Assembly: GCF_018402495.1 (NCBI RefSeq) | Contig: NZ_JAGYIU010000005.1 | Coordinates: 62,001 to 126,000, forward strand | DNA length: 64,000 bases | From: Pseudoalteromonas sp. | GTDB lineage: Bacteria; Pseudomonadota; Gammaproteobacteria; Enterobacterales; Alteromonadaceae | Reading direction: 5' to 3' | In this document: positions 1-64,000 of the stretch, piece after piece | Layout of the letters: each line of letters begins with the position of its first letter | How positions within the stretch are numbered: position 1 is the first letter of the stretch | Position numbers and translations under genes: made by a program | Notes under the pieces: model-generated | What the model was told of the DNA's origin: nothing | Databases searched by the model: none | Seen by the model: only the letters and a program-made list of their open reading frames with translations

Positions 1-85
1 GGGCAAAACTCAGTAATAGTTAAATCGCTGGCTTGTTGTTCTTCAATAATACTGCGCCACTGCTCAGGCTACGTGTTTTTTTCAT
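1..85 (-). pseudogene. IS66-type accessory protein (TnpA-like) N-terminal remnant, frameshifted, runs off the window edge
   Basis: Reverse strand: ATG at 85-83 gives MKKTRS, then in another frame PEQWRSIIEEQQASDLTITEFCP, which resembles the N-terminus of IS66-family TnpA (EQW..II..Q..S.L....FC). One missing base separates the two frames. Confidence 0.45.
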
Positions 86-161
86 GACTATCTCCTCGTT
101 AAAATTCGGAAATAGTTTAATAATTTTAATTAGTTACTGACAGATGCACTTTACTAGATGC

Positions 162-219
162 TTACCTACAATAGTTGCTACAAAGCACCTACCCCTAAGG
201 TAAGAGCGCCACCTTCACA
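162..219 (-). repeat. Decayed duplicate of the tuf 3' end
   Basis: atagttgctacaa, agcacctac and gccaccttcac occur in the same order as in the intact tuf 3' end at ~294-354, separated by small indels. Confidence 0.65.
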
Positions 220-238
220 TGACACAAATTATAGGCAT

Positions 239-271
239 TAAAAAACCCGAGACTAAGCTCGGGTTTTTTCG
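239..271 (-). terminator. Rho-independent terminator downstream of tuf
   Basis: aaaaaacccgagactaagctcgggtttttt: 7-bp GC-rich stem with A/T tracts on both sides. Confidence 0.85.
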
Positions 272-293
272 TATTAATTAGCTAGGCTAATTA

Positions 294-1478
294 TTACTCT
301 ACGATAGTTGCTACAACACCAGCACCTACAGTACGGCCACCTTCACGGATAGCGAAACGAAGACCTTCGTCCATCGCGATTGGCGCGATTAGCGTTACTG
401 TCATCTTAACGTTATCACCAGGCATTACCATTTCTACGCCTTCTGGTAACTGTACGTCACCTGTTACGTCAGTTGTACGGAAGTAGAACTGTGGACGGTA
501 ACCTTTGAAGAATGGAGTATGACGACCACCTTCATCTTTCGAAAGTACGTATACTTCTGAAGTGAATGTAGTGTGTGGCTTGATTGAACCAGGCTTAGCT
601 AGTACTTGACCACGTTCAACGTCTTCACGCTTAGTACCACGTAAAAGTGCACCAATGTTCTCACCAGCACGACCTTCGTCAAGTAGCTTACGGAACATCT
701 CTACACCAGTACAAGTAGACTTAGTTGTCTCTTTGATACCAACGATTTCAACTTCGTCGTTCACGTTGATGATACCAGCTTCAACACGGCCAGTTACAAC
801 AGTACCACGACCTTGGATTGAGAAAACGTCTTCGATAGGCATGATGAATGGCTTATCGATGTCACGCTCTGGCTCTGGGATGTATGTATCTAGTGCTTCT
901 GCAAGCTCTACGATTTTAGCTTCCCATTGCTCTTCGCCTTCAAGTGCTTTAAGTGCAGAACCTTGAATTAGTGGTAAGTCATCACCTGGGAAGTCGTATT
1001 CAGAAAGAAGTTCACGAACTTCCATTTCTACTAGCTCAAGTAGCTCTTCGTCATCAACCATGTCACATTTGTTCATGAACACAACGATGTAAGGAACGCC
1101 AACTTGGCGAGAAAGTAGGATGTGCTCACGCGTTTGTGGCATAGGGCCGTCAGTCGCAGCAACTACTAAGATAGCGCCGTCCATTTGAGCAGCACCAGTG
1201 ATCATGTTTTTAACATAATCGGCGTGTCCAGGACAATCTACGTGTGCGTAGTGACGAGTTGGTGTATCGTACTCAACGTGTGAAGTTGAGATTGTGATAC
1301 CACGCTCGCGCTCTTCTGGAGCGTTATCGATTGATGCGAAATCTTTAGCAACACCGCCGTATACTTTTGCAAGTACGTTAGTGATTGCTGCAGTTAGTGT
1401 AGTTTTACCGTGGTCAACGTGGCCGATTGTACCTACGTTTACGTGCGGTTTTACGCGTTCAAACTTTTCTTTTGCCAT
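294..1478 (-). CDS. tuf: Elongation factor Tu
   Basis: [33 protein letters not shown]..., full-length 394 aa EF-Tu. Confidence 0.99.
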
Positions 1479-1540
1479 CTTAAAAAATTCCTAATAAAGA
1501 AATTAAAGCCTGACTCAGTATTGAGCCAGACAAGCTAAAA

Positions 1541-3655
1541 TCATATAACAGCGCGAGCTGAAATTATTGTATCTGCAACCTGTTTTGAGGCTTCAGCGTA
1601 CTTCAAAAACTCCATAGAGTATGAGGCACGGCCTTGAGTTGCAGATCGTAAAGCAGTCGCATAACCAAACATTTCAGATAATGGAACCTGCGCATTAATT
1701 TGCTTAAGGCCACCAAGTGCATCTTCCATGCCTTCGATCATGCCGCGACGACGGTTTAGGTCGCCAACTACATCACCCATGTTTGCTTCAGGAGTGAGTA
1801 CCTCAACCTTCATTACTGGCTCTAAAAGTGCAGGGTTTGCATCAAGCGCACCTTGTCTCATAGCCAGTGAACCTGCTATTTTAAATGCCATTTCATTCGA
1901 ATCTACATCATGGAATGAACCATCAAATAAAGTCGCTTTAACGCCAAGTAATGGGTAGCCTGCCAGAACACCTTGAGCCATTTGCTCTTGGATACCTTTG
2001 TCTACCGCAGGGATGTATTCTTTCGGTACTGAGCCGCCTACGGTTTCGTTAACGAACTCGTAAATTGGGGCTTCATCATCCGAAATATCCATCGGTTCAA
2101 GTTTAAGCCAGACGTGACCATATTGACCACGACCACCTGATTGACGTATAAACTTCCCTTCAACTTCAACAGTTGAACGAATAGCTTCTCGGTATGCAAC
2201 CTGCGGCTTACCAACGTTACATTCAACACTGAATTCACGTTTCATACGGTCGACAATGATATCAAGGTGAAGCTCACCCATGCCAGAGATAATCGTCTGG
2301 CCTGACTCTTCGTCAGTTTGTACGCGGAAAGACGGGTCCTCTGCCGCTAGTTTACCTAGCGCGATACCCATTTTATCCTGGTCAGCGATTGTGCGAGGCT
2401 CAACCGCAACAGAGATAACTGGTTCAGGGAACTCCATACGCTCAAGCGTAATAATAGAATTCGGATCACACAGTGTCTCACCTGTTGTTACGTCTTTGAG
2501 ACCAATAGCCGCCGCGATGTCGCCTGCGTGGACTTCTTTGATCTCTTCACGTGAGTTTGAATGCATCTGAACGATACGACCAAGACGCTCACGCTTACTT
2601 TTTACTGGGTTATATACCGCATCACCCTGTTTAACAGTACCAGAGTAAACACGGAAAAAGGTCAAGGTGCCAACAAACGGGTCTGTTGCAATCTTAAATG
2701 CAAGTGCAGCAAACGGCGCTTTATCATCAGCAGGACGCTCTTCCTCGGTACCATCTTCGAGGATACCTTGGATTTGTTTCACTTGTGTGGGTGATGGCAT
2801 ATATTCAACAACGCAATCAAGCACAGCTTGAACGCCTTTGTTTTTAAATGCACTACCACAGGTCATGGGAACAATTTCGTTCGCTAATGTGCGTTGACGC
2901 AAAGCATTTTTAATTTCTGCTTCGCTTAACTCTTCACCTTCTAAGTATTTATCCATTAGTTCTTCAGAGGCTTCAGCAGCGCTTTCAACTAAATGAGAGC
3001 GCCATTCTTCAGCTAAATCCTGAAGTTCTGCCGGTATTGCCTCATAAGAGAAAGTCATACCCTGGTCTTCATCATTCCAGTTAATAGCTTTCATTTTAAT
3101 AAGGTCAATAACACCTTTAAAGTCGTCTTCAGCGCCAATTGGCAGCTGGACTGGAACAGGCGTTGCTCCAAGACGAGATTTCACCTGGCTTACAACCGTT
3201 AAGAAGTCAGCGCCCGTGCGATCCATTTTATTTACGAAGATCATTCTCGGAACTTCGTATTTGTTCGCTTGACGCCAAACGGTCTCAGTTTGCGGCTGTA
3301 CACCCGATGAAGCACAAAGAACAACTACCGCACCATCTAGTACACGCAAAGAACGCTCTACTTCGATAGTGAAATCTACGTGTCCTGGGGTATCAATAAT
3401 ATTGATGCGATGGTCGTCAAATTGCGCGTCCATCCCTTTCCAGAAACACGTTGTTGCAGCAGAAGTGATTGTGATACCACGCTCTTGTTCCTGCTCCATC
3501 CAATCCATAGTTGCGGCGCCATCATGTACTTCACCGATCTTATGAGAAAGACCTGTGTAGAACAGAACACGTTCTGTTGTGGTGGTTTTGCCTGCATCTA
3601 CGTGAGCACAAATACCGATATTGCGGTAACGCTCAAGTGGAGTTGTACGTGCCAT
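1541..3655 (-). CDS. fusA: Elongation factor G
   Basis: [35 protein letters not shown]..., 704 aa. Confidence 0.99.
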
Positions 3656-3682
3656 AAAATCCTCTTAAAGGTTAAGGACAGA

Positions 3683-4153
3683 TTACCAACGGTAATGAGC
3701 GAATGCTTTATTCGCTTCAGCCATACGGTGAACGTCTTCACGTTTCTTAACCGCAGTGCCTTTGTTGTCAGCAGCGTCAACGATTTCTTGAGCTAAACGT
3801 AAGCCCATAGATTTTTCGCCACGCTTACGTGCAGCGTCTACTAACCAACGCATACCTAATGCGTTGCGACGTACTGGACGTACTTCAACTGGTACTTGAT
3901 AAGTTGAACCACCAACACGGCGAGATTTAACCTCTACCTGTGGACGGATGTTATCAAGTGCAGTTTCAAAAATTTCTAGGTGCGACTTGCCTGATTTCTC
4001 AGCAGCCACGTCTAGCGCACCATAAACGATTTTTTCAGCAGTAGATTTCTTGCCGTCTAACATTACGATGTTAACGAATTTAGCAAGAAGTTCCGATCCG
4101 AACTTAGGATCTGGAAGAATTTTACGTTGACCTATTACGCGTCTTCTAGGCAT
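3683..4153 (-). CDS. rpsG: 30S ribosomal protein S7
   Basis: [28 protein letters not shown]..., 156 aa. Confidence 0.99.
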
Positions 4154-4250
4154 TTTGTATCTCCGGTTTATTCAGGTTTGTCCTTTTGGAACAATCACCC
4201 AAAACAATAATTAATAATATTTAGTGCTTGGCCTTACTAACGGAAAACAA

Positions 4251-4625
4251 TTAGCCTTTAGGGCGTTTTGCACCGTATTTAGAACGAGCTTGACGACGGT
4301 CGCTAACGCCTGCACAGTCAAGTGCACCACGTACAGTGTGAAAACGCACACCTGGTAAATCTTTAACACGACCACCACGGATTAGGATTACACTGTGCTC
4401 TTGAAGGTTATGACCTTCACCACCGATGTATGAAGTTACTTCGAAACCGTTAGTTAAACGTACACGAGCTACTTTACGTAACGCCGAGTTTGGTTTCTTA
4501 GGTGTAGTTGTATATACGCGAGTACATACACCACGCTTTTGCGGACACGCTTTAAGCGCAGCTGAGTTACTTTTAGTAACCTTGCTACGACGTGGCTTAC
4601 GCACTAGCTGGTTAATAGTTGCCAT
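4251..4625 (-). CDS. rpsL: 30S ribosomal protein S12
   Basis: [15 protein letters not shown]...[35 protein letters not shown], 124 aa. Confidence 0.99.
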
Positions 4626-4659
4626 TTAAATAGCTCCTGAAATTAAAATTACTACTGAA

Positions 4660-4724
4660 AAAAATAAAAAATCCGCCCTTGTTTTACCAGCATGTTTTAA
4701 ACGTGCAAGTAAATGGGTGGCGGA
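4660..4724 (-). terminator. Terminator-like extended hairpin between rpoC and rpsL
   Basis: Reverse strand TCCGCC...TTTAC..GCACG..CATGC..GTAAA...GGCGGA followed by TTTTTTATTTTTTT. Confidence 0.6.
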
Positions 4725-4753
4725 ATTTTAATGAGCAAAGATTGACCTGTCAA
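4725..4753 (-). promoter_or_regulatory. Sigma70-type promoter for rpsL-rpsG-fusA-tuf
   Basis: Reverse strand TTGACA (4753-4748), 17-nt spacer, TAAAAT (4730-4725). Confidence 0.7.
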
Positions 4754-4819
4754 CCTAAACCGCTCACAAGGCAGTAGATAACTGCCTTGCGAAACTCTAA
4801 TCCATTGATTAGATTAGGT

Positions 4820-7800
4820 TTATTGATTTCCAGACAAATCCGCGTTTAAAGCATCAGTTAGTGCTTGAGTTGCCTCTTCTGCACTTACCGTTTGCTCTTC
4901 AACAACGTCTTTTTGCTTACGACGAGCCATACGCTCTTGATGATACGCAAAACCGGTACCGGCTGGGATCAATCGACCCACAATTACGTTTTCTTTCAGA
5001 CCGCGTAGTTCATCGCTCTTACCATTTACAGCGGCTTCTGTTAGGACACGAGTTGTCTCCTGGAACGAGGCTGCTGAGATGAAAGATTCTGTCGCTAGTG
5101 ATGCTTTTGTGATACCCATTAACTGGATTTCAAACTTAGCTGGGATCTTACCTTGAGCTTCAAGGTCGCGGTTTGCGATATTAACGCGTGCCACTTCAAT
5201 TTGCTCACCGGCTAAGAACTCAGTATCACCACCGTCTAGAATGATACATTTACGTAGCATTTGACGAATAATCGTTTCAATGTGCTTATCATTGATCTTA
5301 ACGCCCTGCAAACGGTAAACCTCTTGCACTTCGTTAACAATGTAATTAGCAACATGAGTCACACCACGTAGGCGTAAGATGTCGTGTGGTGATTCTGGAC
5401 CATCGGCGATAACTTCACCTTTAGACACTTGTTCACCTTCAAACACGTTAAGTTGACGCCACTTAGGAATCATTTCTTCGTAATGATCGCCTTCAGCTGG
5501 TGTAATAACTAAACGTTTCTTACCTTTAGTCTCTTTACCGAAGCTAATCGTACCGGTGATTTCAGCTAAGATAGCTGGATCTTTCGGCTTACGTGCTTCA
5601 AATAAGTCGGCTACGCGTGGTAGACCACCCGTGATATCACGAGTTTTCGAACCTTCTTGCGGAATACGTGCTAGTACGTCACCTGGGTTTGCAGTCGCGC
5701 CGTCTGTTACTTCAATCGTAGTGAATGAAGGAAGACGCGTTTCTTGCAAGCCACGCTCATCACTTTCAATGATAAGCTTTGGCTCTTTGGCATTCGCTTT
5801 AGCAAGATCTTTAACAACTACACGAGTTAAACCCGTTAGTTCGTCAGTCTGTGCTTCAGTGTTTGAATCATCGATATCGCTGAACGATACTTTTGATTTA
5901 TGCTCAAGAACGATTGGGTGACTATGCGGGTCCCAAGTAGCAACGATGTCGTTACCTTGAACTTCTGCATTGTCTTGCACTGTTAATACCGCACCGTAAG
6001 GTACTTTATAACGCTCTTTCTCACGACCATAGCTATCAATGATAGTGATCTCGGTAGAACGAGAGGTAATAACAATCTTACCGTCTGTATTTAATACATA
6101 TTTAGCGTTGTGAAGTTTTAATGTACCGTTTGTTTTAACTTGTACATTATTTTCAGCAGACGCTCTTGATGCCGCACCACCGATGTGGAAGGTACGCATC
6201 GTAAGCTGTGTACCCGGCTCACCGATTGACTGTGCTGCAATAACACCTACTGATTCACCCGCGTTGATGATATGTCCACGTGCAAGGTCACGACCATAAC
6301 ACTTAGCACACACACCAAAGTCGTTATCACAGGTGATAACTGAACGTACACGCACTTCATCTACTGAGTGCTCTTCTAAAAGGTCACACAGTTTTTCATC
6401 AAGCATGATGTTACGTTCAACAAGTACGGTATTAGTACCTGGAATTACCACATCTTCAGCAACAACACGACCTAGTACACGTTCGCGAAGTGCTTCTACA
6501 ACGTCACCACCTTCAATTAGTGGTTTCATTGTTAAGCCATCTTCTGTGCCACAATCGTCTTCATTGATTACCAAATCTTGTGCAACGTCTACTAGACGAC
6601 GCGTTAGGTAACCTGAGTTCGCTGTTTTCAGTGCTGTATCAGCAAGACCTTTACGCGCACCGTGCGTTGAGATGAAGTACTGAAGTACGTTTAGACCTTC
6701 ACGGAAGTTAGCGGTGATTGGCGTCTCGATGATTGAACCATCTGGACGTGCCATTAGACCACGCATACCGGCTAGCTGACGGATCTGAGCGGCACTACCA
6801 CGAGCACCTGAGTCAGCCATCATAAACACTGAGTTAAATGACGGTTGCTCTACTTCTTCACCTTTGGCATTGATAACCGTGTCTTTTGACAAGTTGGCCA
6901 TCATTTCACGTGATAAGTTTTCATTTACACGTGACCAGATATCGATAACTTTGTTGTACTTTTCACCAGCCGTTACAAGACCTGATTGGAATTGTTGGTT
7001 GATTTCAGTTACTTCAGCTTCAGCTGATTCAATGATTGATGCTTTAACTGGTGGGATAACTAAGTCATCAATACCAATTGAAACACCTGACTTCATTGCA
7101 TAGTGGAAACCGGTGTACATGATTTGGTCAGCAAACATAACAGTGTCTTTTAGACCAAGACGACGGTAACACTCATTAATTAAGCCAGAAATCTGCTTTT
7201 TACCTAGGGCTTGGTTGATTGACTCATACGGCATGCCTTTTGGTAAAATTAAAGACAGAATCGCACGACCAACAGTGGTATCAATTACGGTTACAGTGTC
7301 TTCAACAACACCTTCTTCGTTTTTAACTGATTGGCTAATACGTACTTTCACGATAGCGTGAAGGTCGGCATTACCACTACGGTATGCTTTTTCTGCTTCT
7401 TTAGGATCTTTAAATACGGCGCCTTCGCCTTTGGCGTTAATACGGTCACGCGTCATGTAATAAAGACCTAATACAACGTCCTGTGAAGGAACGATGATTG
7501 GCTCACCATTAGCAGGCGATAAGATGTTGTTTGTCGACATCATTAACGCACGAGCTTCAAGCTGCGCTTCAATTGTTAACGGTACGTGTACCGCCATTTG
7601 GTCACCATCGAAGTCGGCGTTGTACGCCGCACATACTAATGGATGCAAATGAATTGCTTTACCTTCGATAAGCACAGGTTCAAACGCTTGGATACCCAAA
7701 CGGTGAAGTGTTGGTGCACGGTTAAGTAATACTGGATGCTCACGAATTACTTCGTCTAGCACATCCCATACTTCCGCTACTTCACGCTCAACCATCTTTT

Positions 7801-8992
7801 TAGCAGCTTTGATTGTCGTAGCCATGCCGCGACGCTCTAATTTGCCATAGATGAATGGTTTGAAAAGCTCTAATGCCATCTTTTTAGGAAGACCACACTG
7901 ATGAAGCTTAAGTGTAGGACCAACCGTGATTACAGAACGGCCAGAGTAATCTACACGCTTACCAAGTAAGTTCTGACGGAAACGACCTTGCTTACCTTTG
8001 ATCATATCAGCAAGCGATTTAAGTGGACGTTTGTTAGAACCTGTAATTGCACGACCACGACGACCGTTATCAAGTAGCGCATCAACCGCTTCTTGTAACA
8101 TACGTTTTTCGTTGCGTACGATAATATCTGGTGCAGCTAAATCTAGTAGACGCTTAAGACGGTTATTACGGTTAATAACACGACGGTAAAGGTCATTTAG
8201 ATCAGATGTTGCAAAGCGACCACCGTCTAGTGGTACTAATGGACGTAAGTCAGGTGGCAATACTGGAAGTACTGTCATAATCATCCACTCAGGGTTATTT
8301 CCTGATTGGTGGAACGATTCCATTAACTTAAGACGTTTAGTGATCTTTTTACGCTTAGTTTCAGAGTTAATTGTTGGTAACTCTTCACGCATTTCTGCAA
8401 TTAATTGCGCAAGATCGAGTTCACGCAGTAAGTCTAATACTGCTTCAGCACCCATCTTCGCTTCAAATTCATCACCGTGCTCTTCAAGTGCATCTAGGTA
8501 TTCTTCTTCACCTAATAGCTGACCACGCTCAAGCGTTGTCATACCAGGCTCAGTTACTACGAATGATTCGAAGTAAAGAACACGTTCAATATCACGAAGT
8601 GTCATATCAAGCATTAAGCCGATACGTGATGGTAATGATTTTAAAAACCATATATGCGCAACTGGACTTGCCAGTTCTATATGACCCATACGGTCACGAC
8701 GCACTTTAGTGAGTGTTACTTCAACGCCACACTTTTCGCAGATCACACCACGGTGTTTAAGGCGTTTATATTTACCACATAAACACTCATAATCTTTCAC
8801 TGGGCCGAAAATACGGGCACAGAATAAGCCATCGCGCTCAGGCTTGAAAGTACGGTAGTTAATAGTCTCAGGTTTCTTTACTTCACCGTATGACCATGAA
8901 CGAACCATGTCTGGTGAAGCAAGACCAATGCGAATTGCATCGAATTCTTCGGTCTTATTTTGTTGCTTCAGAAACTTAAGTAAGTCTTTCAC
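4820..8992 (-). CDS. rpoC: RNA polymerase subunit beta'
   Basis: 1390 aa; contains [15 protein letters not shown] and the zinc-binding N-terminus. Confidence 0.99.
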
Positions 8993-9096
8993 CTTAGCTC
9001 TCCTGTCGGAGTTAATCTTGAGGACGGATGTTCTCGTCCCTACATTCTATTCAGCCATAACAGATGCTGCAGCATTAACTGCAGCATCTCATTGGC

Positions 9097-12000
9097 TTAA
9101 TTTTCTTCCAACTCGATGTTGATACCCAGTGAGCGGATTTCTTTGAGCAATACGTTGAACGATTCTGGCATACCTGGTTCCATTTTATGGTTACCATCAA
9201 CGATGTTTTTATACATCTTAGTACGACCGTTCACGTCATCCGATTTCACTGTTAGCATTTCTTGTAGCGTGTAAGCAGCACCGTAAGCTTCAAGTGCCCA
9301 TACTTCCATCTCACCAAAACGCTGGCCACCGAACTGTGCTTTACCACCCAGCGGCTGCTGAGTAACAAGGCTGTAAGAACCAGTAGAACGCGCGTGCATC
9401 TTATCGTCAACCAAGTGGTTAAGTTTAAGCATGTACATGTAACCTACAGTTACTTGACGTTCAAACTGATCGCCAGTACGGCCATCATAAAGTGTAACCT
9501 GACCACTTCTAGGGTAGCCGCCTAGCTCTAGCATGTCTTTGATTTCGTCTTCTTTCGCGCCATCAAATGCAGGAGTAGCAATCGGTAAACCACCTTTCAA
9601 GTTTTCAGCTAAACGACGAATCTCGTCATCAGAGAAACTAGCAATATCCACAACCTGACGAGATTCACCGATCTCGTAAGCTTGTTTGATGAATGCACGT
9701 AGCTCATGAAGCTCACGTTGCTCTTTCATCATTTCTTCTAAGCGCTCACCAATACCACGTGCAGCTAGACCCATATGTGTTTCAAGGATCTGACCGATGT
9801 TCATTCGCGATGGTACACCTAGTGGATTTAGTACGATATCAACCGTGCGACCTTTGTCATCGTATGGCATATCTTCTACTGGTACGATAGTCGAGATAAC
9901 ACCTTTGTTACCGTGACGACCCGCCATTTTATCACCCGGTTGGATACGACGTTTAACAGCTAGGTATACTTTAACAATCTTAAGTACGCCTGGTGCTAAG
10001 TCATCACCTTGGGTAATTTTACGACGTTTATTTTCAAACTTCTTATCGTATTCAGCTTTCAGCTCATCGTACTGTGCAGCTAGTTGCTCAAGTTCAGCTT
10101 GCTTGTCTTCTTCAGCAAGGCTTTGAGTTAGTAACTTTTCAGCATTCAGTGACGCTAAGTTGTCTTCATCGAAGCCAGCTGCCACAAGTAACTTGCGAGC
10201 ACGGTCTAAAACACCGGCTTCTAGAATACGGAACTCTTCGTTGAAGTCTTTCTTCGCTTCGCGAAGCTGCATGTCTTCAACTTCTAACGCACGTTTATCT
10301 TTCTCAACACCATCACGGGTGAAAACTTGTACGTCGATTACAGTACCTGTTACAGAGTTTGGTACACGTAAAGAGCTGTCTTTAACGTCAGACGCTTTTT
10401 CACCGAAGATAGCACGTAGTAACTTTTCTTCTGGTGTTAATTGCGTTTCGCCTTTCGGAGTCACTTTACCTACTAGGATATCGCCGCCTTTAACTTCAGC
10501 ACCAATATATACAACGCCTGATTCATCAAGCTTGCCTAGTGCAGACTCACCCACGTTCGGGATATCTGCTGTGATCTCTTCTGAGCCTAATTTAGTATCA
10601 CGGGCGATACACTGTAGTTCTTGAATATGGATAGTCGTTAGACGATCTTCTTCAACTACGCGCTCTGATAGTAAGATTGAATCCTCGAAGTTGTAACCGT
10701 TCCATGGCATGAATGCCACGCGAAGGTTTTGACCAAGGGCTAAGTCACCTAAGTCAGTTGAAGGACCATCTGCTAACACATCGCCACGAGTAACCGGTTC
10801 ACCAACCATACAAGTCGGTTTTTGGTTAATACATGTATTTTGGTTAGAACGTGTGTACTTGGTTAAGTTGTAGATATCGATGCCCGCTTCACCAGGGATG
10901 CGTTCTTCTTCATGTACATTAACAACGATGCGACTTGCGTCGGCATACATTACTTCACCACCACGTTTAGCAACAATGGTTACACCAGAGTCTTTCGCTA
11001 GTGTTAATTCAATACCTGTCCCTACTAACGGTTTATCCGCTTTCAATGTTGGTACTGCTTGACGTTGCATGTTTGAACCCATCAATGCACGGTTAGCATC
11101 ATCGTGTTCTAGGAACGGGATAAGTGCAGCCGCTACAGAGATCACCTGTTGTGGTGATACATCCATATATTGTTGGTCCATGCGACCCATAAAGGTTGAC
11201 TCACCTTTGTGACGACATGGAATAAGTTCATCTACAAACTCATTGGTTTCAGTTAGGTTTGAGTTTGCCTGTGCGATAACAAACTGACCTTCTTCAATGG
11301 CTGATAGGTAATCAACTTCATCAGTTACAACACCGTCTACCACTTTGCGGTAAGGTGTTTCTAAGAAACCGTAGTCATTGGTACGTGCATACGTAGACAA
11401 TGAGTTAATTAGACCGATGTTTGGACCCTCAGGCGTCTCGATAGGACATACACGACCGTAGTGAGTTACGTGAACGTCACGTACTTCAAAGCCAGCGCGT
11501 TCACGCGTTAGACCGCCCGGACCTAATGCAGAAATACGACGCTTATGCGTTACTTCTGATAGCGGGTTATTTTGGTCCATAAACTGTGATAACTGAGACG
11601 AGCCGAAGAACTCTTTAACCGCTGCCGAAATAGGCTTAGCGTTAATTAGATCTTGTGGCATTACCGCATCAAGGTCACCTAAGCTTAAACGCTCACGTAC
11701 AGCACGTTCAACACGTACTAAACCTACACGGAATTGGTTCTCAGCCATTTCGCCAACACTACGTATACGACGGTTGCCTAAGTGGTCTATATCATCAACA
11801 TCGCCCACACCGTTACGAATAGCAATCAATACTTTCATAACCGCTACGATGTCTTCTTTGCTTAATGTGCCAGGGCCTGTGTCTGTATCATAACCAACAC
11901 GGCTATTGAACTTCATACGACCTACTGTTGATAAGTCATAGCGTTCTTCTGAGAAGAATAAGTTCTCAAATAAGGCTTCAGCCGCGTCTTTCGTCGGTGG

Positions 12001-13122
12001 CTCGCCTGGGCGCATCATGCGATAAATTTCTACTAGGGCTTCTAAACGGTTGCTTGACGAGTCAATATTTAATGTATTTGACATGTAAGCGCCGCTGTCC
12101 ACTTCATTGATATATAACGTATCAATTTTAGTGTGACCTGCTTTAACCAATTCAGCCATCATTTCAAGCGTTAGCTCGTCATTTGCATTAGCAATGATTT
12201 CACCTGTTGATTCATCAACATAGTTCTTCGCTAATACGCGGCCAATGATGTACTCATGTGGTACTTCTAATTGATTAACGCCTTTTTTCTCAATACTCTT
12301 GATGTGACGAGCCGTAACACGACGACCGCTTTCAACAAGGACTTCACCGTCTTCGCTCTTGATATCAAAAGCGGCAGTTTCACCGCGTAAACGTGAAGGC
12401 ACAAGTTCCATAAGAACTTTACCGTCCGTAATTTCAAACGCAGTGGTATCGAAGAAGATATCTAGGATTTCTTCACTCGTGTACTCAAGTGCACGTAAGA
12501 TAATAGACGCCGGTAATTTACGACGACGGTCAATACGTACATATAAGTTATCTTTTGCATCAAATTCGAAGTCTAACCATGAACCACGGTAAGGAATTAC
12601 ACGTGCGTTATAAAGCACTTTACCTGACGAGTGAGTTTTACCGCGGTCGTTATCAAAGAATACACCAGGGCTACGGTGTAGCTGAGAAACGATAACACGC
12701 TCTGTACCATTGATTACAAAAGTACCGGTATCGGTCATGAGCGGAATTTCGCCCATGTAAACTTCTTGCTCTTTAATGTCTTTAACTGTGCCTGGAGCTT
12801 CTTTGTCCATTACTACAAGACGCAGTTTCACGCGAAGTGGAGCAGAATAAGTCACACCGCGAATTTGACATTCTTTTACATCGAATACTGGCTCACCAAT
12901 ACGATAACTTACGTATTGAAGCTCAGAATTTCCCGAGTAGCTTTTAATTGGGAACACAGAACGGAAGGCAGCTTCCAAACCATGATCGCCATCAGCGTCC
13001 GGGACTAAGAATTTTTTAAACGATTCTAACTGCGTCGACAGTAAGAAAGGTATATCCAAAACTTGTGGACGTTTACCAAAATCCTTACGGATACGTTTCT
13101 TTTCAGAATAAGAGTAAGCCAT
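9097..13122 (-). CDS. rpoB: RNA polymerase subunit beta
   Basis: [28 protein letters not shown]..., 1341 aa. Confidence 0.99.
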
Positions 13123-13319
13123 GGGGTTCCTCAGCTTGCTGATCTTTGACCCGACCTGTTCTTGTAAGAACAGACTTAACTGGCATCTATGCCAAGATGT
13201 ACAACATTTAACTGTTGTTCCGACTTAATCCCACCTCAACACTAGCAAACTATAAAGCGTTGAAATTAAAGAATAAATCAGATTTTATTTGCGCTATAAG
13301 AATAGTCGCTCTATAGCGC

Positions 13320-13350
13320 AAAAAGGCCGGTGATTAAATAATCACCAGCC
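13320..13350 (-). terminator. rplL-rpoB intergenic attenuator / partial terminator
   Basis: Reverse strand GGCTGGTGATTATTTAATCACCGGCCTTTTT: ~11-bp stem plus T5 between two co-transcribed genes. Confidence 0.7.
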
Positions 13351-13391
13351 CTTGCCTGATTTCTCAGGCAGCGAACCTAGCAAAAGCTAGA

Positions 13392-13754
13392 TTACTTAAC
13401 CTCAACTTCAGCACCAGCTTCAGTAAGTTCTTTAGCAAGAGCTTCAGCTTCTTCCTTAGAAATACCTTCTTTAACTGGAGTTGGAGCAGCTTCAACTAAC
13501 GCTTTAGCTTCTTTTAAGCCAAGACCTGTTGCGCCACGTACAGCTTTGATTGCCGCAACTTTATTAGCGCCAGCGCCAGTAAGAATTACGTCAAATTCTG
13601 TTTTCTCTTCAGCAGCTTCAGCAGCAGGGCCTGCTACTACAGCAGCAGCTGCAGTTACGCCGAATTTCTCTTCCATTGCTTCAACTAGAGCAACAACGTC
13701 CATTACTGACATTTCAGCAATTGCGTCAAGGATTTGGTCTTTAGTTACAGACAT
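13392..13754 (-). CDS. rplL: 50S ribosomal protein L7/L12
   Basis: [33 protein letters not shown]..., 120 aa. Confidence 0.99.
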
Positions 13755-13828
13755 TACAAATTTCCTAATAATTAACGGACTCTAAGGTCCAAATAAATTT
13801 ACACCGAAAGGGGCCAAACAACTTAAAA

Positions 13829-14323
13829 TTAAGCAGCTTGCTCTTCTTTCTGTACACGTACTGCTTCAATTGTTTTACACAATTTGCCAGCAGACGCTTC
13901 TTTCATAGCGCTCATTAAGCGTGCAACAGCTTCGTCGTATGTAGGTAGAGTTGCAAGCATAGCTGCATCTACTACATTACCTTCAAAAGCGGCCATCTTA
14001 AGTTCGAAATGCTCATTCTTTTTCGCGAAATCTGAGAAGATACGCGCAGCAGCACCTGGGTGCTCTGATGAGAAAGCGATTAAGCTTGGACCAACTAATG
14101 AGTCAGAAAGGCACTCAAACTCTGTACCTTCAAAAGCACGTTTTGCTAAAGTGTTACGGACAACTTTCATCCAAACACCATTTGCACGAGCTTCTTTACG
14201 AAGGGCAGTGATTGCACCAACTGTTACACCACGAGAATCTGCAATAACTGCAGAAAGAGCACCATTGGCTGCTTCGTTGACTTCAGCAACAATTGCTTTT
14301 TTGCCTTGAAGATTTAAAGCCAT
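13829..14323 (-). CDS. rplJ: 50S ribosomal protein L10
   Basis: [33 protein letters not shown]..., 164 aa. Confidence 0.98.
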
Positions 14324-14520
14324 GGGTGTTACTCCTGGTTTAATGGGTTACCGTTTATCGGCTTCCCTGTTTTACTCTTCCCCACCAATAAAGATGGAGA
14401 TGCTTTTTACGGCGAGAGCCAGAAGATTAGGAAAAAATCTATCTGGGGATTCACACCGTCTACGTAGGTAATATTAAGGCCGAAGCCGCCTACGGTCTTG
14501 GACGGAAGCCCAATTTATCG
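14324..14520 (-). ncRNA. L10 ribosomal-protein leader (autoregulatory 5' leader of rplJL)
   Basis: Long structured region between rplA and rplJ, in the position of the L10 leader; conserved CCAGGAGTAACACCCATGGCTTTAAAT start region. Exact bounds not determined. Confidence 0.55.
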
Positions 14521-14644
14521 CGTTGCCCAACGGCGTTTCGAAATTATGGACTTCAACCCGAATTCTTTACTTTGTGATTAACTAAATTAATCAACAAAAT
14601 GGCGCAAAATTATAGTACAAATTTCACGCCATGTAAACACTCAA

Positions 14645-15349
14645 TTAAGCAACAACTGTGCTTAAAGTGCTTTGGTCAACAGAAACACCTGCGCCCATTG
14701 TTGTAGAGATAGTTACTTTCTTCAAGTAAACACCTTTAGCTTGAGAAGGTTTAGCCTTCTTAAGTGCAACAATTAGAGCTTCAAGGTTTTGTTGTAACTG
14801 CTCAGCAGTGAAATCAACCTTACCAATCGTAGTATGGATGATACCATTTTTGTCATTGCGGTAACGCACTTGACCTGCTTTCGCATTTTTAACAGCTTCT
14901 GCAACGTTAGGTGTAACAGTACCTGTTTTAGGGTTTGGCATTAGACCACGTGGGCCTAAGATTTGACCTAGTTGACCAACAACACGCATAGCGTCTGGTG
15001 ATGCAACAACAACGTCAAAATTCATCTCGCCTTTTTTAACTAGCTCAGCAAGATCTTCCATGCCTACTAATTCAGCACCGGCTTCTTTTGCAGCTTCTGC
15101 ATTAGCGCCTTGAGTGAATACAGCAACACGAACGTCACGACCAGTACCGTTAGGTAGTACAGTTGCACCACGAACGTTTTGATCAGATTTACGCGCATCG
15201 ATACCAAGGTTAACAGCAACGTCAACACTTTCTACGAATTTAGCTGTCGCTAACTCTTTTAAAAGAGCCACTGCTTCGTTAATTTCGTAATCTTTAGTCG
15301 CTTCCACTTTTTCGCGGATAGTACGCATACGTTTAGTTAATTTAGCCAT
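14645..15349 (-). CDS. rplA: 50S ribosomal protein L1
   Basis: [27 protein letters not shown]..., 234 aa. Confidence 0.99.
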
Positions 15350-15353
15350 TATC

Positions 15354-15782
15354 TTAGTCCTCTACGTTCAAGCCCATCGCACGCGCAGAACCTGCGATAG
15401 TGCGAACCGCAGCTTCTAAATCAGAAGCTGTAAGGTCTGGTTTCTTTGTCTCAACGATTTCTTCAAGTTGAGCACGAGTTACTGTGCCTACTTTTTCAGT
15501 GTTAGGACGGCCTGAACCAGATTTGATACCTGCAGCTTTCTTAAGTAAGTAAGCAGCCGGTGGCGTTTTCATGTCGAACGTAAATGAACGGTCGCCGTAA
15601 ACAGAGATCACTACAGGAACTGGAGCGCCTTTTTCGATAGACTCTGTACGTGCGTTGAACGCTTTACAGAATTCCATGATGTTTACACCGTGTTGACCTA
15701 GTGCTGGACCTACTGGTGGACTAGGGTTAGCCATACCAGCAGCAACTTGTAGCTTGATTAGAGCTTCAACTTTCTTAGCCAT
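15354..15782 (-). CDS. rplK: 50S ribosomal protein L11
   Basis: [43 protein letters not shown]..., 142 aa. Confidence 0.99.
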
Positions 15783-15909
15783 TATAAATACCTCATTAGG
15801 TGGGTCTTAGCCTTGTGCGCGCGAGGACGCGTACTCTAGCGGCTTCCCAGTTTAAAAATTGGTTTCTCACTTTTTAGTAAACAGATAAACAAACGTTTTC
15901 CCTGAATAC

Positions 15910-15948
15910 AAAAAGGCCGCTGATTATAAGTTAATCAGCGGCCTTTTT
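15910..15948 (-). terminator. Terminator between nusG and rplK
   Basis: aaaaaggccgctgatta-taagt-taatcagcggccttttt: 12-bp stem with T tract. Confidence 0.85.
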
Positions 15949-15999
15949 CAAGCTTCATGCCAAAAATTCAGAAACTTTTAGCACAATGCTTTAAATCAA

Positions 16000-16557
16000 T
16001 TACTTATCTTGCTCAACTTGACCAAATTCAAGTTCAACTGGCGTAGAACGACCAAAAATAAGTACCGATACTTTTACGCGGCTCTTTTCGTAGTCAACTT
16101 CTTCAACTACACCACTAAAGTCTGCAAATGGACCATCAGTAACACGAACCACTTCACCTGGTTCAAATAATGTTGCAGGTTTAGGTGCCTCTGCGTTTTC
16201 TTGTAGACGGTTAAGAATACGATCAGCTTCTTTAGTACTAATAGGTGCAGGACGGTCTGATGTACCACCAATAAAGCCCATAACACGTTCAGTGCTATTT
16301 ACTAAGTGCCAGCTAGCATCGTTCATATCCATTTGTACCAGTACATACCCTGGGAAGAATTTACGCTCAGATTTACGCTTTTGACCCGCGCGCATCTCAA
16401 CCACTTCTTCAGTTGGAACTAATACTTCACCAAAGCTATCTTCTAGACCTTTGATTTTAATGTGCTCAATTAATGTTTGAGCAACACGCTTCTCATAACC
16501 TGAGAAAGCTTGTACTACGTACCAACGTAGCTTCTTTTCGTTATTCTCATCCGACAT
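16000..16557 (-). CDS. nusG: Transcription termination/antitermination protein NusG
   Basis: [25 protein letters not shown]... plus KOW region [27 protein letters not shown]. Confidence 0.99.
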
Positions 16558-16561
16558 GGGA

Positions 16562-16939
16562 TCAGATCTCCAATCCAGTTAAAAAGCCTACAGCGCGGAA
16601 TAAAATGCCATCTAATCCCCAAAGGATAAGTGCCATAATCACTGTTGCAACCATTACAATTAATGTCGTATGTGTTGTTTCTTGACGCGTTGGCCAAACA
16701 ACTTTACGTACTTCGATACGGGCCTCTTTAGCGAAAGCAAGGAAGGTACGCCCTTTTTCTGTTATTGCAGCAAGACCTAAGCCAGCAGCAACGGCAACAA
16801 CAACACCAATAGCACGTAATAACACAGACTGATCTGCGTACATATAATTACCAACTACTGCGCCTGCAAGTAGCGCAATTGCTACAAGCCACTTTACCGA
16901 GTCCATCGCACTTGATGGTGTTTCTACATTCGTGCTCAT
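16562..16939 (-). CDS. secE: Preprotein translocase subunit SecE
   Basis: 125 aa with TM segments and [17 protein letters not shown] motif, upstream of nusG. Confidence 0.97.
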
Positions 16940-17070
16940 AATATTATTACCTTAACTACAGACACAACAACCCTGCACATCGACAGGGTTAATCCATTAA
17001 AATCTAAACTTAAAAACAAGCTTACTTAAACCGATTTTTAATTCTAGACTTTACTCACTTTGTAAAAAAT

Positions 17071-17147
17071 TGGCAGGGGCGGAGAGATTCGAACTCCCAA
17101 CCGTCGGTTTTGGAGACCGCTGTTCTACCAATTGGAACTACGCCCCT
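17071..17147 (-). tRNA. tRNA-Trp (anticodon CCA), CCA end encoded
   Basis: Reverse strand AGGGGCGTAGTTCCAATTGGTAGAACAGCGGTCTCCAAAACCGACGGTTGGGAGTTCGAATCTCTCCGCCCCTGCCA; acceptor, anticodon and T arms fold. Confidence 0.97.
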
Positions 17148-17312
17148 GCAAAGTGGATGCCTATTATACTTACGCAATTCATTAACACAAGAGTAAAGAT
17201 ACCCATCTGATAAAATCTTCGCGGTTAATAGGTTTACACGCCCAATAATCAGATTAATCCTGTCACTTTCATCCGTTTAGAAGCGTTTTATTAATCCACA
17301 TTGCTTGCCCCC

Positions 17313-17813
17313 TTAATCTACTCGTAATAACTCACCGTGGTAAAAGTCACATAACAGCCAAATTTGTTCAAATTGATGGGTGCTTGGAAAACATACTTCT
17401 TTAATTGCTACTTCAAAGTCGCGCTTATGCCAAATAGTACTGGCGTTACGAATTAACAACCAGGTACGTTTTGAATAATAACGCTTCGTCGCTTTTTGTT
17501 TTAATAAGCGCCCCAACGCTGATTGCAACCTGTGCTCGCTGGGTTGCTGCGCCATGTCGGCTAAATCACGCTGCATTTGTATCGACAGCGGCCGGCCTAA
17601 CACGGCCATGGCTTCGGTTTCACTGGCGTATAAATGCGCCACTTCTATATCAAGTTGCTGATTTTCTTGATAACAGCTTACATCGGGTCTGTTCGGTTCA
17701 TTGTGCCAAATATGGCGCATATGAATTCCCGTTTGCTGTTCATAACATCGCAAAAACAACTTGGCCGCATCGTGCTCTAACTGTTGTTTTTCGGCATCAC
17801 TGCTGCGCTTCAT
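17313..17813 (-). CDS. Hypothetical protein, possible PD-(D/E)XK-like fold
   Basis: 166 aa ORF overlapping the deoC 3' end by 17 nt; contains RPDVSCYQENQQLDIEVAHLY. Confidence 0.7.
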   Translation of the reverse strand: MKRSSDAEKQQLEHDAAKLFLRCYEQQTGIHMRHIWHNEPNRPDVSCYQENQQLDIEVAHLYASETEAMAVLGRPLSIQMQRDLADMAQQPSEHRLQSALGRLLKQKATKRYYSKRTWLLIRNASTIWHKRDFEVAIKEVCFPSTHQFEQIWLLCDFYHGELLRVD

Positions 17814-18549
17814 TCAACACCTTATAAACGTCATTTAACAGCGATGAAGCGCCAAACCTAAATGTTTCTGGTGCTAAATAATCATGCCCCATAATCTCAG
17901 TTGCTAGTTGCAAATAAGCATTTGCATCTACTGCGGTCTTGACTCCACCAGCAGCCTTAAAACCAACTCGCTTTGATGATTTTTTGATGGTTTTAAGCAT
18001 TATTTCAGTTGCTTCAAGCGTGGCATTTACTGCTACTTTTCCTGTACTGGTTTTTACAAAATCAGCGCCGCCCTTTATGGCCAGTTCAGTTGCTTGGGTA
18101 ATAAGTACTGGCGTTTTTAGCTCGCCAGTTTCAATAATCACTTTAAGTTTAGCATGGCTGCCACATACCTTTTTACTTTCACTCACGTATTCCAGCACGG
18201 TATCTGCTTCACCTTTTAAAAGCGCTTTATAAGGAATAACTAGGTCAATTTCATCGGCCCCCCGCTCTATGGCTATCAGGGTTTCATTGAGTACTTCATT
18301 GAGTGGCGCATCACCAGAGGGAAAGTTAGTTACGGTGGCCACCTTTACATGGCTCAATAAGCGATTAGCAAGTGCTATTTTAGCGTCATCAACAAATTCA
18401 CTAAACACACAAAGCGCAGCAGGCGTGCCTAGCTTGGGGTTTATACTGTTTACTAATGCGTTAATACTGGCTTGACTATCATCAGTGTTTAAACTGGTTA
18501 AGTCCATTAAGCTAACAACGAGCGTGGCGTTTTGAGTATTGTTTGTCAT
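17797..18549 (-). CDS. deoC: Deoxyribose-phosphate aldolase
   Basis: 250 aa; GADEIDLVIPY, KVIIETGEL, GADFVKTSTGK, FKAAGGVKT. Confidence 0.97.
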   Translation of the reverse strand: MTNNTQNATLVVSLMDLTSLNTDDSQASINALVNSINPKLGTPAALCVFSEFVDDAKIALANRLLSHVKVATVTNFPSGDAPLNEVLNETLIAIERGADEIDLVIPYKALLKGEADTVLEYVSESKKVCGSHAKLKVIIETGELKTPVLITQATELAIKGGADFVKTSTGKVAVNATLEATEIMLKTIKKSSKRVGFKAAGGVKTAVDANAYLQLATEIMGHDYLAPETFRFGASSLLNDVYKVLNEAQQ

Positions 18550-18814
18550 TTTATGCCTATGAAATTGTGTGACCTTAAACTATATAAGCATCATAGCTTA
18601 AACTTGCTATAGCTCATAACCAAACACTATAAGCGCGTTTTTTTATACTAAACGTCACTCTACCCCTTACTAAATAAGATTTAGACCTAAAAAGCATGAT
18701 TGATATAACTTTTAGGTATATAAACTAAGATTTAATTATTTTTTACTTATCAATAGCCGCTATATTCTGATTCTCAGTTAAACACGTTGTTATCTTTTTT
18801 AGAGGCGTTACCTA

Positions 18815-20236
18815 GTGCAGTATTTACCTATCTTTACCAAACTCGACAACAAACCCGTATTGGTGGTTGGTGGTGGAGAGGTTGCCTTGCGAAAATGCCG
18901 TGCGTTTTTAAAAGCACGTGCCGATGTAACGCTAGTTGCCCCTTGGTTTTGCGAAGAATTAAAAGAACATGCGCATAATAATGAAGTAACATTAATAGAT
19001 GCCTATTTTGAAGAGTCGCATCTTGATGGCAAAATTTTGATTATTGCCGCCACCGACAACGATGAAGTAAACAACACCGTATTTGAACTCGCCAATGCGC
19101 GTAATGTGTTTGTAAATGTGGTGGATGACCAACCTAAATGCACTTTTATTTTTCCCTCTATTGTTGATCGCAATCCAATTACCATAGCCATTTCTAGTGC
19201 GGGCACCGCACCGGTATTAGCAAGGCGCTTGCGTGAGAAGCTCGAAACACTTATCCCGCAGCATATTGGCCCACTTGCCAACTTAGTCGGTGGCTTTCGT
19301 CATAAAGTAAAGCAGCGCTTTAAACACTTTGCCGATCGTCGCCAATTTTGGGAGGGCGTGTTTGATTCATCAGTGGTGAGTAAAGTCCAAACTGGAGATA
19401 CCCATGGCGCTGAGCAGCAATTAGAACAAATGCTAGATGCCAAAGTAGAGCCTGAAGGTGAAGTTTATATTGTAGGTGCAGGCCCAGGCGATCCAGAGCT
19501 ACTGACACTAAAAGCGCTGCAACTAATGCAACAAGCCGATGTGGTGGTATATGATTACTTGGTATCCGATGAGATCATGGAATTAGTGCGTCGTGATGCC
19601 GATTTAATCTGTGTGGGTAAGCGCTTAGGCGATCACAGCGTAGCTCAAGAAGATACAAATAAGATGTTGGTTGATTTAGCACAACAAGGTAAAAAAGTGT
19701 GCCGAATTAAAGGGGGCGACCCATTTATTTATGGCCGTGGTGGCGAAGAAGTCCAAGTACTGGCAGCCAATAACGTCAATTACCAAATAGTGCCAGGTAT
19801 AACGGCAGCCGCAGGATGTAGTGCCTACGCAGGTATTCCTTTAACGCATCGCGACCATGCACAGGCTATTCAGTTTGTTACCGGACACTGTAAAAAGGAA
19901 GGCCAAGAGCTTAATTGGCAGTCGCTTGCACAAAAAAACCAAACACTGGCTATTTATATGGGGGTAATTAAATCGCCGCACATTCAAGCCGAGCTATTAA
20001 AACATGGGCGAGAAACAACAACACCAGTGGCCATAATTGAAAACGGCACACGCAAAAATCAACGTGTTGTCACAGGACAGTTAGACCAATTAGCGCAGCT
20101 CATTGAACAGCATCAAATTATTTCACCCGCTTTACTAATTATTGGTGAAGTAGCTTCGCTGCATCAAGAATTACACTGGTTTGGCGAAAAAGCACAGATC
20201 AGTAGCTTTGCTCAACCGCTGACAGACGTAGCGTAG
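18815..20236 (+). CDS. cysG: Siroheme synthase (uroporphyrinogen-III methyltransferase / precorrin-2 dehydrogenase / ferrochelatase)
   Basis: [27 protein letters not shown]... plus [20 protein letters not shown]..., 473 aa. Confidence 0.97.
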
Positions 20237-20279
20237 TTTAACAGATTTTAATTTAATCATTTTAGTAGGACGACCAACA

Positions 20280-21179
20280 ATGGCTTTAACTCACCTTCAG
20301 CAACTTGAAGCTGAAAGTATCAAAATCATGCGCGAAGTCGCCGCTGAGTTTGAGAACCCAGTTATGCTTTACTCAATCGGTAAAGACTCATCGGTACTTT
20401 TGCACTTAGCCCGTAAAGCATTTTATCCTGCAAAAATTCCGTTTCCGTTATTACACGTAGACACCAACTGGAAGTTTCGTGAAATGATTGAGTTTCGCGA
20501 CCGTTTAGCCAAAGAGTATGACTTTGATTTAATCGTACACAAAAACCCTGAAGGTATCGAAATGGGGGTAGGCCCGTTTACGCATGGCTCAAGTAAACAT
20601 ACCGATATCATGAAAACCCAAGGACTAAAGCAAGCACTCAATAAGTACGGTTTTGATGCAGCATTTGGTGGCGCACGACGCGATGAAGAAAAATCACGGG
20701 CTAAAGAGCGCGTTTATTCATTTCGCGATAAACACCATCGCTGGGATCCTAAAAACCAACGTCCTGAGCTTTGGAACACCTATAACAGCCAAGTGAATCC
20801 AGGTGAGAGTATTCGCGTATTCCCACTTTCTAACTGGACTGAACTCGATATTTGGCAATACATTTATCAAGAAAATATCGAAATGGTGCCATTGTACCTT
20901 GCTAAAGAGCGCCCAGTAGTAGAACGGGACGGTACCTTAATCATGGTAGATGACGATCGCATGCCACTTAATGAAGGTGAAGTACCGCAAATGAAGTCGG
21001 TTCGCTTTAGAACCTTGGGCTGTTACCCACTAACCGGCGCGGTTGAATCAACGGCAAGCAGCCTAACAGAAATTATTGAAGAAATGTTGCTATCGTCGTC
21101 ATCTGAACGTGAAGGTCGGGTGATTGATCATGATTCAGCAGGCTCTATGGAGAAGAAAAAACGTGAGGGATATTTCTAA
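20280..21179 (+). CDS. cysD: Sulfate adenylyltransferase subunit 2
   Basis: [48 protein letters not shown]..., 299 aa. Confidence 0.98.
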
Positions 21180-22603
21180 TGTCTAACCTAAATAACGATA
21201 CATTTAACGAAGTAAAAGAAATTGGTATAGACGCTTACCTAGCACGTCAACAAGACAAAAGCTTATTACGTATGCTAACCTGTGGCAGCGTGGATGACGG
21301 TAAATCAACCTTAATTGGCCGCCTACTGCACGATAGTCACCAAATTTATGAAGATCAGCTAGCTGCACTGCATAAAGATAACGAAAAAGTAGGTAATGCC
21401 GGTGAAGAGCTTGATTTAGCATTGTTAGTTGATGGCCTACAAGCTGAACGTGAGCAAGGCATAACAATTGACGTAGCGTACCGTTATTTCTCAACCGCTA
21501 AACGTAAGTTTATTATTGCCGACACCCCTGGGCATGAGCAGTACACCCGTAACATGGTAACGGGTGCATCAACCAGTGATGTTGCCATTATTTTAGTGGA
21601 TGCACGTTATGGCGTGCAGGTACAAACTAAGCGCCATAGCTTTATTTGTGACTCATTAGGCATTAAACAGTTTGTGGTTGCGGTTAACAAAATGGATATT
21701 GTTGATTTTGACGAAACCGTTTATGAAAAAATTAAAGCCGATTATTTAAAATTTGCCGAGCAACTTAACGTATCAAACATCAAGTTTGTGCCTATGTCGG
21801 CGCTTAAAGGCGATAACGTAGTAACCCGCTCTGCGCACACTCCTTATTACACCGACAAGCCATTGCTTGAGCTGTTAGAAGACTCTCCGGCAGCTGAAAT
21901 CGACACTGGTTTTGAAGCGCGCCTTCCGGTGCAGTATGTAGTTCGCCCTAATTTAAACTTCCGTGGTTTTCAAGGCACGCTGACCTCAGGTAAATTACGC
22001 GTTGGCGATGAGATAAAAGTACTGCCTTCAGGTAAAACATCTAACATTAAAGAGATTGTGACTTTTGATGGCAACCTCGACACCGCCGAAGCCGGCCAAG
22101 CAATCACGGTTACTCTTAATACTGAAATAGATATTAGCCGAGGGGACGTTATTGTACCGGCAAGCTCGCAAGCGCAAGTAACCAACCAGTTACAGGCTAA
22201 AATTGTGTGGATGCACGAATCGCCATTAGTACTAGGTAAAAGCTATAACCTAAAACTAGGCAGCAAAAACACCTCGGCTATGGTCACTAAAATAGACCAC
22301 ACTATTGATGTAAACACCCTAGAGCATGGCAGCGCAGATTCATTACAGTTAAACGAAATTGCGATTGTGACACTGGAGCTGACCGAGACTATTTTAGCGG
22401 ATCAGTACCATGATAATCACGAAACCGGTTCGTTTATTCTTATTGACCGTTTATCAAACTTAACGGTTGCAGCAGGAATGATAGAGCAAGTACTGCAAAG
22501 TGAAGAAAATGCGGGACAATTTAGCGACTTTGAAGTTGAATTTAACGCCCTCGTACGCAAGCACTTTCCACATTGGCAAGCGCTTGATATTTCAAAGCTA
22601 TAA
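21179..22603 (+). CDS. cysN: Sulfate adenylyltransferase subunit 1
   Basis: GTPase with LRMLTCGSVDDGKSTLIGRLLHDS; start overlaps the cysD stop (TAATG). Confidence 0.98.
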   Translation: MSNLNNDTFNEVKEIGIDAYLARQQDKSLLRMLTCGSVDDGKSTLIGRLLHDSHQIYEDQLAALHKDNEKVGNAGEELDLALLVDGLQAEREQGITIDVAYRYFSTAKRKFIIADTPGHEQYTRNMVTGASTSDVAIILVDARYGVQVQTKRHSFICDSLGIKQFVVAVNKMDIVDFDETVYEKIKADYLKFAEQLNVSNIKFVPMSALKGDNVVTRSAHTPYYTDKPLLELLEDSPAAEIDTGFEARLPVQYVVRPNLNFRGFQGTLTSGKLRVGDEIKVLPSGKTSNIKEIVTFDGNLDTAEAGQAITVTLNTEIDISRGDVIVPASSQAQVTNQLQAKIVWMHESPLVLGKSYNLKLGSKNTSAMVTKIDHTIDVNTLEHGSADSLQLNEIAIVTLELTETILADQYHDNHETGSFILIDRLSNLTVAAGMIEQVLQSEENAGQFSDFEVEFNALVRKHFPHWQALDISKL

Positions 22604-22637
22604 CGTTTAATGAACGCCTGTTAGGAACATTTAAAGC

Positions 22638-24362
22638 ATGGTAGAACAGCTCATTTTAACAGGCATTATGTTGCTTTTAGTCGGGTGCCTATTTGGCACC
22701 CGTATTAACCCTGCGTGGTTATTTGTCAGCGCCATAGGCACCAGCTACCTAACTGGGCTCATTGACTTAGAAAACATGCTGGTTAATTATACTAACCCAT
22801 CATTAATTACCTTAGTGTTATTAATTTTAGTGTCGATAGCGATAGAAAAAACCACGCTTATTCAACGCTTAGCTAAATCGTTATCCAGTGGCAGTTTAGT
22901 TAAATCAGTGACCAAGCTTGGGCTTTCTACAGCGTTTTTGTCTTCCTTTACTAACAATACTGCGGTGGTTGCTTCTTTAATTACCGCCATAAAAGATAAC
23001 CCAAACCACTCCCCTTCAAAGCTGTTGCTACCCTTGTCGTACACCGCAATTTTAGGCGGTACTATTACACTCATCGGTACCTCTACAAACTTAATCGTAA
23101 ATGGCTTTGCAGTAGATGCGGGGATGGCGCCATTAGGCTTTTTTGATTTTACCTTAGTGGGTTTAGGCGCACTCAGTGTGGGCTTAATCACTATTTTAGT
23201 GATGCTAAAATGCCTGCCCGACAACGGTAAAAATAGCCAAGAGGTGGTGCCTTTTTATTTAGAAGGGAAAGTGCAAACCGGCTCTAAACTAATAAACCGC
23301 ACCGTAGAAGAAAACGGTTTACGCGATTTAAAAGACTTGTTTTTGGCTGAAATTATTCGCGATGGCAATCGCATTTGCGCCGTGACCCCCCAACATATTA
23401 TTCAACAAGACGACATACTGCTGTTTGTAGGCGATATAAAGTCGGTACCTTTGCTCACTCGCTTTGACGGCTTAAAAGTGGTGCATGACAAACACGAAAA
23501 AGACATAGAACACCTTGTTGAAGTTGTTGTTAGTCAGTCGTCTAAATTAATTGGTAAAACGGTAAAAGAAGCCCACTTTAGAGAGCAATTTCATGCGGCC
23601 GTTATTGCTATTCGCCGTGGTCACGACCGTTTACAAGGCGGGCTTGGGCAAGTGCGCTTACAAGCGGGTGATTCATTAATCCTCGCCCCTGGTAAAAGCT
23701 TTTATGACTTAACTAACTTAAAGCGCGAATTTGTGTATATTTCAGGGCTTGATTTACAAACCCACCTCGGTGCAAAGCAATCAAATATTGTGTTGTTAAG
23801 CTTTGCGGGTGTGCTGGGATTAAGTATTTTAGGTGCAGTACCGCTGGTTAAAGGCTTATTAGTGCTCCTTATTGGCCTGATGCTCTGTGGCACGATTAAG
23901 CTGAGCGAAATAAAACGCCGCTTTCCTATTGAGTTACTTGCCGTAGTAGGCAGTGCCATAGGTTTAGCTAAGCTGATGATAGGCACCGGCCTTGCTGGGC
24001 AAATATCAGACGCCATGTTTGTAGTGCTAGGCGACTTTGGCCCTTATGGCGCGTTTATCGCAATCTTTTTAATGACGGTGTTATTTACCGAATTGATCAC
24101 TAATAACGCCGCAGCGGCACTGTCGTTTCCGGTTGCCTACTCATTGGCTATTGGCTTTAACGTAGAACCTTTACCGTTTATTATGGCGGTTGCATTTGGC
24201 GCCTCAGCCAGCTTTATTTCACCTTTTGGTTATCAAACTAACTTAATGGTTTATAGCGCGGGTAACTACCGACTAAAAGACTATGTAATGATGGGGCTAC
24301 CCCTTTCTATTATTTATTCAATTACCGTACTAACTTTGATCCCGCTGGTATTTCCGTTTTAA
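22638..24362 (+). CDS. SLC13-family permease with TrkA-C/RCK domains (putative sulfate transporter)
   Basis: 574 aa polytopic protein with central TrkA-C-like repeats; located in the cys cluster. Confidence 0.9.
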   Translation: MVEQLILTGIMLLLVGCLFGTRINPAWLFVSAIGTSYLTGLIDLENMLVNYTNPSLITLVLLILVSIAIEKTTLIQRLAKSLSSGSLVKSVTKLGLSTAFLSSFTNNTAVVASLITAIKDNPNHSPSKLLLPLSYTAILGGTITLIGTSTNLIVNGFAVDAGMAPLGFFDFTLVGLGALSVGLITILVMLKCLPDNGKNSQEVVPFYLEGKVQTGSKLINRTVEENGLRDLKDLFLAEIIRDGNRICAVTPQHIIQQDDILLFVGDIKSVPLLTRFDGLKVVHDKHEKDIEHLVEVVVSQSSKLIGKTVKEAHFREQFHAAVIAIRRGHDRLQGGLGQVRLQAGDSLILAPGKSFYDLTNLKREFVYISGLDLQTHLGAKQSNIVLLSFAGVLGLSILGAVPLVKGLLVLLIGLMLCGTIKLSEIKRRFPIELLAVVGSAIGLAKLMIGTGLAGQISDAMFVVLGDFGPYGAFIAIFLMTVLFTELITNNAAAALSFPVAYSLAIGFNVEPLPFIMAVAFGASASFISPFGYQTNLMVYSAGNYRLKDYVMMGLPLSIIYSITVLTLIPLVFPF

Positions 24363-24395
24363 TGCCCGCGTTTATAGCATAAAGAGACACAGCAA

Positions 24396-24989
24396 ATGGA
24401 TAACAATATTGTTTGGCATAATTACGCCACCACTAAAGTACAGCGCAGCGAACAAAAAAAGCATAAGAGCGCTATTATATGGTTTACTGGTTTTTCTGGC
24501 TCAGGTAAAAGCACCGTTGCTAATGCATTAGAAGCGGCACTCAATCAGCAAGGTGCGCACACGTACCTACTTGATGGCGACAATGTACGCCATGGTTTAT
24601 GTAAAGATTTGGGCTTTAGTGATGCAGACCGCGTTGAAAATATTCGCCGCGTGGGCGAAACCGCCAAGCTAATGGTTGACGCTGGTTTGTTAGTCCTTAC
24701 TGCGTTTATATCTCCTTTTAAAGCTGAACGTGACATGGTTCGTGAGTTAGTTGATGAGGGTGAATTTATCGAAGTATTTATCGACACCCCGCTTGAGGTG
24801 TGCGAAAGTCGCGATCCAAAAGGCTTATATAAAAAGGCGCGCGCCGGTGAAATTAAACATTTTACTGGGATTGATTCAACTTACCAGCCGCCGGTTAATC
24901 CTGAAATAATTTTAGATACCAGTAAAAACACCCTAGACCAATCGGTAGCACAGCTGATAACGTATCTAAAACATCAGCATATACTATAG
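24396..24989 (+). CDS. cysC: Adenylylsulfate kinase
   Basis: [23 protein letters not shown]...[18 protein letters not shown], 197 aa. Confidence 0.98.
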
Positions 24990-24998
24990 GCCCATGTA

Positions 24999-25769
24999 AT
25001 GAACCAAACTGAACTGCTAGAAGAAACCCTTATTCTCGCCCGCAAAGCGGGAAGCGCGATTATGGGTATTTACCAAAAAGACTTTAACGTTGAGTACAAA
25101 GCCGATGAAAGCCCTGTAACCGACGCCGACTTAGCAGCTCATAAAATCATTAGTGCAGGACTAAAAGAGCTCACCCCCGATATTCCTGTATTGAGTGAAG
25201 AAAGTGCTGATATTGGTTGGGACGTACGCCAAACATGGAAAAGCTACTGGCTGGTTGACCCAATCGATGGCACCAAAGAATTTATAAAAAAGAACGGCGA
25301 GTTTACCGTTAATATTGCCTTAATCGAAAATGGCAAACCGGTTTTAGCCGTAGTTGATGCCCCTGCACTAGGTGTATCTTATTTAGCCGCCGAAGCCATT
25401 GGTGCTTTTAAAGATAAAGGCGATGAGCGCATCGAGCTTAAGGTTACCACTAAGCCTAACAAAGGCCTTATTCGTGTAGTCGGCAGCCGCTCGCACCCTT
25501 CCCCTGATTTAGCTGAATTTGTAAAACGCTTTGATGAGGTTGAAATGGTGTCAAAAGGCAGCTCACTGAAACTGTGTTTAGTCGCCGAAGGCAGCGCCGA
25601 CATTTACCCGCGCTTAGGCCCAACTTGTGAATGGGACACCGGCGCAGGCCATGCGATTGCAGAAATAGCCGGTGCAAAAGTGACAAAGCTTGATGGCAGC
25701 CCACTTATTTATAACACCAAAGATGCGTATTTAAATCCGTATTTTGTGGTATCGGCTTTAGAAGAATAA
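24999..25769 (+). CDS. cysQ: 3'(2'),5'-bisphosphate nucleotidase
   Basis: WLVDPIDGTKEFIKKNGEFTVNIALIENG, CEWDTGAGHAIAEIAGAKV, 256 aa. Confidence 0.97.
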   Translation: MNQTELLEETLILARKAGSAIMGIYQKDFNVEYKADESPVTDADLAAHKIISAGLKELTPDIPVLSEESADIGWDVRQTWKSYWLVDPIDGTKEFIKKNGEFTVNIALIENGKPVLAVVDAPALGVSYLAAEAIGAFKDKGDERIELKVTTKPNKGLIRVVGSRSHPSPDLAEFVKRFDEVEMVSKGSSLKLCLVAEGSADIYPRLGPTCEWDTGAGHAIAEIAGAKVTKLDGSPLIYNTKDAYLNPYFVVSALEE

Positions 25770-25782
25770 AAGCTGGTTTAGC

Positions 25783-25842
25783 GTAGGTTGGGTTGAGTAA
25801 AACGAAACCCAACAAATATCTATGGGCTGCGGGTTGCGGGCT
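25783..25842. repeat. Intergenic duplicated unit, copy 1 (palindromic GTAGGTTGGGT..ACCCAAC plus ctatgggctgcgggttgcgggctt)
   Basis: Near-identical to 25879-25940; the palindromic part also occurs at 62736-62766. Confidence 0.75.
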
Positions 25843-25878
25843 TAGAGTCGCGAGCAGTTCAATAACAATTTATACACC

Positions 25879-25940
25879 GTAGGCTGGGTAGAGCGAAGCG
25901 AAACCCAGCAAGTACCTATGGGCTGCTGGTTGCGGGCTTC
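25879..25940. repeat. Intergenic duplicated unit, copy 2
   Basis: gtaggctgggtagagcgaagcgaaacccagcaagtacctatgggctgctggttgcgggctt. Confidence 0.75.
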
Positions 25941-25984
25941 GAGCTTCGAGCTTCGAGCTTCGAGCTTCGAGCTTCGAGCTTCGA
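25936..25984. repeat. Heptanucleotide tandem repeat (GCTTCGA)x7
   Basis: Seven perfect consecutive copies of GCTTCGA. Confidence 0.97.
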
Positions 25985-26372
25985 CAGTAGTATGAATCGG
26001 CCACAGCAAATAAGGTAAAACCAATCTCACCACAGAGCACACCGAGGCGCTTCGCGCTACACAGAGGGTTTGAGCGATTGTTTTGCGTGTTGTAGCTCGG
26101 GTTTTATCCCGTCACATTTTTCAGGCTAAAGCCAAACCGAATAGTTAACTATCAGATTAAAGATAAACTACCTTCCCTCAGTAATCCCAATTTCTGCTTT
26201 ATAACAAAGTACGTATAAGTCCATTAAGCTAGGGAATCCTGGTGCATTATCTAGTTTTGAGTTTAGGGCGATAATCAAGAGAATGACCTGACCCAATTTA
26301 CTAATGACTGGCTATTATAAGTTTTTCTAAGTACTTGCCATTAATTGAACGCTTTTTAAAAGCGGGTAGCCC

Positions 26373-27203
26373 TTAACGATTTTGTTGGGCGATAAAAGCA
26401 AGCGAGTGTTGATTGAATAAATCTGGGCGTTCTACGTTACAAACATGGCCGCAATGGTGAATGGTTTGCAGTACGCTATTTTTATGGCGCTTAACCATTT
26501 CTTTAACCGGGCCAAGGAACATATGATCTTCTTTACCCATAATGTAAAGAATGGGTATATCAATGTCTTTTTCTTTGAAATATTGCATTAAAGGATTTAC
26601 GTCCATGGCTAATTTAAACCATTTTATAAACTCTTTTTGACACAAACGTTTTGCTTCGCGAACAAATAAAAGTCGAGATTCTTTATGGCGCTTTTTCGGC
26701 ATCATAATAAAAGCAAATAAACGATACAGCCACATGTAAGGCAAGAAGTGTTTAAAAGTATTGCCTAAATAAACTAATATATTACTACGAGCATTAAAGC
26801 GGGTCACCGCTCCACCTAGCACCATGCTAGAAACATATTGCGGGGCAATTTCAGCAATATTGCGAATAAGAATAGTGCCCAATGAAATACCAACAAAGTG
26901 TGCGCTGGTGATATTGTTATGATCTAACACATCGATAATGTCTTTAGAGACATTATTAAATGAATAGTTATTATCGACAAAGTTTTGTAATAGCTCATTA
27001 GATTTACCGTGACCACGAAGATCAAGCAACAACACATTATATTCTTTTTTATAAGCTTTAAGCTGACGAAACCAGATTGCCGAACTCCCCCCTGCGCCAT
27101 GAACAAATACTACCCATGTTTGACTGGTTTCATGCACAAAAATAGTATGGAAAAGAATGTCTTTGCTCATTGCAGTTAGCGGCCTATTTACTTCATTTGG
27201 CAT
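26373..27203 (-). CDS. Alpha/beta-fold hydrolase
   Basis: VFVHGAGGSSAIWFRQL, LDLRGHGKSN, nucleophile elbow GISLG, catalytic His region HHCGHVCNVERP. Confidence 0.9.
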   Translation of the reverse strand: MPNEVNRPLTAMSKDILFHTIFVHETSQTWVVFVHGAGGSSAIWFRQLKAYKKEYNVLLLDLRGHGKSNELLQNFVDNNYSFNNVSKDIIDVLDHNNITSAHFVGISLGTILIRNIAEIAPQYVSSMVLGGAVTRFNARSNILVYLGNTFKHFLPYMWLYRLFAFIMMPKKRHKESRLLFVREAKRLCQKEFIKWFKLAMDVNPLMQYFKEKDIDIPILYIMGKEDHMFLGPVKEMVKRHKNSVLQTIHHCGHVCNVERPDLFNQHSLAFIAQQNR

Positions 27204-27646
27204 ATTAAATTGTAGAAAGTATAACCGAGTTTAGAAAAAATCTCTTATGAAGTTCCGATTAATGGCTTCAATATTACAGGATAAAACTCGTTTTGAGTTG
27301 TTAGTTATCAATTAACTTGGCAAGAAAGTGGCCAAGTATTTTCAATTCTCATAAATACTCTTATCAATAATTCACTGAGTTAATGTATACCAAGTACACT
27401 TTGGCTTAAAAATAACGTTTCAGATTGTATGTCTCGCCTTTACCCCAATCATGATGATTAATCACGCATTTCGCGGCATATTCCTGCACTAATTGCGCAG
27501 CTTTTAAACACTGTTTCATATTCGTGACAGTCAGTAACTAATCCGCTACAACAAATTTATATCCAAGACATAAAAACACATGAAATGTGTGGTTAAAAAC
27601 TATATTCTTCGCCGCAATTATTATGATAAATAATGGATACACACAC

Positions 27647-28918
27647 ATGACAACATCTCAAGGTGCAACGCTTTCAAATGCACCAGCACAAGACGCACAC
27701 ACGTCTAAATCAAAATGGAACCTGCATGATACGCAGTGGACACTCAGTCTTTTTGGCACCGCAGTAGGTGCGGGTATTTTATTTTTACCGATTAACATTG
27801 GTATTGGTGGTTTTTGGCCGTTGATTATTATGGCGTGTTTAGCCTTTCCGATGACCTTTTTAGCGCACCGTGGCTTGGCGCGGTTTGTATTATCGTCGAA
27901 AAATAAAGAGGCTGATTTTACCGATGTGGTAGAAGAGCACTTTGGCGTAAACGCGGGTCGACTGATCTCTTTGTTATACTTTTTATCAATTTTTCCTATT
28001 TTGCTTATTTATGGTGTGGGTTTAACCAACACGGTAGACAGCTTTATGGTCAATCAGCTAGGGATGGAGTCGCCGTCACGCGTTGCCTTATCGGGTATCT
28101 TAGTTGCGCTGATGATTGGCTTGATGATGGGCGGTGAACGTTTAATGCTGCGCGCCTTTGCTATTTTAGTGTATCCGTTAGTGGGTATATTATTCTTTTT
28201 ATCGCTGTATTTAATCCCAAGCTGGCAAATGCCGGATACAAGCTTGCCTGAGCTAGGCAGCTTTAGTAAAACACTTTGGTTATCAATTCCTATTATTGTA
28301 TTTTCGTTTAGTCATGCAGCGGCTATTTCAAGCTTTGTTAATAAACAACGCAGCCACTACGGTGAACTAGCAACGTCTAAGTCAGAAGCGATTCTAAAAC
28401 GTACCAGCTTATTACTGATCACCTTTGTTTTGTTATTTGTATTCTCATGTGTGCTATCACTTACCGGTGAACAAATGGCAGAAGCTAAAGCGGCAAACGT
28501 TTCTGTTTTGTCTTACTTAGCTAATATTACAGAAAACTCATTCATTGCAACGCTGGGACCTTTGGTTGCCTTTATTGCTATTATGTCGTCGTTTTTAGGT
28601 CACTTTTTAGGGGCGCGCGAAAGCTTTACTGGGTTAGTAACTAAACACTCAAGCATGAGCCCTAAAGTGGCTGACAAAGTGGGTGCGGTACTGATGTTTT
28701 TGGCTATTTGGTTCTGCGCGGTTAAAAACCCAAGCATACTAGATATGATGGACCAGTTATCGGGCCCAATCATTGCGATGATTTTATTCATTATGCCAAT
28801 GATTGCGGTTTACAAAGTACCTAGCTTACAAAAATACCGTAACCGTTTAAGTACCTTATTTGTACTGGCGGTCGGTTCGTTAGCCGTGTGTGCGTTACTG
28901 TACAGCATGCTTAGCTAA
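27647..28918 (+). CDS. HAAAP-type amino acid permease (serine/aromatic transporter-like)
   Basis: WTLSLFGTAVGAGILFLPINIGIGGFWPL... polytopic. ORF is open from 27587, but MTTSQGATLSN is the likelier start. Confidence 0.88.
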   Translation: MTTSQGATLSNAPAQDAHTSKSKWNLHDTQWTLSLFGTAVGAGILFLPINIGIGGFWPLIIMACLAFPMTFLAHRGLARFVLSSKNKEADFTDVVEEHFGVNAGRLISLLYFLSIFPILLIYGVGLTNTVDSFMVNQLGMESPSRVALSGILVALMIGLMMGGERLMLRAFAILVYPLVGILFFLSLYLIPSWQMPDTSLPELGSFSKTLWLSIPIIVFSFSHAAAISSFVNKQRSHYGELATSKSEAILKRTSLLLITFVLLFVFSCVLSLTGEQMAEAKAANVSVLSYLANITENSFIATLGPLVAFIAIMSSFLGHFLGARESFTGLVTKHSSMSPKVADKVGAVLMFLAIWFCAVKNPSILDMMDQLSGPIIAMILFIMPMIAVYKVPSLQKYRNRLSTLFVLAVGSLAVCALLYSMLS

Positions 28919-28933
28919 GTCGTATTGAGTAAA

Positions 28934-28964
28934 CAAGCCCAGCGTACTTTGCTGGGCTTTTTTG
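28934..28964 (+). terminator. Rho-independent terminator downstream of the amino acid permease
   Basis: aagcccagcgtactttgctgggctttttt. Confidence 0.85.
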
Positions 28965-29049
28965 TGTCTGCAGTTTATCGCAAATGATTTTTTTTATCGT
29001 ATTGCTTGTGAGATGTTAGCTTATATATTCGCCTAAAAATAAGCCAACT

Positions 29050-30387
29050 ATGCAAAATAATAAATGCGTTTTTTTATTAGCCTTTATACTCATACTTCTT
29101 AGCCCTGTAATTAAAGCCGCTGAGCCTCCGACTATTTTATCAATGAAAGACAGGGCCGCGTTTATCGATAGCATTACCGAAAAACGCATCAATACGTTAT
29201 TACCCGCATTAATGCAGCAACACAATATAGATATGTGGCTAATGATAAGCCGCGAATATAATGAAGATCCGATATTAAAAACCATGCTACCAGCTACATG
29301 GTTATCGGCAAGGCGCACCACTATTTTAGTGTTAGCACGCAATGCCTCAGGGGCTGTGGATGCTTTTGCTATTGCGCCTTATAAAATAGGGAATGTGTTT
29401 AAAAAGGCATGGGATAAGCAAGCCCAGCCCAATCAGTGGCTTGCTCTTAATGAGCTTATTGAGCAATACCAACCGCGAAATATTGCTCTCAATACATCTA
29501 CAGACTGGGCACACGCTGATGGCTTAGTGCTGGGCGATTACACCACTTTAATGGCTAACTTTCCTGCTGCATATAAAAATAAAATAATCTCAGCCGAGCC
29601 GTTGGCTGTTGCATGGTTAGAACAGCGCATTCCAGAAGAAGTAGACATGTATAAGCATATTGTATCGATTGCTCATCATATTATTGCTGAGGGATTCTCC
29701 AGTAATACCATTACGGTTGGAGAGACAACCAGCGACGATTTAGTGTGGTGGTTTAGAGAGCGCGTGAGGGAGCTTAAACTGCAAACGTGGTTTCACCCAA
29801 GTATTGCAATACAACGCGCCGACAGTAAATCGTTCGATCACGAAGACAGTTTTACCAATGGCTATGCCGACAATGTTATTCAAGCTGGCGATTTACTGCA
29901 TGTCGATTTTGGTATTACGTATTTACGCCTAAATACCGACACTCAACAACACGCGTATGTTTTAAAACCAGACGAGAAAAAAGCCCCCGATTACCTTGTT
30001 GAGGCGTTAAAAAAGGGTAATAAGCTACAAGACATTTTTACGGCTGAATTTACAGCTGGGAAAACGGGTAATCAGGTATTAAAAGCCGCCCGCGAAAAAG
30101 CCATTGCACAGGGGTTAAAGCCCACTATTTATACTCACCCGCTTGGCTATCATGGCCATGCAGCTGGCACGACATTAGGCATGTGGGATTCACAGCAAGG
30201 TGTGCCGGGTGATGGCGATTACCCACTGCATTTAAATACCGCCTATTCTATTGAGCTTAACAATGCGGTGTTTATAAAGCCGTGGAATAAAGAAATAAGA
30301 ATAATGCTAGAAGAAGACGCCCTGTTTGATAAAACCGGTGTGTGGTATCTAAATGGCCGACAAACCGAGTTATTACTGGTTAAGTAG
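29050..30387 (+). CDS. Secreted M24-family (Xaa-Pro aminopeptidase-like) metallopeptidase
   Basis: Signal peptide; HVDFGITYLRLNTDTQQHAYVL, THPLGYHGHAAGTTLG, YSIELNN, 445 aa. Confidence 0.88.
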   Translation: MQNNKCVFLLAFILILLSPVIKAAEPPTILSMKDRAAFIDSITEKRINTLLPALMQQHNIDMWLMISREYNEDPILKTMLPATWLSARRTTILVLARNASGAVDAFAIAPYKIGNVFKKAWDKQAQPNQWLALNELIEQYQPRNIALNTSTDWAHADGLVLGDYTTLMANFPAAYKNKIISAEPLAVAWLEQRIPEEVDMYKHIVSIAHHIIAEGFSSNTITVGETTSDDLVWWFRERVRELKLQTWFHPSIAIQRADSKSFDHEDSFTNGYADNVIQAGDLLHVDFGITYLRLNTDTQQHAYVLKPDEKKAPDYLVEALKKGNKLQDIFTAEFTAGKTGNQVLKAAREKAIAQGLKPTIYTHPLGYHGHAAGTTLGMWDSQQGVPGDGDYPLHLNTAYSIELNNAVFIKPWNKEIRIMLEEDALFDKTGVWYLNGRQTELLLVK

Positions 30388-30405
30388 CATGAAAAACACA
30401 TACAA

Positions 30406-30436
30406 AAATGGCGCTCAGTGAGCGCCATTTTTATTT
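30406..30436. terminator. Bidirectional terminator between the M24 peptidase gene and speD
   Basis: aaaaatggcgctcagtgagcgccattttta between convergent genes. Confidence 0.85.
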
Positions 30437-30448
30437 AATGCGTTGCTA

Positions 30449-31261
30449 TTATTCTGTATCTGGCAGATTACGACCATAGAATATTTCTTGCATTTCACGT
30501 GTTAGTTTTGAGCGAATCTCTTCTTCTTCGTCATCTGACAAATCATCAGTAGATAAACCAAATAAATACGTATTTAAGTCGGTTTCTTTTAACATCATTT
30601 TGGTATGGAACAGGTTTTCTTGATACACGTTCACGTCCATCATTTGGTACGCTTCTTTAGTATCTTCTGTCATGAAGTTTTGAATCGAGTTAATTGCATG
30701 GTCAATGTAATGTTTAACGCCGTTAATATCGCGGGTAAAGCCACGTACACGGTAGTCAATTGTAACCACATCAGACTCAAGGCTATGGATTAAGAAGTTT
30801 AACGCTTTAAGTGGCGAAATAATGCCACAGGTTGATACTTCAATATCAGCACGGAAAGTACAAATACCATCATCAGGGTGTGCTTCAGGGTACGTGTGAA
30901 CACAAATGTGGCTTTTATCAAGGTGTGCAACCACTGAGTCAGGTAACGGCCCTGGTGCTTCGTCAGCATCATAATTTTGCTGCTCTTCTACCGGCTCTTC
31001 TGAAACTAAAATAGTTACACTGGCACCTTGTGGCTCATAATCTTGACGTGCAACATTTAATATATTGGCACCAATAATATCAACCACATCACCTAAAATG
31101 TCGGTTAGTCTATCTGCACTATACTGCTCATCGATATATTCTATATATTCTTTACGTTGTTGCTCTGTTTTTGCATAGCAAATATCGTAAATACTAAAGC
31201 TTAGGCTTTTAGTTAAATTATTAAAGCCATGAAGTTTAAGTTTATCGAAGGGTTTGTTCAT
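30449..31261 (-). CDS. speD: S-adenosylmethionine decarboxylase proenzyme (long form)
   Basis: [65 protein letters not shown]; start chosen at [19 protein letters not shown]. Confidence 0.96.
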
Positions 31262-31348
31262 ATAAACCAACCTATAAATTAGTGAAATCTGCACCTGCAG
31301 AATGAAAAGTTCGCGGATTTTATACGAATTTTACTCACGGAAAAAGCG

Positions 31349-31762
31349 TTATTTTCCCTGATCTTGAACAACTTCATGGCTGTGGGTAATTTCTACTGTT
31401 TTATCAAGCATTAATGCAACTGAACAATACTTTTCTGCAGAAAGCGAAACCGCTCGCTCTAGGTGTTTTTCAGACACATTGTTACCGGTTACAACAAAGT
31501 GTAAATTAATTTTTGTGAACACGCGCGGGGCTGTTTCTGCTCGTTCAGCGGTTAACTGCACATCTACTGATGAGAACTCTTGCTTAGTTTTTTTTAAAAT
31601 ACTCACCACATCAACCGATGAACAACCACCGAGAGACATCAACACCATTTCCATTGGGCTAGGTGCGGCTCCGTCACTGCCCGCATCAAACACGACATTA
31701 TGATTACTGTTAGAGCGACCGATGTAAGTATTACCTTCAACCCATTTTACATTTGCTTGCAT
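31349..31762 (-). CDS. OsmC family protein (YhfA-like)
   Basis: SPMEMVLMSLGGCSSVDVVSILKKTKQEFSSVDVQLTAERAE, 137 aa. Confidence 0.9.
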   Translation of the reverse strand: MQANVKWVEGNTYIGRSNSNHNVVFDAGSDGAAPSPMEMVLMSLGGCSSVDVVSILKKTKQEFSSVDVQLTAERAETAPRVFTKINLHFVVTGNNVSEKHLERAVSLSAEKYCSVALMLDKTVEITHSHEVVQDQGK

Positions 31763-31857
31763 TGTTTTATCTCAATAATTTATATTCATTACACGCAGAC
31801 ACTCGCGCGCATTTAAAATTAAATAGCGAATAAAGCGTGGTTTTAAAGGGGGAAATA

Positions 31858-32196
31858 TTAACTAATAGCGTTATCAAATAAGTTTTTGACTAGCCCTGCA
31901 AACTCATCAATAAAAGCATGCTGTTCGACTGTGACGGTGTGAGAAGTCACACTGCTGAGTACTTCTTGTAAGTCGTAAACAATGCCATCAACTTCGCGTA
32001 CAATTTGACTACGCTGCTCTGTAGATAGATCGGGGTGTTGTTGACAAATGCGTATGACATTTTCGGCAATTACATCTTCAATTAACTCAATAACCGTTGG
32101 TGCACCTGGCTTTATTTCACCTGGTTTTTCAAACAACGCTAAGTTCTGAGTTAGGTACATTATTAAGTCATCGTACCCTTGCCTGTTTAAAACCAT
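31858..32196 (-). CDS. Conserved hypothetical protein (DUF3802-like)
   Basis: 112 aa acidic ORF, recalled resemblance to DUF3802; co-oriented with neighbours. Confidence 0.65.
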   Translation of the reverse strand: MVLNRQGYDDLIMYLTQNLALFEKPGEIKPGAPTVIELIEDVIAENVIRICQQHPDLSTEQRSQIVREVDGIVYDLQEVLSSVTSHTVTVEQHAFIDEFAGLVKNLFDNAIS

Positions 32197-32277
32197 TGTC
32201 TACTTACCTCAAAAATACTGGTTGTTTAATTTAAGCAGAAAGCACTGATAATTGCTAGCTTTGTGAGATTGCAGTAC

Positions 32278-32305
32278 AAAAAAAGCAGCCGAAGCTGCTT
32301 TTTTA
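32278..32305 (-). terminator. Terminator downstream of astD
   Basis: aaaaaaagcagccgaagctgctttttt. Confidence 0.8.
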
Positions 32306-32332
32306 GTGATTTATTACTAGTTTAAAAATCGG

Positions 32333-33817
<1,485 letters not shown>

Positions 33818-34834
33818 TTAAATTGGGGTAGCAGTAACAAAATCGCCCGATTTCAAATGTAATGCATCAGCAAGTTCTTGCGTAAGCACTAGGCTGTTTG
33901 AGCGCTCGTCAAATGCCATTGGCGTTACTGTTGCTCTAAAGTCTTCAAGTTTGTCATTGGCTAGCAACACCATGGTATCGCCTGTCATTTCGCCAATTTC
34001 AACGCTAAAGTTTTGCGCATTACGAATTGTCGCAATGTTATCTACTTTTGCTTCAACCGTTGGGCCTGCATCAAAAATGTCAACGTAACCATTAAAAGTA
34101 AAACCTTCACTTTTTAATAGTTGAATTGCAGGGCGCGTATTGTCATGCACTTGACCTATTACCGCTTGCGCATCTTTACTCAATAAGTTGACATAAATTG
34201 GATATTTAGGCATAAGCTCAGCAATAAATACTTTTTGACCTATTCCCGTCAGATAATCTGCCGTTGGGAAGTCCATTGAGAAAAAGTGCTCTTCAAGCCA
34301 CTGCCAAAACGGGCTACTGCCGTTTTCGTCAGATACGCCGCGCATTTCTGCAATAACGGTTTGTGCAAAGCGTTGTTGGTGCTGTTTTATAAACATAAAA
34401 CGTGCTTTTGAAAGCAGCTTACCGTTACAATTTTTACGATAGCCGTCTTTTAAAAACAGTGTGCACAGCTCTGTCGCCCCAGTGTAGTCGTTACAAAGGG
34501 TGAGAATATCTACCGCTTTATATACATCTAGCGTGCGCGAAGAGTGAATCACTTTACTCAAATGATAATGATAAAATGCGTCATCTAAGCCAACTGCGGC
34601 TTCAATACCTGAAGTACCGACTACTTCACCAGTTTCAGTGTCTTCAAGTACAAACAAGTACCCTTCATCACCTGGTTGTGACGTGGTTTTTGTAAATGAG
34701 CTAACTGAATGCGCAATCTTCTTCTGTAATAACGCTTCATTATTAGGCAAAGAAGTAAAGCCATGTCCCGACTCGTCGGCGATGGTTACTAACGCTGCAT
34801 AATCACTTTTTTGGATTGGGCGAAGGATCATCAT
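33818..34834 (-). CDS. astA: Arginine N-succinyltransferase
   Basis: MMILRPIQKSDYAALVTIADESGHGFTSLP..., 338 aa. Confidence 0.96.
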   Translation of the reverse strand: MMILRPIQKSDYAALVTIADESGHGFTSLPNNEALLQKKIAHSVSSFTKTTSQPGDEGYLFVLEDTETGEVVGTSGIEAAVGLDDAFYHYHLSKVIHSSRTLDVYKAVDILTLCNDYTGATELCTLFLKDGYRKNCNGKLLSKARFMFIKQHQQRFAQTVIAEMRGVSDENGSSPFWQWLEEHFFSMDFPTADYLTGIGQKVFIAELMPKYPIYVNLLSKDAQAVIGQVHDNTRPAIQLLKSEGFTFNGYVDIFDAGPTVEAKVDNIATIRNAQNFSVEIGEMTGDTMVLLANDKLEDFRATVTPMAFDERSNSLVLTQELADALHLKSGDFVTATPI

Positions 34835-34918
34835 GAATCCGCTTACTCCCTTATATATAACGGTAAATAGGAACTGCAGGGCAAACGTAGTTTGCCCCTA
34901 AAGAAGTTGAATTAGCAA

Positions 34919-36148
<1,230 letters not shown>

Positions 36149-36494
36149 TCACAAAGCAGTAGAATAGGGGTGTGATTATTGTTAATAACCAAATGTGCCG
36201 GCAAAAATTAATAGCTGTATATTTGCCTGAAACTACGTTGTGGTTCAATTTTCAGGCGCTCATTATTTCAGAAATTTAGGGGGATGTCTCTTCAAAAACT
36301 TTCATGTACCCCTTTAAAATAAAGGGCTTAAGATATTATTTCATAGATAGTGAATAACTATTTGAGAGCTAATTTTGATGTGTATTTACCTTAGTGAGCG
36401 CCTCTACAACGAAAAAAGCATGGCACTTATAAACCAACGGCACATGAATAAGTAGAATTAAAGTGAATGAATAGTCGCAAAAAAATTAACAAAT

Positions 36495-37655
36495 TTAATC
36501 AATTTGCAGTGCTAAATTAGTAAAACTACCTGTTTTTAGGGTGTCTAACTCTTTTTTAGTGAACTGATAATAGCTAAACCAGCTTTGTAATTCATCGTCT
36601 TCAATTAGCTGGTGCTCTTTTAAATTTAAGTATTGGGAATAGCAGCGAGCTTTGCGAACAACCTCTGCTAATGGCAATAAAGTATCGCCCTTTTCAACCC
36701 CATTGACTAATTGCTGCATAGCACTGTTAAGAGGCAAATATTTAAACGCCATTGTTTCAATGACCTTAGCACTGACAACTAATGACTTTTCGCTGAGCAG
36801 TGTCGTTAGAAATAACGGATCTGGTTTTAACTCTAATAACGCGGTGTGCAGGTTTTTATCACCTTCTTCACGAACACGCAGTACTTTGCGCTGCCATACC
36901 TGGTCGAACACTTTTAAGTATAAGCGCACTAAAGCAATTTGCCCCACATTAAGTAACATACCCAATGTAAACGCATGCATTGGGTTTACCCCGTTAAGCT
37001 GCGCAAGCATTTGCGCAGCAATAGCACACGACATGGTATTGTCTTTTAACCTGCGCTTTAACAATGGAAATGGTTCCGTACTATATGGCATCCAGTGACG
37101 CACAGCAAAAGTTGGCACCACCAGCTGTAAATTATTTAAGCCTACATAACGCAATGCTAAAGCAGGTGTATCTACTTTTACTGATGTAGTTTTACTGCGC
37201 TTGTTACGATAAAAGGGCAAATTTACCAAAGTAACTAGATCGCTTGCGAGCCAACTTAAATCATTAATTAGTGGCTCTAGTCGCCCTACCGAGGCGGCAC
37301 GCGTAGCCAGTATATCGAGTATGGCGCACACGTTATCCTCTATGCCAATGGTGTCTTTAATTACAGCGTCCATGTCTTCAAGACGTTTTACAATCACACT
37401 TTCAATGACAGTATGTAATTTTTTACTTGCTTGTACCTGTAACTTTTGATGTGAAGAGCTTTTTTGTTGGCGCTTTTGCTGTGCAGTCGCTTCTACTTCT
37501 AATAAAGTGCGCTTTTTTATTGGTTTGCCATCGTTAAAATCTAAGGTATGAATAAAGCCGATTTGCTGACTGGCAAAGCTATGACCCAGTAACAAGTCAT
37601 GTGCTCGCTGGTTTAGCATGTTATTTATACGTTGTTGTTGCAATATATCAGTCAT
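36495..37655 (-). CDS. HDOD-domain protein
   Basis: LPSNS/HDOD-like helical region ...AFTLGMLLNVGQIALVRLYLKVF..., 386 aa. Confidence 0.7.
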   Translation of the reverse strand: MTDILQQQRINNMLNQRAHDLLLGHSFASQQIGFIHTLDFNDGKPIKKRTLLEVEATAQQKRQQKSSSHQKLQVQASKKLHTVIESVIVKRLEDMDAVIKDTIGIEDNVCAILDILATRAASVGRLEPLINDLSWLASDLVTLVNLPFYRNKRSKTTSVKVDTPALALRYVGLNNLQLVVPTFAVRHWMPYSTEPFPLLKRRLKDNTMSCAIAAQMLAQLNGVNPMHAFTLGMLLNVGQIALVRLYLKVFDQVWQRKVLRVREEGDKNLHTALLELKPDPLFLTTLLSEKSLVVSAKVIETMAFKYLPLNSAMQQLVNGVEKGDTLLPLAEVVRKARCYSQYLNLKEHQLIEDDELQSWFSYYQFTKKELDTLKTGSFTNLALQID

Positions 37656-37693
37656 AAACTCTATCTAAAGGCAAAAAAGTAAATAGCTTGCAG

Positions 37694-38275
37694 CTAAAAA
37701 CGCGTTAAAAAGTTATCAAGTAAAGCTAAGCCCTGCTCGGTCAAAATCGCTTCAGGGTGAAATTGCACACCCTCAAGTGCGAGCTCGTTATGTAATAATC
37801 CCATAATTTCATCACGCTGCCCAGCGATGCTTTGAGTCCATGCTGTTACTTCTAACTCCTTTGGCAATGAGTGTGCTTCAACAATTAAAGAATGGTAGCG
37901 GCACACCGTAAGTGGGTTAGGTAAACCTTTAAACATGCCTTGGTGCTGATGATAAATAGGCGATGTTTTTCCATGCATAACCTGTTTAGCGCGCACTACC
38001 TTACCACCTAGCACTTGAGCAATGGTTTGGTGCCCCAAACAAATACCTAATATAGGATAAATTCCTTTAAATTGCTCTACTACAGATAACGAAATCCCTG
38101 CTTGAGTAGGGTTTTTAGGCCCTGGAGAAATCACAATATGATCAGGATTTAACTGTTTGATCTCACTCAGTGTTATTTGGTCGTTACGCTTAACCAGCAC
38201 CTCTTGATCTAAGCGCTGAAAATACTGTACCAAGTTATAGGTGAACGAGTCGTAGTTATCGATCATTAAAAGCAT
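37694..38275 (-). CDS. pabA: Aminodeoxychorismate/anthranilate synthase glutamine amidotransferase subunit
   Basis: [52 protein letters not shown]. Confidence 0.93.
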
Positions 38276-38506
38276 GTAATAAAGTACTCAAAGTAATTAG
38301 GGCCTGTCGCAGGCATATTCTAACTGAAGCCTTTGCAGGTGTCAGTGTTTTGCAGCCCAGCAAACATAAATAGACACACTAACAACCAACAACGGTTGAT
38401 TTATTTTAGATCAGCCCAAGCTCTGTTGTATGGGGACACCCCAAGTCACTGATCATTTTTATAAAACGTGACGTGCATTATGCAACAGCCATTTAAGGAG
38501 TAACCT

Positions 38507-38752
38507 ATGTTAGGCGAAGACCATTCATTAACTAAAGACTTTCCTGATTACACGCAAACTATTGCAACACTCAGTGCAAACGATGAAAACTTTGCAACCA
38601 AAGCAAAACAATACAATGAAATCGATAAAGAAATTCGAGTGCTTGAGCTACAAGACTCACCCATAGATGACGAAGCCATGCAGCAGTTAAAACACGACAG
38701 AATGGTATTAAAAGACTGGTTACATCAGCAATTAACAGATGCTCATGACTAA
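38507..38752 (+). CDS. YdcH/DUF465-family small protein
   Basis: 81 aa; MLGEDHSLTKDFPDYTQTIATLSANDENFATKAKQYNEIDKEIRVLE. Confidence 0.85.
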   Translation: MLGEDHSLTKDFPDYTQTIATLSANDENFATKAKQYNEIDKEIRVLELQDSPIDDEAMQQLKHDRMVLKDWLHQQLTDAHD

Positions 38753-38919
38753 TCACTATCGCTTGGCGCCTATTAAATAGTAGGCGCCAGTATTGAGTTT
38801 TCACCTCCCTCTCCTACCTTGCGCTCATCTATAATTTTAATCATTGGGGCGCAAAAGCATTGCTATTCGTTTAGCTTAAAGACAAGCTATCTTTATCTAA
38901 ATTAAAAATACTATTTTTT

Positions 38920-40425
38920 ATGTCTAAATACATACTCTCGATTGACCAAGGAACGACAAGCTCTCGGGCTATTTTATACACTAAAGATGCCGAGGTTTTT
39001 GGCACAGCTCAACAAACCTTCCCTCAGCACTTTGTGCAAAATGGCTGGGTTGAACACGACCCTGTAGATATTTGGCAAACCGTATTAACCAGTGTTAAAA
39101 ACGTTTTATCGCAGCAACAAGTCACTGCCGCCGATATTATTGCTATAGGCATTGCTAACCAACGAGAAACCACCTTAGTGTGGAATAAAAAAACCGGGCA
39201 ACCTATCTACAATGCAATTGTGTGGCAAGACCGACGTACCAGTGAATATTGCGATAGTTTACGTCATGCTGGGCATTCACAAATGGTGAATGATAAAACC
39301 GGTTTAGTGCTCGATCCTTACTTTTCTGCAACCAAAATTCGTTGGATTTTAGATAACGTCAAAGGCGCTAAAGAGCAAGCACACGCAGGTGAACTAGCAT
39401 TTGGTACGATAGATACCTACTTGCTATGGCAACTCACTAACGGTAAAGCTCACAAAACCGATGCTACCAATGCCTCTCGCACATTACTTTTTAACATTCA
39501 TCAGCAATGTTGGGATGAAGAATTACTGTGCTTATTTGATATTCCAGCGTCAATGTTACCTGAAGTAATGGACTCAGCGGCTGACTTTGGCTCAACCACA
39601 AGCGAGCTATTTGGTGGTGAAATTCCAATTTGCGGCATAGCAGGTGATCAGCAAGCCGCCTTAATTGGTCAAGCCTGTTTTGAAGAAGGCATGGCAAAAA
39701 GTACCTACGGAACAGGCTGCTTTTTAATGCTTAACACTGGTGATAAAGCACTAAAATCAAATAATCGTTTATTAACCACTCTTGCGTATCGGCTCAACGG
39801 CAAACCAACCTATGCGATTGAAGGCAGTATTTTTATGGCTGGTGCCACCATGCAGTGGATAGTAGAAGGCTTAAAGTTATTAGAAAACGCGGGAGAAAGT
39901 GAAGCCCTCGTCAAAGATGTTCCCTTGGATCATGGGGTATTCTTGGTTCCCTCGTTTACAGGCTTAGGTGCGCCCTATTGGGATGCAAATGCCCGAGGCG
40001 CAATTTTGGGCCTAACCCGAGACTCAGGCATTAGCACTATTGTTGCAGCTGCCTTACAATCAGTAGGTTATCAAACCAAAGATCTACAAAAAGCTATGGA
40101 AGGTGACGGACTCCGCCCTAGTATTCTAAGAGTTGATGGCGGCATGGCAAACAATAATTGGGCAATGGCGTTTTTAGCCAATATTTTAGGCGCAAGCGTT
40201 GAGCGCCCCACTCTAACCGAAACCACTTCGTTAGGGGTTGCTTACTTAGCCGGTTTGCAAACTGGGGTGTATGAATCAACTGCGCAGCTTGCCAGCATGT
40301 GGAAAAGCGATCGTCGCTTTGAACCAACCATGAGCAGAGAAGAGCGCAACGATTTATACGCAAAGTGGCTACATTGCATTGCACAAGTTAGACTTTCTAA
40401 TAGCACTGACGGCGAGAGTGAGTAA
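38920..40425 (+). CDS. glpK: Glycerol kinase
   Basis: [22 protein letters not shown]..., [14 protein letters not shown], 501 aa. Confidence 0.98.
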
Positions 40426-40430
40426 AATCT

Positions 40431-41933
40431 ATGAGCGCACACGACAACGAATATGACTTACTCATTATTGGCGGCGGTATTAACGGCGCTGGCATTGCTG
40501 CCGATGCCAGTGGTCGCGGTTTAAAAGTATTATTGTGTGAGCAAAACGATTTAGCCTCAGCCACTTCCTCTAATAGCAGTAAGCTTATTCATGGCGGGCT
40601 GCGCTATTTAGAGAATTATCAATTTAGATTGGTAAGAGAGGCATTACGTGAACGTGAAGTGCTATTAAAAAAAGCGCCGCATATTATGTGGCCGCTTTCT
40701 TTTAGGCTACCGCACCAAGCACACTTACGTCCTTCTTGGATGATTCGTGTGGGGTTATTTATTTACGATCACCTAGCGAAACGTGACACCTTACCCGCCT
40801 CAAAAGCGATTAAATTTGACAGCAATAGTGTACTTAACAACAGTATAACCCATGGCTTTGAATACGCTGATGGGTGGGTTGATGACGCGCGTTTAGTGAT
40901 TTTAAACGCCCAAGCGGCTCATAATTTAGGCGCCACCATTGCAACACGCACCCGCTGCATTAAAGCAACGCGTAACGCAGATTATTGGGATGTGATTTTA
41001 GAGCAACAAGCCAGCAAACAGCGACTGCAAGTCAAAGCCAAAAGTGTTGTTAATGCCGCTGGCCCTTGGGTAGCCTCATTATTTGAGGATGTATTTACAC
41101 CGCCCTCTCCACACACTATTCGCCTTGTGAAAGGCAGTCATATTGTAGTGCCCCGACTCCACAATGAGCCAGCTGCCTATATTTTACAAAATAAAGATAA
41201 TCGCATTGTATTTGTCATTCCTTATGAGCAAGATTACTCACTGATTGGCACCACAGATGAAGAGTACACCGGCGATATTACTGATGTAAAAATTAGTGAG
41301 CAAGAAATCGAGTACCTGATCAGTATTACTAATCATTACTTTAAAAAGCCAATAAGCGAAGCGGATATTGTGCACACGTTTAGTGGCGTGCGCCCGCTGT
41401 TAGATGACAAATCAACAGATGCTCAAGCCGTCACCCGCGATTACAAGCTGATATTAAATAATGAAGCTGATTATGCTCCATTATTAAGTGTGTTTGGTGG
41501 TAAAATTACCACTTATAGAAAGCTTGCAGAAAATGCCGTCAATAAGTTAGCGCCTTTTTACCCAAAGATGAGTGGCTCGTGGACGAAAAACCCCCCTTTA
41601 CCAGGCGGCGACTTTAGTAACCAAACATACCTTATCGCTCAGTTAGAAAGTAGCTACCCTTGGTTGGCAATCGACACATTAAAACGTATGGCTCGCAGCT
41701 ATGGCACGCTTAGTTATCAATTACTGGGGAACAGCCAAGCAATCGGCGATTTAGGCCATCACTTTGGTCATGGTCTGTATGCGCAGGAAGTTGATTACTT
41801 AGTAAACCATGAATGGGCAAGAACCAGCGCAGATATACTTTGGCGACGAACAAAGCTTGGGCTGCGCTTTAATCAAAAACAAGTCATTGCCTTGGGGCAA
41901 TATTTGACTAACCATCCTGCTTGCCACAGCTAA
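40431..41933 (+). CDS. glpD: Aerobic glycerol-3-phosphate dehydrogenase
   Basis: YDLLIIGGGINGAGIAADASGRGLKVLLCEQNDLASATSSNSSKLIHGGLRYLE, 500 aa. Confidence 0.98.
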   Translation: MSAHDNEYDLLIIGGGINGAGIAADASGRGLKVLLCEQNDLASATSSNSSKLIHGGLRYLENYQFRLVREALREREVLLKKAPHIMWPLSFRLPHQAHLRPSWMIRVGLFIYDHLAKRDTLPASKAIKFDSNSVLNNSITHGFEYADGWVDDARLVILNAQAAHNLGATIATRTRCIKATRNADYWDVILEQQASKQRLQVKAKSVVNAAGPWVASLFEDVFTPPSPHTIRLVKGSHIVVPRLHNEPAAYILQNKDNRIVFVIPYEQDYSLIGTTDEEYTGDITDVKISEQEIEYLISITNHYFKKPISEADIVHTFSGVRPLLDDKSTDAQAVTRDYKLILNNEADYAPLLSVFGGKITTYRKLAENAVNKLAPFYPKMSGSWTKNPPLPGGDFSNQTYLIAQLESSYPWLAIDTLKRMARSYGTLSYQLLGNSQAIGDLGHHFGHGLYAQEVDYLVNHEWARTSADILWRRTKLGLRFNQKQVIALGQYLTNHPACHS

Positions 41934-41940
41934 GCTGCGA

Positions 41941-42339
41941 TTAACTAACTGCAACAAGGTGCTGTGTCAATGCGGCTTTTTCATCAGTCGAAAGCATTTG
42001 CTTTGTTTTGCTGGCAAAGTCATAACGGACCATTACCGTTTTACCTATAGCACAGCATTTACCTTGCTGCCATGCTTCTTGGCGGATTACAAATGAGCTA
42101 TTACCAATTTGCTCTATGCTGGTATTAATTGTCACTTCGTGAGCATAAAAGAGCTCACCAACGAACGACACTTCAACTTTAGCAATAATTAACTTCCAGT
42201 TGTGTGGATTAAGATCAGGCGTAAAAAATTTAAAAATAGGTACTCGGGCGGCTTCAAACCACACAGGGAGTACGGTATTGTTGATGTGTCCGAGTGCATC
42301 CGTTTCGCTAAAACGCGGCATCACTTTTTCAGTAAACAT
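41941..42339 (-). CDS. Hotdog-fold acyl-CoA thioesterase (YbgC/FadM-like)
   Basis: RFSETDALGHINNTVLPVWFEAARVPIFKFF, 132 aa. Confidence 0.88.
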   Translation of the reverse strand: MFTEKVMPRFSETDALGHINNTVLPVWFEAARVPIFKFFTPDLNPHNWKLIIAKVEVSFVGELFYAHEVTINTSIEQIGNSSFVIRQEAWQQGKCCAIGKTVMVRYDFASKTKQMLSTDEKAALTQHLVAVS

Positions 42340-42372
42340 AATAATCCAATAATAAAATTAAATAGGTAACTC

Positions 42373-43077
42373 ATGACGGACTTTATCCGCGTATATAACA
42401 ACGCACTCAGTAATGACTTTTGCGATAACTTTATCACTACCTTTTCTCAAAGCCCGCATATTAAACAAGGGATGACATCGGGCGGTGTTGATCTTAATAA
42501 AAAAGATAGCCACGACTTATACTTAAACAATCATCCTGAATACGCAGAACAATTAAAACATATTCAACAAACCACTGCACAGTATGTTTTTAACTACATT
42601 GAAGAACATATTTTTATGATGATTGGGGCATTTGGTTTAAAGGTATATCACCCAAAAACAGGACAACCGGTTGATTTGACTCACGCCAACTATGACGAGG
42701 TAGGTAAACCACAACTCCCCTTATTGGTGCAGCAAATTTTTAGACTCGGTAATATTCAAGCGCAAAAATACGAAGTAAATAAAGGCGGTTATCCGTATTG
42801 GCACAGTGAAGTGTATCCGCAGCTACAGCATAATGAAGCACTGCATCGGGTATTGTTATTTATGTTTTATTTAAATGATGTTGAAGAAGGCGGAGAAACC
42901 GAGTTTTATTATCAAAATCGTAAAATAGCCCCTAAAAAAGGCAGCATGGTAATTGCCCCAGGCTACTTTACGCATACACATAGAGGCAATAAGCCAGTAT
43001 CAAACGATAAGTATATTTTAACCTCATGGGTTTTGTTTAATCGAGCAGAGCAAATTTATGGAACGCCACAAAGCTAA
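42373..43077 (+). CDS. 2OG-Fe(II) oxygenase (prolyl-4-hydroxylase-like)
   Basis: YPYWHSEVYPQ... LLFMFYLNDVEEGGETEFYYQNRKIAPKKGSMVIAPGYFTHTHRGNKPVSNDKYILTSWV. Confidence 0.85.
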   Translation: MTDFIRVYNNALSNDFCDNFITTFSQSPHIKQGMTSGGVDLNKKDSHDLYLNNHPEYAEQLKHIQQTTAQYVFNYIEEHIFMMIGAFGLKVYHPKTGQPVDLTHANYDEVGKPQLPLLVQQIFRLGNIQAQKYEVNKGGYPYWHSEVYPQLQHNEALHRVLLFMFYLNDVEEGGETEFYYQNRKIAPKKGSMVIAPGYFTHTHRGNKPVSNDKYILTSWVLFNRAEQIYGTPQS

Positions 43078-43135
<58 letters not shown>

Positions 43136-43227
43136 AAATTAACTAACTGCTGACTACTGTCAAGTATTTGCACTTTAATAAACAATAATTAAAGTGCAGA
43201 TTTGCATTAAACTGAAAGCTGACAGCT

Positions 43228-44460
43228 TCAAATCAGCTCATCAAACAAATTAAAGAGCGTGTCCATCTCTTCGATGGTGTTGTAGTGCATACAACCAATG
43301 CGAACTACGCCGCCCTTATCAAGCACACCCAGTTGTTTGCATAAACCTTGGGCGTAAAAATTACCATCCCATACACATACATGTTGTTTACCCAAAAATT
43401 CAGACACTTGGCGAGGCTCTAACCCTTCAAAGGTCAGTGCGAACGTAGGGGTACGCTCACTCAAACGCTCTAAATCGTCTATACCAAACAACTTAATTTT
43501 TGGGTAGTTAACTAGACGCGTTAAAAAGTATTCACTCAATGCCATTTCATGTTGCTTTGTTTTAGCAAACGCAACATTTAGCTTTTCACGGCGTGAGTGA
43601 CTGTCATCAAGTTCGCTAATAGCTGCAATGTAATCAACCGCGGCAATAAAGCCCGCAAGTGCCTCAAAACTTTGTGTACCGGTTTCCCAGCGACCTGGTG
43701 CAACATCTTTTGCAGGCTCTACCTTATAAGGAGTAAACCCCTCTAAGTGCTCAGTTTTACCATAAACTATACCTAAATGCGGGCCAAAAAACTTATACGC
43801 AGAACACGCTAAAAAGTCGCAATCTAACGCTTGTACATCAATCAGTTCATGTGGCGCATAATGCACCGCATCAACATACACCAACGCACCCACATTATGC
43901 GCAAGCTCTATAATACGTTTAATGTCGTTAATAGAGCCCGTGGTGTTTGAGGCATACGTAACGGCAACTAATTTAGTATTACTGTTTAATAGGCTTTCAA
44001 AATGCGCCATATCTAAACTGCAGTCGGCTTCATTAACCAGTGCAGTATTAACCACAGCGCCTTTATCTTCAGCGGCTTGCTGCCAAGACGATACATTTGA
44101 AAAATGATCTGCATTGGTCACTATAATTTCATCACCAGCTTGCCAATTGCGTGAAATTGCTCGGCTAAAGCTAAATGTTAGGCTGGTCATATTAGGGCCA
44201 AATACAATATTTTGTGCACTGGGCGCATTCAATAAATCAGCCGCCGCTTGACGCGCATTAGCCATCAGCTCAACCGTTTTGTCACTTGAGAAAAACGCAC
44301 CGCCCAAGTTTGAATTGTAATGTCCTAAATAAGCGGTCATGGCACTCAGTACCGACTGTGGTACTTGTGAGCCACCTGGCCCATCTAAAAACACCGGTGA
44401 CTTGCCATCAACAGTTTGCATTAAAGCAGGAAATTGCGCGCGCAATTGCATTAAATTCAT
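43228..44460 (-). CDS. Class-V PLP-dependent enzyme, cysteine desulfurase-like (VC1184-type subfamily)
   Basis: VFLDGPGGSQVPQSVLSAMTAYL, VYVDAVHYAPHELIDVQALDCDFLACSAYKFFGPHLGIVYG, 410 aa. Confidence 0.9.
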   Translation of the reverse strand: MNLMQLRAQFPALMQTVDGKSPVFLDGPGGSQVPQSVLSAMTAYLGHYNSNLGGAFFSSDKTVELMANARQAAADLLNAPSAQNIVFGPNMTSLTFSFSRAISRNWQAGDEIIVTNADHFSNVSSWQQAAEDKGAVVNTALVNEADCSLDMAHFESLLNSNTKLVAVTYASNTTGSINDIKRIIELAHNVGALVYVDAVHYAPHELIDVQALDCDFLACSAYKFFGPHLGIVYGKTEHLEGFTPYKVEPAKDVAPGRWETGTQSFEALAGFIAAVDYIAAISELDDSHSRREKLNVAFAKTKQHEMALSEYFLTRLVNYPKIKLFGIDDLERLSERTPTFALTFEGLEPRQVSEFLGKQHVCVWDGNFYAQGLCKQLGVLDKGGVVRIGCMHYNTIEEMDTLFNLFDELI

Positions 44461-44470
44461 TTTATTTCTC

Positions 44471-45103
44471 TTAAGCAGTTAGTACGAAGCAATCCAGGTA
44501 ACCTGGTTTGTTAGCATCAATTTTGTTCATTGGCGTGGCGTTATGCCATACCTGACGGTCATTAATTAGTGCAAACATGCCGTCTTTTATTTCCATTTTA
44601 AAACACGGTTCAGCTTGTTGGTTTTCATAAACCAATAGCTCACCACCTTCTAAATTTTCGTGAGAAACACCACATACACACACATGGTCAAACCCATCTT
44701 GATGCACACCTTCAGGCGCTGCTGGTGTATCGCTATCTATAGCCAACATACGGAACTGATGGATTTCAATGTCACGTTCTGCGTCAATGCCGGTGATTGC
44801 TGCAAATTCACTAACAATGCTTTTCATACCCTCAGATTCAAGCAAGCTTTGCTCTAAGTTTTCGTAAGTACGCTCAACATTACCTTGAAAGGTATTAATT
44901 GAATCGTCTTGCACAAACGCTTTGGTCGCTTGAAGATTAAGCTCACCATTTTGTAATTTAACCACTGAATAACGGCGTTTACGAAACGCACCATCTGCAT
45001 AAGGATTTGCAGGTAAGTTATCAAAAGAAGGCTTAACCAAATCAATATTGGCTTGGTTAATAAAACGAAGTTGCAGTAAATTCTGGTTGTTTAATGCGGT
45101 CAT
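44471..45103 (-). CDS. 2OG-Fe dioxygenase family protein (PF10014-type, amino-acid hydroxylase-like)
   Basis: APEGVHQDGFDHVCVCGVSHENLEGGELLVYE ... GMFALINDRQVWHNATPM ... GYLDCFVLTA. Confidence 0.88.
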   Translation of the reverse strand: MTALNNQNLLQLRFINQANIDLVKPSFDNLPANPYADGAFRKRRYSVVKLQNGELNLQATKAFVQDDSINTFQGNVERTYENLEQSLLESEGMKSIVSEFAAITGIDAERDIEIHQFRMLAIDSDTPAAPEGVHQDGFDHVCVCGVSHENLEGGELLVYENQQAEPCFKMEIKDGMFALINDRQVWHNATPMNKIDANKPGYLDCFVLTA

Positions 45104-45261
45104 AAAATCCTGCTTATAATAATGATAATATTGCCGAGGATTTTAATGCATATAGAGAGGATTTTTTGCCTTATTAGCCATGTTAATGACGATATTTGAC
45201 GAAAGTTAATACAATGATGAAAAAAATTAAGCATTATCTATCTAATATTTCATTTGAACAA

Positions 45262-45290
45262 TAAAAAACCCGCCGAAGCGGGTTTTTTAA
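45262..45290 (-). terminator. Terminator downstream of acnB
   Basis: aaaaaacccgccgaagcgggtttttt. Confidence 0.85.
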
Positions 45291-45304
45291 ACACACTCTA
45301 TAAA

Positions 45305-47902
45305 TTATACAGCTTGCTGAATAATTACGTTGTCTGCCTTTTTAGTGTACTGAGGCATACGGTGGAAGTTCAAGTAACGGTAGGTATCTGCTGCTGTTGC
45401 ATTAATTTTCGCTGCATATTCTTGGTACTCAGCGGGCGTTGGTAACTTACCTAAAATGGCCGCTACTGCTGCAAGCTCTGCTGATGCTAAGAATACATTT
45501 GCCCCTGTACCTAAACGGTTAGGGAAGTTACGTGTAGAAGTAGACACAACCGTTGCTTTGTCTGCAACACGTGCTTGGTTACCCATACACAGTGAACACC
45601 CTGGCGTTTCAATACGTGCACCAACACGACCAAAAATACCGTAGTAACCTTCGTCTGTAAGTTGGTCTTTATCCATCTTCGTTGGTGGAGCAACCCAAAG
45701 CTGTGTTGGGATACGCCCTTTAAAGCCATCTAGTAACTTACCCGCAGCACGGAAGTGACCGATATTAGTCATACAAGAACCGATAAATACTTCGTCGATT
45801 TTCTCCCCTGTCACATCAGAAAGTAGGCGTGCATCATCAGGATCATTTGGCGCACACAGTACTGGCTCTTTAATCTCAGCGAGGTCGATTTCAAGTACGT
45901 GTTTGTACTCTGCGTCTTTATCAGCTTCCATTAGCTCTGGGTTTGCTAACCAGTCTTGCATTGCAGTAACACGACGCTCAATCGTACGTACATCACCGTA
46001 ACCTTCAGAAATCATCCACTTAAGCATAACAATGTTAGACTCAAGGTATTCGCTGATCGACTCTTTAGAAAGCTTAATAGTACAACCTGCAGCTGAACGC
46101 TCTGCTGATGCATCTGATAGCTCAAATGCTTGCTCAACCGTTAAGTGCTCAACACCTTCAATTTCTAGTATGCGTCCAGAGAATTCGTTGATTTTACCTT
46201 TCTTCTCAACCGTTAATAGGCCTTCTTTGATACCAAAATAAGGGATAGCATGTACAAGGTCACGTAAAGTGATACCCGGTTGCATTTCACCTTTAAAACG
46301 AACCAAAATTGATTCAGGCATATCTAATGGCATTACACCCGTTGCAGCTGCGAACGCTACCGCCCCCGAACCTGCTGGGAATGAAATACCTAATGGGAAA
46401 CGTGTATGTGAATCACCACCTGTACCTACGGTATCTGGTAATAACATACGGTTTAACCATGAGTGAATTACACCGTCACCAGGACGAAGCGATACACCGC
46501 CACGGTTCATGATGAAATCAGGAAGCGTATGGTGCGTGTTTACGTCGATTGGTTTAGGGTAAGCGGATGTATGACAGAAAGACTGCATGGTTAAATCTGC
46601 AGAGAAACCTAAACAGGCTAAGTCTTTAAGTTCATCACGCGTCATAGGACCGGTGGTATCTTGCGAGCCAACCGTAGTCATTTTAGGTTCACAGTATTGG
46701 CCAGGGCGAATACCGGCAACGTTACATGCTTTACCAACCATTTTTTGCGCAAGCGTAAAGCCCTTGTCTGATACTTCAGTCACTGCTGGTACTTTAAATA
46801 CGTCAGTTGCATCTAAACCTAATGATGTACGTGCTTTGTCTGTAAGACCACGACCAATGATCAGTGGAATACGACCACCCGCACGAACTTCATCAAGTAT
46901 TACCTCTGATTTAAGTTCAAATGTAGAGATCACATCATCAGTACCATGACGTTTAACAACACCTTCATAAGGGTAGATGTCGATTTGGTCACCCATGTTG
47001 AATTCATCAACATTTAATTCGATTGGTAACGCACCCGAGTCTTCCATGGTATTGAAGAAGATAGGCGCAATCTTGTTACCTAAACATACACCACCAACGC
47101 GCTTGTTTGGTACGAATGGAATATCATCACCCATAAACCAAAGCACAGAGTTTGTTGCAGACTTACGTGAAGAGCCCGTACCAACAACGTCACCTACGTA
47201 AGCAAGTGGTAAGCCTTTTGTTTTTAACTCTTCAAGCTGAGTGATTGGGCCCACTTCACCGTCTTTGTCAGGGTTAATGCCATCACGTTCATTTTTAAGC
47301 ATGGCTAATGCATGCAGTGGAATATCAGGACGTGACCATGCATCTGGTGCTGGTGATAAATCATCTGTGTTTGTCTCGCCAGTGACTTTAAATACCGTAA
47401 CAGAGATTTTTTCAGCAACGGCTGGCTTATTGATAAACCATTCAGCGGCAGCCCAAGACTCTATAATTTGCTTGGCGTACGCATTACCTGCTTTTGCTTT
47501 TTCTTCTACATCGTAGAACGCATCAAACATTAATAATGTGTTCGAAAGGCCTTTTACTACAATTGGCGCTAACGCTTCGTCATCAAGTAGTTCAACCATT
47601 GGCGCAATATTGTAGCCACCGAGCATAGTACCTAGTAACTCAGCTGCTTTTTCTTTAGAAATCAACGGAGAAACAGCTTCACCTTTAGCAACAGCCGCTA
47701 AAAAGCCTGCTTTAATGTAGGCTGCATCATCAACACCTGGTGGTACGCGGTTGATCAGCAGTTCTAGGATGAACTCTTCTTCACCTGCCGGTGGCGTTTT
47801 AATTAGCTCAATAAGATCAGCCGTCTGCTGAGCATCTAATGGCGCTGGTACGATACCTAACGCGGCACGTTCTTCTACGTGTTTACGATATTCTTGTAGC
47901 AC
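45305..47902 (-). CDS. acnB: Aconitate hydratase B
   Basis: [62 protein letters not shown]..., 865 aa. Confidence 0.98.
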
Positions 47903-48112
47903 AGTATTGCCCTCTTGGTGACGTTAAAGTATTCGGTGGTGTTTACTAAGCACACTGTAACCTAATACTTATAGTATTCTAACTCTCGATTATAAAGCTT
48001 TTATGGATAGATTAAAATCCATCCAGTTAAGCAAACGAGTGATACCGATTATCACCAATATGAATAGCACATAAAGCAAAACCAATTTTCATGAATACCC
48101 ATGAATTAGGCA

Positions 48113-48140
48113 TAAAAAAACCCAGACTAAGCTGGGTTTC
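48113..48140 (-). terminator. Terminator downstream of the OmpA-family gene
   Basis: aaaaaaacccagactaagctgggtttct. Confidence 0.75.
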
Positions 48141-48158
48141 TACTCAATGATAAAGCTA

Positions 48159-49217
48159 TTAACGCTGTACTTTTACACGCTCAATAGACTTTACAAGCGC
48201 TTCAACGCGGCGGTTTTCAGCATGCGCCTGAGCCGTATTCGCTTCATTTTTAAGGCGTTCTTCACCTAAACCAGCCGTTGTAATGCGATCTTCTGCAATA
48301 CCATCAGCAATTAGCTTTTTCGCAACTGCATCAGCACGTTTTTTAGATAACCATTTGTTGTAAGATGCTTTACCTACAGAAGAAGTATGACCTTCAAGTA
48401 GTACTGTTGTGTCTGGATGCTCTTTTAAGAAAGAAGCAACTTGGTTGATATCATCTAGGTACTGTTTAGATACTGATGAATCGTTGTTAGGGAATGTTAC
48501 TAACAAGCTTACTGTTACTTCTGTATCTTCATAAAGAGTACAACCATCGCTACCAACAGCATCTGTCATAGGTGTGTTAGCACATTTATCATTTACATCA
48601 GGGATACCGTCGTTGTCAGAATCAATAAGTGCGACTGGTTCTGGAGTAGTTTCTGGCTCTGGAGCTGGTTCAACTGCTGCTGCCGGCGCCGTGTTTTGGC
48701 CGAAGAAATAGTTAATACCTAACTTTGCACCTACATCGGTATAACCTTTATCAAGCCCTTGGTAAACACTTGTTTCCGCGTTTACAAAGAAGTTGTCGGT
48801 AACAAAGTGTCGGTAACCTACACCTGCGTTTACAAATGTATTGTCATCTACAACATCAATATCTTTTAGACCTAACAAACCGTAAAAGGGACCGCCACCA
48901 AAGTGATAAAGTGCATCAATACCATAGCGTTCACCATCAATATCGTTATTGTTATTTAATACTTTGTCGTGCGCGTCAAAACTTAGGTCTGCATATTCTA
49001 AACGCGCACTCCAGTAATCATTAAAGCGATAGCCTAACTCAGCACCCCAACCTGTCGATTCATTAACATCAAGGCCAGCTTGCTCACGCATGTTTTTCCA
49101 TGAGGCATCGTAATAGTCACCAAAAGCACCGATGTAAAAACCTTCTTGCTCGGCCGCAAAAGTAGATGCGCTAGTTGCAGCTAACGCGATAGCAATTGTA
49201 AGTGATTTTAATTTCAT
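48159..49217 (-). CDS. OmpA-family outer membrane porin with thrombospondin type-3-like repeat linker
   Basis: Signal peptide, beta-barrel, DSDNDGIPDVNDKCANTP, OmpA C-terminal VLLEGHTSSVGKASYNKWLSKKRADAV. Confidence 0.93.
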   Translation of the reverse strand: MKLKSLTIAIALAATSASTFAAEQEGFYIGAFGDYYDASWKNMREQAGLDVNESTGWGAELGYRFNDYWSARLEYADLSFDAHDKVLNNNNDIDGERYGIDALYHFGGGPFYGLLGLKDIDVVDDNTFVNAGVGYRHFVTDNFFVNAETSVYQGLDKGYTDVGAKLGINYFFGQNTAPAAAVEPAPEPETTPEPVALIDSDNDGIPDVNDKCANTPMTDAVGSDGCTLYEDTEVTVSLLVTFPNNDSSVSKQYLDDINQVASFLKEHPDTTVLLEGHTSSVGKASYNKWLSKKRADAVAKKLIADGIAEDRITTAGLGEERLKNEANTAQAHAENRRVEALVKSIERVKVQR

Positions 49218-49543
49218 TGTTTTCTTCCCATATTAACAACCAAAAATATAGCTAAGCATTACTAGCTCTTATAAATTACCTATATGGTAACTGAGCCTTT
49301 ATTAATCAATACTTAACGTAAAATATATTTTTCAAAACCTAATATACAATCAGGCAGTTTAATTTATGTACTTTTCTTTAACAGTATAACAGTTTAAATG
49401 ACAAGCGATCGCTTTAAACCCTAAACGATTACAGGTCTTTATGACTATTATGGTAACACCCGCTTACTGTTTGTTCTATAAATGAACAACAGCCAAAATA
49501 AAAATGATCTTTTTTGTTCACGGGCTCTTTTAAAAAGCAACAC

Positions 49544-50953
49544 TTAAGTACCGCAAAATGTACGGTAATTCTTATCATCCTCAGGCGGCGCTTGAAATTC
49601 TGTAGCCTGCACATGACTTGTGTAAGGGCTTGCCATCACTTTACTAAAGCGACTGAGTAGCTCACTATCCCCATGCTTAGTGTACTGCGTAATAATATCT
49701 TCAATAATATGATTACGCGGGATAATACTCGGATTTGCCTGTCGCATCATCTGATAACTATGCTCATTGGTTCGTGTTTGCCATTGCTGCACCCAATCAC
49801 TTAGTGCTGCAGGTATTTCAGTTTGCCCATTTAACGACTCAGTTAACGTATTAAAAGTATGGGTGTAATCAAGCTGGTGTTCTTTCAATAACCCTAACAG
49901 CTCGCCCACCAACTCATTATCTTTATCATGTGCGACTGTTAACCCTAACTTTTGCGCCCACATGGCGCTAAATTGTTGACTAAACTGCGTTGAAAAGCTT
50001 TCAATTAAAGGTGTCATCATTGCTACGGCCTGCTCGTCATCATTACTTATTAGAGGTATTAAACTCTCTGCTAAACGTGCGCAGTTCCAACTGGCCATAT
50101 TAGGTTGATTACCAAATGCGTAGCGGCCTTGTGTATCAATTGAGCTAAATACAGTCTCAAAATTAAACTGGTTCATCATGGCACATGGGCCATAATCTAT
50201 AGTTTCACCACTAACAAGGGTGTTATCTGTGTTCATAACACCATGAATAAACCCCACCCTCATCCAACTTACGACTAATGTGACCTGACTTGTGATCACT
50301 GCTGCTAAAAAATCTAAATAACGCTGAGCGCCAGTACTGTTGATCTGCGGATAATGCCTTTGAATGGCTAAGTCAGCTAAGTTTCTAAGGCTAGTAACGT
50401 CACCTTGAGTGGCTAAATATTGAAACGAGCCCACCCGTATATGACTACTTGCGAGTCGGGTTACAATAGCACCAGGTTGAGGCGGGTTACGATAGACTGT
50501 TTCGCCACTACTCACTACAGCCAAACAACGTGTTGTAGGTACACCAAGCGCATGCATAGCTTCGCTCATTACATATTCGCGAATGGCAGGCCCTAATGCA
50601 CAGCGGCCATCTCCCCCGCGTGAGAACGGCGTAGCGCCAGCGCCTTTTAATTGCAGATCCCAAAGCTGGTTTTTATTATCGCTAATAGCACCGAGCAAAT
50701 GTGCTCTACCATCCCCTAGTCGCGGTGAAAAGTGACCAAACTGATGACCAGAATACCCCAATGTAACCGCTGGGATGGCTTGGGATTCATTGCCACTGAA
50801 TATACTTGCTCGTGAATCGACACTGACCTGAATATTAAATTGCTCAGCTAAGTGTTCATTCCACAACAATAATTGTGGTGCTGCCACCTTAGCCGGATGA
50901 TCGCTAATAGCAAAGCCGTCACCAATGTCGGTATACCTTGGCACTAATTTCAT
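49544..50953 (-). CDS. selO: Protein adenylyltransferase SelO (YdiU family)
   Basis: LGYSGHQFGHFSPRLGDGRAHLLGAI, LQLKGAGATPFSRGGDGRCALGPAIREYVMSEAMHALGVPTTRCLAVV; C-terminal YRTFCGT. Confidence 0.95.
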   Translation of the reverse strand: MKLVPRYTDIGDGFAISDHPAKVAAPQLLLWNEHLAEQFNIQVSVDSRASIFSGNESQAIPAVTLGYSGHQFGHFSPRLGDGRAHLLGAISDNKNQLWDLQLKGAGATPFSRGGDGRCALGPAIREYVMSEAMHALGVPTTRCLAVVSSGETVYRNPPQPGAIVTRLASSHIRVGSFQYLATQGDVTSLRNLADLAIQRHYPQINSTGAQRYLDFLAAVITSQVTLVVSWMRVGFIHGVMNTDNTLVSGETIDYGPCAMMNQFNFETVFSSIDTQGRYAFGNQPNMASWNCARLAESLIPLISNDDEQAVAMMTPLIESFSTQFSQQFSAMWAQKLGLTVAHDKDNELVGELLGLLKEHQLDYTHTFNTLTESLNGQTEIPAALSDWVQQWQTRTNEHSYQMMRQANPSIIPRNHIIEDIITQYTKHGDSELLSRFSKVMASPYTSHVQATEFQAPPEDDKNYRTFCGT

Positions 50954-50961
50954 AATTAATC

Positions 50962-51660
50962 CTATTGTTGTTGGCTTATTCCCACTCGATTGTCGCCCAC
51001 ACCATAAGCGACAATTAAGCTTAGCTCTTGCATGCTTAAGCCGCTTTGCTGCTGCAGTTCATTAAAGAATGCCTGCGCCGCACTTAGTGACTTTTTAGTT
51101 TGCAATCCACCATCTATAATTTTATGTGCACGCAAATAGCTTTCTACGTCTCTTGAAAGTAAAAAAGTATCTTTTCCTAAGGCGCGCAGCGCATAAGGGC
51201 CGGTATTACCACCAAGCCTTGCACCATGCTTTTTTAAATACGCCCACAAGCCAATAATATCTTCGCTTGGCCAGTTTGCAATAAACTGACTAAAGCTTCC
51301 ATGCTGCTGTGCAACTTCATGGATCATATACGCATTTTCAGTAATCGTTTTCACTTTTTTATAATTGCGTACAATCCGTTCATCACTGGCTTTTTGCTCC
51401 AGCATATCCGGTGGCATCATTAATAATTTTTCAACATTAAAATCCCAAAAAACTTCCCTAAATCCTGCCCACTTATTATTGATCACCGACCAATAAAAAC
51501 CACTTTGAAATACCTTGCGAGTAAACTCTTCGAGCCAATCATCATCACTTAATGTGCTAAGTTGTTTTGTTGATAAAGGTTTTGCGAGTAACAACTTAAG
51601 CATTTTTTCAGAGCCCTTTCGCTCTATTGCACGCTTATAAATATCGCTAAATTTTTCCAT
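50962..51660 (-). CDS. DNA-3-methyladenine glycosylase I-like protein
   Basis: LTK-like WLEEFTRKVFQSGFYWSVINNKWAGFREVFWDFNVEKLL; Tag-family architecture, 232 aa. Confidence 0.8.
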   Translation of the reverse strand: MEKFSDIYKRAIERKGSEKMLKLLLAKPLSTKQLSTLSDDDWLEEFTRKVFQSGFYWSVINNKWAGFREVFWDFNVEKLLMMPPDMLEQKASDERIVRNYKKVKTITENAYMIHEVAQQHGSFSQFIANWPSEDIIGLWAYLKKHGARLGGNTGPYALRALGKDTFLLSRDVESYLRAHKIIDGGLQTKKSLSAAQAFFNELQQQSGLSMQELSLIVAYGVGDNRVGISQQQ

Positions 51661-51849
51661 CTGCTTACTGCCTTACTTCTACTATGGGTCTAGTGTACGA
51701 GAAAAGCAGCCAATACGTAATAGCTGTCCTTTGGGATGAATTTATCTGCATTTAGTCACTTGACACCTAGACGGCTAAAGTGGTTTAATCGCCTGACTTA
51801 CCCTATTACATTGTATTTGCTAATTGGTTTTTCAATAGCAAGTGCAAAG

Positions 51850-52024
51850 GGCTGGAAGAGGTGCGTTATTCAGGTAGCGTATGTTAGGAGCACAAACTCC
51901 ATTGAGCATACGTGAGGGGAATTAACGCCGAGAGGTAATACTTTTTGTGAAAGATTATCTCGGGCGACTAGGTTGAATCCTAGCGACTGTCACCAATAAC
52001 ATATTTGGTGGAGAGCTTCTGGTC
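51850..52024 (+). ncRNA. Lysine riboswitch (L-box) aptamer
   Basis: ggctggaag AGAGGTGCG..GTAGCGTATG...CATACGTGAGGGGAATTAACGCCGAGAGG...CTAGGTTGAATCCTAG CGACTGTCACCAA...TTGGTGGAGAG cttctggtc. Closing P1 pairs 51850-51858 with 52016-52024; P4 and P5 hairpins are recognisable. Confidence 0.92.
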
Positions 52025-52125
52025 TTAGTATAATAAGGCCGTGCGTCTTGTTATTTAAGCCCATTCGCTCTTCGAATTATTCATTCGAACGATGTTAATG
52101 CGGTTCCATTCATACAATGCCTTAA

Positions 52126-52155
52126 CTCTTCGAATAACTTATAAGTTCGTGAGAG
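52126..52155 (+). promoter_or_regulatory. Hairpin abutting the dapA-like start codon (candidate riboswitch expression platform)
   Basis: CTCTTCGAA TAACTTATAAG TTCGTGAGAG directly before ATG at 52156: ~9 bp with one bulge. Confidence 0.4.
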
Positions 52156-53040
52156 ATGAACAACAATTTTAATATAAACGACTTCCATTTATGGACTGCG
52201 CTGATCACCCCATTTGATCAAAATGGCCAAGTTGATTACGCAACATTAAATACCTTAGTGGCCGACCAAGAAGCGGCTAATAATGGCATTTTATTGCTAG
52301 GTAGCACCGGTGAAGGGTTAGCCCTTACCCTAAAAGAGCAGCAAGCCATTGTAGAGCATGTCTGCCAATTAAAACCGAGTGTCCCCCTTATGGTTGCGGT
52401 AGGCGGTAGTAACTTAAAGCAACAGCTTGAATGGGTTAATTACTGCAACCAACTGCCTATTCATAGCTTTTTACTCGGCTCGCCTTTGTATGCTAAACCC
52501 GGTGCACTGGGGCAAACTCATTGGTTTGAAAGCTTACTCGATGCAAGCTCTCATCCGTGTATGCTTTATAACGTACCTGGGCGCAGCGCGGTTAGCATTC
52601 CTATTGCTACCATTGAAAACCTCAAACACCATAAAAATTTATGGGCCCTTAAAGAAGCCAGTGGCTCGATCTCTCAATTTGAAGCCTTTCGAAAAGCAGC
52701 GCCTGATTTAGCTATTTTTAGTGGTGACGATGCACTTATGCCTTACTTTGCCCAAGCGGGTGCTAAAGGTTTAGTGTCGGTTGCAGCTAATGCTTGGCCG
52801 GTGCAAACCCATGAATTTGTAAAGCGAAGTTTAAGCGGCCAACACCCTAATCTTTTTTCGCAGTGGTCTAGCGCTATCAACAGCTTATTTTCAGTAGCAA
52901 ACCCTATCCCAGTCAAAGTGTTAATGCATTTACAAGGGCGTATCAGCAATCCGCATTTACGTCCACCTTTAACGCACCTTGAGCTGACACACACAGATGA
53001 CATTTCATCGGCAAACAACACCATTTTATCTTGGCATTAA
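52156..53040 (+). CDS. 4-hydroxy-tetrahydrodipicolinate synthase-like protein (DapA family)
   Basis: ALITPFDQNGQVDYATLNTLV, LLLGSTGEGLALTLKEQ, YNVPGRSAVSIP, LWALKEASGS, 294 aa. Confidence 0.93.
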   Translation: MNNNFNINDFHLWTALITPFDQNGQVDYATLNTLVADQEAANNGILLLGSTGEGLALTLKEQQAIVEHVCQLKPSVPLMVAVGGSNLKQQLEWVNYCNQLPIHSFLLGSPLYAKPGALGQTHWFESLLDASSHPCMLYNVPGRSAVSIPIATIENLKHHKNLWALKEASGSISQFEAFRKAAPDLAIFSGDDALMPYFAQAGAKGLVSVAANAWPVQTHEFVKRSLSGQHPNLFSQWSSAINSLFSVANPIPVKVLMHLQGRISNPHLRPPLTHLELTHTDDISSANNTILSWH

Positions 53041-53055
53041 ATACAGGTTTTTATA

Positions 53056-53796
53056 ATGAGCTGGTTAGAACTATTAAATAATTTAGAATCGGGCGCGGTT
53101 CGCGCAGCAACACAAGACGACAACGGCCAATGGCACGCAAATATAGAAGTAAAGCAGGGGATTTTAGAAGCCTTTAAAAACGGCCAAAACACCGAGTTTG
53201 CAGGCGGTTTTGTTGATAAACATAACTTAGCACCTCAAGAGTTTACAGCTGATGCTGGGGTTCGTATGGTACCCGGCGGCTCAAGTGTACGCCGCGGTGC
53301 GTATGTTGCCAAAGGGACTATTATCATGCCCCCTGCCTATGTGAATATTGGTGCCTATATTGACGAAGGCACTATGGTCGATAGTCATGCATTAGTTGGC
53401 TCGTGTGCACAAGTAGGTAAAAACGTACACTTAAGTGCGGCAGTACAGCTAGGGGGTGTACTTGAGCCCATTGGTGCAAGCCCTGTGGTAATAGAAGACG
53501 ATGCATTCATTGGTGCAGGCTGTGTGATTGTTGAAGGCGTGGTAGTTAAAAAAGGCGCGGTACTTGCCCCAGGTGTTCGCTTATCTGCAACCATCCCTGT
53601 TTATGACTGCGTAAATGAGCGCCAGCTTGATAAAGGCGAAGCAATCCCTGAATACGCGATTGTGATCCCTGGTTCTCGTCCTGCGTCAAACGATTGGGCG
53701 CGCGAGCAAGGCTTAAGCATGTCGTGTGCGTTAATTGTTAAATACCGTGACGAGCAAAGTGATGCGTCATTATTGCTTGAAGAGGTTTTACGTTAA
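53056..53796 (+). CDS. Divergent, N-terminally short tetrahydrodipicolinate N-succinyltransferase-like protein (DapD family)
   Basis: VNIGAYIDEGTMVDSHALVGSCAQVGKNVHLSAAVQLGGVLEPIGASPVVIEDDAFIGAGCVIVEGVVV left-handed beta-helix; 246 aa. Confidence 0.92.
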   Translation: MSWLELLNNLESGAVRAATQDDNGQWHANIEVKQGILEAFKNGQNTEFAGGFVDKHNLAPQEFTADAGVRMVPGGSSVRRGAYVAKGTIIMPPAYVNIGAYIDEGTMVDSHALVGSCAQVGKNVHLSAAVQLGGVLEPIGASPVVIEDDAFIGAGCVIVEGVVVKKGAVLAPGVRLSATIPVYDCVNERQLDKGEAIPEYAIVIPGSRPASNDWAREQGLSMSCALIVKYRDEQSDASLLLEEVLR

Positions 53797-55001
53797 TGAC
53801 CTTTTTGAGCACGCCCGTTAAAAGCGCTATTGATAAGCTATCAACTGAGCTTGATACGCCCTTTTTTGTTTATGATCTTGATTCACTAAACACACATTTA
53901 ACGCGTTTAATAGCACAAACCGAGGTAAAACTCTGGTATGCCGTTAAAGCGAACCCGTTATCTAGCGTGATCCAACGCTTAAATAACGCTGGTTTTAACT
54001 TTGATGTCGCCAGTAAAGGCGAGCTTGAGCAAGTGCTTGCGCAAGGAATTAATAGTGAGCGTGTGCTCAATACGGGGCCCGCTAAAAGCCCTAAACAAAT
54101 TAAACATTTTATTAAGCGTGGTGTACGCATATTTGTGGCTGAAAGTCTCAATCAAGTTCGGTGGTTAAACGAACAAGCCAATGCCCAGCAGTGCCAATTA
54201 CAGGTTTTATTACGTGTACAATTACGCTGGCCTGAAGGCGAAAAAAATCCACTTGGGGGGGATAGCCTTACTCCATTTGGCTTAGGGTGCGACGAGTGGC
54301 AGGCGCTAAATACCAGTGACTACTGTGCACTTAATTTTGACGGTCTGCATATTTTTCAGTGGGGCAACATGCTTAGCAGCGACAAACTCGCTGAGCTGTG
54401 GACACAAATGATTACGCCGTTAAGGCAACTTGCTGAGGATTTAAATATTAACCTCAAGGTGCTGGATTTAGGTGGTGGTTTAGGTATTCCCTATACGCTT
54501 GATACGCCCACTCTAAGTTGGGATGCACTCATAGAGGCGCTTGCAAAAATTAAATGCGATGCGGGGGTTACTGAACTATGGATGGAACTAGGTCGCTACG
54601 CTGTAGGCGAATGCGGCCACTATGCCACGCCGGTGATTGAACGCAAACTTAACTACGGCCAACAACAGGTGATTATGAGCGGCGGTATTAATCACTTGTT
54701 ACGCCCTGCCGTTACCAGTCAAGATTTTCCTGCGCGTTTATTACGCGATTCAAACGCTGCAAACCAAGTAATGAGCCTATACGGACCATTATGTACGGCC
54801 CTTGATTGCTTAGGAGAGCACCAATTACCCAGTGACTTAAATGAGCATGATTGGCTGGTGTTTAGTCAATGCGGCGCTTATGGCTTTACTGAAAGTATGC
54901 CGTATTTTTTATGCCATGAGCTTGCTGGTGAATATGTAATAGACAATGGCGTATTACGTTGCGTGCGACAAGCACAAGATGCCAGTGACTACTTAAGGTA
55001 A
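53796..55001 (+). CDS. PLP-dependent diaminopimelate decarboxylase-like protein (LysA family)
   Basis: TPFFVYDLDSLNTHL, LWYAVKANPLSSVIQRL, FDVASKGELEQVL, LDLGGGLGIPY; start overlaps the dapD-like stop (TAATG). Confidence 0.88.
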   Translation: MTFLSTPVKSAIDKLSTELDTPFFVYDLDSLNTHLTRLIAQTEVKLWYAVKANPLSSVIQRLNNAGFNFDVASKGELEQVLAQGINSERVLNTGPAKSPKQIKHFIKRGVRIFVAESLNQVRWLNEQANAQQCQLQVLLRVQLRWPEGEKNPLGGDSLTPFGLGCDEWQALNTSDYCALNFDGLHIFQWGNMLSSDKLAELWTQMITPLRQLAEDLNINLKVLDLGGGLGIPYTLDTPTLSWDALIEALAKIKCDAGVTELWMELGRYAVGECGHYATPVIERKLNYGQQQVIMSGGINHLLRPAVTSQDFPARLLRDSNAANQVMSLYGPLCTALDCLGEHQLPSDLNEHDWLVFSQCGAYGFTESMPYFLCHELAGEYVIDNGVLRCVRQAQDASDYLR

Positions 55002-55006
55002 TTATA

Positions 55007-56128
55007 ATGAGTATTACACCCCCTATCAGCCAAGAAAATATCGTGGTTGGCGAAGTCGCAAACGGGCTACCACTGACTATTCCTGTGTATCGTTTAAAGG
55101 GCGATGGCACGGGGCCAAGCGTGTATATACAAGCTAATATGCATGGCGCAGAGGTGCAAGGCAACGCGGTAATTTACCAACTACTTGAACAGTTAAAAAC
55201 ACTGAATTTAAAAGGCGATATTACCTTAGTACCTTACGCTAACCCCATTGGCTGTAACCAAAAGTCGGGGGAATTTACTCTTGGCCGATTCGATCCCATT
55301 ACGGGGACTAATTGGAATCGCATGTATCACTGCAATAATCAACTTGCGACCCAGTTTGCACAGCAGTACAGCGATGCCGATGATCAGGTGCTAAAAGCAG
55401 CTTTTAAAGCCGCGTTAACTAATGACGTTGAGCAACAGCTCAATGGCCCTAATTATCGTTTAACGACGGGGAAACGGATTGCGCTAAACTTACAAAAATT
55501 GGCGCATCAAGCTGATATAGTTTTAGATTTACACACCGGCCCTATTTCTAGTCAACACTTATATTGCCCTGAGTATGCCATTGATAGCGCGCGTTACTTT
55601 AATATTCCCCATGTGCTCGTTATTCCTAATGACTTTGATGGCGCAATGGATGAGGCAAGCTTTTGTCCATGGTGGCAGCTTAGCGAGCAACTTGCTCAAC
55701 AGGGGCGTGAATTTAACGTGCAAGTTGAAGCTTTTACGGTAGAACTGGGCAGCCAAGAAAAAATCGATTTAAGCGCAGCACTAGACGATGCCAATAGTAT
55801 TTTAAGTTATTTAAATTATAAGCACGTATTTGTTGATGCCCCCTACAAGCCAAAAACGATGACAAGATATGGCTGCCAACTAAATGACTATATTGCTTAC
55901 TATGCGCCTATGGGTGGCATGGTTGAATACCTAGCGCCTCTTGGTGGGCATATTAAAGCCGGCGAACCCATTGCAAAAATACTACGGATGGAGCGCTATT
56001 TAAGCGAGCAACCTTTACAAACGCTGAGCTTTGATCATGATGCGATTGCGATATTACATTTTGCCTCAGCCAGCGTAAACCAAGGCACCGAACTGTATAA
56101 GTTTTTTACTAACGTTTTTGAGCTTTAG
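55007..56128 (+). CDS. AstE/AspA-family (succinylglutamate desuccinylase/aspartoacylase) zinc hydrolase
   Basis: VYIQANMHGAEVQGNAVIYQLLEQL, LDLHTGPISSQHLYCPEYA, VEAFTVELGS; 373 aa. Confidence 0.9.
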   Translation: MSITPPISQENIVVGEVANGLPLTIPVYRLKGDGTGPSVYIQANMHGAEVQGNAVIYQLLEQLKTLNLKGDITLVPYANPIGCNQKSGEFTLGRFDPITGTNWNRMYHCNNQLATQFAQQYSDADDQVLKAAFKAALTNDVEQQLNGPNYRLTTGKRIALNLQKLAHQADIVLDLHTGPISSQHLYCPEYAIDSARYFNIPHVLVIPNDFDGAMDEASFCPWWQLSEQLAQQGREFNVQVEAFTVELGSQEKIDLSAALDDANSILSYLNYKHVFVDAPYKPKTMTRYGCQLNDYIAYYAPMGGMVEYLAPLGGHIKAGEPIAKILRMERYLSEQPLQTLSFDHDAIAILHFASASVNQGTELYKFFTNVFEL

Positions 56129-56186
56129 CTCACCCCTTCTCATTGCGTGAGAGTAAACTGGTACAATAATGTACTAGCATTACTAG

Positions 56187-56214
56187 AAAAGCGGCTTTTG
56201 TCGCTTTTCTATTT
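56187..56214 (+). terminator. Terminator-like hairpin at the end of the lysine operon
   Basis: agaaaagcggcttttgtcgcttttctattt. Confidence 0.6.
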
Positions 56215-56311
56215 AAAGTATTAAAGTTCAGGACAAATTCACCGTTTATGTGTTAAAAAGGCGTTATAATTAAAATTATTGCGAATCTCCCTCACTCACA
56301 AAGGAATTATA

Positions 56312-57343
56312 ATGAGCTGGTGTCACTGGATATTACTTCTACCATTACTAAGCACTACCGTTGTTGCTAAAGAAACAGCTAAAAACGAGCAAAGCAATGA
56401 AGTTGAACTGGTAAAACAGTGTATATTAAATGAAGTCATCGGGGGGGATGGTGAGCAAACACTCGATCAACTTCGTCAAAAATGCTCAGCACTGGAAGAG
56501 AATAAACAACTCACTGCTATAGATAAACGTAAAGCACGTGAAAAAGTCAGTCAACAAAATCGCAATGTGATCACACCACATAAACGTAATTATATTTTAC
56601 CCTTATCGTATGTTTCTAACCCGAATGCGCGCCCTTTTGACTACTTACAACCATTAACTGATCAATCAGATGGTGAGAAAATAGATAATCTCGAAGCAAA
56701 ATACCAGCTCTCGATTAAGGTGCCTCTATTTGATGACTTTTCCGATAAAGATCAAGCCATCTATTTTGGCTTTACCTTGCAATCATATTGGCAAGTTTAT
56801 AACAAAGATATTTCCTCTCCTTTTCGCGAAACCAACTATGAGCCTGAAATATTTTGGGTAAATTATCTTGATAAAGAGCATGTTTTGTGGGGAGATGAAA
56901 TGGCTATTGCACTGGGTATTTCTCATCAATCTAATGGTCGTAGCCAGCCAAACTCACGGTCGTGGAATCGTATTTATGCCAATTTCATTTGGGAAAAGGA
57001 CGGCTTTGTATTTACTTTTAAACCTTGGTACCGACTCCCAGAAGACAGAAAAAAAGACTCACTAGATGCCCGTGGTGACGATAATCCAGACATATACAAA
57101 TATATGGGGTACTTTGAGTTTGGTGGCGTATATCGCTACCACGATCACGAGTTTAGTTTTATGACGCGCAATAATTTGAATTCAGATAACCGAGGTGCAC
57201 TTCAGCTTGATTGGTCGTTCCCGTTATGGGGTCGGGTGCGTGGTTACGCCCAATACTTCAACGGTTACGGTGAAAGTTTAATTGATTATAACGCTGATAT
57301 AGAACGTATTGGCGTGGGTATATTGTTAACTGACTTACTGTAA
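56312..57343 (+). CDS. pldA: Outer membrane phospholipase A1
   Basis: IALGISHQSNGRSQPNSRSWNRIYANFIWEKDGFVFTFKPWYRLPED; start chosen at MSWCHW behind an AAGGAATT ribosome-binding site. Confidence 0.93.
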   Translation: MSWCHWILLLPLLSTTVVAKETAKNEQSNEVELVKQCILNEVIGGDGEQTLDQLRQKCSALEENKQLTAIDKRKAREKVSQQNRNVITPHKRNYILPLSYVSNPNARPFDYLQPLTDQSDGEKIDNLEAKYQLSIKVPLFDDFSDKDQAIYFGFTLQSYWQVYNKDISSPFRETNYEPEIFWVNYLDKEHVLWGDEMAIALGISHQSNGRSQPNSRSWNRIYANFIWEKDGFVFTFKPWYRLPEDRKKDSLDARGDDNPDIYKYMGYFEFGGVYRYHDHEFSFMTRNNLNSDNRGALQLDWSFPLWGRVRGYAQYFNGYGESLIDYNADIERIGVGILLTDLL

Positions 57344-57356
57344 CCACCAACACAAT

Positions 57357-57384
57357 AAAGCCAAGCAAATGCTTGGCTTTATAA
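57357..57384. terminator. Bidirectional terminator between pldA and the yiiD-like gene
   Basis: aaagccaagcaaatgcttggcttt between convergent genes. Confidence 0.8.
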
Positions 57385-57394
57385 AGTATTAATA

Positions 57395-58288
57395 CTATTT
57401 TTTAACCACAAACTGCCCTTCAAACTCAGCAACCACCTCGTCACCATCATAGATTTCCACTGGTACTAAATAACTTGCTTTACCTGTTGACGTTAACTCG
57501 GTTAATTTTCCTTTACAGCCACTTAAATCAACGCTGCCACGCGGGTCGTTATTAAGCGGTTTTAAATACTTAATATTAGCATCGGCCAACACAATATTAC
57601 CTTCAAGGCCGGCTTCTTTAAGTGCTAAATACGTTGCACCCCAACCAGTGAGCGTTGCTAGACTATAAATAGAGCCGGCAAACATAGTGTTATGTAAATT
57701 TAAGTTGGCGTTTAAATCTGCTCGAGTAGTAAATTGCCAATCAGTGTAGCTTTCAACTTTAATGCCCATAGCATCGCTGATAGGGATAGATTCACGCCAG
57801 GTATTCTGTAATACTTGAGTCCAATTAGGGTGGCGAAACCAACCTGGCTCACTCGGTTTGAGCTTAACCATTTTGTAATGCTGTACATCACCATAAGCCA
57901 AATGTGCTTTTTCTTTTAATTCATAACCATGGCGCTGATAAAATTCCAGAGCACGTTCGCGAGCAAACAGCACCAACTCATCAGCATCTTGATTCCACGC
58001 TATTTTTTCGAGTTCATGTAACAAGCGGCTACCAATATGTTGATTACGGTTACCCTCTGCAACCGCCATATAGCGTACTTGAGCTTGTTGCTGATTATTA
58101 AAGTGCAAACGAGCCACACCCAATACTTCACCCGCTTTATTTTTAATGAAGCGATGTTCAGCCTCTTGCTCTAAATCGTCTTGCTCAGAGCCCCGAGGTT
58201 CGCCCCATGGGGCACGTAAAACCTGCCAGCGTAATTGGTAATAGGCTTGCCAGTCTTCACTACTTTGTGGGGTGCTCACTTGAAACAT
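57395..58288 (-). CDS. Bifunctional GNAT / hotdog thioesterase-like protein (YiiD family)
   Basis: N-terminal GNAT (YMAVAEGNRNQHIGSRLLHELEKIA) fused to a C-terminal thioesterase-like domain (NLNLHNTMFAGSIYSLATLTGWGATYLAL). Confidence 0.88.
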   Translation of the reverse strand: MFQVSTPQSSEDWQAYYQLRWQVLRAPWGEPRGSEQDDLEQEAEHRFIKNKAGEVLGVARLHFNNQQQAQVRYMAVAEGNRNQHIGSRLLHELEKIAWNQDADELVLFARERALEFYQRHGYELKEKAHLAYGDVQHYKMVKLKPSEPGWFRHPNWTQVLQNTWRESIPISDAMGIKVESYTDWQFTTRADLNANLNLHNTMFAGSIYSLATLTGWGATYLALKEAGLEGNIVLADANIKYLKPLNNDPRGSVDLSGCKGKLTELTSTGKASYLVPVEIYDGDEVVAEFEGQFVVKK

Positions 58289-58410
58289 ACATACTCCATA
58301 AATTAAAAATGTAAAATATTACGCTGTGCATTTTGTGAAAAACACCATACTCGATCTGGATAAAACTGCAAATAAGACTTTGGTGCTGAGAAAACAGCTG
58401 TAAAAAATTA

Positions 58411-59157
58411 ATGACAAAAGCCGTTGCGATTTACCTCTGCTGGTTTATGCTCAATAGCATGAATAAATATATCCATTGCAGTAGTGGCCTGATCAGCCAA
58501 CATTTTATTGAGCATAGTTCATCGCTAGGCCAGTTACTTTATTGGCATAATCAGCATGGTGAGCACATACAAGTAAGAGAGTATCAACAACTTCGCTGGC
58601 TACTCATAAATAACACGTTACAGTCTGTTATTTTAACAGCGCATCCACATGCATTGCTGTTTCCGCACCTTGCTTATTTAGCAACGGTTTGGCAACAGCT
58701 ACCTGCACCTAAAAAAGTACTCGAACTGGGGTTAGGTGGCGGTGCCATTCGTAATTACTTATTAGCGCAGTATCCTCAAGTGCAGGTTACTTCAGTAGAG
58801 AAAAGTCCCTATATTATTAACTGTTATCAACAATTTTTTTCACCTAGTGAACAACAACAGATTCATTGCGAGGATGCGCAAACAATTTTAAAATCAGCAG
58901 AGCATATGGACTGGGTCATTTTAGATTTATTTAGTGAATTAGACGCCCCGCGATTTTTATTTGATTCATGCTTTTATCAAACAATTTATGATGCACTTGA
59001 TCAACAGGGCGTCTTATTTATCAACTTTTTATCGCAGCACTCATCACAACTCACTCAGTTACAACATGTACTACTGACTGTATTTGGGAAGGCTATTAGT
59101 ATTCAAAAAATTACCGGCTTTGTTAATCATATTGTGATTGTAAAAAAAGCACGTTAA
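58411..59157 (+). CDS. Spermidine-synthase-like SAM-fold protein
   Basis: [61 protein letters not shown]. True start may be 58459. Confidence 0.75.
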
Positions 59158-59591
59158 GCGGTTAAATTAAAGGTAACCGGCCCATCGTTACATAAACTCA
59201 CCTGCATATCGGCTGCAAATTCACCGGTCGCGACCTTAATACCGAGTAATTTAGCCTGCTCTACAAAGTAATTATATAGCGCTTGCGCTTGGTCGGGTGT
59301 AGCTGCCGATGAAAAGCTAGGCCGCATGCCTTTTTTTGTATTGGCTGCGAGCGTAAATTGCGATACGACTAACAGTTCGCCTTGTATGTCTTTAAGGCTG
59401 AGATTCATTTTATCGTTTTCGTCATTAAAAATGCGGTAATTGGTGACTTTGTGTAATAGTTTATCAGCGCTGCTTTCATCATCTTCTTTTTCCACCCCCA
59501 GCAATAATACAATGCCTTGTTTAATTTCACCGACAAGCTGTTGGTCTATCACCACGTTAGCGTGTGTTACTCGTTGAATTAATCCCTGCAT
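59154..59591 (-). CDS. dtd: D-aminoacyl-tRNA deacylase
   Basis: [63 protein letters not shown], 145 aa. Confidence 0.98.
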
Positions 59592-60473
59592 TTAATCTGT
59601 ATCCTCTACTTGTTGATCTTTTTTATTGTAATGCTGCATGTTAATACACACGGTGAATTCAGCGCCTAGTAGCACCACGACCCACGACAAGTAAACCCAT
59701 ACAAACAAAATGGGAATGGTTGCTACCGCACCATAAATCACTTCGTATGATGGAAAATGGCTAATGTACAAAGCAAAGCCTTTTTTGGTTAGCTCAAATA
59801 ACATGGCAGCAAATAGCGCACCGGGAACGGCCGCCTTAAACGAAACGCGAGTATTAGGCACCAAGGTGTAAAGCATAATAAAACCGGCCATAGAGATAGC
59901 GTACGGTAGTAGCTTTAATAAGAAACCACTGAATCCTGGGATCCCTTGATCGGCAAACGATACCAACGACACAATATATGAAGTTACACCGATACTGGCG
60001 CCCAGTAATACCGGCCCTAAGCTGAGTACCATCCAATATACGGCAAACGATATCATCATCGGGCGCTTTTTCTTAACTCGCCAAATACGATTTAGCGTGG
60101 CGTCTACATTGCGGATCAATAACAAGGCAATGGCTGCTAAAAAGCCAATACCTACTGCCGTCATTTGATTCGCGTTACTGGCAAACGAGCTAATATGCTC
60201 TTTAATAACACCAGAAGAGGTGGGCACGAAATTAGTAAACAAAAAGCTCTCAATGGCTAAGCGGGTCGACTCAAACCCTGGAAAAGCAGAAAATATTGCT
60301 ACACCAACCGCTATCAAAGGAACCAACGATAACAAGGTAACGTACGCTAAATACCCTGCATTAATGGTTATTTGATCGTCTACACAGCGATTGAAATATT
60401 GCATCCACCAGCCTGGTTGCAGTTTTAAAAACGCCTTAGCTTGCTGTTTATAATGGGAGAGCTTATCATTCAT
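59592..60473 (-). CDS. YihY/virulence factor BrkB family inner membrane protein
   Basis: AYVTLLSLVPLIAVGVAIFSAFPGF, FVWVYLSWVVVLLGAEFTVCI; start taken at MNDKLSHYKQQ, not the longer ORF start. Confidence 0.92.
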   Translation of the reverse strand: MNDKLSHYKQQAKAFLKLQPGWWMQYFNRCVDDQITINAGYLAYVTLLSLVPLIAVGVAIFSAFPGFESTRLAIESFLFTNFVPTSSGVIKEHISSFASNANQMTAVGIGFLAAIALLLIRNVDATLNRIWRVKKKRPMMISFAVYWMVLSLGPVLLGASIGVTSYIVSLVSFADQGIPGFSGFLLKLLPYAISMAGFIMLYTLVPNTRVSFKAAVPGALFAAMLFELTKKGFALYISHFPSYEVIYGAVATIPILFVWVYLSWVVVLLGAEFTVCINMQHYNKKDQQVEDTD

Positions 60474-60559
60474 ACAATTAACTTTGTTGGTGAGCTTTTG
60501 ATTATAATAACAATCAAGGCCATAATTTACAGCATTAACACTCGTAAATAGGAATTCAG

Positions 60560-61216
60560 ATGAAAAAACAAACATTTTTAGGGACAACCATACTTGCGTT
60601 AATGCTGATGCTCTCTGGTTGTCAGTCTGCTTATTACTCGGCAATGGAAAAAGTAGGTGTGCATAAGCGTGATATTTTGATTGACCGCGTTGAAGAAACA
60701 AAAGACTCACAGCAAGAATCTCAACAAGAATTTCAATCAGCACTGGAACGTTTAACTACACTCATTAATTTTGATGGCGGTGAGCTACAAGATGCCTACA
60801 ACCAACTTAATGATGATTATGAATCAAGTTTACAAGCTGCAAATGAAGTATCAAACAATATCAATAAAGTAGAGGATGTTGCCAATGCTCTTTTTGATGA
60901 ATGGCGAGATGAGCTAGAGCAATACAAAAGCACCTCATTAAAGCGTGAGAGCAATAAAAAGTTACTCTCAACTGAGCGCCAATTTAATCAGTTACTTCGC
61001 TCAATGCGCAGTGCCGAGAGTAAAATGGAGCCCGTGCTTTCATCTTTAAAAGATAACGTACTTTACTTAAAACATAACTTAAACGCACAAGCTGTAGCTG
61101 CTATAAAGGGTGAGTTTACTAACTTAAAGCGCGATATTCAGTTACTCATGAATGACATGAATAAGTCGATTGAAGACTCAAATAAATTTATTGAGCAAAT
61201 GAATAATGCAGGGTGA
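60560..61216 (+). CDS. DUF2959-family lipoprotein
   Basis: Lipobox LMLSGCQS; MEKVGVHKRDILIDRVEETKDSQQESQQEFQSALERLTTLINFDGGELQDAYNQLNDDYE. Confidence 0.88.
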   Translation: MKKQTFLGTTILALMLMLSGCQSAYYSAMEKVGVHKRDILIDRVEETKDSQQESQQEFQSALERLTTLINFDGGELQDAYNQLNDDYESSLQAANEVSNNINKVEDVANALFDEWRDELEQYKSTSLKRESNKKLLSTERQFNQLLRSMRSAESKMEPVLSSLKDNVLYLKHNLNAQAVAAIKGEFTNLKRDIQLLMNDMNKSIEDSNKFIEQMNNAG

Positions 61217-61218
61217 AA

Positions 61219-61241
61219 CTAGGTTCTAGGTTCTAGGTTCT
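61219..61241. repeat. Heptanucleotide tandem repeat (AGGTTCT)x3.3
   Basis: ctaggttctaggttctaggttct, two bases after the TGA stop of the DUF2959 gene. Confidence 0.95.
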
Positions 61242-61362
61242 CAAAGTGTTTAGCCCATTCATTATAATGGGCTTTTTGTTATATTTTGTTACTTTTTTAG
61301 TGTTTTTAAATCGGTTGTTTTTGGTACACTTTTATCAGGATACCATTATAAAAATAATAAAA

Positions 61363-62454
61363 ATGAAAATACATACACTCAGTTTAATCATCACCTCCAG
61401 TTTACTTATTGCATGTAGCACTGCAAATAATGTAGAGGTTATTGCAGGCGCTGATACCGTAATTCCGCTTCATCAACAAGGTGCGCGCATTGGCCGCTAC
61501 TACAACCTTTATCCAGGGAAAAAAAGCTACCCTATTAGTTGTGAAAGCGATTGCTACCCAGCTCACGCAGATCTGAATTGCAAAACTGAAGGTGAGCAAT
61601 GCCAGTATCAGGGTGAGCAGCCAACCCCAAAACTAAACACCAATTACACCATACGCTGGCTTGGCCATGCAGGATTTATGATCAGCACCCCAAAGGGGCA
61701 GCAAGTAATGTTTGATCCTGTAAAAGAGCAATTCGATTCGCCAGTCGCACTTGCCTTTAAACTCGCAGGTGGTATTTATCGTAAGCCAGGAGCTTGGCCA
61801 AACAAGTACGAACTCGAAAGTATTGATGCGGTCATGTATTCTCACCTTCATTACGATCACTTTAATAAAACAGATATAGAAGAAATAGGCAGCAAACCAC
61901 GCTACTTAACACCACTAGGCATGGCCGACAACTTTCCTGCAGGCGGGTTTAATATTAGTGAAATGGCGTGGTATGCAAAAACTAAAATTGATGATTTAAC
62001 CATTCATGCGCTACCTGCGCACCACTTTAGTAGTCGTGTGTTAGTCCCCTTTATTTACGAAGACAACGACAAAGATTTATGGAACGGGTGGTTACTTGAG
62101 CAAAATGGCAGCACTTTATTTTTTGCAGGTGACACCGGCTATTCAAAACACTTTAGTGATATACAGCAAAAATATGGTGATATAGATATATGCCTAATAC
62201 CAATTGCCTCTTATTACAGCGAAGAAAGCCCTAACTGGTACCGTTACGTACATACCACTCCAGAGGATGCCTTAACCGCAGCACAAGCGCTAAACTGTAA
62301 AATCATGATACCGTGGGGCTATGGTAACGCTAGTTGGAAAATGGGCGATCACTCAAGTCATTCAGCATTGCTGCGGTTATTGCATATGCACAATAAAATG
62401 GACTCACAAATACCGCTGTATATTTTAAATGAAGGAGAAAGTGTCTTGCTATAA
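61363..62454 (+). CDS. MBL-fold metallohydrolase lipoprotein (NAPE-PLD/UlaG-like)
   Basis: Lipobox SLLIACST; IRWLGHAGFMISTPKGQQVMFDPV, MYSHLHYDHFN, HALPAHHFSSR, LFFAGDTGYSKHF. Start taken at MKIHTLSL. Confidence 0.9.
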   Translation: MKIHTLSLIITSSLLIACSTANNVEVIAGADTVIPLHQQGARIGRYYNLYPGKKSYPISCESDCYPAHADLNCKTEGEQCQYQGEQPTPKLNTNYTIRWLGHAGFMISTPKGQQVMFDPVKEQFDSPVALAFKLAGGIYRKPGAWPNKYELESIDAVMYSHLHYDHFNKTDIEEIGSKPRYLTPLGMADNFPAGGFNISEMAWYAKTKIDDLTIHALPAHHFSSRVLVPFIYEDNDKDLWNGWLLEQNGSTLFFAGDTGYSKHFSDIQQKYGDIDICLIPIASYYSEESPNWYRYVHTTPEDALTAAQALNCKIMIPWGYGNASWKMGDHSSHSALLRLLHMHNKMDSQIPLYILNEGESVLL

Positions 62455-62472
62455 AGTGGCACTTAGGTACTC

Positions 62473-62712
62473 ATGCGCTTGCTCTTGAGCCTTGCATTTA
62501 TCATCATAGTAGGAGCAATTTATTGGCACAAATAACCTACTAAAAAACAAATTAGTCGTTTTATACTCGCCTACTGCGATAACGATGTCAGCAAAGTACA
62601 TAAACACTTTATGTGCTCGCACGAAGTACAGCCCGTTAACGGCAGTCGCAACCTAGACCATATTGACATCAGTGTATTTGACCTAATCACTCTGCTGCTA
62701 AAAAGTAAGTAA
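62473..62712 (+). pseudogene. Small ORF interrupted by one in-frame TAA
   Basis: MRLLLLSLAFIIIVGAIYWHK*PTKKQISRFILAYCDNDVSKVHKHFMCSHEVQPVNGSRNLDHIDISVFDLITLLLKSK*, continuous frame apart from TAA at 62533-62535. Confidence 0.4.
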
Positions 62713-62735
62713 CTTCCAATAAGGTAATTGAAAAC

Positions 62736-62766
62736 GTAGGTTGGGTAGAGCGAAGCGAAACCCAAC
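62736..62766. repeat. Third copy of the palindromic GTAGGTTGGGTAGAGCGAAGCGAAACCCAAC element
   Basis: gtaggttgggtagagcgaagcgaaacccaac; compare 25783-25813 and 25879-25909. Confidence 0.85.
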
Positions 62767-63018
62767 GAAAAAATACCCTACCAACAAACTCAACAGCTTT
62801 GCATTATCAGCTGCTTCCCCCCTCCCTCATTGACTTCTCATTCTCTTTGAGAAAAGATTTTTTAAGTGGATTATTCACAAAGAGGCTAAGAGACGCTGCG
62901 CTTTTAGAGGGAAAATATTATGTTTAATGGTTTATAAAATCTAGCGGCTTTCACCTATAACACCAAGCTACACTGCTTTGATCTGACAGCTGACGACTTA
63001 AGCTCATATTTTCATCCA

Positions 63019-63060
63019 CAAAAAAGCCGCTGTATTTTATAATACAGCGGCTTTTTATAA
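63019..63060 (-). terminator. Terminator downstream of typA
   Basis: aaaaaagccgctgtatt-ttat-aatacagcggcttttt. Confidence 0.9.
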
Positions 63061-63086
63061 GCTTTAACTTTAATAAAGTTTAAGCT

Positions 63087-64000
63087 TTATTTTGCAGCAC
63101 GACCCGCACGCTTACGTTCACTCTCAGTTAAGTGGCGCTTACGAATACGAATGTTCTCAGGAGTAACTTCCACTAACTCATCATCAGCAATAAACTCAAG
63201 CGCTTGCTCAAGTGTATAGTTTAGTGGTGGTGTAAGTGTTTGTGCTTCATCTGTACCTGATGCACGAACGTTAGTAAGTTGCTTACCTTTAAGCGCATTA
63301 ACTGTCAGGTCGTTATCACGGCTATGAATACCAATAACCATACCTTCGTAAACTTCAACACCGTGACCGATGAATAAACGGCCGCGCTCTTGTAAGTTAA
63401 ATAATGCGTTAGTCAGTGCTTTACCTGTTGCGTTTGCAATCATTACGCCGTTCTTACGAACACCTAACTCGCCACCTTTGTGTGGACCGTAGTGATCGAA
63501 TGAATGGTATAGTAAACCAGAACCCGAGGTTAACGTCATGAACTCAGTTTGGAAACCGATTAAGCCACGACTTGGGATCATAAAGTCCATACGCATACGG
63601 CCTTTACCATCTGGTGACATATCAGTAAGCTCACCTTTACGAAGACCAATTTGCTCCATAATAGAACCTTGGTGCTCTTCTTGACAGTCAATTGTTAGTG
63701 TTTCATACGGTTCTTCTAACACACCATCAACGGTACGTAAAATTACTTCTGGACGAGATACTGCTAACTCGTAACCTTCACGACGCATGTTTTCAATTAA
63801 GATACCTAGGTGTAATTCACCACGACCCGATACACGGAAGCTATCTGGGTTATCTGTATCTGCAACACGAAGTGCGACGTTGTGTACTAACTCTTTGTCT
63901 AAACGCTCACGGATATTACGTGATGTTACAAACTTACCTTCTTTACCACAAAACGGAGAGTTATTTACAGAGAACGTCATCGTTACTGTAGGCTCATCAA
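63087..64000 (-). CDS. typA: GTP-binding protein TypA/BipA, C-terminal part (5' end beyond the window)
   Basis: DEPTVTMTFSVNNSPFCGKEGKFVTSRNIRERLDKELVHNVALRV...; frame stays open to the right edge. Confidence 0.97.
   Translation of the reverse strand, partial: DEPTVTMTFSVNNSPFCGKEGKFVTSRNIRERLDKELVHNVALRVADTDNPDSFRVSGRGELHLGILIENMRREGYELAVSRPEVILRTVDGVLEEPYETLTIDCQEEHQGSIMEQIGLRKGELTDMSPDGKGRMRMDFMIPSRGLIGFQTEFMTLTSGSGLLYHSFDHYGPHKGGELGVRKNGVMIANATGKALTNALFNLQERGRLFIGHGVEVYEGMVIGIHSRDNDLTVNALKGKQLTNVRASGTDEAQTLTPPLNYTLEQALEFIADDELVEVTPENIRIRKRHLTESERKRAGRAAK

Follow-up and report, generated by a model that had tools for sequence, protein, structure and literature searches.

An operon behind a lysine riboswitch in Pseudoalteromonas and a possible lysine-dedicated branch of the diaminopimelate pathway

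Introduction

A 64,000-nucleotide stretch of Pseudoalteromonas DNA, hereafter called the window, carries a lysine riboswitch in front of four genes, dapA2, dapD2, lysA2 and a gene for an acylase of the M14 family, which may together provide a lysine-dedicated branch of the diaminopimelate (DAP) pathway. In the reading that we tentatively prefer, the branch is under riboswitch control, and the PLP-dependent decarboxylase LysA2 would act before the M14 acylase removes the succinyl group. Both the riboswitch and the operon are already known from a 2017 survey (PMC5584792), so that novelty lies not in the RNA but in the reading of the downstream pathway, which was not found in the literature searched.

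Results

The riboswitch aptamer

L-box RNAs bind L-lysine and repress genes for lysine biosynthesis or transport. A first-pass annotation of the window had placed such an element at 51850-52024 and suggested a cmscan comparison with the Rfam model RF00168, which, once run, returned a significant match at 51848-52026 on the forward strand that spans model positions 1-182 of 182 and scores 104 bits against a gathering score of 30 (E 1.3e-26, computed for the whole 64 kb on both strands). The structural details of that annotation also held: each of the three L-box cores occurs once in the window (AGAGGTGCG at 51857, GAGGGGAATTAACGCCGAGAG at 51914 and CGACTGTCACC at 51984), the P4 hairpin CTAGGTTGAATCCTAG lies at 51968-51983 and the P5 hairpin CACCAATAACATATTTGGTG at 51991-52010, and the two P1 arms form nine of nine standard pairs, three of which are G-U. 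It was mistaken, however, in holding that no gene annotation would show the element, which annotation with Rfam covariance models readily finds. The leader comprises the following features, of which the last four are discussed below:

51848-52026, forward strand: lysine riboswitch aptamer, RF00168, full length (cmscan)
51850-51858, forward strand: P1 5' arm, pairing with 52016-52024
52016-52024, forward strand: P1 3' arm, partner of 51850-51858
52010-52016, forward strand: GGAGAGC of the aptamer 3' core, invariant in 39 leaders, proposed partner of the downstream switching element
52020-52041, forward strand: proposed anti-P1 hairpin, 52020-52027 with 52034-52041, from a single-strand fold
52067-52076, forward strand: switching element GCTCTTCGAA, proposed to pair with GGAGAGC (ON) or with the start-region TTCG..GAGAG (OFF)
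52126-52155, forward strand: proposed sequestor hairpin abutting the dapA start codon, from a fold

As a riboswitch, the element in the window is unremarkable: its class is known and its location has been published. It shares with the L box of RF00168 the full-length match, all cores, helices P1 to P5 and a position upstream of lysine synthesis genes, here dapA-dapD-lysA2-M14, and this placement is conserved; the aptamer itself shows no differences, whereas the leader that follows it has a conserved GCTCTTCGAA element of its own. From family membership we infer that it binds lysine and represses the genes behind it. A second RF00168 element (95 bits) lies upstream of lysC in the source genome. 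Upstream of the riboswitch, a divergent reading frame at 50962-51660 on the reverse strand encodes a weak relative of DNA-3-methyladenine glycosylase I (59.8 bits in a partial-protein Pfam match, far under the TIGR00624 cut-off), and at 13324-13384 on the reverse strand there is a match over the gathering score (54.9 bits) to RF00630, the Pseudomonas sRNA P26, in what is a Pseudoalteromonas genome.

The leader and a model for switching

A downstream 7/7 complement of GGAGAGC is present in 81 of 81 leaders, compared with 27.7 expected by shuffling, a count that allows G-U pairs and is drawn from related leaders rather than independent cases. The element in question reads GCTCTTCGAA in the window and in a family that we take to be Shewanella-like (f6), judging by how close the Shewanella proteins 3fmc and 3lwu are to its M14 acylase; in Colwelliaceae it reads GTTCTCCGAAC. 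Its CGAA end also complements the TTCG that precedes the GAGAG abutting the start codon. We searched the forward strand of the leader for a terminator-like site and found none, which led us to reject an intrinsic terminator as the expression platform and to prefer translational control, so that switching most likely takes place at the level of translation. When lysine is absent, the 3' strand of the aptamer would pair with the downstream GCTCTTCGAA, leaving the dapA start open; when lysine is bound, P1 would form, GCTCTTCGAA would be freed, and the CUC..CGAA elements would cover the GAGAG/AUG region.

Across 39 leaders, 94.8% of the cells in the anti-P1 helix are paired, as are 76.9% of those in the whole sequestor helix, of which the inner CGAA/TTCG part is well kept. 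Double-sided covariation beyond chance was looked for in the leader helices of the same 39 sequences and found in none, the anti-P1 helix included, and the switching scheme therefore stays a model. Five Pseudoalteromonas leaders (L147, L148, L152, L153 and L165) are about 60 bases longer than the others, and L147 (4151-4372) carries a MITE-like insert with the ends ACCAACT/AGTTGGT within the loop that the sequestor hairpin would form.

The operon is a second gene set

Four genes follow the leader:

52156-53040, forward strand: dapA2, 4-hydroxy-tetrahydrodipicolinate synthase (TIGR00674, 263.8 bits, cut-off 206)
53056-53796, forward strand: dapD2, short tetrahydrodipicolinate N-succinyltransferase (NF008808, 302 bits, cut-off 204)
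53796-55001, forward strand: lysA2, PLP decarboxylase of the BtrK/SbnH kind by closest solved sequences and tree, under the TIGR01048 and TIGR03099 cut-offs
55007-56128, forward strand: M14 acylase of the AstE/AspA fold, orthologue of 3fmc and 3lwu (PF24827 and PDB matches)

DapD2 passes the model of the PRK11830 type (NF008808) and falls under the cut-off of TIGR00965. The next gene, pldA (56312-57343), begins after a gap of about 180 bases. Elsewhere in the source genome there are a canonical lysA (538.7 bits), dapD (480 bits) and dapE (557 bits) and a further dapA above the cut-off, and because that set is complete, the operon in the window is a second one. The same genome encodes a second protein of the DapE family (C3:289262-290371, 365 bits, just over the TIGR01246 cut-off).

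The order dapD-lysA2-M14 was found in all 80 loci fetched from named genomes, 69 from Pseudoalteromonas and 11 from Colwelliaceae, with dapA ahead in nearly all; the closest named genomes, where LysA2 identity reaches 90%, are Pseudoalteromonas. By motif search, a riboswitch precedes dapA in 77 loci, including 69 of 69 in Pseudoalteromonas, and lysC in 15 loci. Gene content varies around this core: seven genomes of one family (f16) have riboswitch-lysC-dapA-dapD-lysA2-M14, the f6 family and genome G074 have riboswitch-lysC-M14, genome G003 has dapB-dapD-lysA2-M14, and in some other genomes M14 stands alone. Since 92 loci retain the switch ahead of dapA or lysC, the role in lysine supply that the first-pass annotation had given to the four downstream genes is well grounded, and their identification as dapA, dapD, a LysA-like decarboxylase and an AstE/AspA-like acylase supports it.

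Table 1 of the 2017 survey lists riboswitch-dapA-dapD-lysA-hypothetical1-hypothetical2 for P. haloplanktis (PMC5584792), that is, the same operon behind the same switch in the same genus. The survey regards this lysA as nothing unusual, and one of its two hypotheticals appears to be the M14 gene. It also thought the operon restricted to Pseudoalteromonas, whereas we find it in Colwelliaceae, in other families of the order and in a distant family as well.

Two possible orders for the last steps

In the preferred reading, the branch would part early from the standard DAP pathway. DapA2 and DapD2, together with housekeeping DapB and an ArgD-type aminotransferase, would yield N-succinyl-LL-DAP, LysA2 would decarboxylate its free L-centre to give N2-succinyl-L-lysine, and the M14 acylase would then remove the succinyl group to release lysine. 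Lysine would thus form without DapE, DapF or free DAP; plentiful lysine would shut off this second, lysine-dedicated set through the riboswitch, and the feedback would spare DAP for the cell wall. We infer the substrates of LysA2 and of the M14 acylase, as well as the order of decarboxylation and then desuccinylation.

The main alternative keeps the standard order: the M14 acylase would be a DapE analogue that gives LL-DAP, and LysA2 would decarboxylate free DAP, either LL-DAP directly or meso-DAP after DapF, so that the operon would be a lysine-regulated set of isozymes. We regard this as a serious candidate, if on the doubtful side. An M14 acylase of this kind would share with DapE (M20) the proposed action on a succinylated intermediate of the DAP pathway, but the two belong to unrelated sequence families, and a true DapE is encoded elsewhere in the source genome.

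LysA2 is not a LysA orthologue

The description of the operon as non-canonical was borne out more strongly than the first-pass annotation could have expected, as its LysA-like protein is not an orthologue of LysA and has a separate ancestry by sequence comparison. LysA2 scores 190.6 bits against the TIGR01048 equivalog, whose cut-off is 297.9. Among solved sequences it lies nearest to BtrK (7e-35) and SbnH (4e-32), and every LysA matches at 1e-27 or weaker. In a maximum-likelihood tree it groups with BtrK and the exosortase-type decarboxylases, with LysA across a 100/98 branch; long branches make its exact position in this tree unsure, and BtrK was included there while SbnH was compared by sequence search only.

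LysA2 and LysA have the fold and the PLP and catalytic residues in common, and an alignment across two distant families shows K51, E264, R303, C333 and Y362 in both. Their fixed differences include an E-to-T exchange at 334, beside the catalytic Cys (CET/CES in LysA, CTS/CTA in LysA2), and YN-R to FF-C near 371-373. In DAP decarboxylase, the DAP carboxylate is bound by an Arg on the specificity helix and the amino group of the substrate by an acidic residue next to the catalytic Cys; the related enzymes FigC, SbnH and BtrK use L-amino acids that are acylated or carrier-bound (PMC7857480). The Arg, which corresponds to R303 by alignment only, is invariant in LysA2; the acidic residue is absent, with Thr in its place in all LysA2 sequences. 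With the Arg kept and the acid lost, the pocket would suit DAP with an acylated far amino group. LysA2 also has the LCT loop at the catalytic Cys in common with BtrK and SbnH and may resemble them in the kind of substrate used, but differs from them in keeping the RP Arg of LysA and in being located in a lysine operon. The loss of the residue that would bind a free amino group, and the grouping with enzymes of acylated substrates, argue against the standard order with free DAP as the substrate. A Foldseek search with the LysA2 model did not separate BtrK from LysA and was dropped as a test of specificity; the specificity-helix and Cys-loop segments of the model are under pLDDT 50.

The M14 acylase

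The Zn ligands H46, E49 and H176 and the catalytic E246 are present in all close relatives of the M14 acylase, and the HxxE/H ligands and catalytic Glu are common to CphZ, AstE, 3fmc and 3lwu. The solved structures 3fmc (SAMA_0604) and 3lwu, which have no assigned function, are close orthologues (query TM about 0.95). Among relatives with a named function the nearest is CphZ, which hydrolyses cyanophycin dipeptides (23% identical, TM 0.8). AstE was rejected as the closest relative, CphZ being closer in the structure comparison; against solved AstE structures the query TM is about 0.4-0.5, which does not indicate AstE orthology. By our own chemical comparison, the beta-aspartyl dipeptides that CphZ cleaves would be close in shape to N2-succinyl-Arg and N2-succinyl-Lys.

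The kinship with CphZ, and the genomes in which M14 is found alone, would also suit a salvage role, in which the M14 acylase would cleave dipeptides as CphZ does, setting lysine free from beta-aspartyl-lysine or from other N2-acyl-lysines, and dapA-dapD-lysA2 would be a separate isozyme set in the same operon. We consider this very unlikely: among the M14 proteins collected here, those with more likeness to CphZ form a group of their own (100/100), and three of its four members are encoded next to ABC uptake genes, the lysine-linked ones form other branches, and the fixed order dapD-lysA2-M14 argues for a single pathway.

The riboswitch-lysC-M14 operons of the f6 genomes (L052-L059), mostly beside arcA, bear on the order of the last steps. 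These genomes are without LysA2, and in those examined the possibility that it is encoded elsewhere was rejected, the LysA-like matches being of the ornithine-decarboxylase type (GPTCDS). Their M14 proteins have active-site residues identical to those of lysA2 operons. Because the operon occurs there without LysA2, comparison of gene content indicates that the M14 acylase of f6 has a lysine-linked job with no need of N-succinyl-lysine made by LysA2. The standard order, with M14 first, explains such operons; they are the main point against the proposed shortcut, and a DapE-like role for M14 suits them at least as well.

Genomes of a distant family with no LysA above the cut-off

A family of another order in the same class (f72), with genomes of about 2 to 3 Mb, has further arrangements. 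In seven of its genomes (G476, G517-G521 and G540) no LysA reaches the cut-off, and lysA2 lies next to M14; the operon of G476 reads riboswitch (83 bits)-lysC-dapB-dapA-dapD-lysA2-M14. A second M14 paralogue adjoins dapF in G476, and dapF-M14 also occurs in G403; in the two f72 genomes with this arrangement (loci L229 and L232) the paralogue lies directly after dapF. No DapE is recognisable in three f72 genomes (G403, G193 and G315): M20 peptidases are entirely absent from G403, and the M20 proteins of the other two are amidohydrolases or carbamoylases. The absence of DapE is less certain in G476, because one M20 protein encoded there, beside an argH-like gene, is a sub-threshold protein of the ArgE/DapE type.

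The M14 paralogue beside dapF in two genomes, and the three genomes that a replacement of DapE by an M14-type enzyme would fit, count in favour of the M14-first order, and in G403 the paralogue adjoining dapF may replace DapE. Yet G476 already has an M14 linked to dapF, so that the one linked to lysA2 would be redundant as a DapE analogue, and positions D215-E216 and S249-Q250 distinguish the two M14 types. From this gene arrangement, the DAP and lysine branches of G476 seem each to own one acylase. This partition, in which one M14 sits with dapF and the second with lysA2, gives the best genomic clue that the M14 on the lysine side acts on something other than N-succinyl-DAP.

Discussion

The placement of the riboswitch before dapA or lysC, the existence of a second gene set, the ancestry and altered active-site motif of LysA2, its pairing with the M14 acylase and the f72 genomes with no LysA above the cut-off all speak for decarboxylation before desuccinylation. 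Besides the f6 operons, the coexistence of DapE and LysA in the window genome counts against it, in that the shortcut is not forced there. Taken more broadly, the preferred reading is of a lysine-specific terminal branch of the DAP pathway that avoids free DAP and replaces LysA in some f72 genomes, with M14 paralogues replacing DapE, a picture that is plausible but that we put forward with reserve. A lysine-derived special metabolite as the product, in place of lysine for protein, is most unlikely: relatives such as BtrK and SbnH do serve special metabolism (PMC7857480), but the lysine riboswitch, the partners lysC, dapB, dapA and dapD, and the genomes whose best LysA candidate is LysA2 all stand against it.

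We found no biochemistry on LysA2 or M14 in the literature searched, no paper combining a lysine riboswitch with succinylglutamate desuccinylase, and none combining N-succinyl-lysine, lysine biosynthesis and a desuccinylase, in searches that took in a minority of the subscription journals; wider searches gave nothing relevant in titles or the starts of abstracts.

If the preferred reading is true, keeping the succinyl group until after decarboxylation would separate the supply of lysine from that of DAP for the cell wall, and lysine could repress the lysine branch without repressing DAP supply. It would also assign a role to the solved structures 3fmc and 3lwu, put right the naming of 'lysA' in many genomes, and account for the bacteria that manage with no recognisable DapE or LysA.

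What the first reader, a model, noticed from the sequence alone, without database searches (positions are those of the whole stretch)
52156..56128. Candidate second, lysine-regulated DAP/lysine route with an AstE/AspA-type hydrolase as possible DapE replacement
Seen: four co-directional genes with gaps of 15 nt or less and one TAATG overlap, encoding DapA-like, DapD-like, LysA-like and AstE/AspA-family proteins behind a lysine riboswitch. The DapD-like protein is divergent: it lacks about 30 N-terminal residues relative to the E. coli type as I recall it, and has an altered C-terminal part. Established: DapD makes an N-succinyl intermediate that DapE normally desuccinylates; the AstE/AspA family cleaves N-succinyl or N-acetyl amino acids through a zinc site. 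Inference: gene 4 removes the acyl group, making the operon a dedicated lysine branch separate from the housekeeping DAP supply for cell wall. The aminotransferase could be the AstC/ArgD enzyme encoded at 34919-36124, since that class is known to act on succinyl-DAP. DapB and DapF are not encoded in this operon.
Basis: inference. Interest (0 to 1): 0.75.

Follow-up and report, generated by a model that had tools for sequence, protein, structure and literature searches.

The report
Lysine operon with an unusual decarboxylase
A lysine-controlled set of four genes in Pseudoalteromonas, conserved as a unit in two bacterial phyla, looks like a second way of making lysine in which the decarboxylase probably acts while the intermediate still carries its succinyl cap and the fourth enzyme removes the cap last, so that lysine would be made without touching the cell-wall building block DAP; this is inferred from sequence and untested.

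Summary
In detail: a lysine riboswitch is followed by tightly packed dapA, short dapD (dapD2), lysA-like (lysA2) and an AstE/AspA-family hydrolase (astE2). The genome is Pseudoalteromonas and also has canonical dapD, dapE (two over cut-off) and lysA-dapF, so this is a second set and no DapE replacement is needed here. The dapD2-lysA2-astE2 core is linked in 78 of 79 evaluable loci in Pseudoalteromonas, Colwellia relatives and Halobacteriovorax (another phylum), usually behind a lysine riboswitch, never with dapE or dapF. LysA2 fails the DAP-decarboxylase model; it keeps both arginines for the distal carboxylate, but has Thr where DAP decarboxylases need Glu for the distal amino group, and its best solved relatives, BtrK and SbnH, act on acylated L-substrates. 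Best reading (about 0.55): LysA2 decarboxylates N-succinyl-LL-DAP and AstE2 releases lysine from N-alpha-succinyl-lysine, bypassing DapE and DapF. Against a strict version: Halobacteriovorax has no recognisable DapE, and one genome has riboswitch-lysC-astE2 without lysA2, so AstE2 probably can act on N-succinyl-DAP too. The riboswitch operon was listed in 2017; the fourth gene and the chemistry were unassigned.

The parts
51848..52026 (+). Lysine riboswitch aptamer (RF00168), leader of the operon
   Evidence: cmscan 104 bits, E 1.3e-26, full model 1-182; also upstream of the orthologous operons in Colwellia/Thalassotalea and Halobacteriovorax
52156..53040 (+). dapA: 4-hydroxy-tetrahydrodipicolinate synthase lacking the E. 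coli lysine-inhibition residues
   Evidence: TIGR00674 263.8 bits over cut-off; catalytic T45, Y107, Y133, R138, K161 kept, allosteric S48, A49, H53, H56, E84, Y106 all changed
53056..53796 (+). dapD2: short tetrahydrodipicolinate N-succinyltransferase, about 31 N-terminal residues missing
   Evidence: NF008808 302 bits over cut-off; 42-43% identical to canonical DapD, including the host's own copy; short form shared by orthologues in two phyla
53796..55001 (+). lysA2: PLP decarboxylase, proposed N-succinyl-LL-DAP decarboxylase (L-centre)
   Evidence: TIGR01048 190.6 bits, below 297.9 cut-off; best solved relatives BtrK and SbnH; own clade at 100/100 support
54792..54797 (+). LysA2 Cys333-Thr334: catalytic Cys followed by Thr in place of the DAP-decarboxylase Glu
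   Evidence: alignments; GPLCT motif in 117 of 119 LysA2 (two not matched by the pattern used), CE(T/S) in all canonical LysA compared
54594..54596 (+). LysA2 Arg267 (E-x-GR), first distal-carboxylate arginine, retained
   Evidence: invariant in A3; equals TmDAPDC R249 (PMC8277567)
54702..54704 (+). LysA2 Arg303 (specificity helix RP), second distal-carboxylate arginine, retained
   Evidence: invariant in A3; equals TmDAPDC R285 (PMC8277567)
55007..56128 (+). astE2: zinc-dependent AstE/AspA-family hydrolase, proposed N-alpha-succinyl-lysine (and/or N-succinyl-DAP) desuccinylase
   Evidence: PF24827 105.9 bits; orthologues solved as 3fmc and 3lwu, 450 and 446 bits; HGAE, DLHT and T-x-E-L motifs kept across 116 distinct orthologues with few pattern misses
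34919..36124 (-). AstC/ArgD-type transaminase, candidate for the shared amination step (not in the operon)
   Evidence: NF003468 acetylornithine/succinyldiaminopimelate transaminase 733.7 bits; TIGR03246 698.5 bits

Best explanation
The operon is a second, lysine-repressed lysine pathway that stays succinylated to the end. DapA (lacking the E. coli lysine-inhibition residues) and the shared DapB make tetrahydrodipicolinate; DapD2 succinylates it; a shared AstC/ArgD-type transaminase gives N-succinyl-LL-DAP. LysA2, a PLP decarboxylase, then removes CO2 from the free L-amino-acid end of N-succinyl-LL-DAP, giving N-alpha-succinyl-L-lysine, and AstE2 hydrolyses this to L-lysine and succinate. DapE and DapF are bypassed, so lysine can be made and shut off by the riboswitch without drawing on the meso-DAP needed for the cell wall. 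Shown: gene content, riboswitch, conserved linkage, residue changes, presence of a separate canonical set. Inferred: substrates and order of the last two steps.
For: (1) Linkage: dapD2-lysA2-astE2 is kept in 78 of 79 evaluable loci of two phyla, even when other genes have been inserted between them (L107, L113, L114), and no locus encodes DapE or DapF. (2) In Thalassotalea (L173) the riboswitch controls only dapD2-lysA2-astE2, which with a transaminase would suffice to turn tetrahydrodipicolinate into lysine only under this reading. In Halobacteriovorax the operon is riboswitch-lysC-dapB-dapA-dapD2-lysA2-astE2. (3) LysA2 fails TIGR01048, forms its own clade apart from canonical LysA (100/100), and coexists with a TIGR01048-passing LysA in 109 of 109 Pseudoalteromonas species (one frameshifted), which speaks for a distinct substrate. 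(4) It keeps the PLP residues and both arginines for the distal carboxylate, but has Thr for the Glu that binds the distal amino group. In T. maritima DAP decarboxylase the engineered E315T enzyme falls from 675 to 26 mU/mg on DAP and rises from 15 to 482 on 2-aminopimelate, which lacks that amino group (PMC8277567). (5) Best sequence relatives are BtrK (glutamyl thioester) and SbnH (N-citryl-diaminopropionate), which share the C-T loop and FL-x-H motif (PMC7857480). (6) The lid motif (THPYISTG) that DAP decarboxylases carry is absent from all 119 LysA2.
Against: No biochemical or genetic data. One genome (G065, probably Shewanella) has riboswitch-lysC-astE2 with neither dapD2 nor lysA2, so AstE2 has a lysine-linked job without LysA2. 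Seven of nine Halobacteriovorax genomes gave no TIGR01246 DapE hit at E 1e-10 and two only weak ones, and none has a TIGR03540 DapL over cut-off, so there AstE2 may have to make LL-DAP. The MAG SP335 has lysA2 without a linked astE2. The fold comparison does not separate BtrK from DAP decarboxylases, and the trees do not fix the nearest relative of LysA2.
Confidence: 0.55

Rival explanations
1. One reading: AstE2 is a DapE analogue that releases LL-DAP from N-succinyl-LL-DAP; LL-DAP is epimerised by the shared DapF and LysA2 is an ordinary meso-DAP decarboxylase under lysine control.
For: Halobacteriovorax has the operon and no recognisable DapE or TIGR03540 DapL; the MAG G088 has no DapE and no DapD over cut-off other than the operon's DapD2; G065 has riboswitch-lysC-astE2 without lysA2.
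Against: Every genome tested except the MAG SP335 keeps a TIGR01048-passing LysA beside LysA2 or without it. LysA2 lacks the Glu for the distal amino group, and an engineered Glu-to-Thr change nearly abolishes DAP decarboxylation. No operon holds dapF.
Confidence: 0.2
2. Mixed model: AstE2 makes LL-DAP and LysA2 decarboxylates LL-DAP directly at an L-centre, bypassing DapF only.
For: L-centre relatives BtrK, SbnH and FigC; absence of dapF from all operons; Halobacteriovorax without recognisable DapE.
Against: Thr334 in place of the acidic residue next to the catalytic Cys argues against a free distal amino group; decarboxylases that bind one carry Asp or Glu there.
Confidence: 0.13
3. The module makes something other than lysine, for example an N-acyl-lysine or a DAP-derived metabolite, with lysine only as the signal.
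For: LysA2 relatives serve siderophore and antibiotic pathways.
Against: Lysine riboswitch, dapA, and in other genomes lysC and dapB in the same operon, the hydrolase as last gene, and no transporter, ligase or other tailoring gene in the unit.
Confidence: 0.07

Closest known systems
Succinylase branch of DAP/lysine biosynthesis (DapD-ArgD/DapC-DapE-DapF-LysA)
   Same: Same first steps: DapA, DapB, N-succinylation of tetrahydrodipicolinate, transamination by an ArgD/AstC-type enzyme
   Different: No DapE or DapF in the unit; the decarboxylase is not a canonical LysA; an AstE/AspA hydrolase is the last gene, and removal of the succinyl group is proposed after decarboxylation
Lysine-riboswitch operons of Pseudoalteromonas haloplanktis (dapA-dapD-lysA-hypothetical1-hypothetical2) and Bacteriovorax marinus (lysC-dapB-dapA-dapD-lysA) listed in PMC5584792
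   Same: The same operons; riboswitch control already reported
   Different: There lysA is taken as ordinary and the fourth gene is called hypothetical; the divergence of LysA2, the third conserved partner and the proposed chemistry are not described in the passages read
SbnH / FigC N-citryl-diamino-acid decarboxylases and BtrK
   Same: PLP alanine-racemase-fold decarboxylases acting on acylated or thioester L-amino acids; Cys-Thr loop and FL-x-H motif in SbnH and BtrK
   Different: LysA2 also keeps the DAP-decarboxylase arginine of the specificity helix, which SbnH and BtrK lack, and sits in a lysine operon
N-acetylornithine carbamoyltransferase arginine route
   Same: A biosynthetic step done on the N-acyl amino acid before deacylation; in MAG SP335 this gene lies next to dapB-dapA-dapD2-lysA2
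   Different: Arginine rather than lysine, carbamoylation rather than decarboxylation

Membership tests
Lysine riboswitch (RF00168) | Score above gathering threshold over the full model | tested here: met
   104 vs 30 bits, positions 1-182
DapA (TIGR00674) | Curated cut-off and catalytic Y107, Y133, R138, K161 | tested here: met
   263.8 vs 206 bits; residues
DapA (TIGR00674) | E. coli-type lysine feedback site (S48, A49, H53, H56, E84, Y106) | tested here: not met
   all six changed in the window protein; not a defining feature of every DapA
DapD | NF008808 curated cut-off | tested here: met
   302 vs 204 bits
DapD | TIGR00965 cut-off with N-terminal domain | tested here: not met
   192.6 vs 375.4 bits; N-terminal about 31 residues absent
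Diaminopimelate decarboxylase (LysA, TIGR01048) | Curated cut-off | tested here: not met
   190.6 vs 297.9 bits
Diaminopimelate decarboxylase (LysA, TIGR01048) | Glu after the catalytic Cys (distal amino group) | tested here: not met
   Thr334, invariant in the 24-row LysA2 alignment
Diaminopimelate decarboxylase (LysA, TIGR01048) | Two arginines for the distal carboxylate and the PLP residues | tested here: met
   R267, R303, K51, H185, E264, Y362 invariant
Acyl/thioester L-amino-acid decarboxylases (BtrK, SbnH) | Closest relationship and shared loop motifs | tested here: inconclusive
   best PDB sequence hits and shared C-T and FL-x-H motifs, but branching not stable when SbnH is dropped
AstE of arginine catabolism | Match to the AstE equivalog model | tested here: not met
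   gene 4 hits only DoeB at 32 bits in NCBIfam
AstE/AspA zinc hydrolase superfamily (PF24827) | Domain score and H-x-x-E, H, catalytic E | tested here: met
   105.9 bits; HGAE, DLHT, TVELG
DapE activity | Hydrolysis of N-succinyl-LL-DAP | not testable with these tools
   needs an assay; gene 4 is not homologous to the M20 DapE family by any model hit

The most novel reading that the evidence does not exclude
A previously undescribed end to lysine biosynthesis: N-succinyl-LL-DAP is decarboxylated directly to N-alpha-succinyl-L-lysine and then desuccinylated, bypassing DapE, DapF and free DAP, in Pseudoalteromonas, Colwellia relatives and Halobacteriovorax.
Probability: 0.5. Interest if true: 0.85.

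Novelty: new variant of a known kind. Interest (0 to 1): 0.7.

Why it matters
All bacterial DAP-type lysine pathways that I know of end with decarboxylation of meso-DAP, so lysine and cell-wall synthesis share one pool. A route that decarboxylates the still-succinylated intermediate would separate the two, explain why these bacteria keep two lysA genes, give a function to AstE-like proteins whose structures (3fmc, 3lwu) were solved without a function being named, and matter for annotation (lysA2 and astE2 are easily misnamed) and for drug work on DapE and DapF. The claim can be tested with two purified enzymes and two synthetic substrates.

Tried and rejected
Gene 4 as AstE of arginine catabolism: rejected, no AstE model hit. 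Gene 4 as the only DapE of this organism: rejected, two DapE homologues over cut-off. LysA2 as a plain duplicate of the host's own LysA: rejected, 27-29% identical and a separate clade. A LysA2 hidden elsewhere in G065: the 173-bit hit is an ornithine-decarboxylase-like protein, judged by eye. DapL for the wall DAP of Halobacteriovorax: no TIGR03540 hit over cut-off; the class I aminotransferases examined sit in aromatic or other contexts; the plant-type DapL model was not searched. Fold search to separate DAP decarboxylase from BtrK-like: uninformative. Paper searches for 8EIN/8EIP, for the Shewanella locus tags and for an N-succinyl-lysine route found nothing relevant.
Full report
What is there. 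The window carries a lysine riboswitch (51848-52026) followed by four + strand genes with 15 nt, -1 nt and 5 nt spacing. Gene 1 is DapA; gene 2 a short DapD; gene 3 a LysA-like PLP decarboxylase that reaches no curated cut-off; gene 4 an AstE/AspA-type hydrolase whose nearest solved relatives are 3fmc and 3lwu. The PDB search gives no organism for these two; I recall both as Shewanella proteins. The start site (GTGAGAGATG) is 129 nt after the aptamer; no terminator-like site lies between aptamer and gene 1 on the + strand, so translational control is likely, by inference.

Host context. Relatives and contig matches show a Pseudoalteromonas genome. It also has canonical DapD beside glnD, LysA beside dapF (both neighbours named here by eye, not by a model), and DapE, with two hits above cut-off. 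The operon is therefore an extra set. Gene 4 is present in all 61 Pseudoalteromonas genomes searched, the host included, and a canonical LysA over cut-off in 109 of 109; in one, Pseudoalteromonas sp. T1lg48, canonical lysA is split by a frameshift, which may be an assembly error.

Conservation. Scanning one genome per species with LysA2 gave loci in Pseudoalteromonas, Colwellia, Thalassotalea, Psychrobium relatives and, in another phylum, Halobacteriovorax and Bacteriovoracaceae. dapD2 precedes lysA2 in 80 of 80 loci; astE2 follows in 78 of 79 evaluable ones (one contig ends just after lysA2), with a median gap of 20 nt. No locus contains a DapE or DapF homologue. The operon grows or shrinks around this core: riboswitch-lysC-dapB-dapA-core in Halobacteriovorax, riboswitch-lysC-dapA-core in the Psychrobium group, riboswitch-dapA-core in Pseudoalteromonas, riboswitch-core alone in Thalassotalea, dapB-core in the MAG CSMAG_194. 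Two exceptions are informative: G065 has riboswitch-lysC-astE2 only, and MAG SP335 has dapB-dapA-dapD2-lysA2 next to an arginine cluster with N-acetylornithine carbamoyltransferase and no astE2.

The decarboxylase. Against solved structures LysA2 is nearest BtrK and SbnH, then DAP decarboxylases. In 119 distinct LysA2 sequences the PLP residues and both arginines that hold the distal carboxylate are kept, the Glu after the catalytic Cys is Thr in every one the pattern read (117 of 119), the DAP-decarboxylase lid motif is absent, and FLCH replaces YN-x-R. Published work makes the change readable: in T. maritima LysA this Glu binds the distal amino group, and changing it to Thr cuts DAP activity from 675 to 26 mU/mg while 2-aminopimelate activity rises from 15 to 482 (PMC8277567). 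The residue after the catalytic Cys tracks whether the distal end is a free amine in this fold (PMC7857480). A DAP skeleton whose distal carboxylate is still gripped but whose distal amine is not fits N-succinyl-DAP, the product of the pathway's preceding steps. LysA2 forms a fully supported clade separate from canonical LysA; its nearest relative is not resolved.

Mechanism. Best reading: DapA, shared DapB, DapD2, a shared AstC/ArgD-type transaminase (candidate 34919-36124), then LysA2 on N-succinyl-LL-DAP to N-alpha-succinyl-L-lysine, then AstE2 to lysine and succinate. DapA lacks the E. coli lysine-inhibition residues, so control would rest on the riboswitch. This makes sense of the three-gene core without DapE and DapF. 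The main pull the other way is AstE2: in Halobacteriovorax no DapE of the TIGR01246 type and no DapL of the TIGR03540 type was found, and in G065 astE2 occurs without lysA2, so AstE2 probably accepts N-succinyl-LL-DAP as well.

What is known. The riboswitch operons of P. haloplanktis and B. marinus were tabulated in 2017 (PMC5584792) with the fourth gene as hypothetical. I found no paper proposing this chemistry in the library searched; that library is incomplete.

Noticed in passing
window 32333-36124 (-): AstC-AstA-AstD genes of the arginine succinyltransferase pathway; no astB or astE was noticed among the window's ORFs, which were read by eye only.
   Followed up: partly
L127 (MAG SP335) 3608-13150: Lysine genes dapB-dapA-dapD2-lysA2 run straight into an arginine cluster with N-acetylornithine carbamoyltransferase; the 1.5 Mb MAG shows no canonical LysA.
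   Followed up: partly
L271 4670-5931 (G054, Pseudoalteromonas sp. T1lg48): Canonical lysA is split by a frameshift while lysA2 is intact; could be a natural loss or an assembly error.
   Followed up: no
L042 5774-8515 (G065): Riboswitch-lysC-astE2 two-gene unit without dapD2 or lysA2; the function of AstE2 there is unexplained.
   Followed up: partly
L205-L212, L076: A further LysA-like family with GPLCTPLD and FL-x-H motifs, about 160 bits to LysA2, in several families of the order; substrate unknown.
   Followed up: no
window 56279-57343 (+): Phospholipase A1 gene (PF02253) follows the operon in many Pseudoalteromonas but not all; probably the second hypothetical of the 2017 table and not part of the module.
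   Followed up: no
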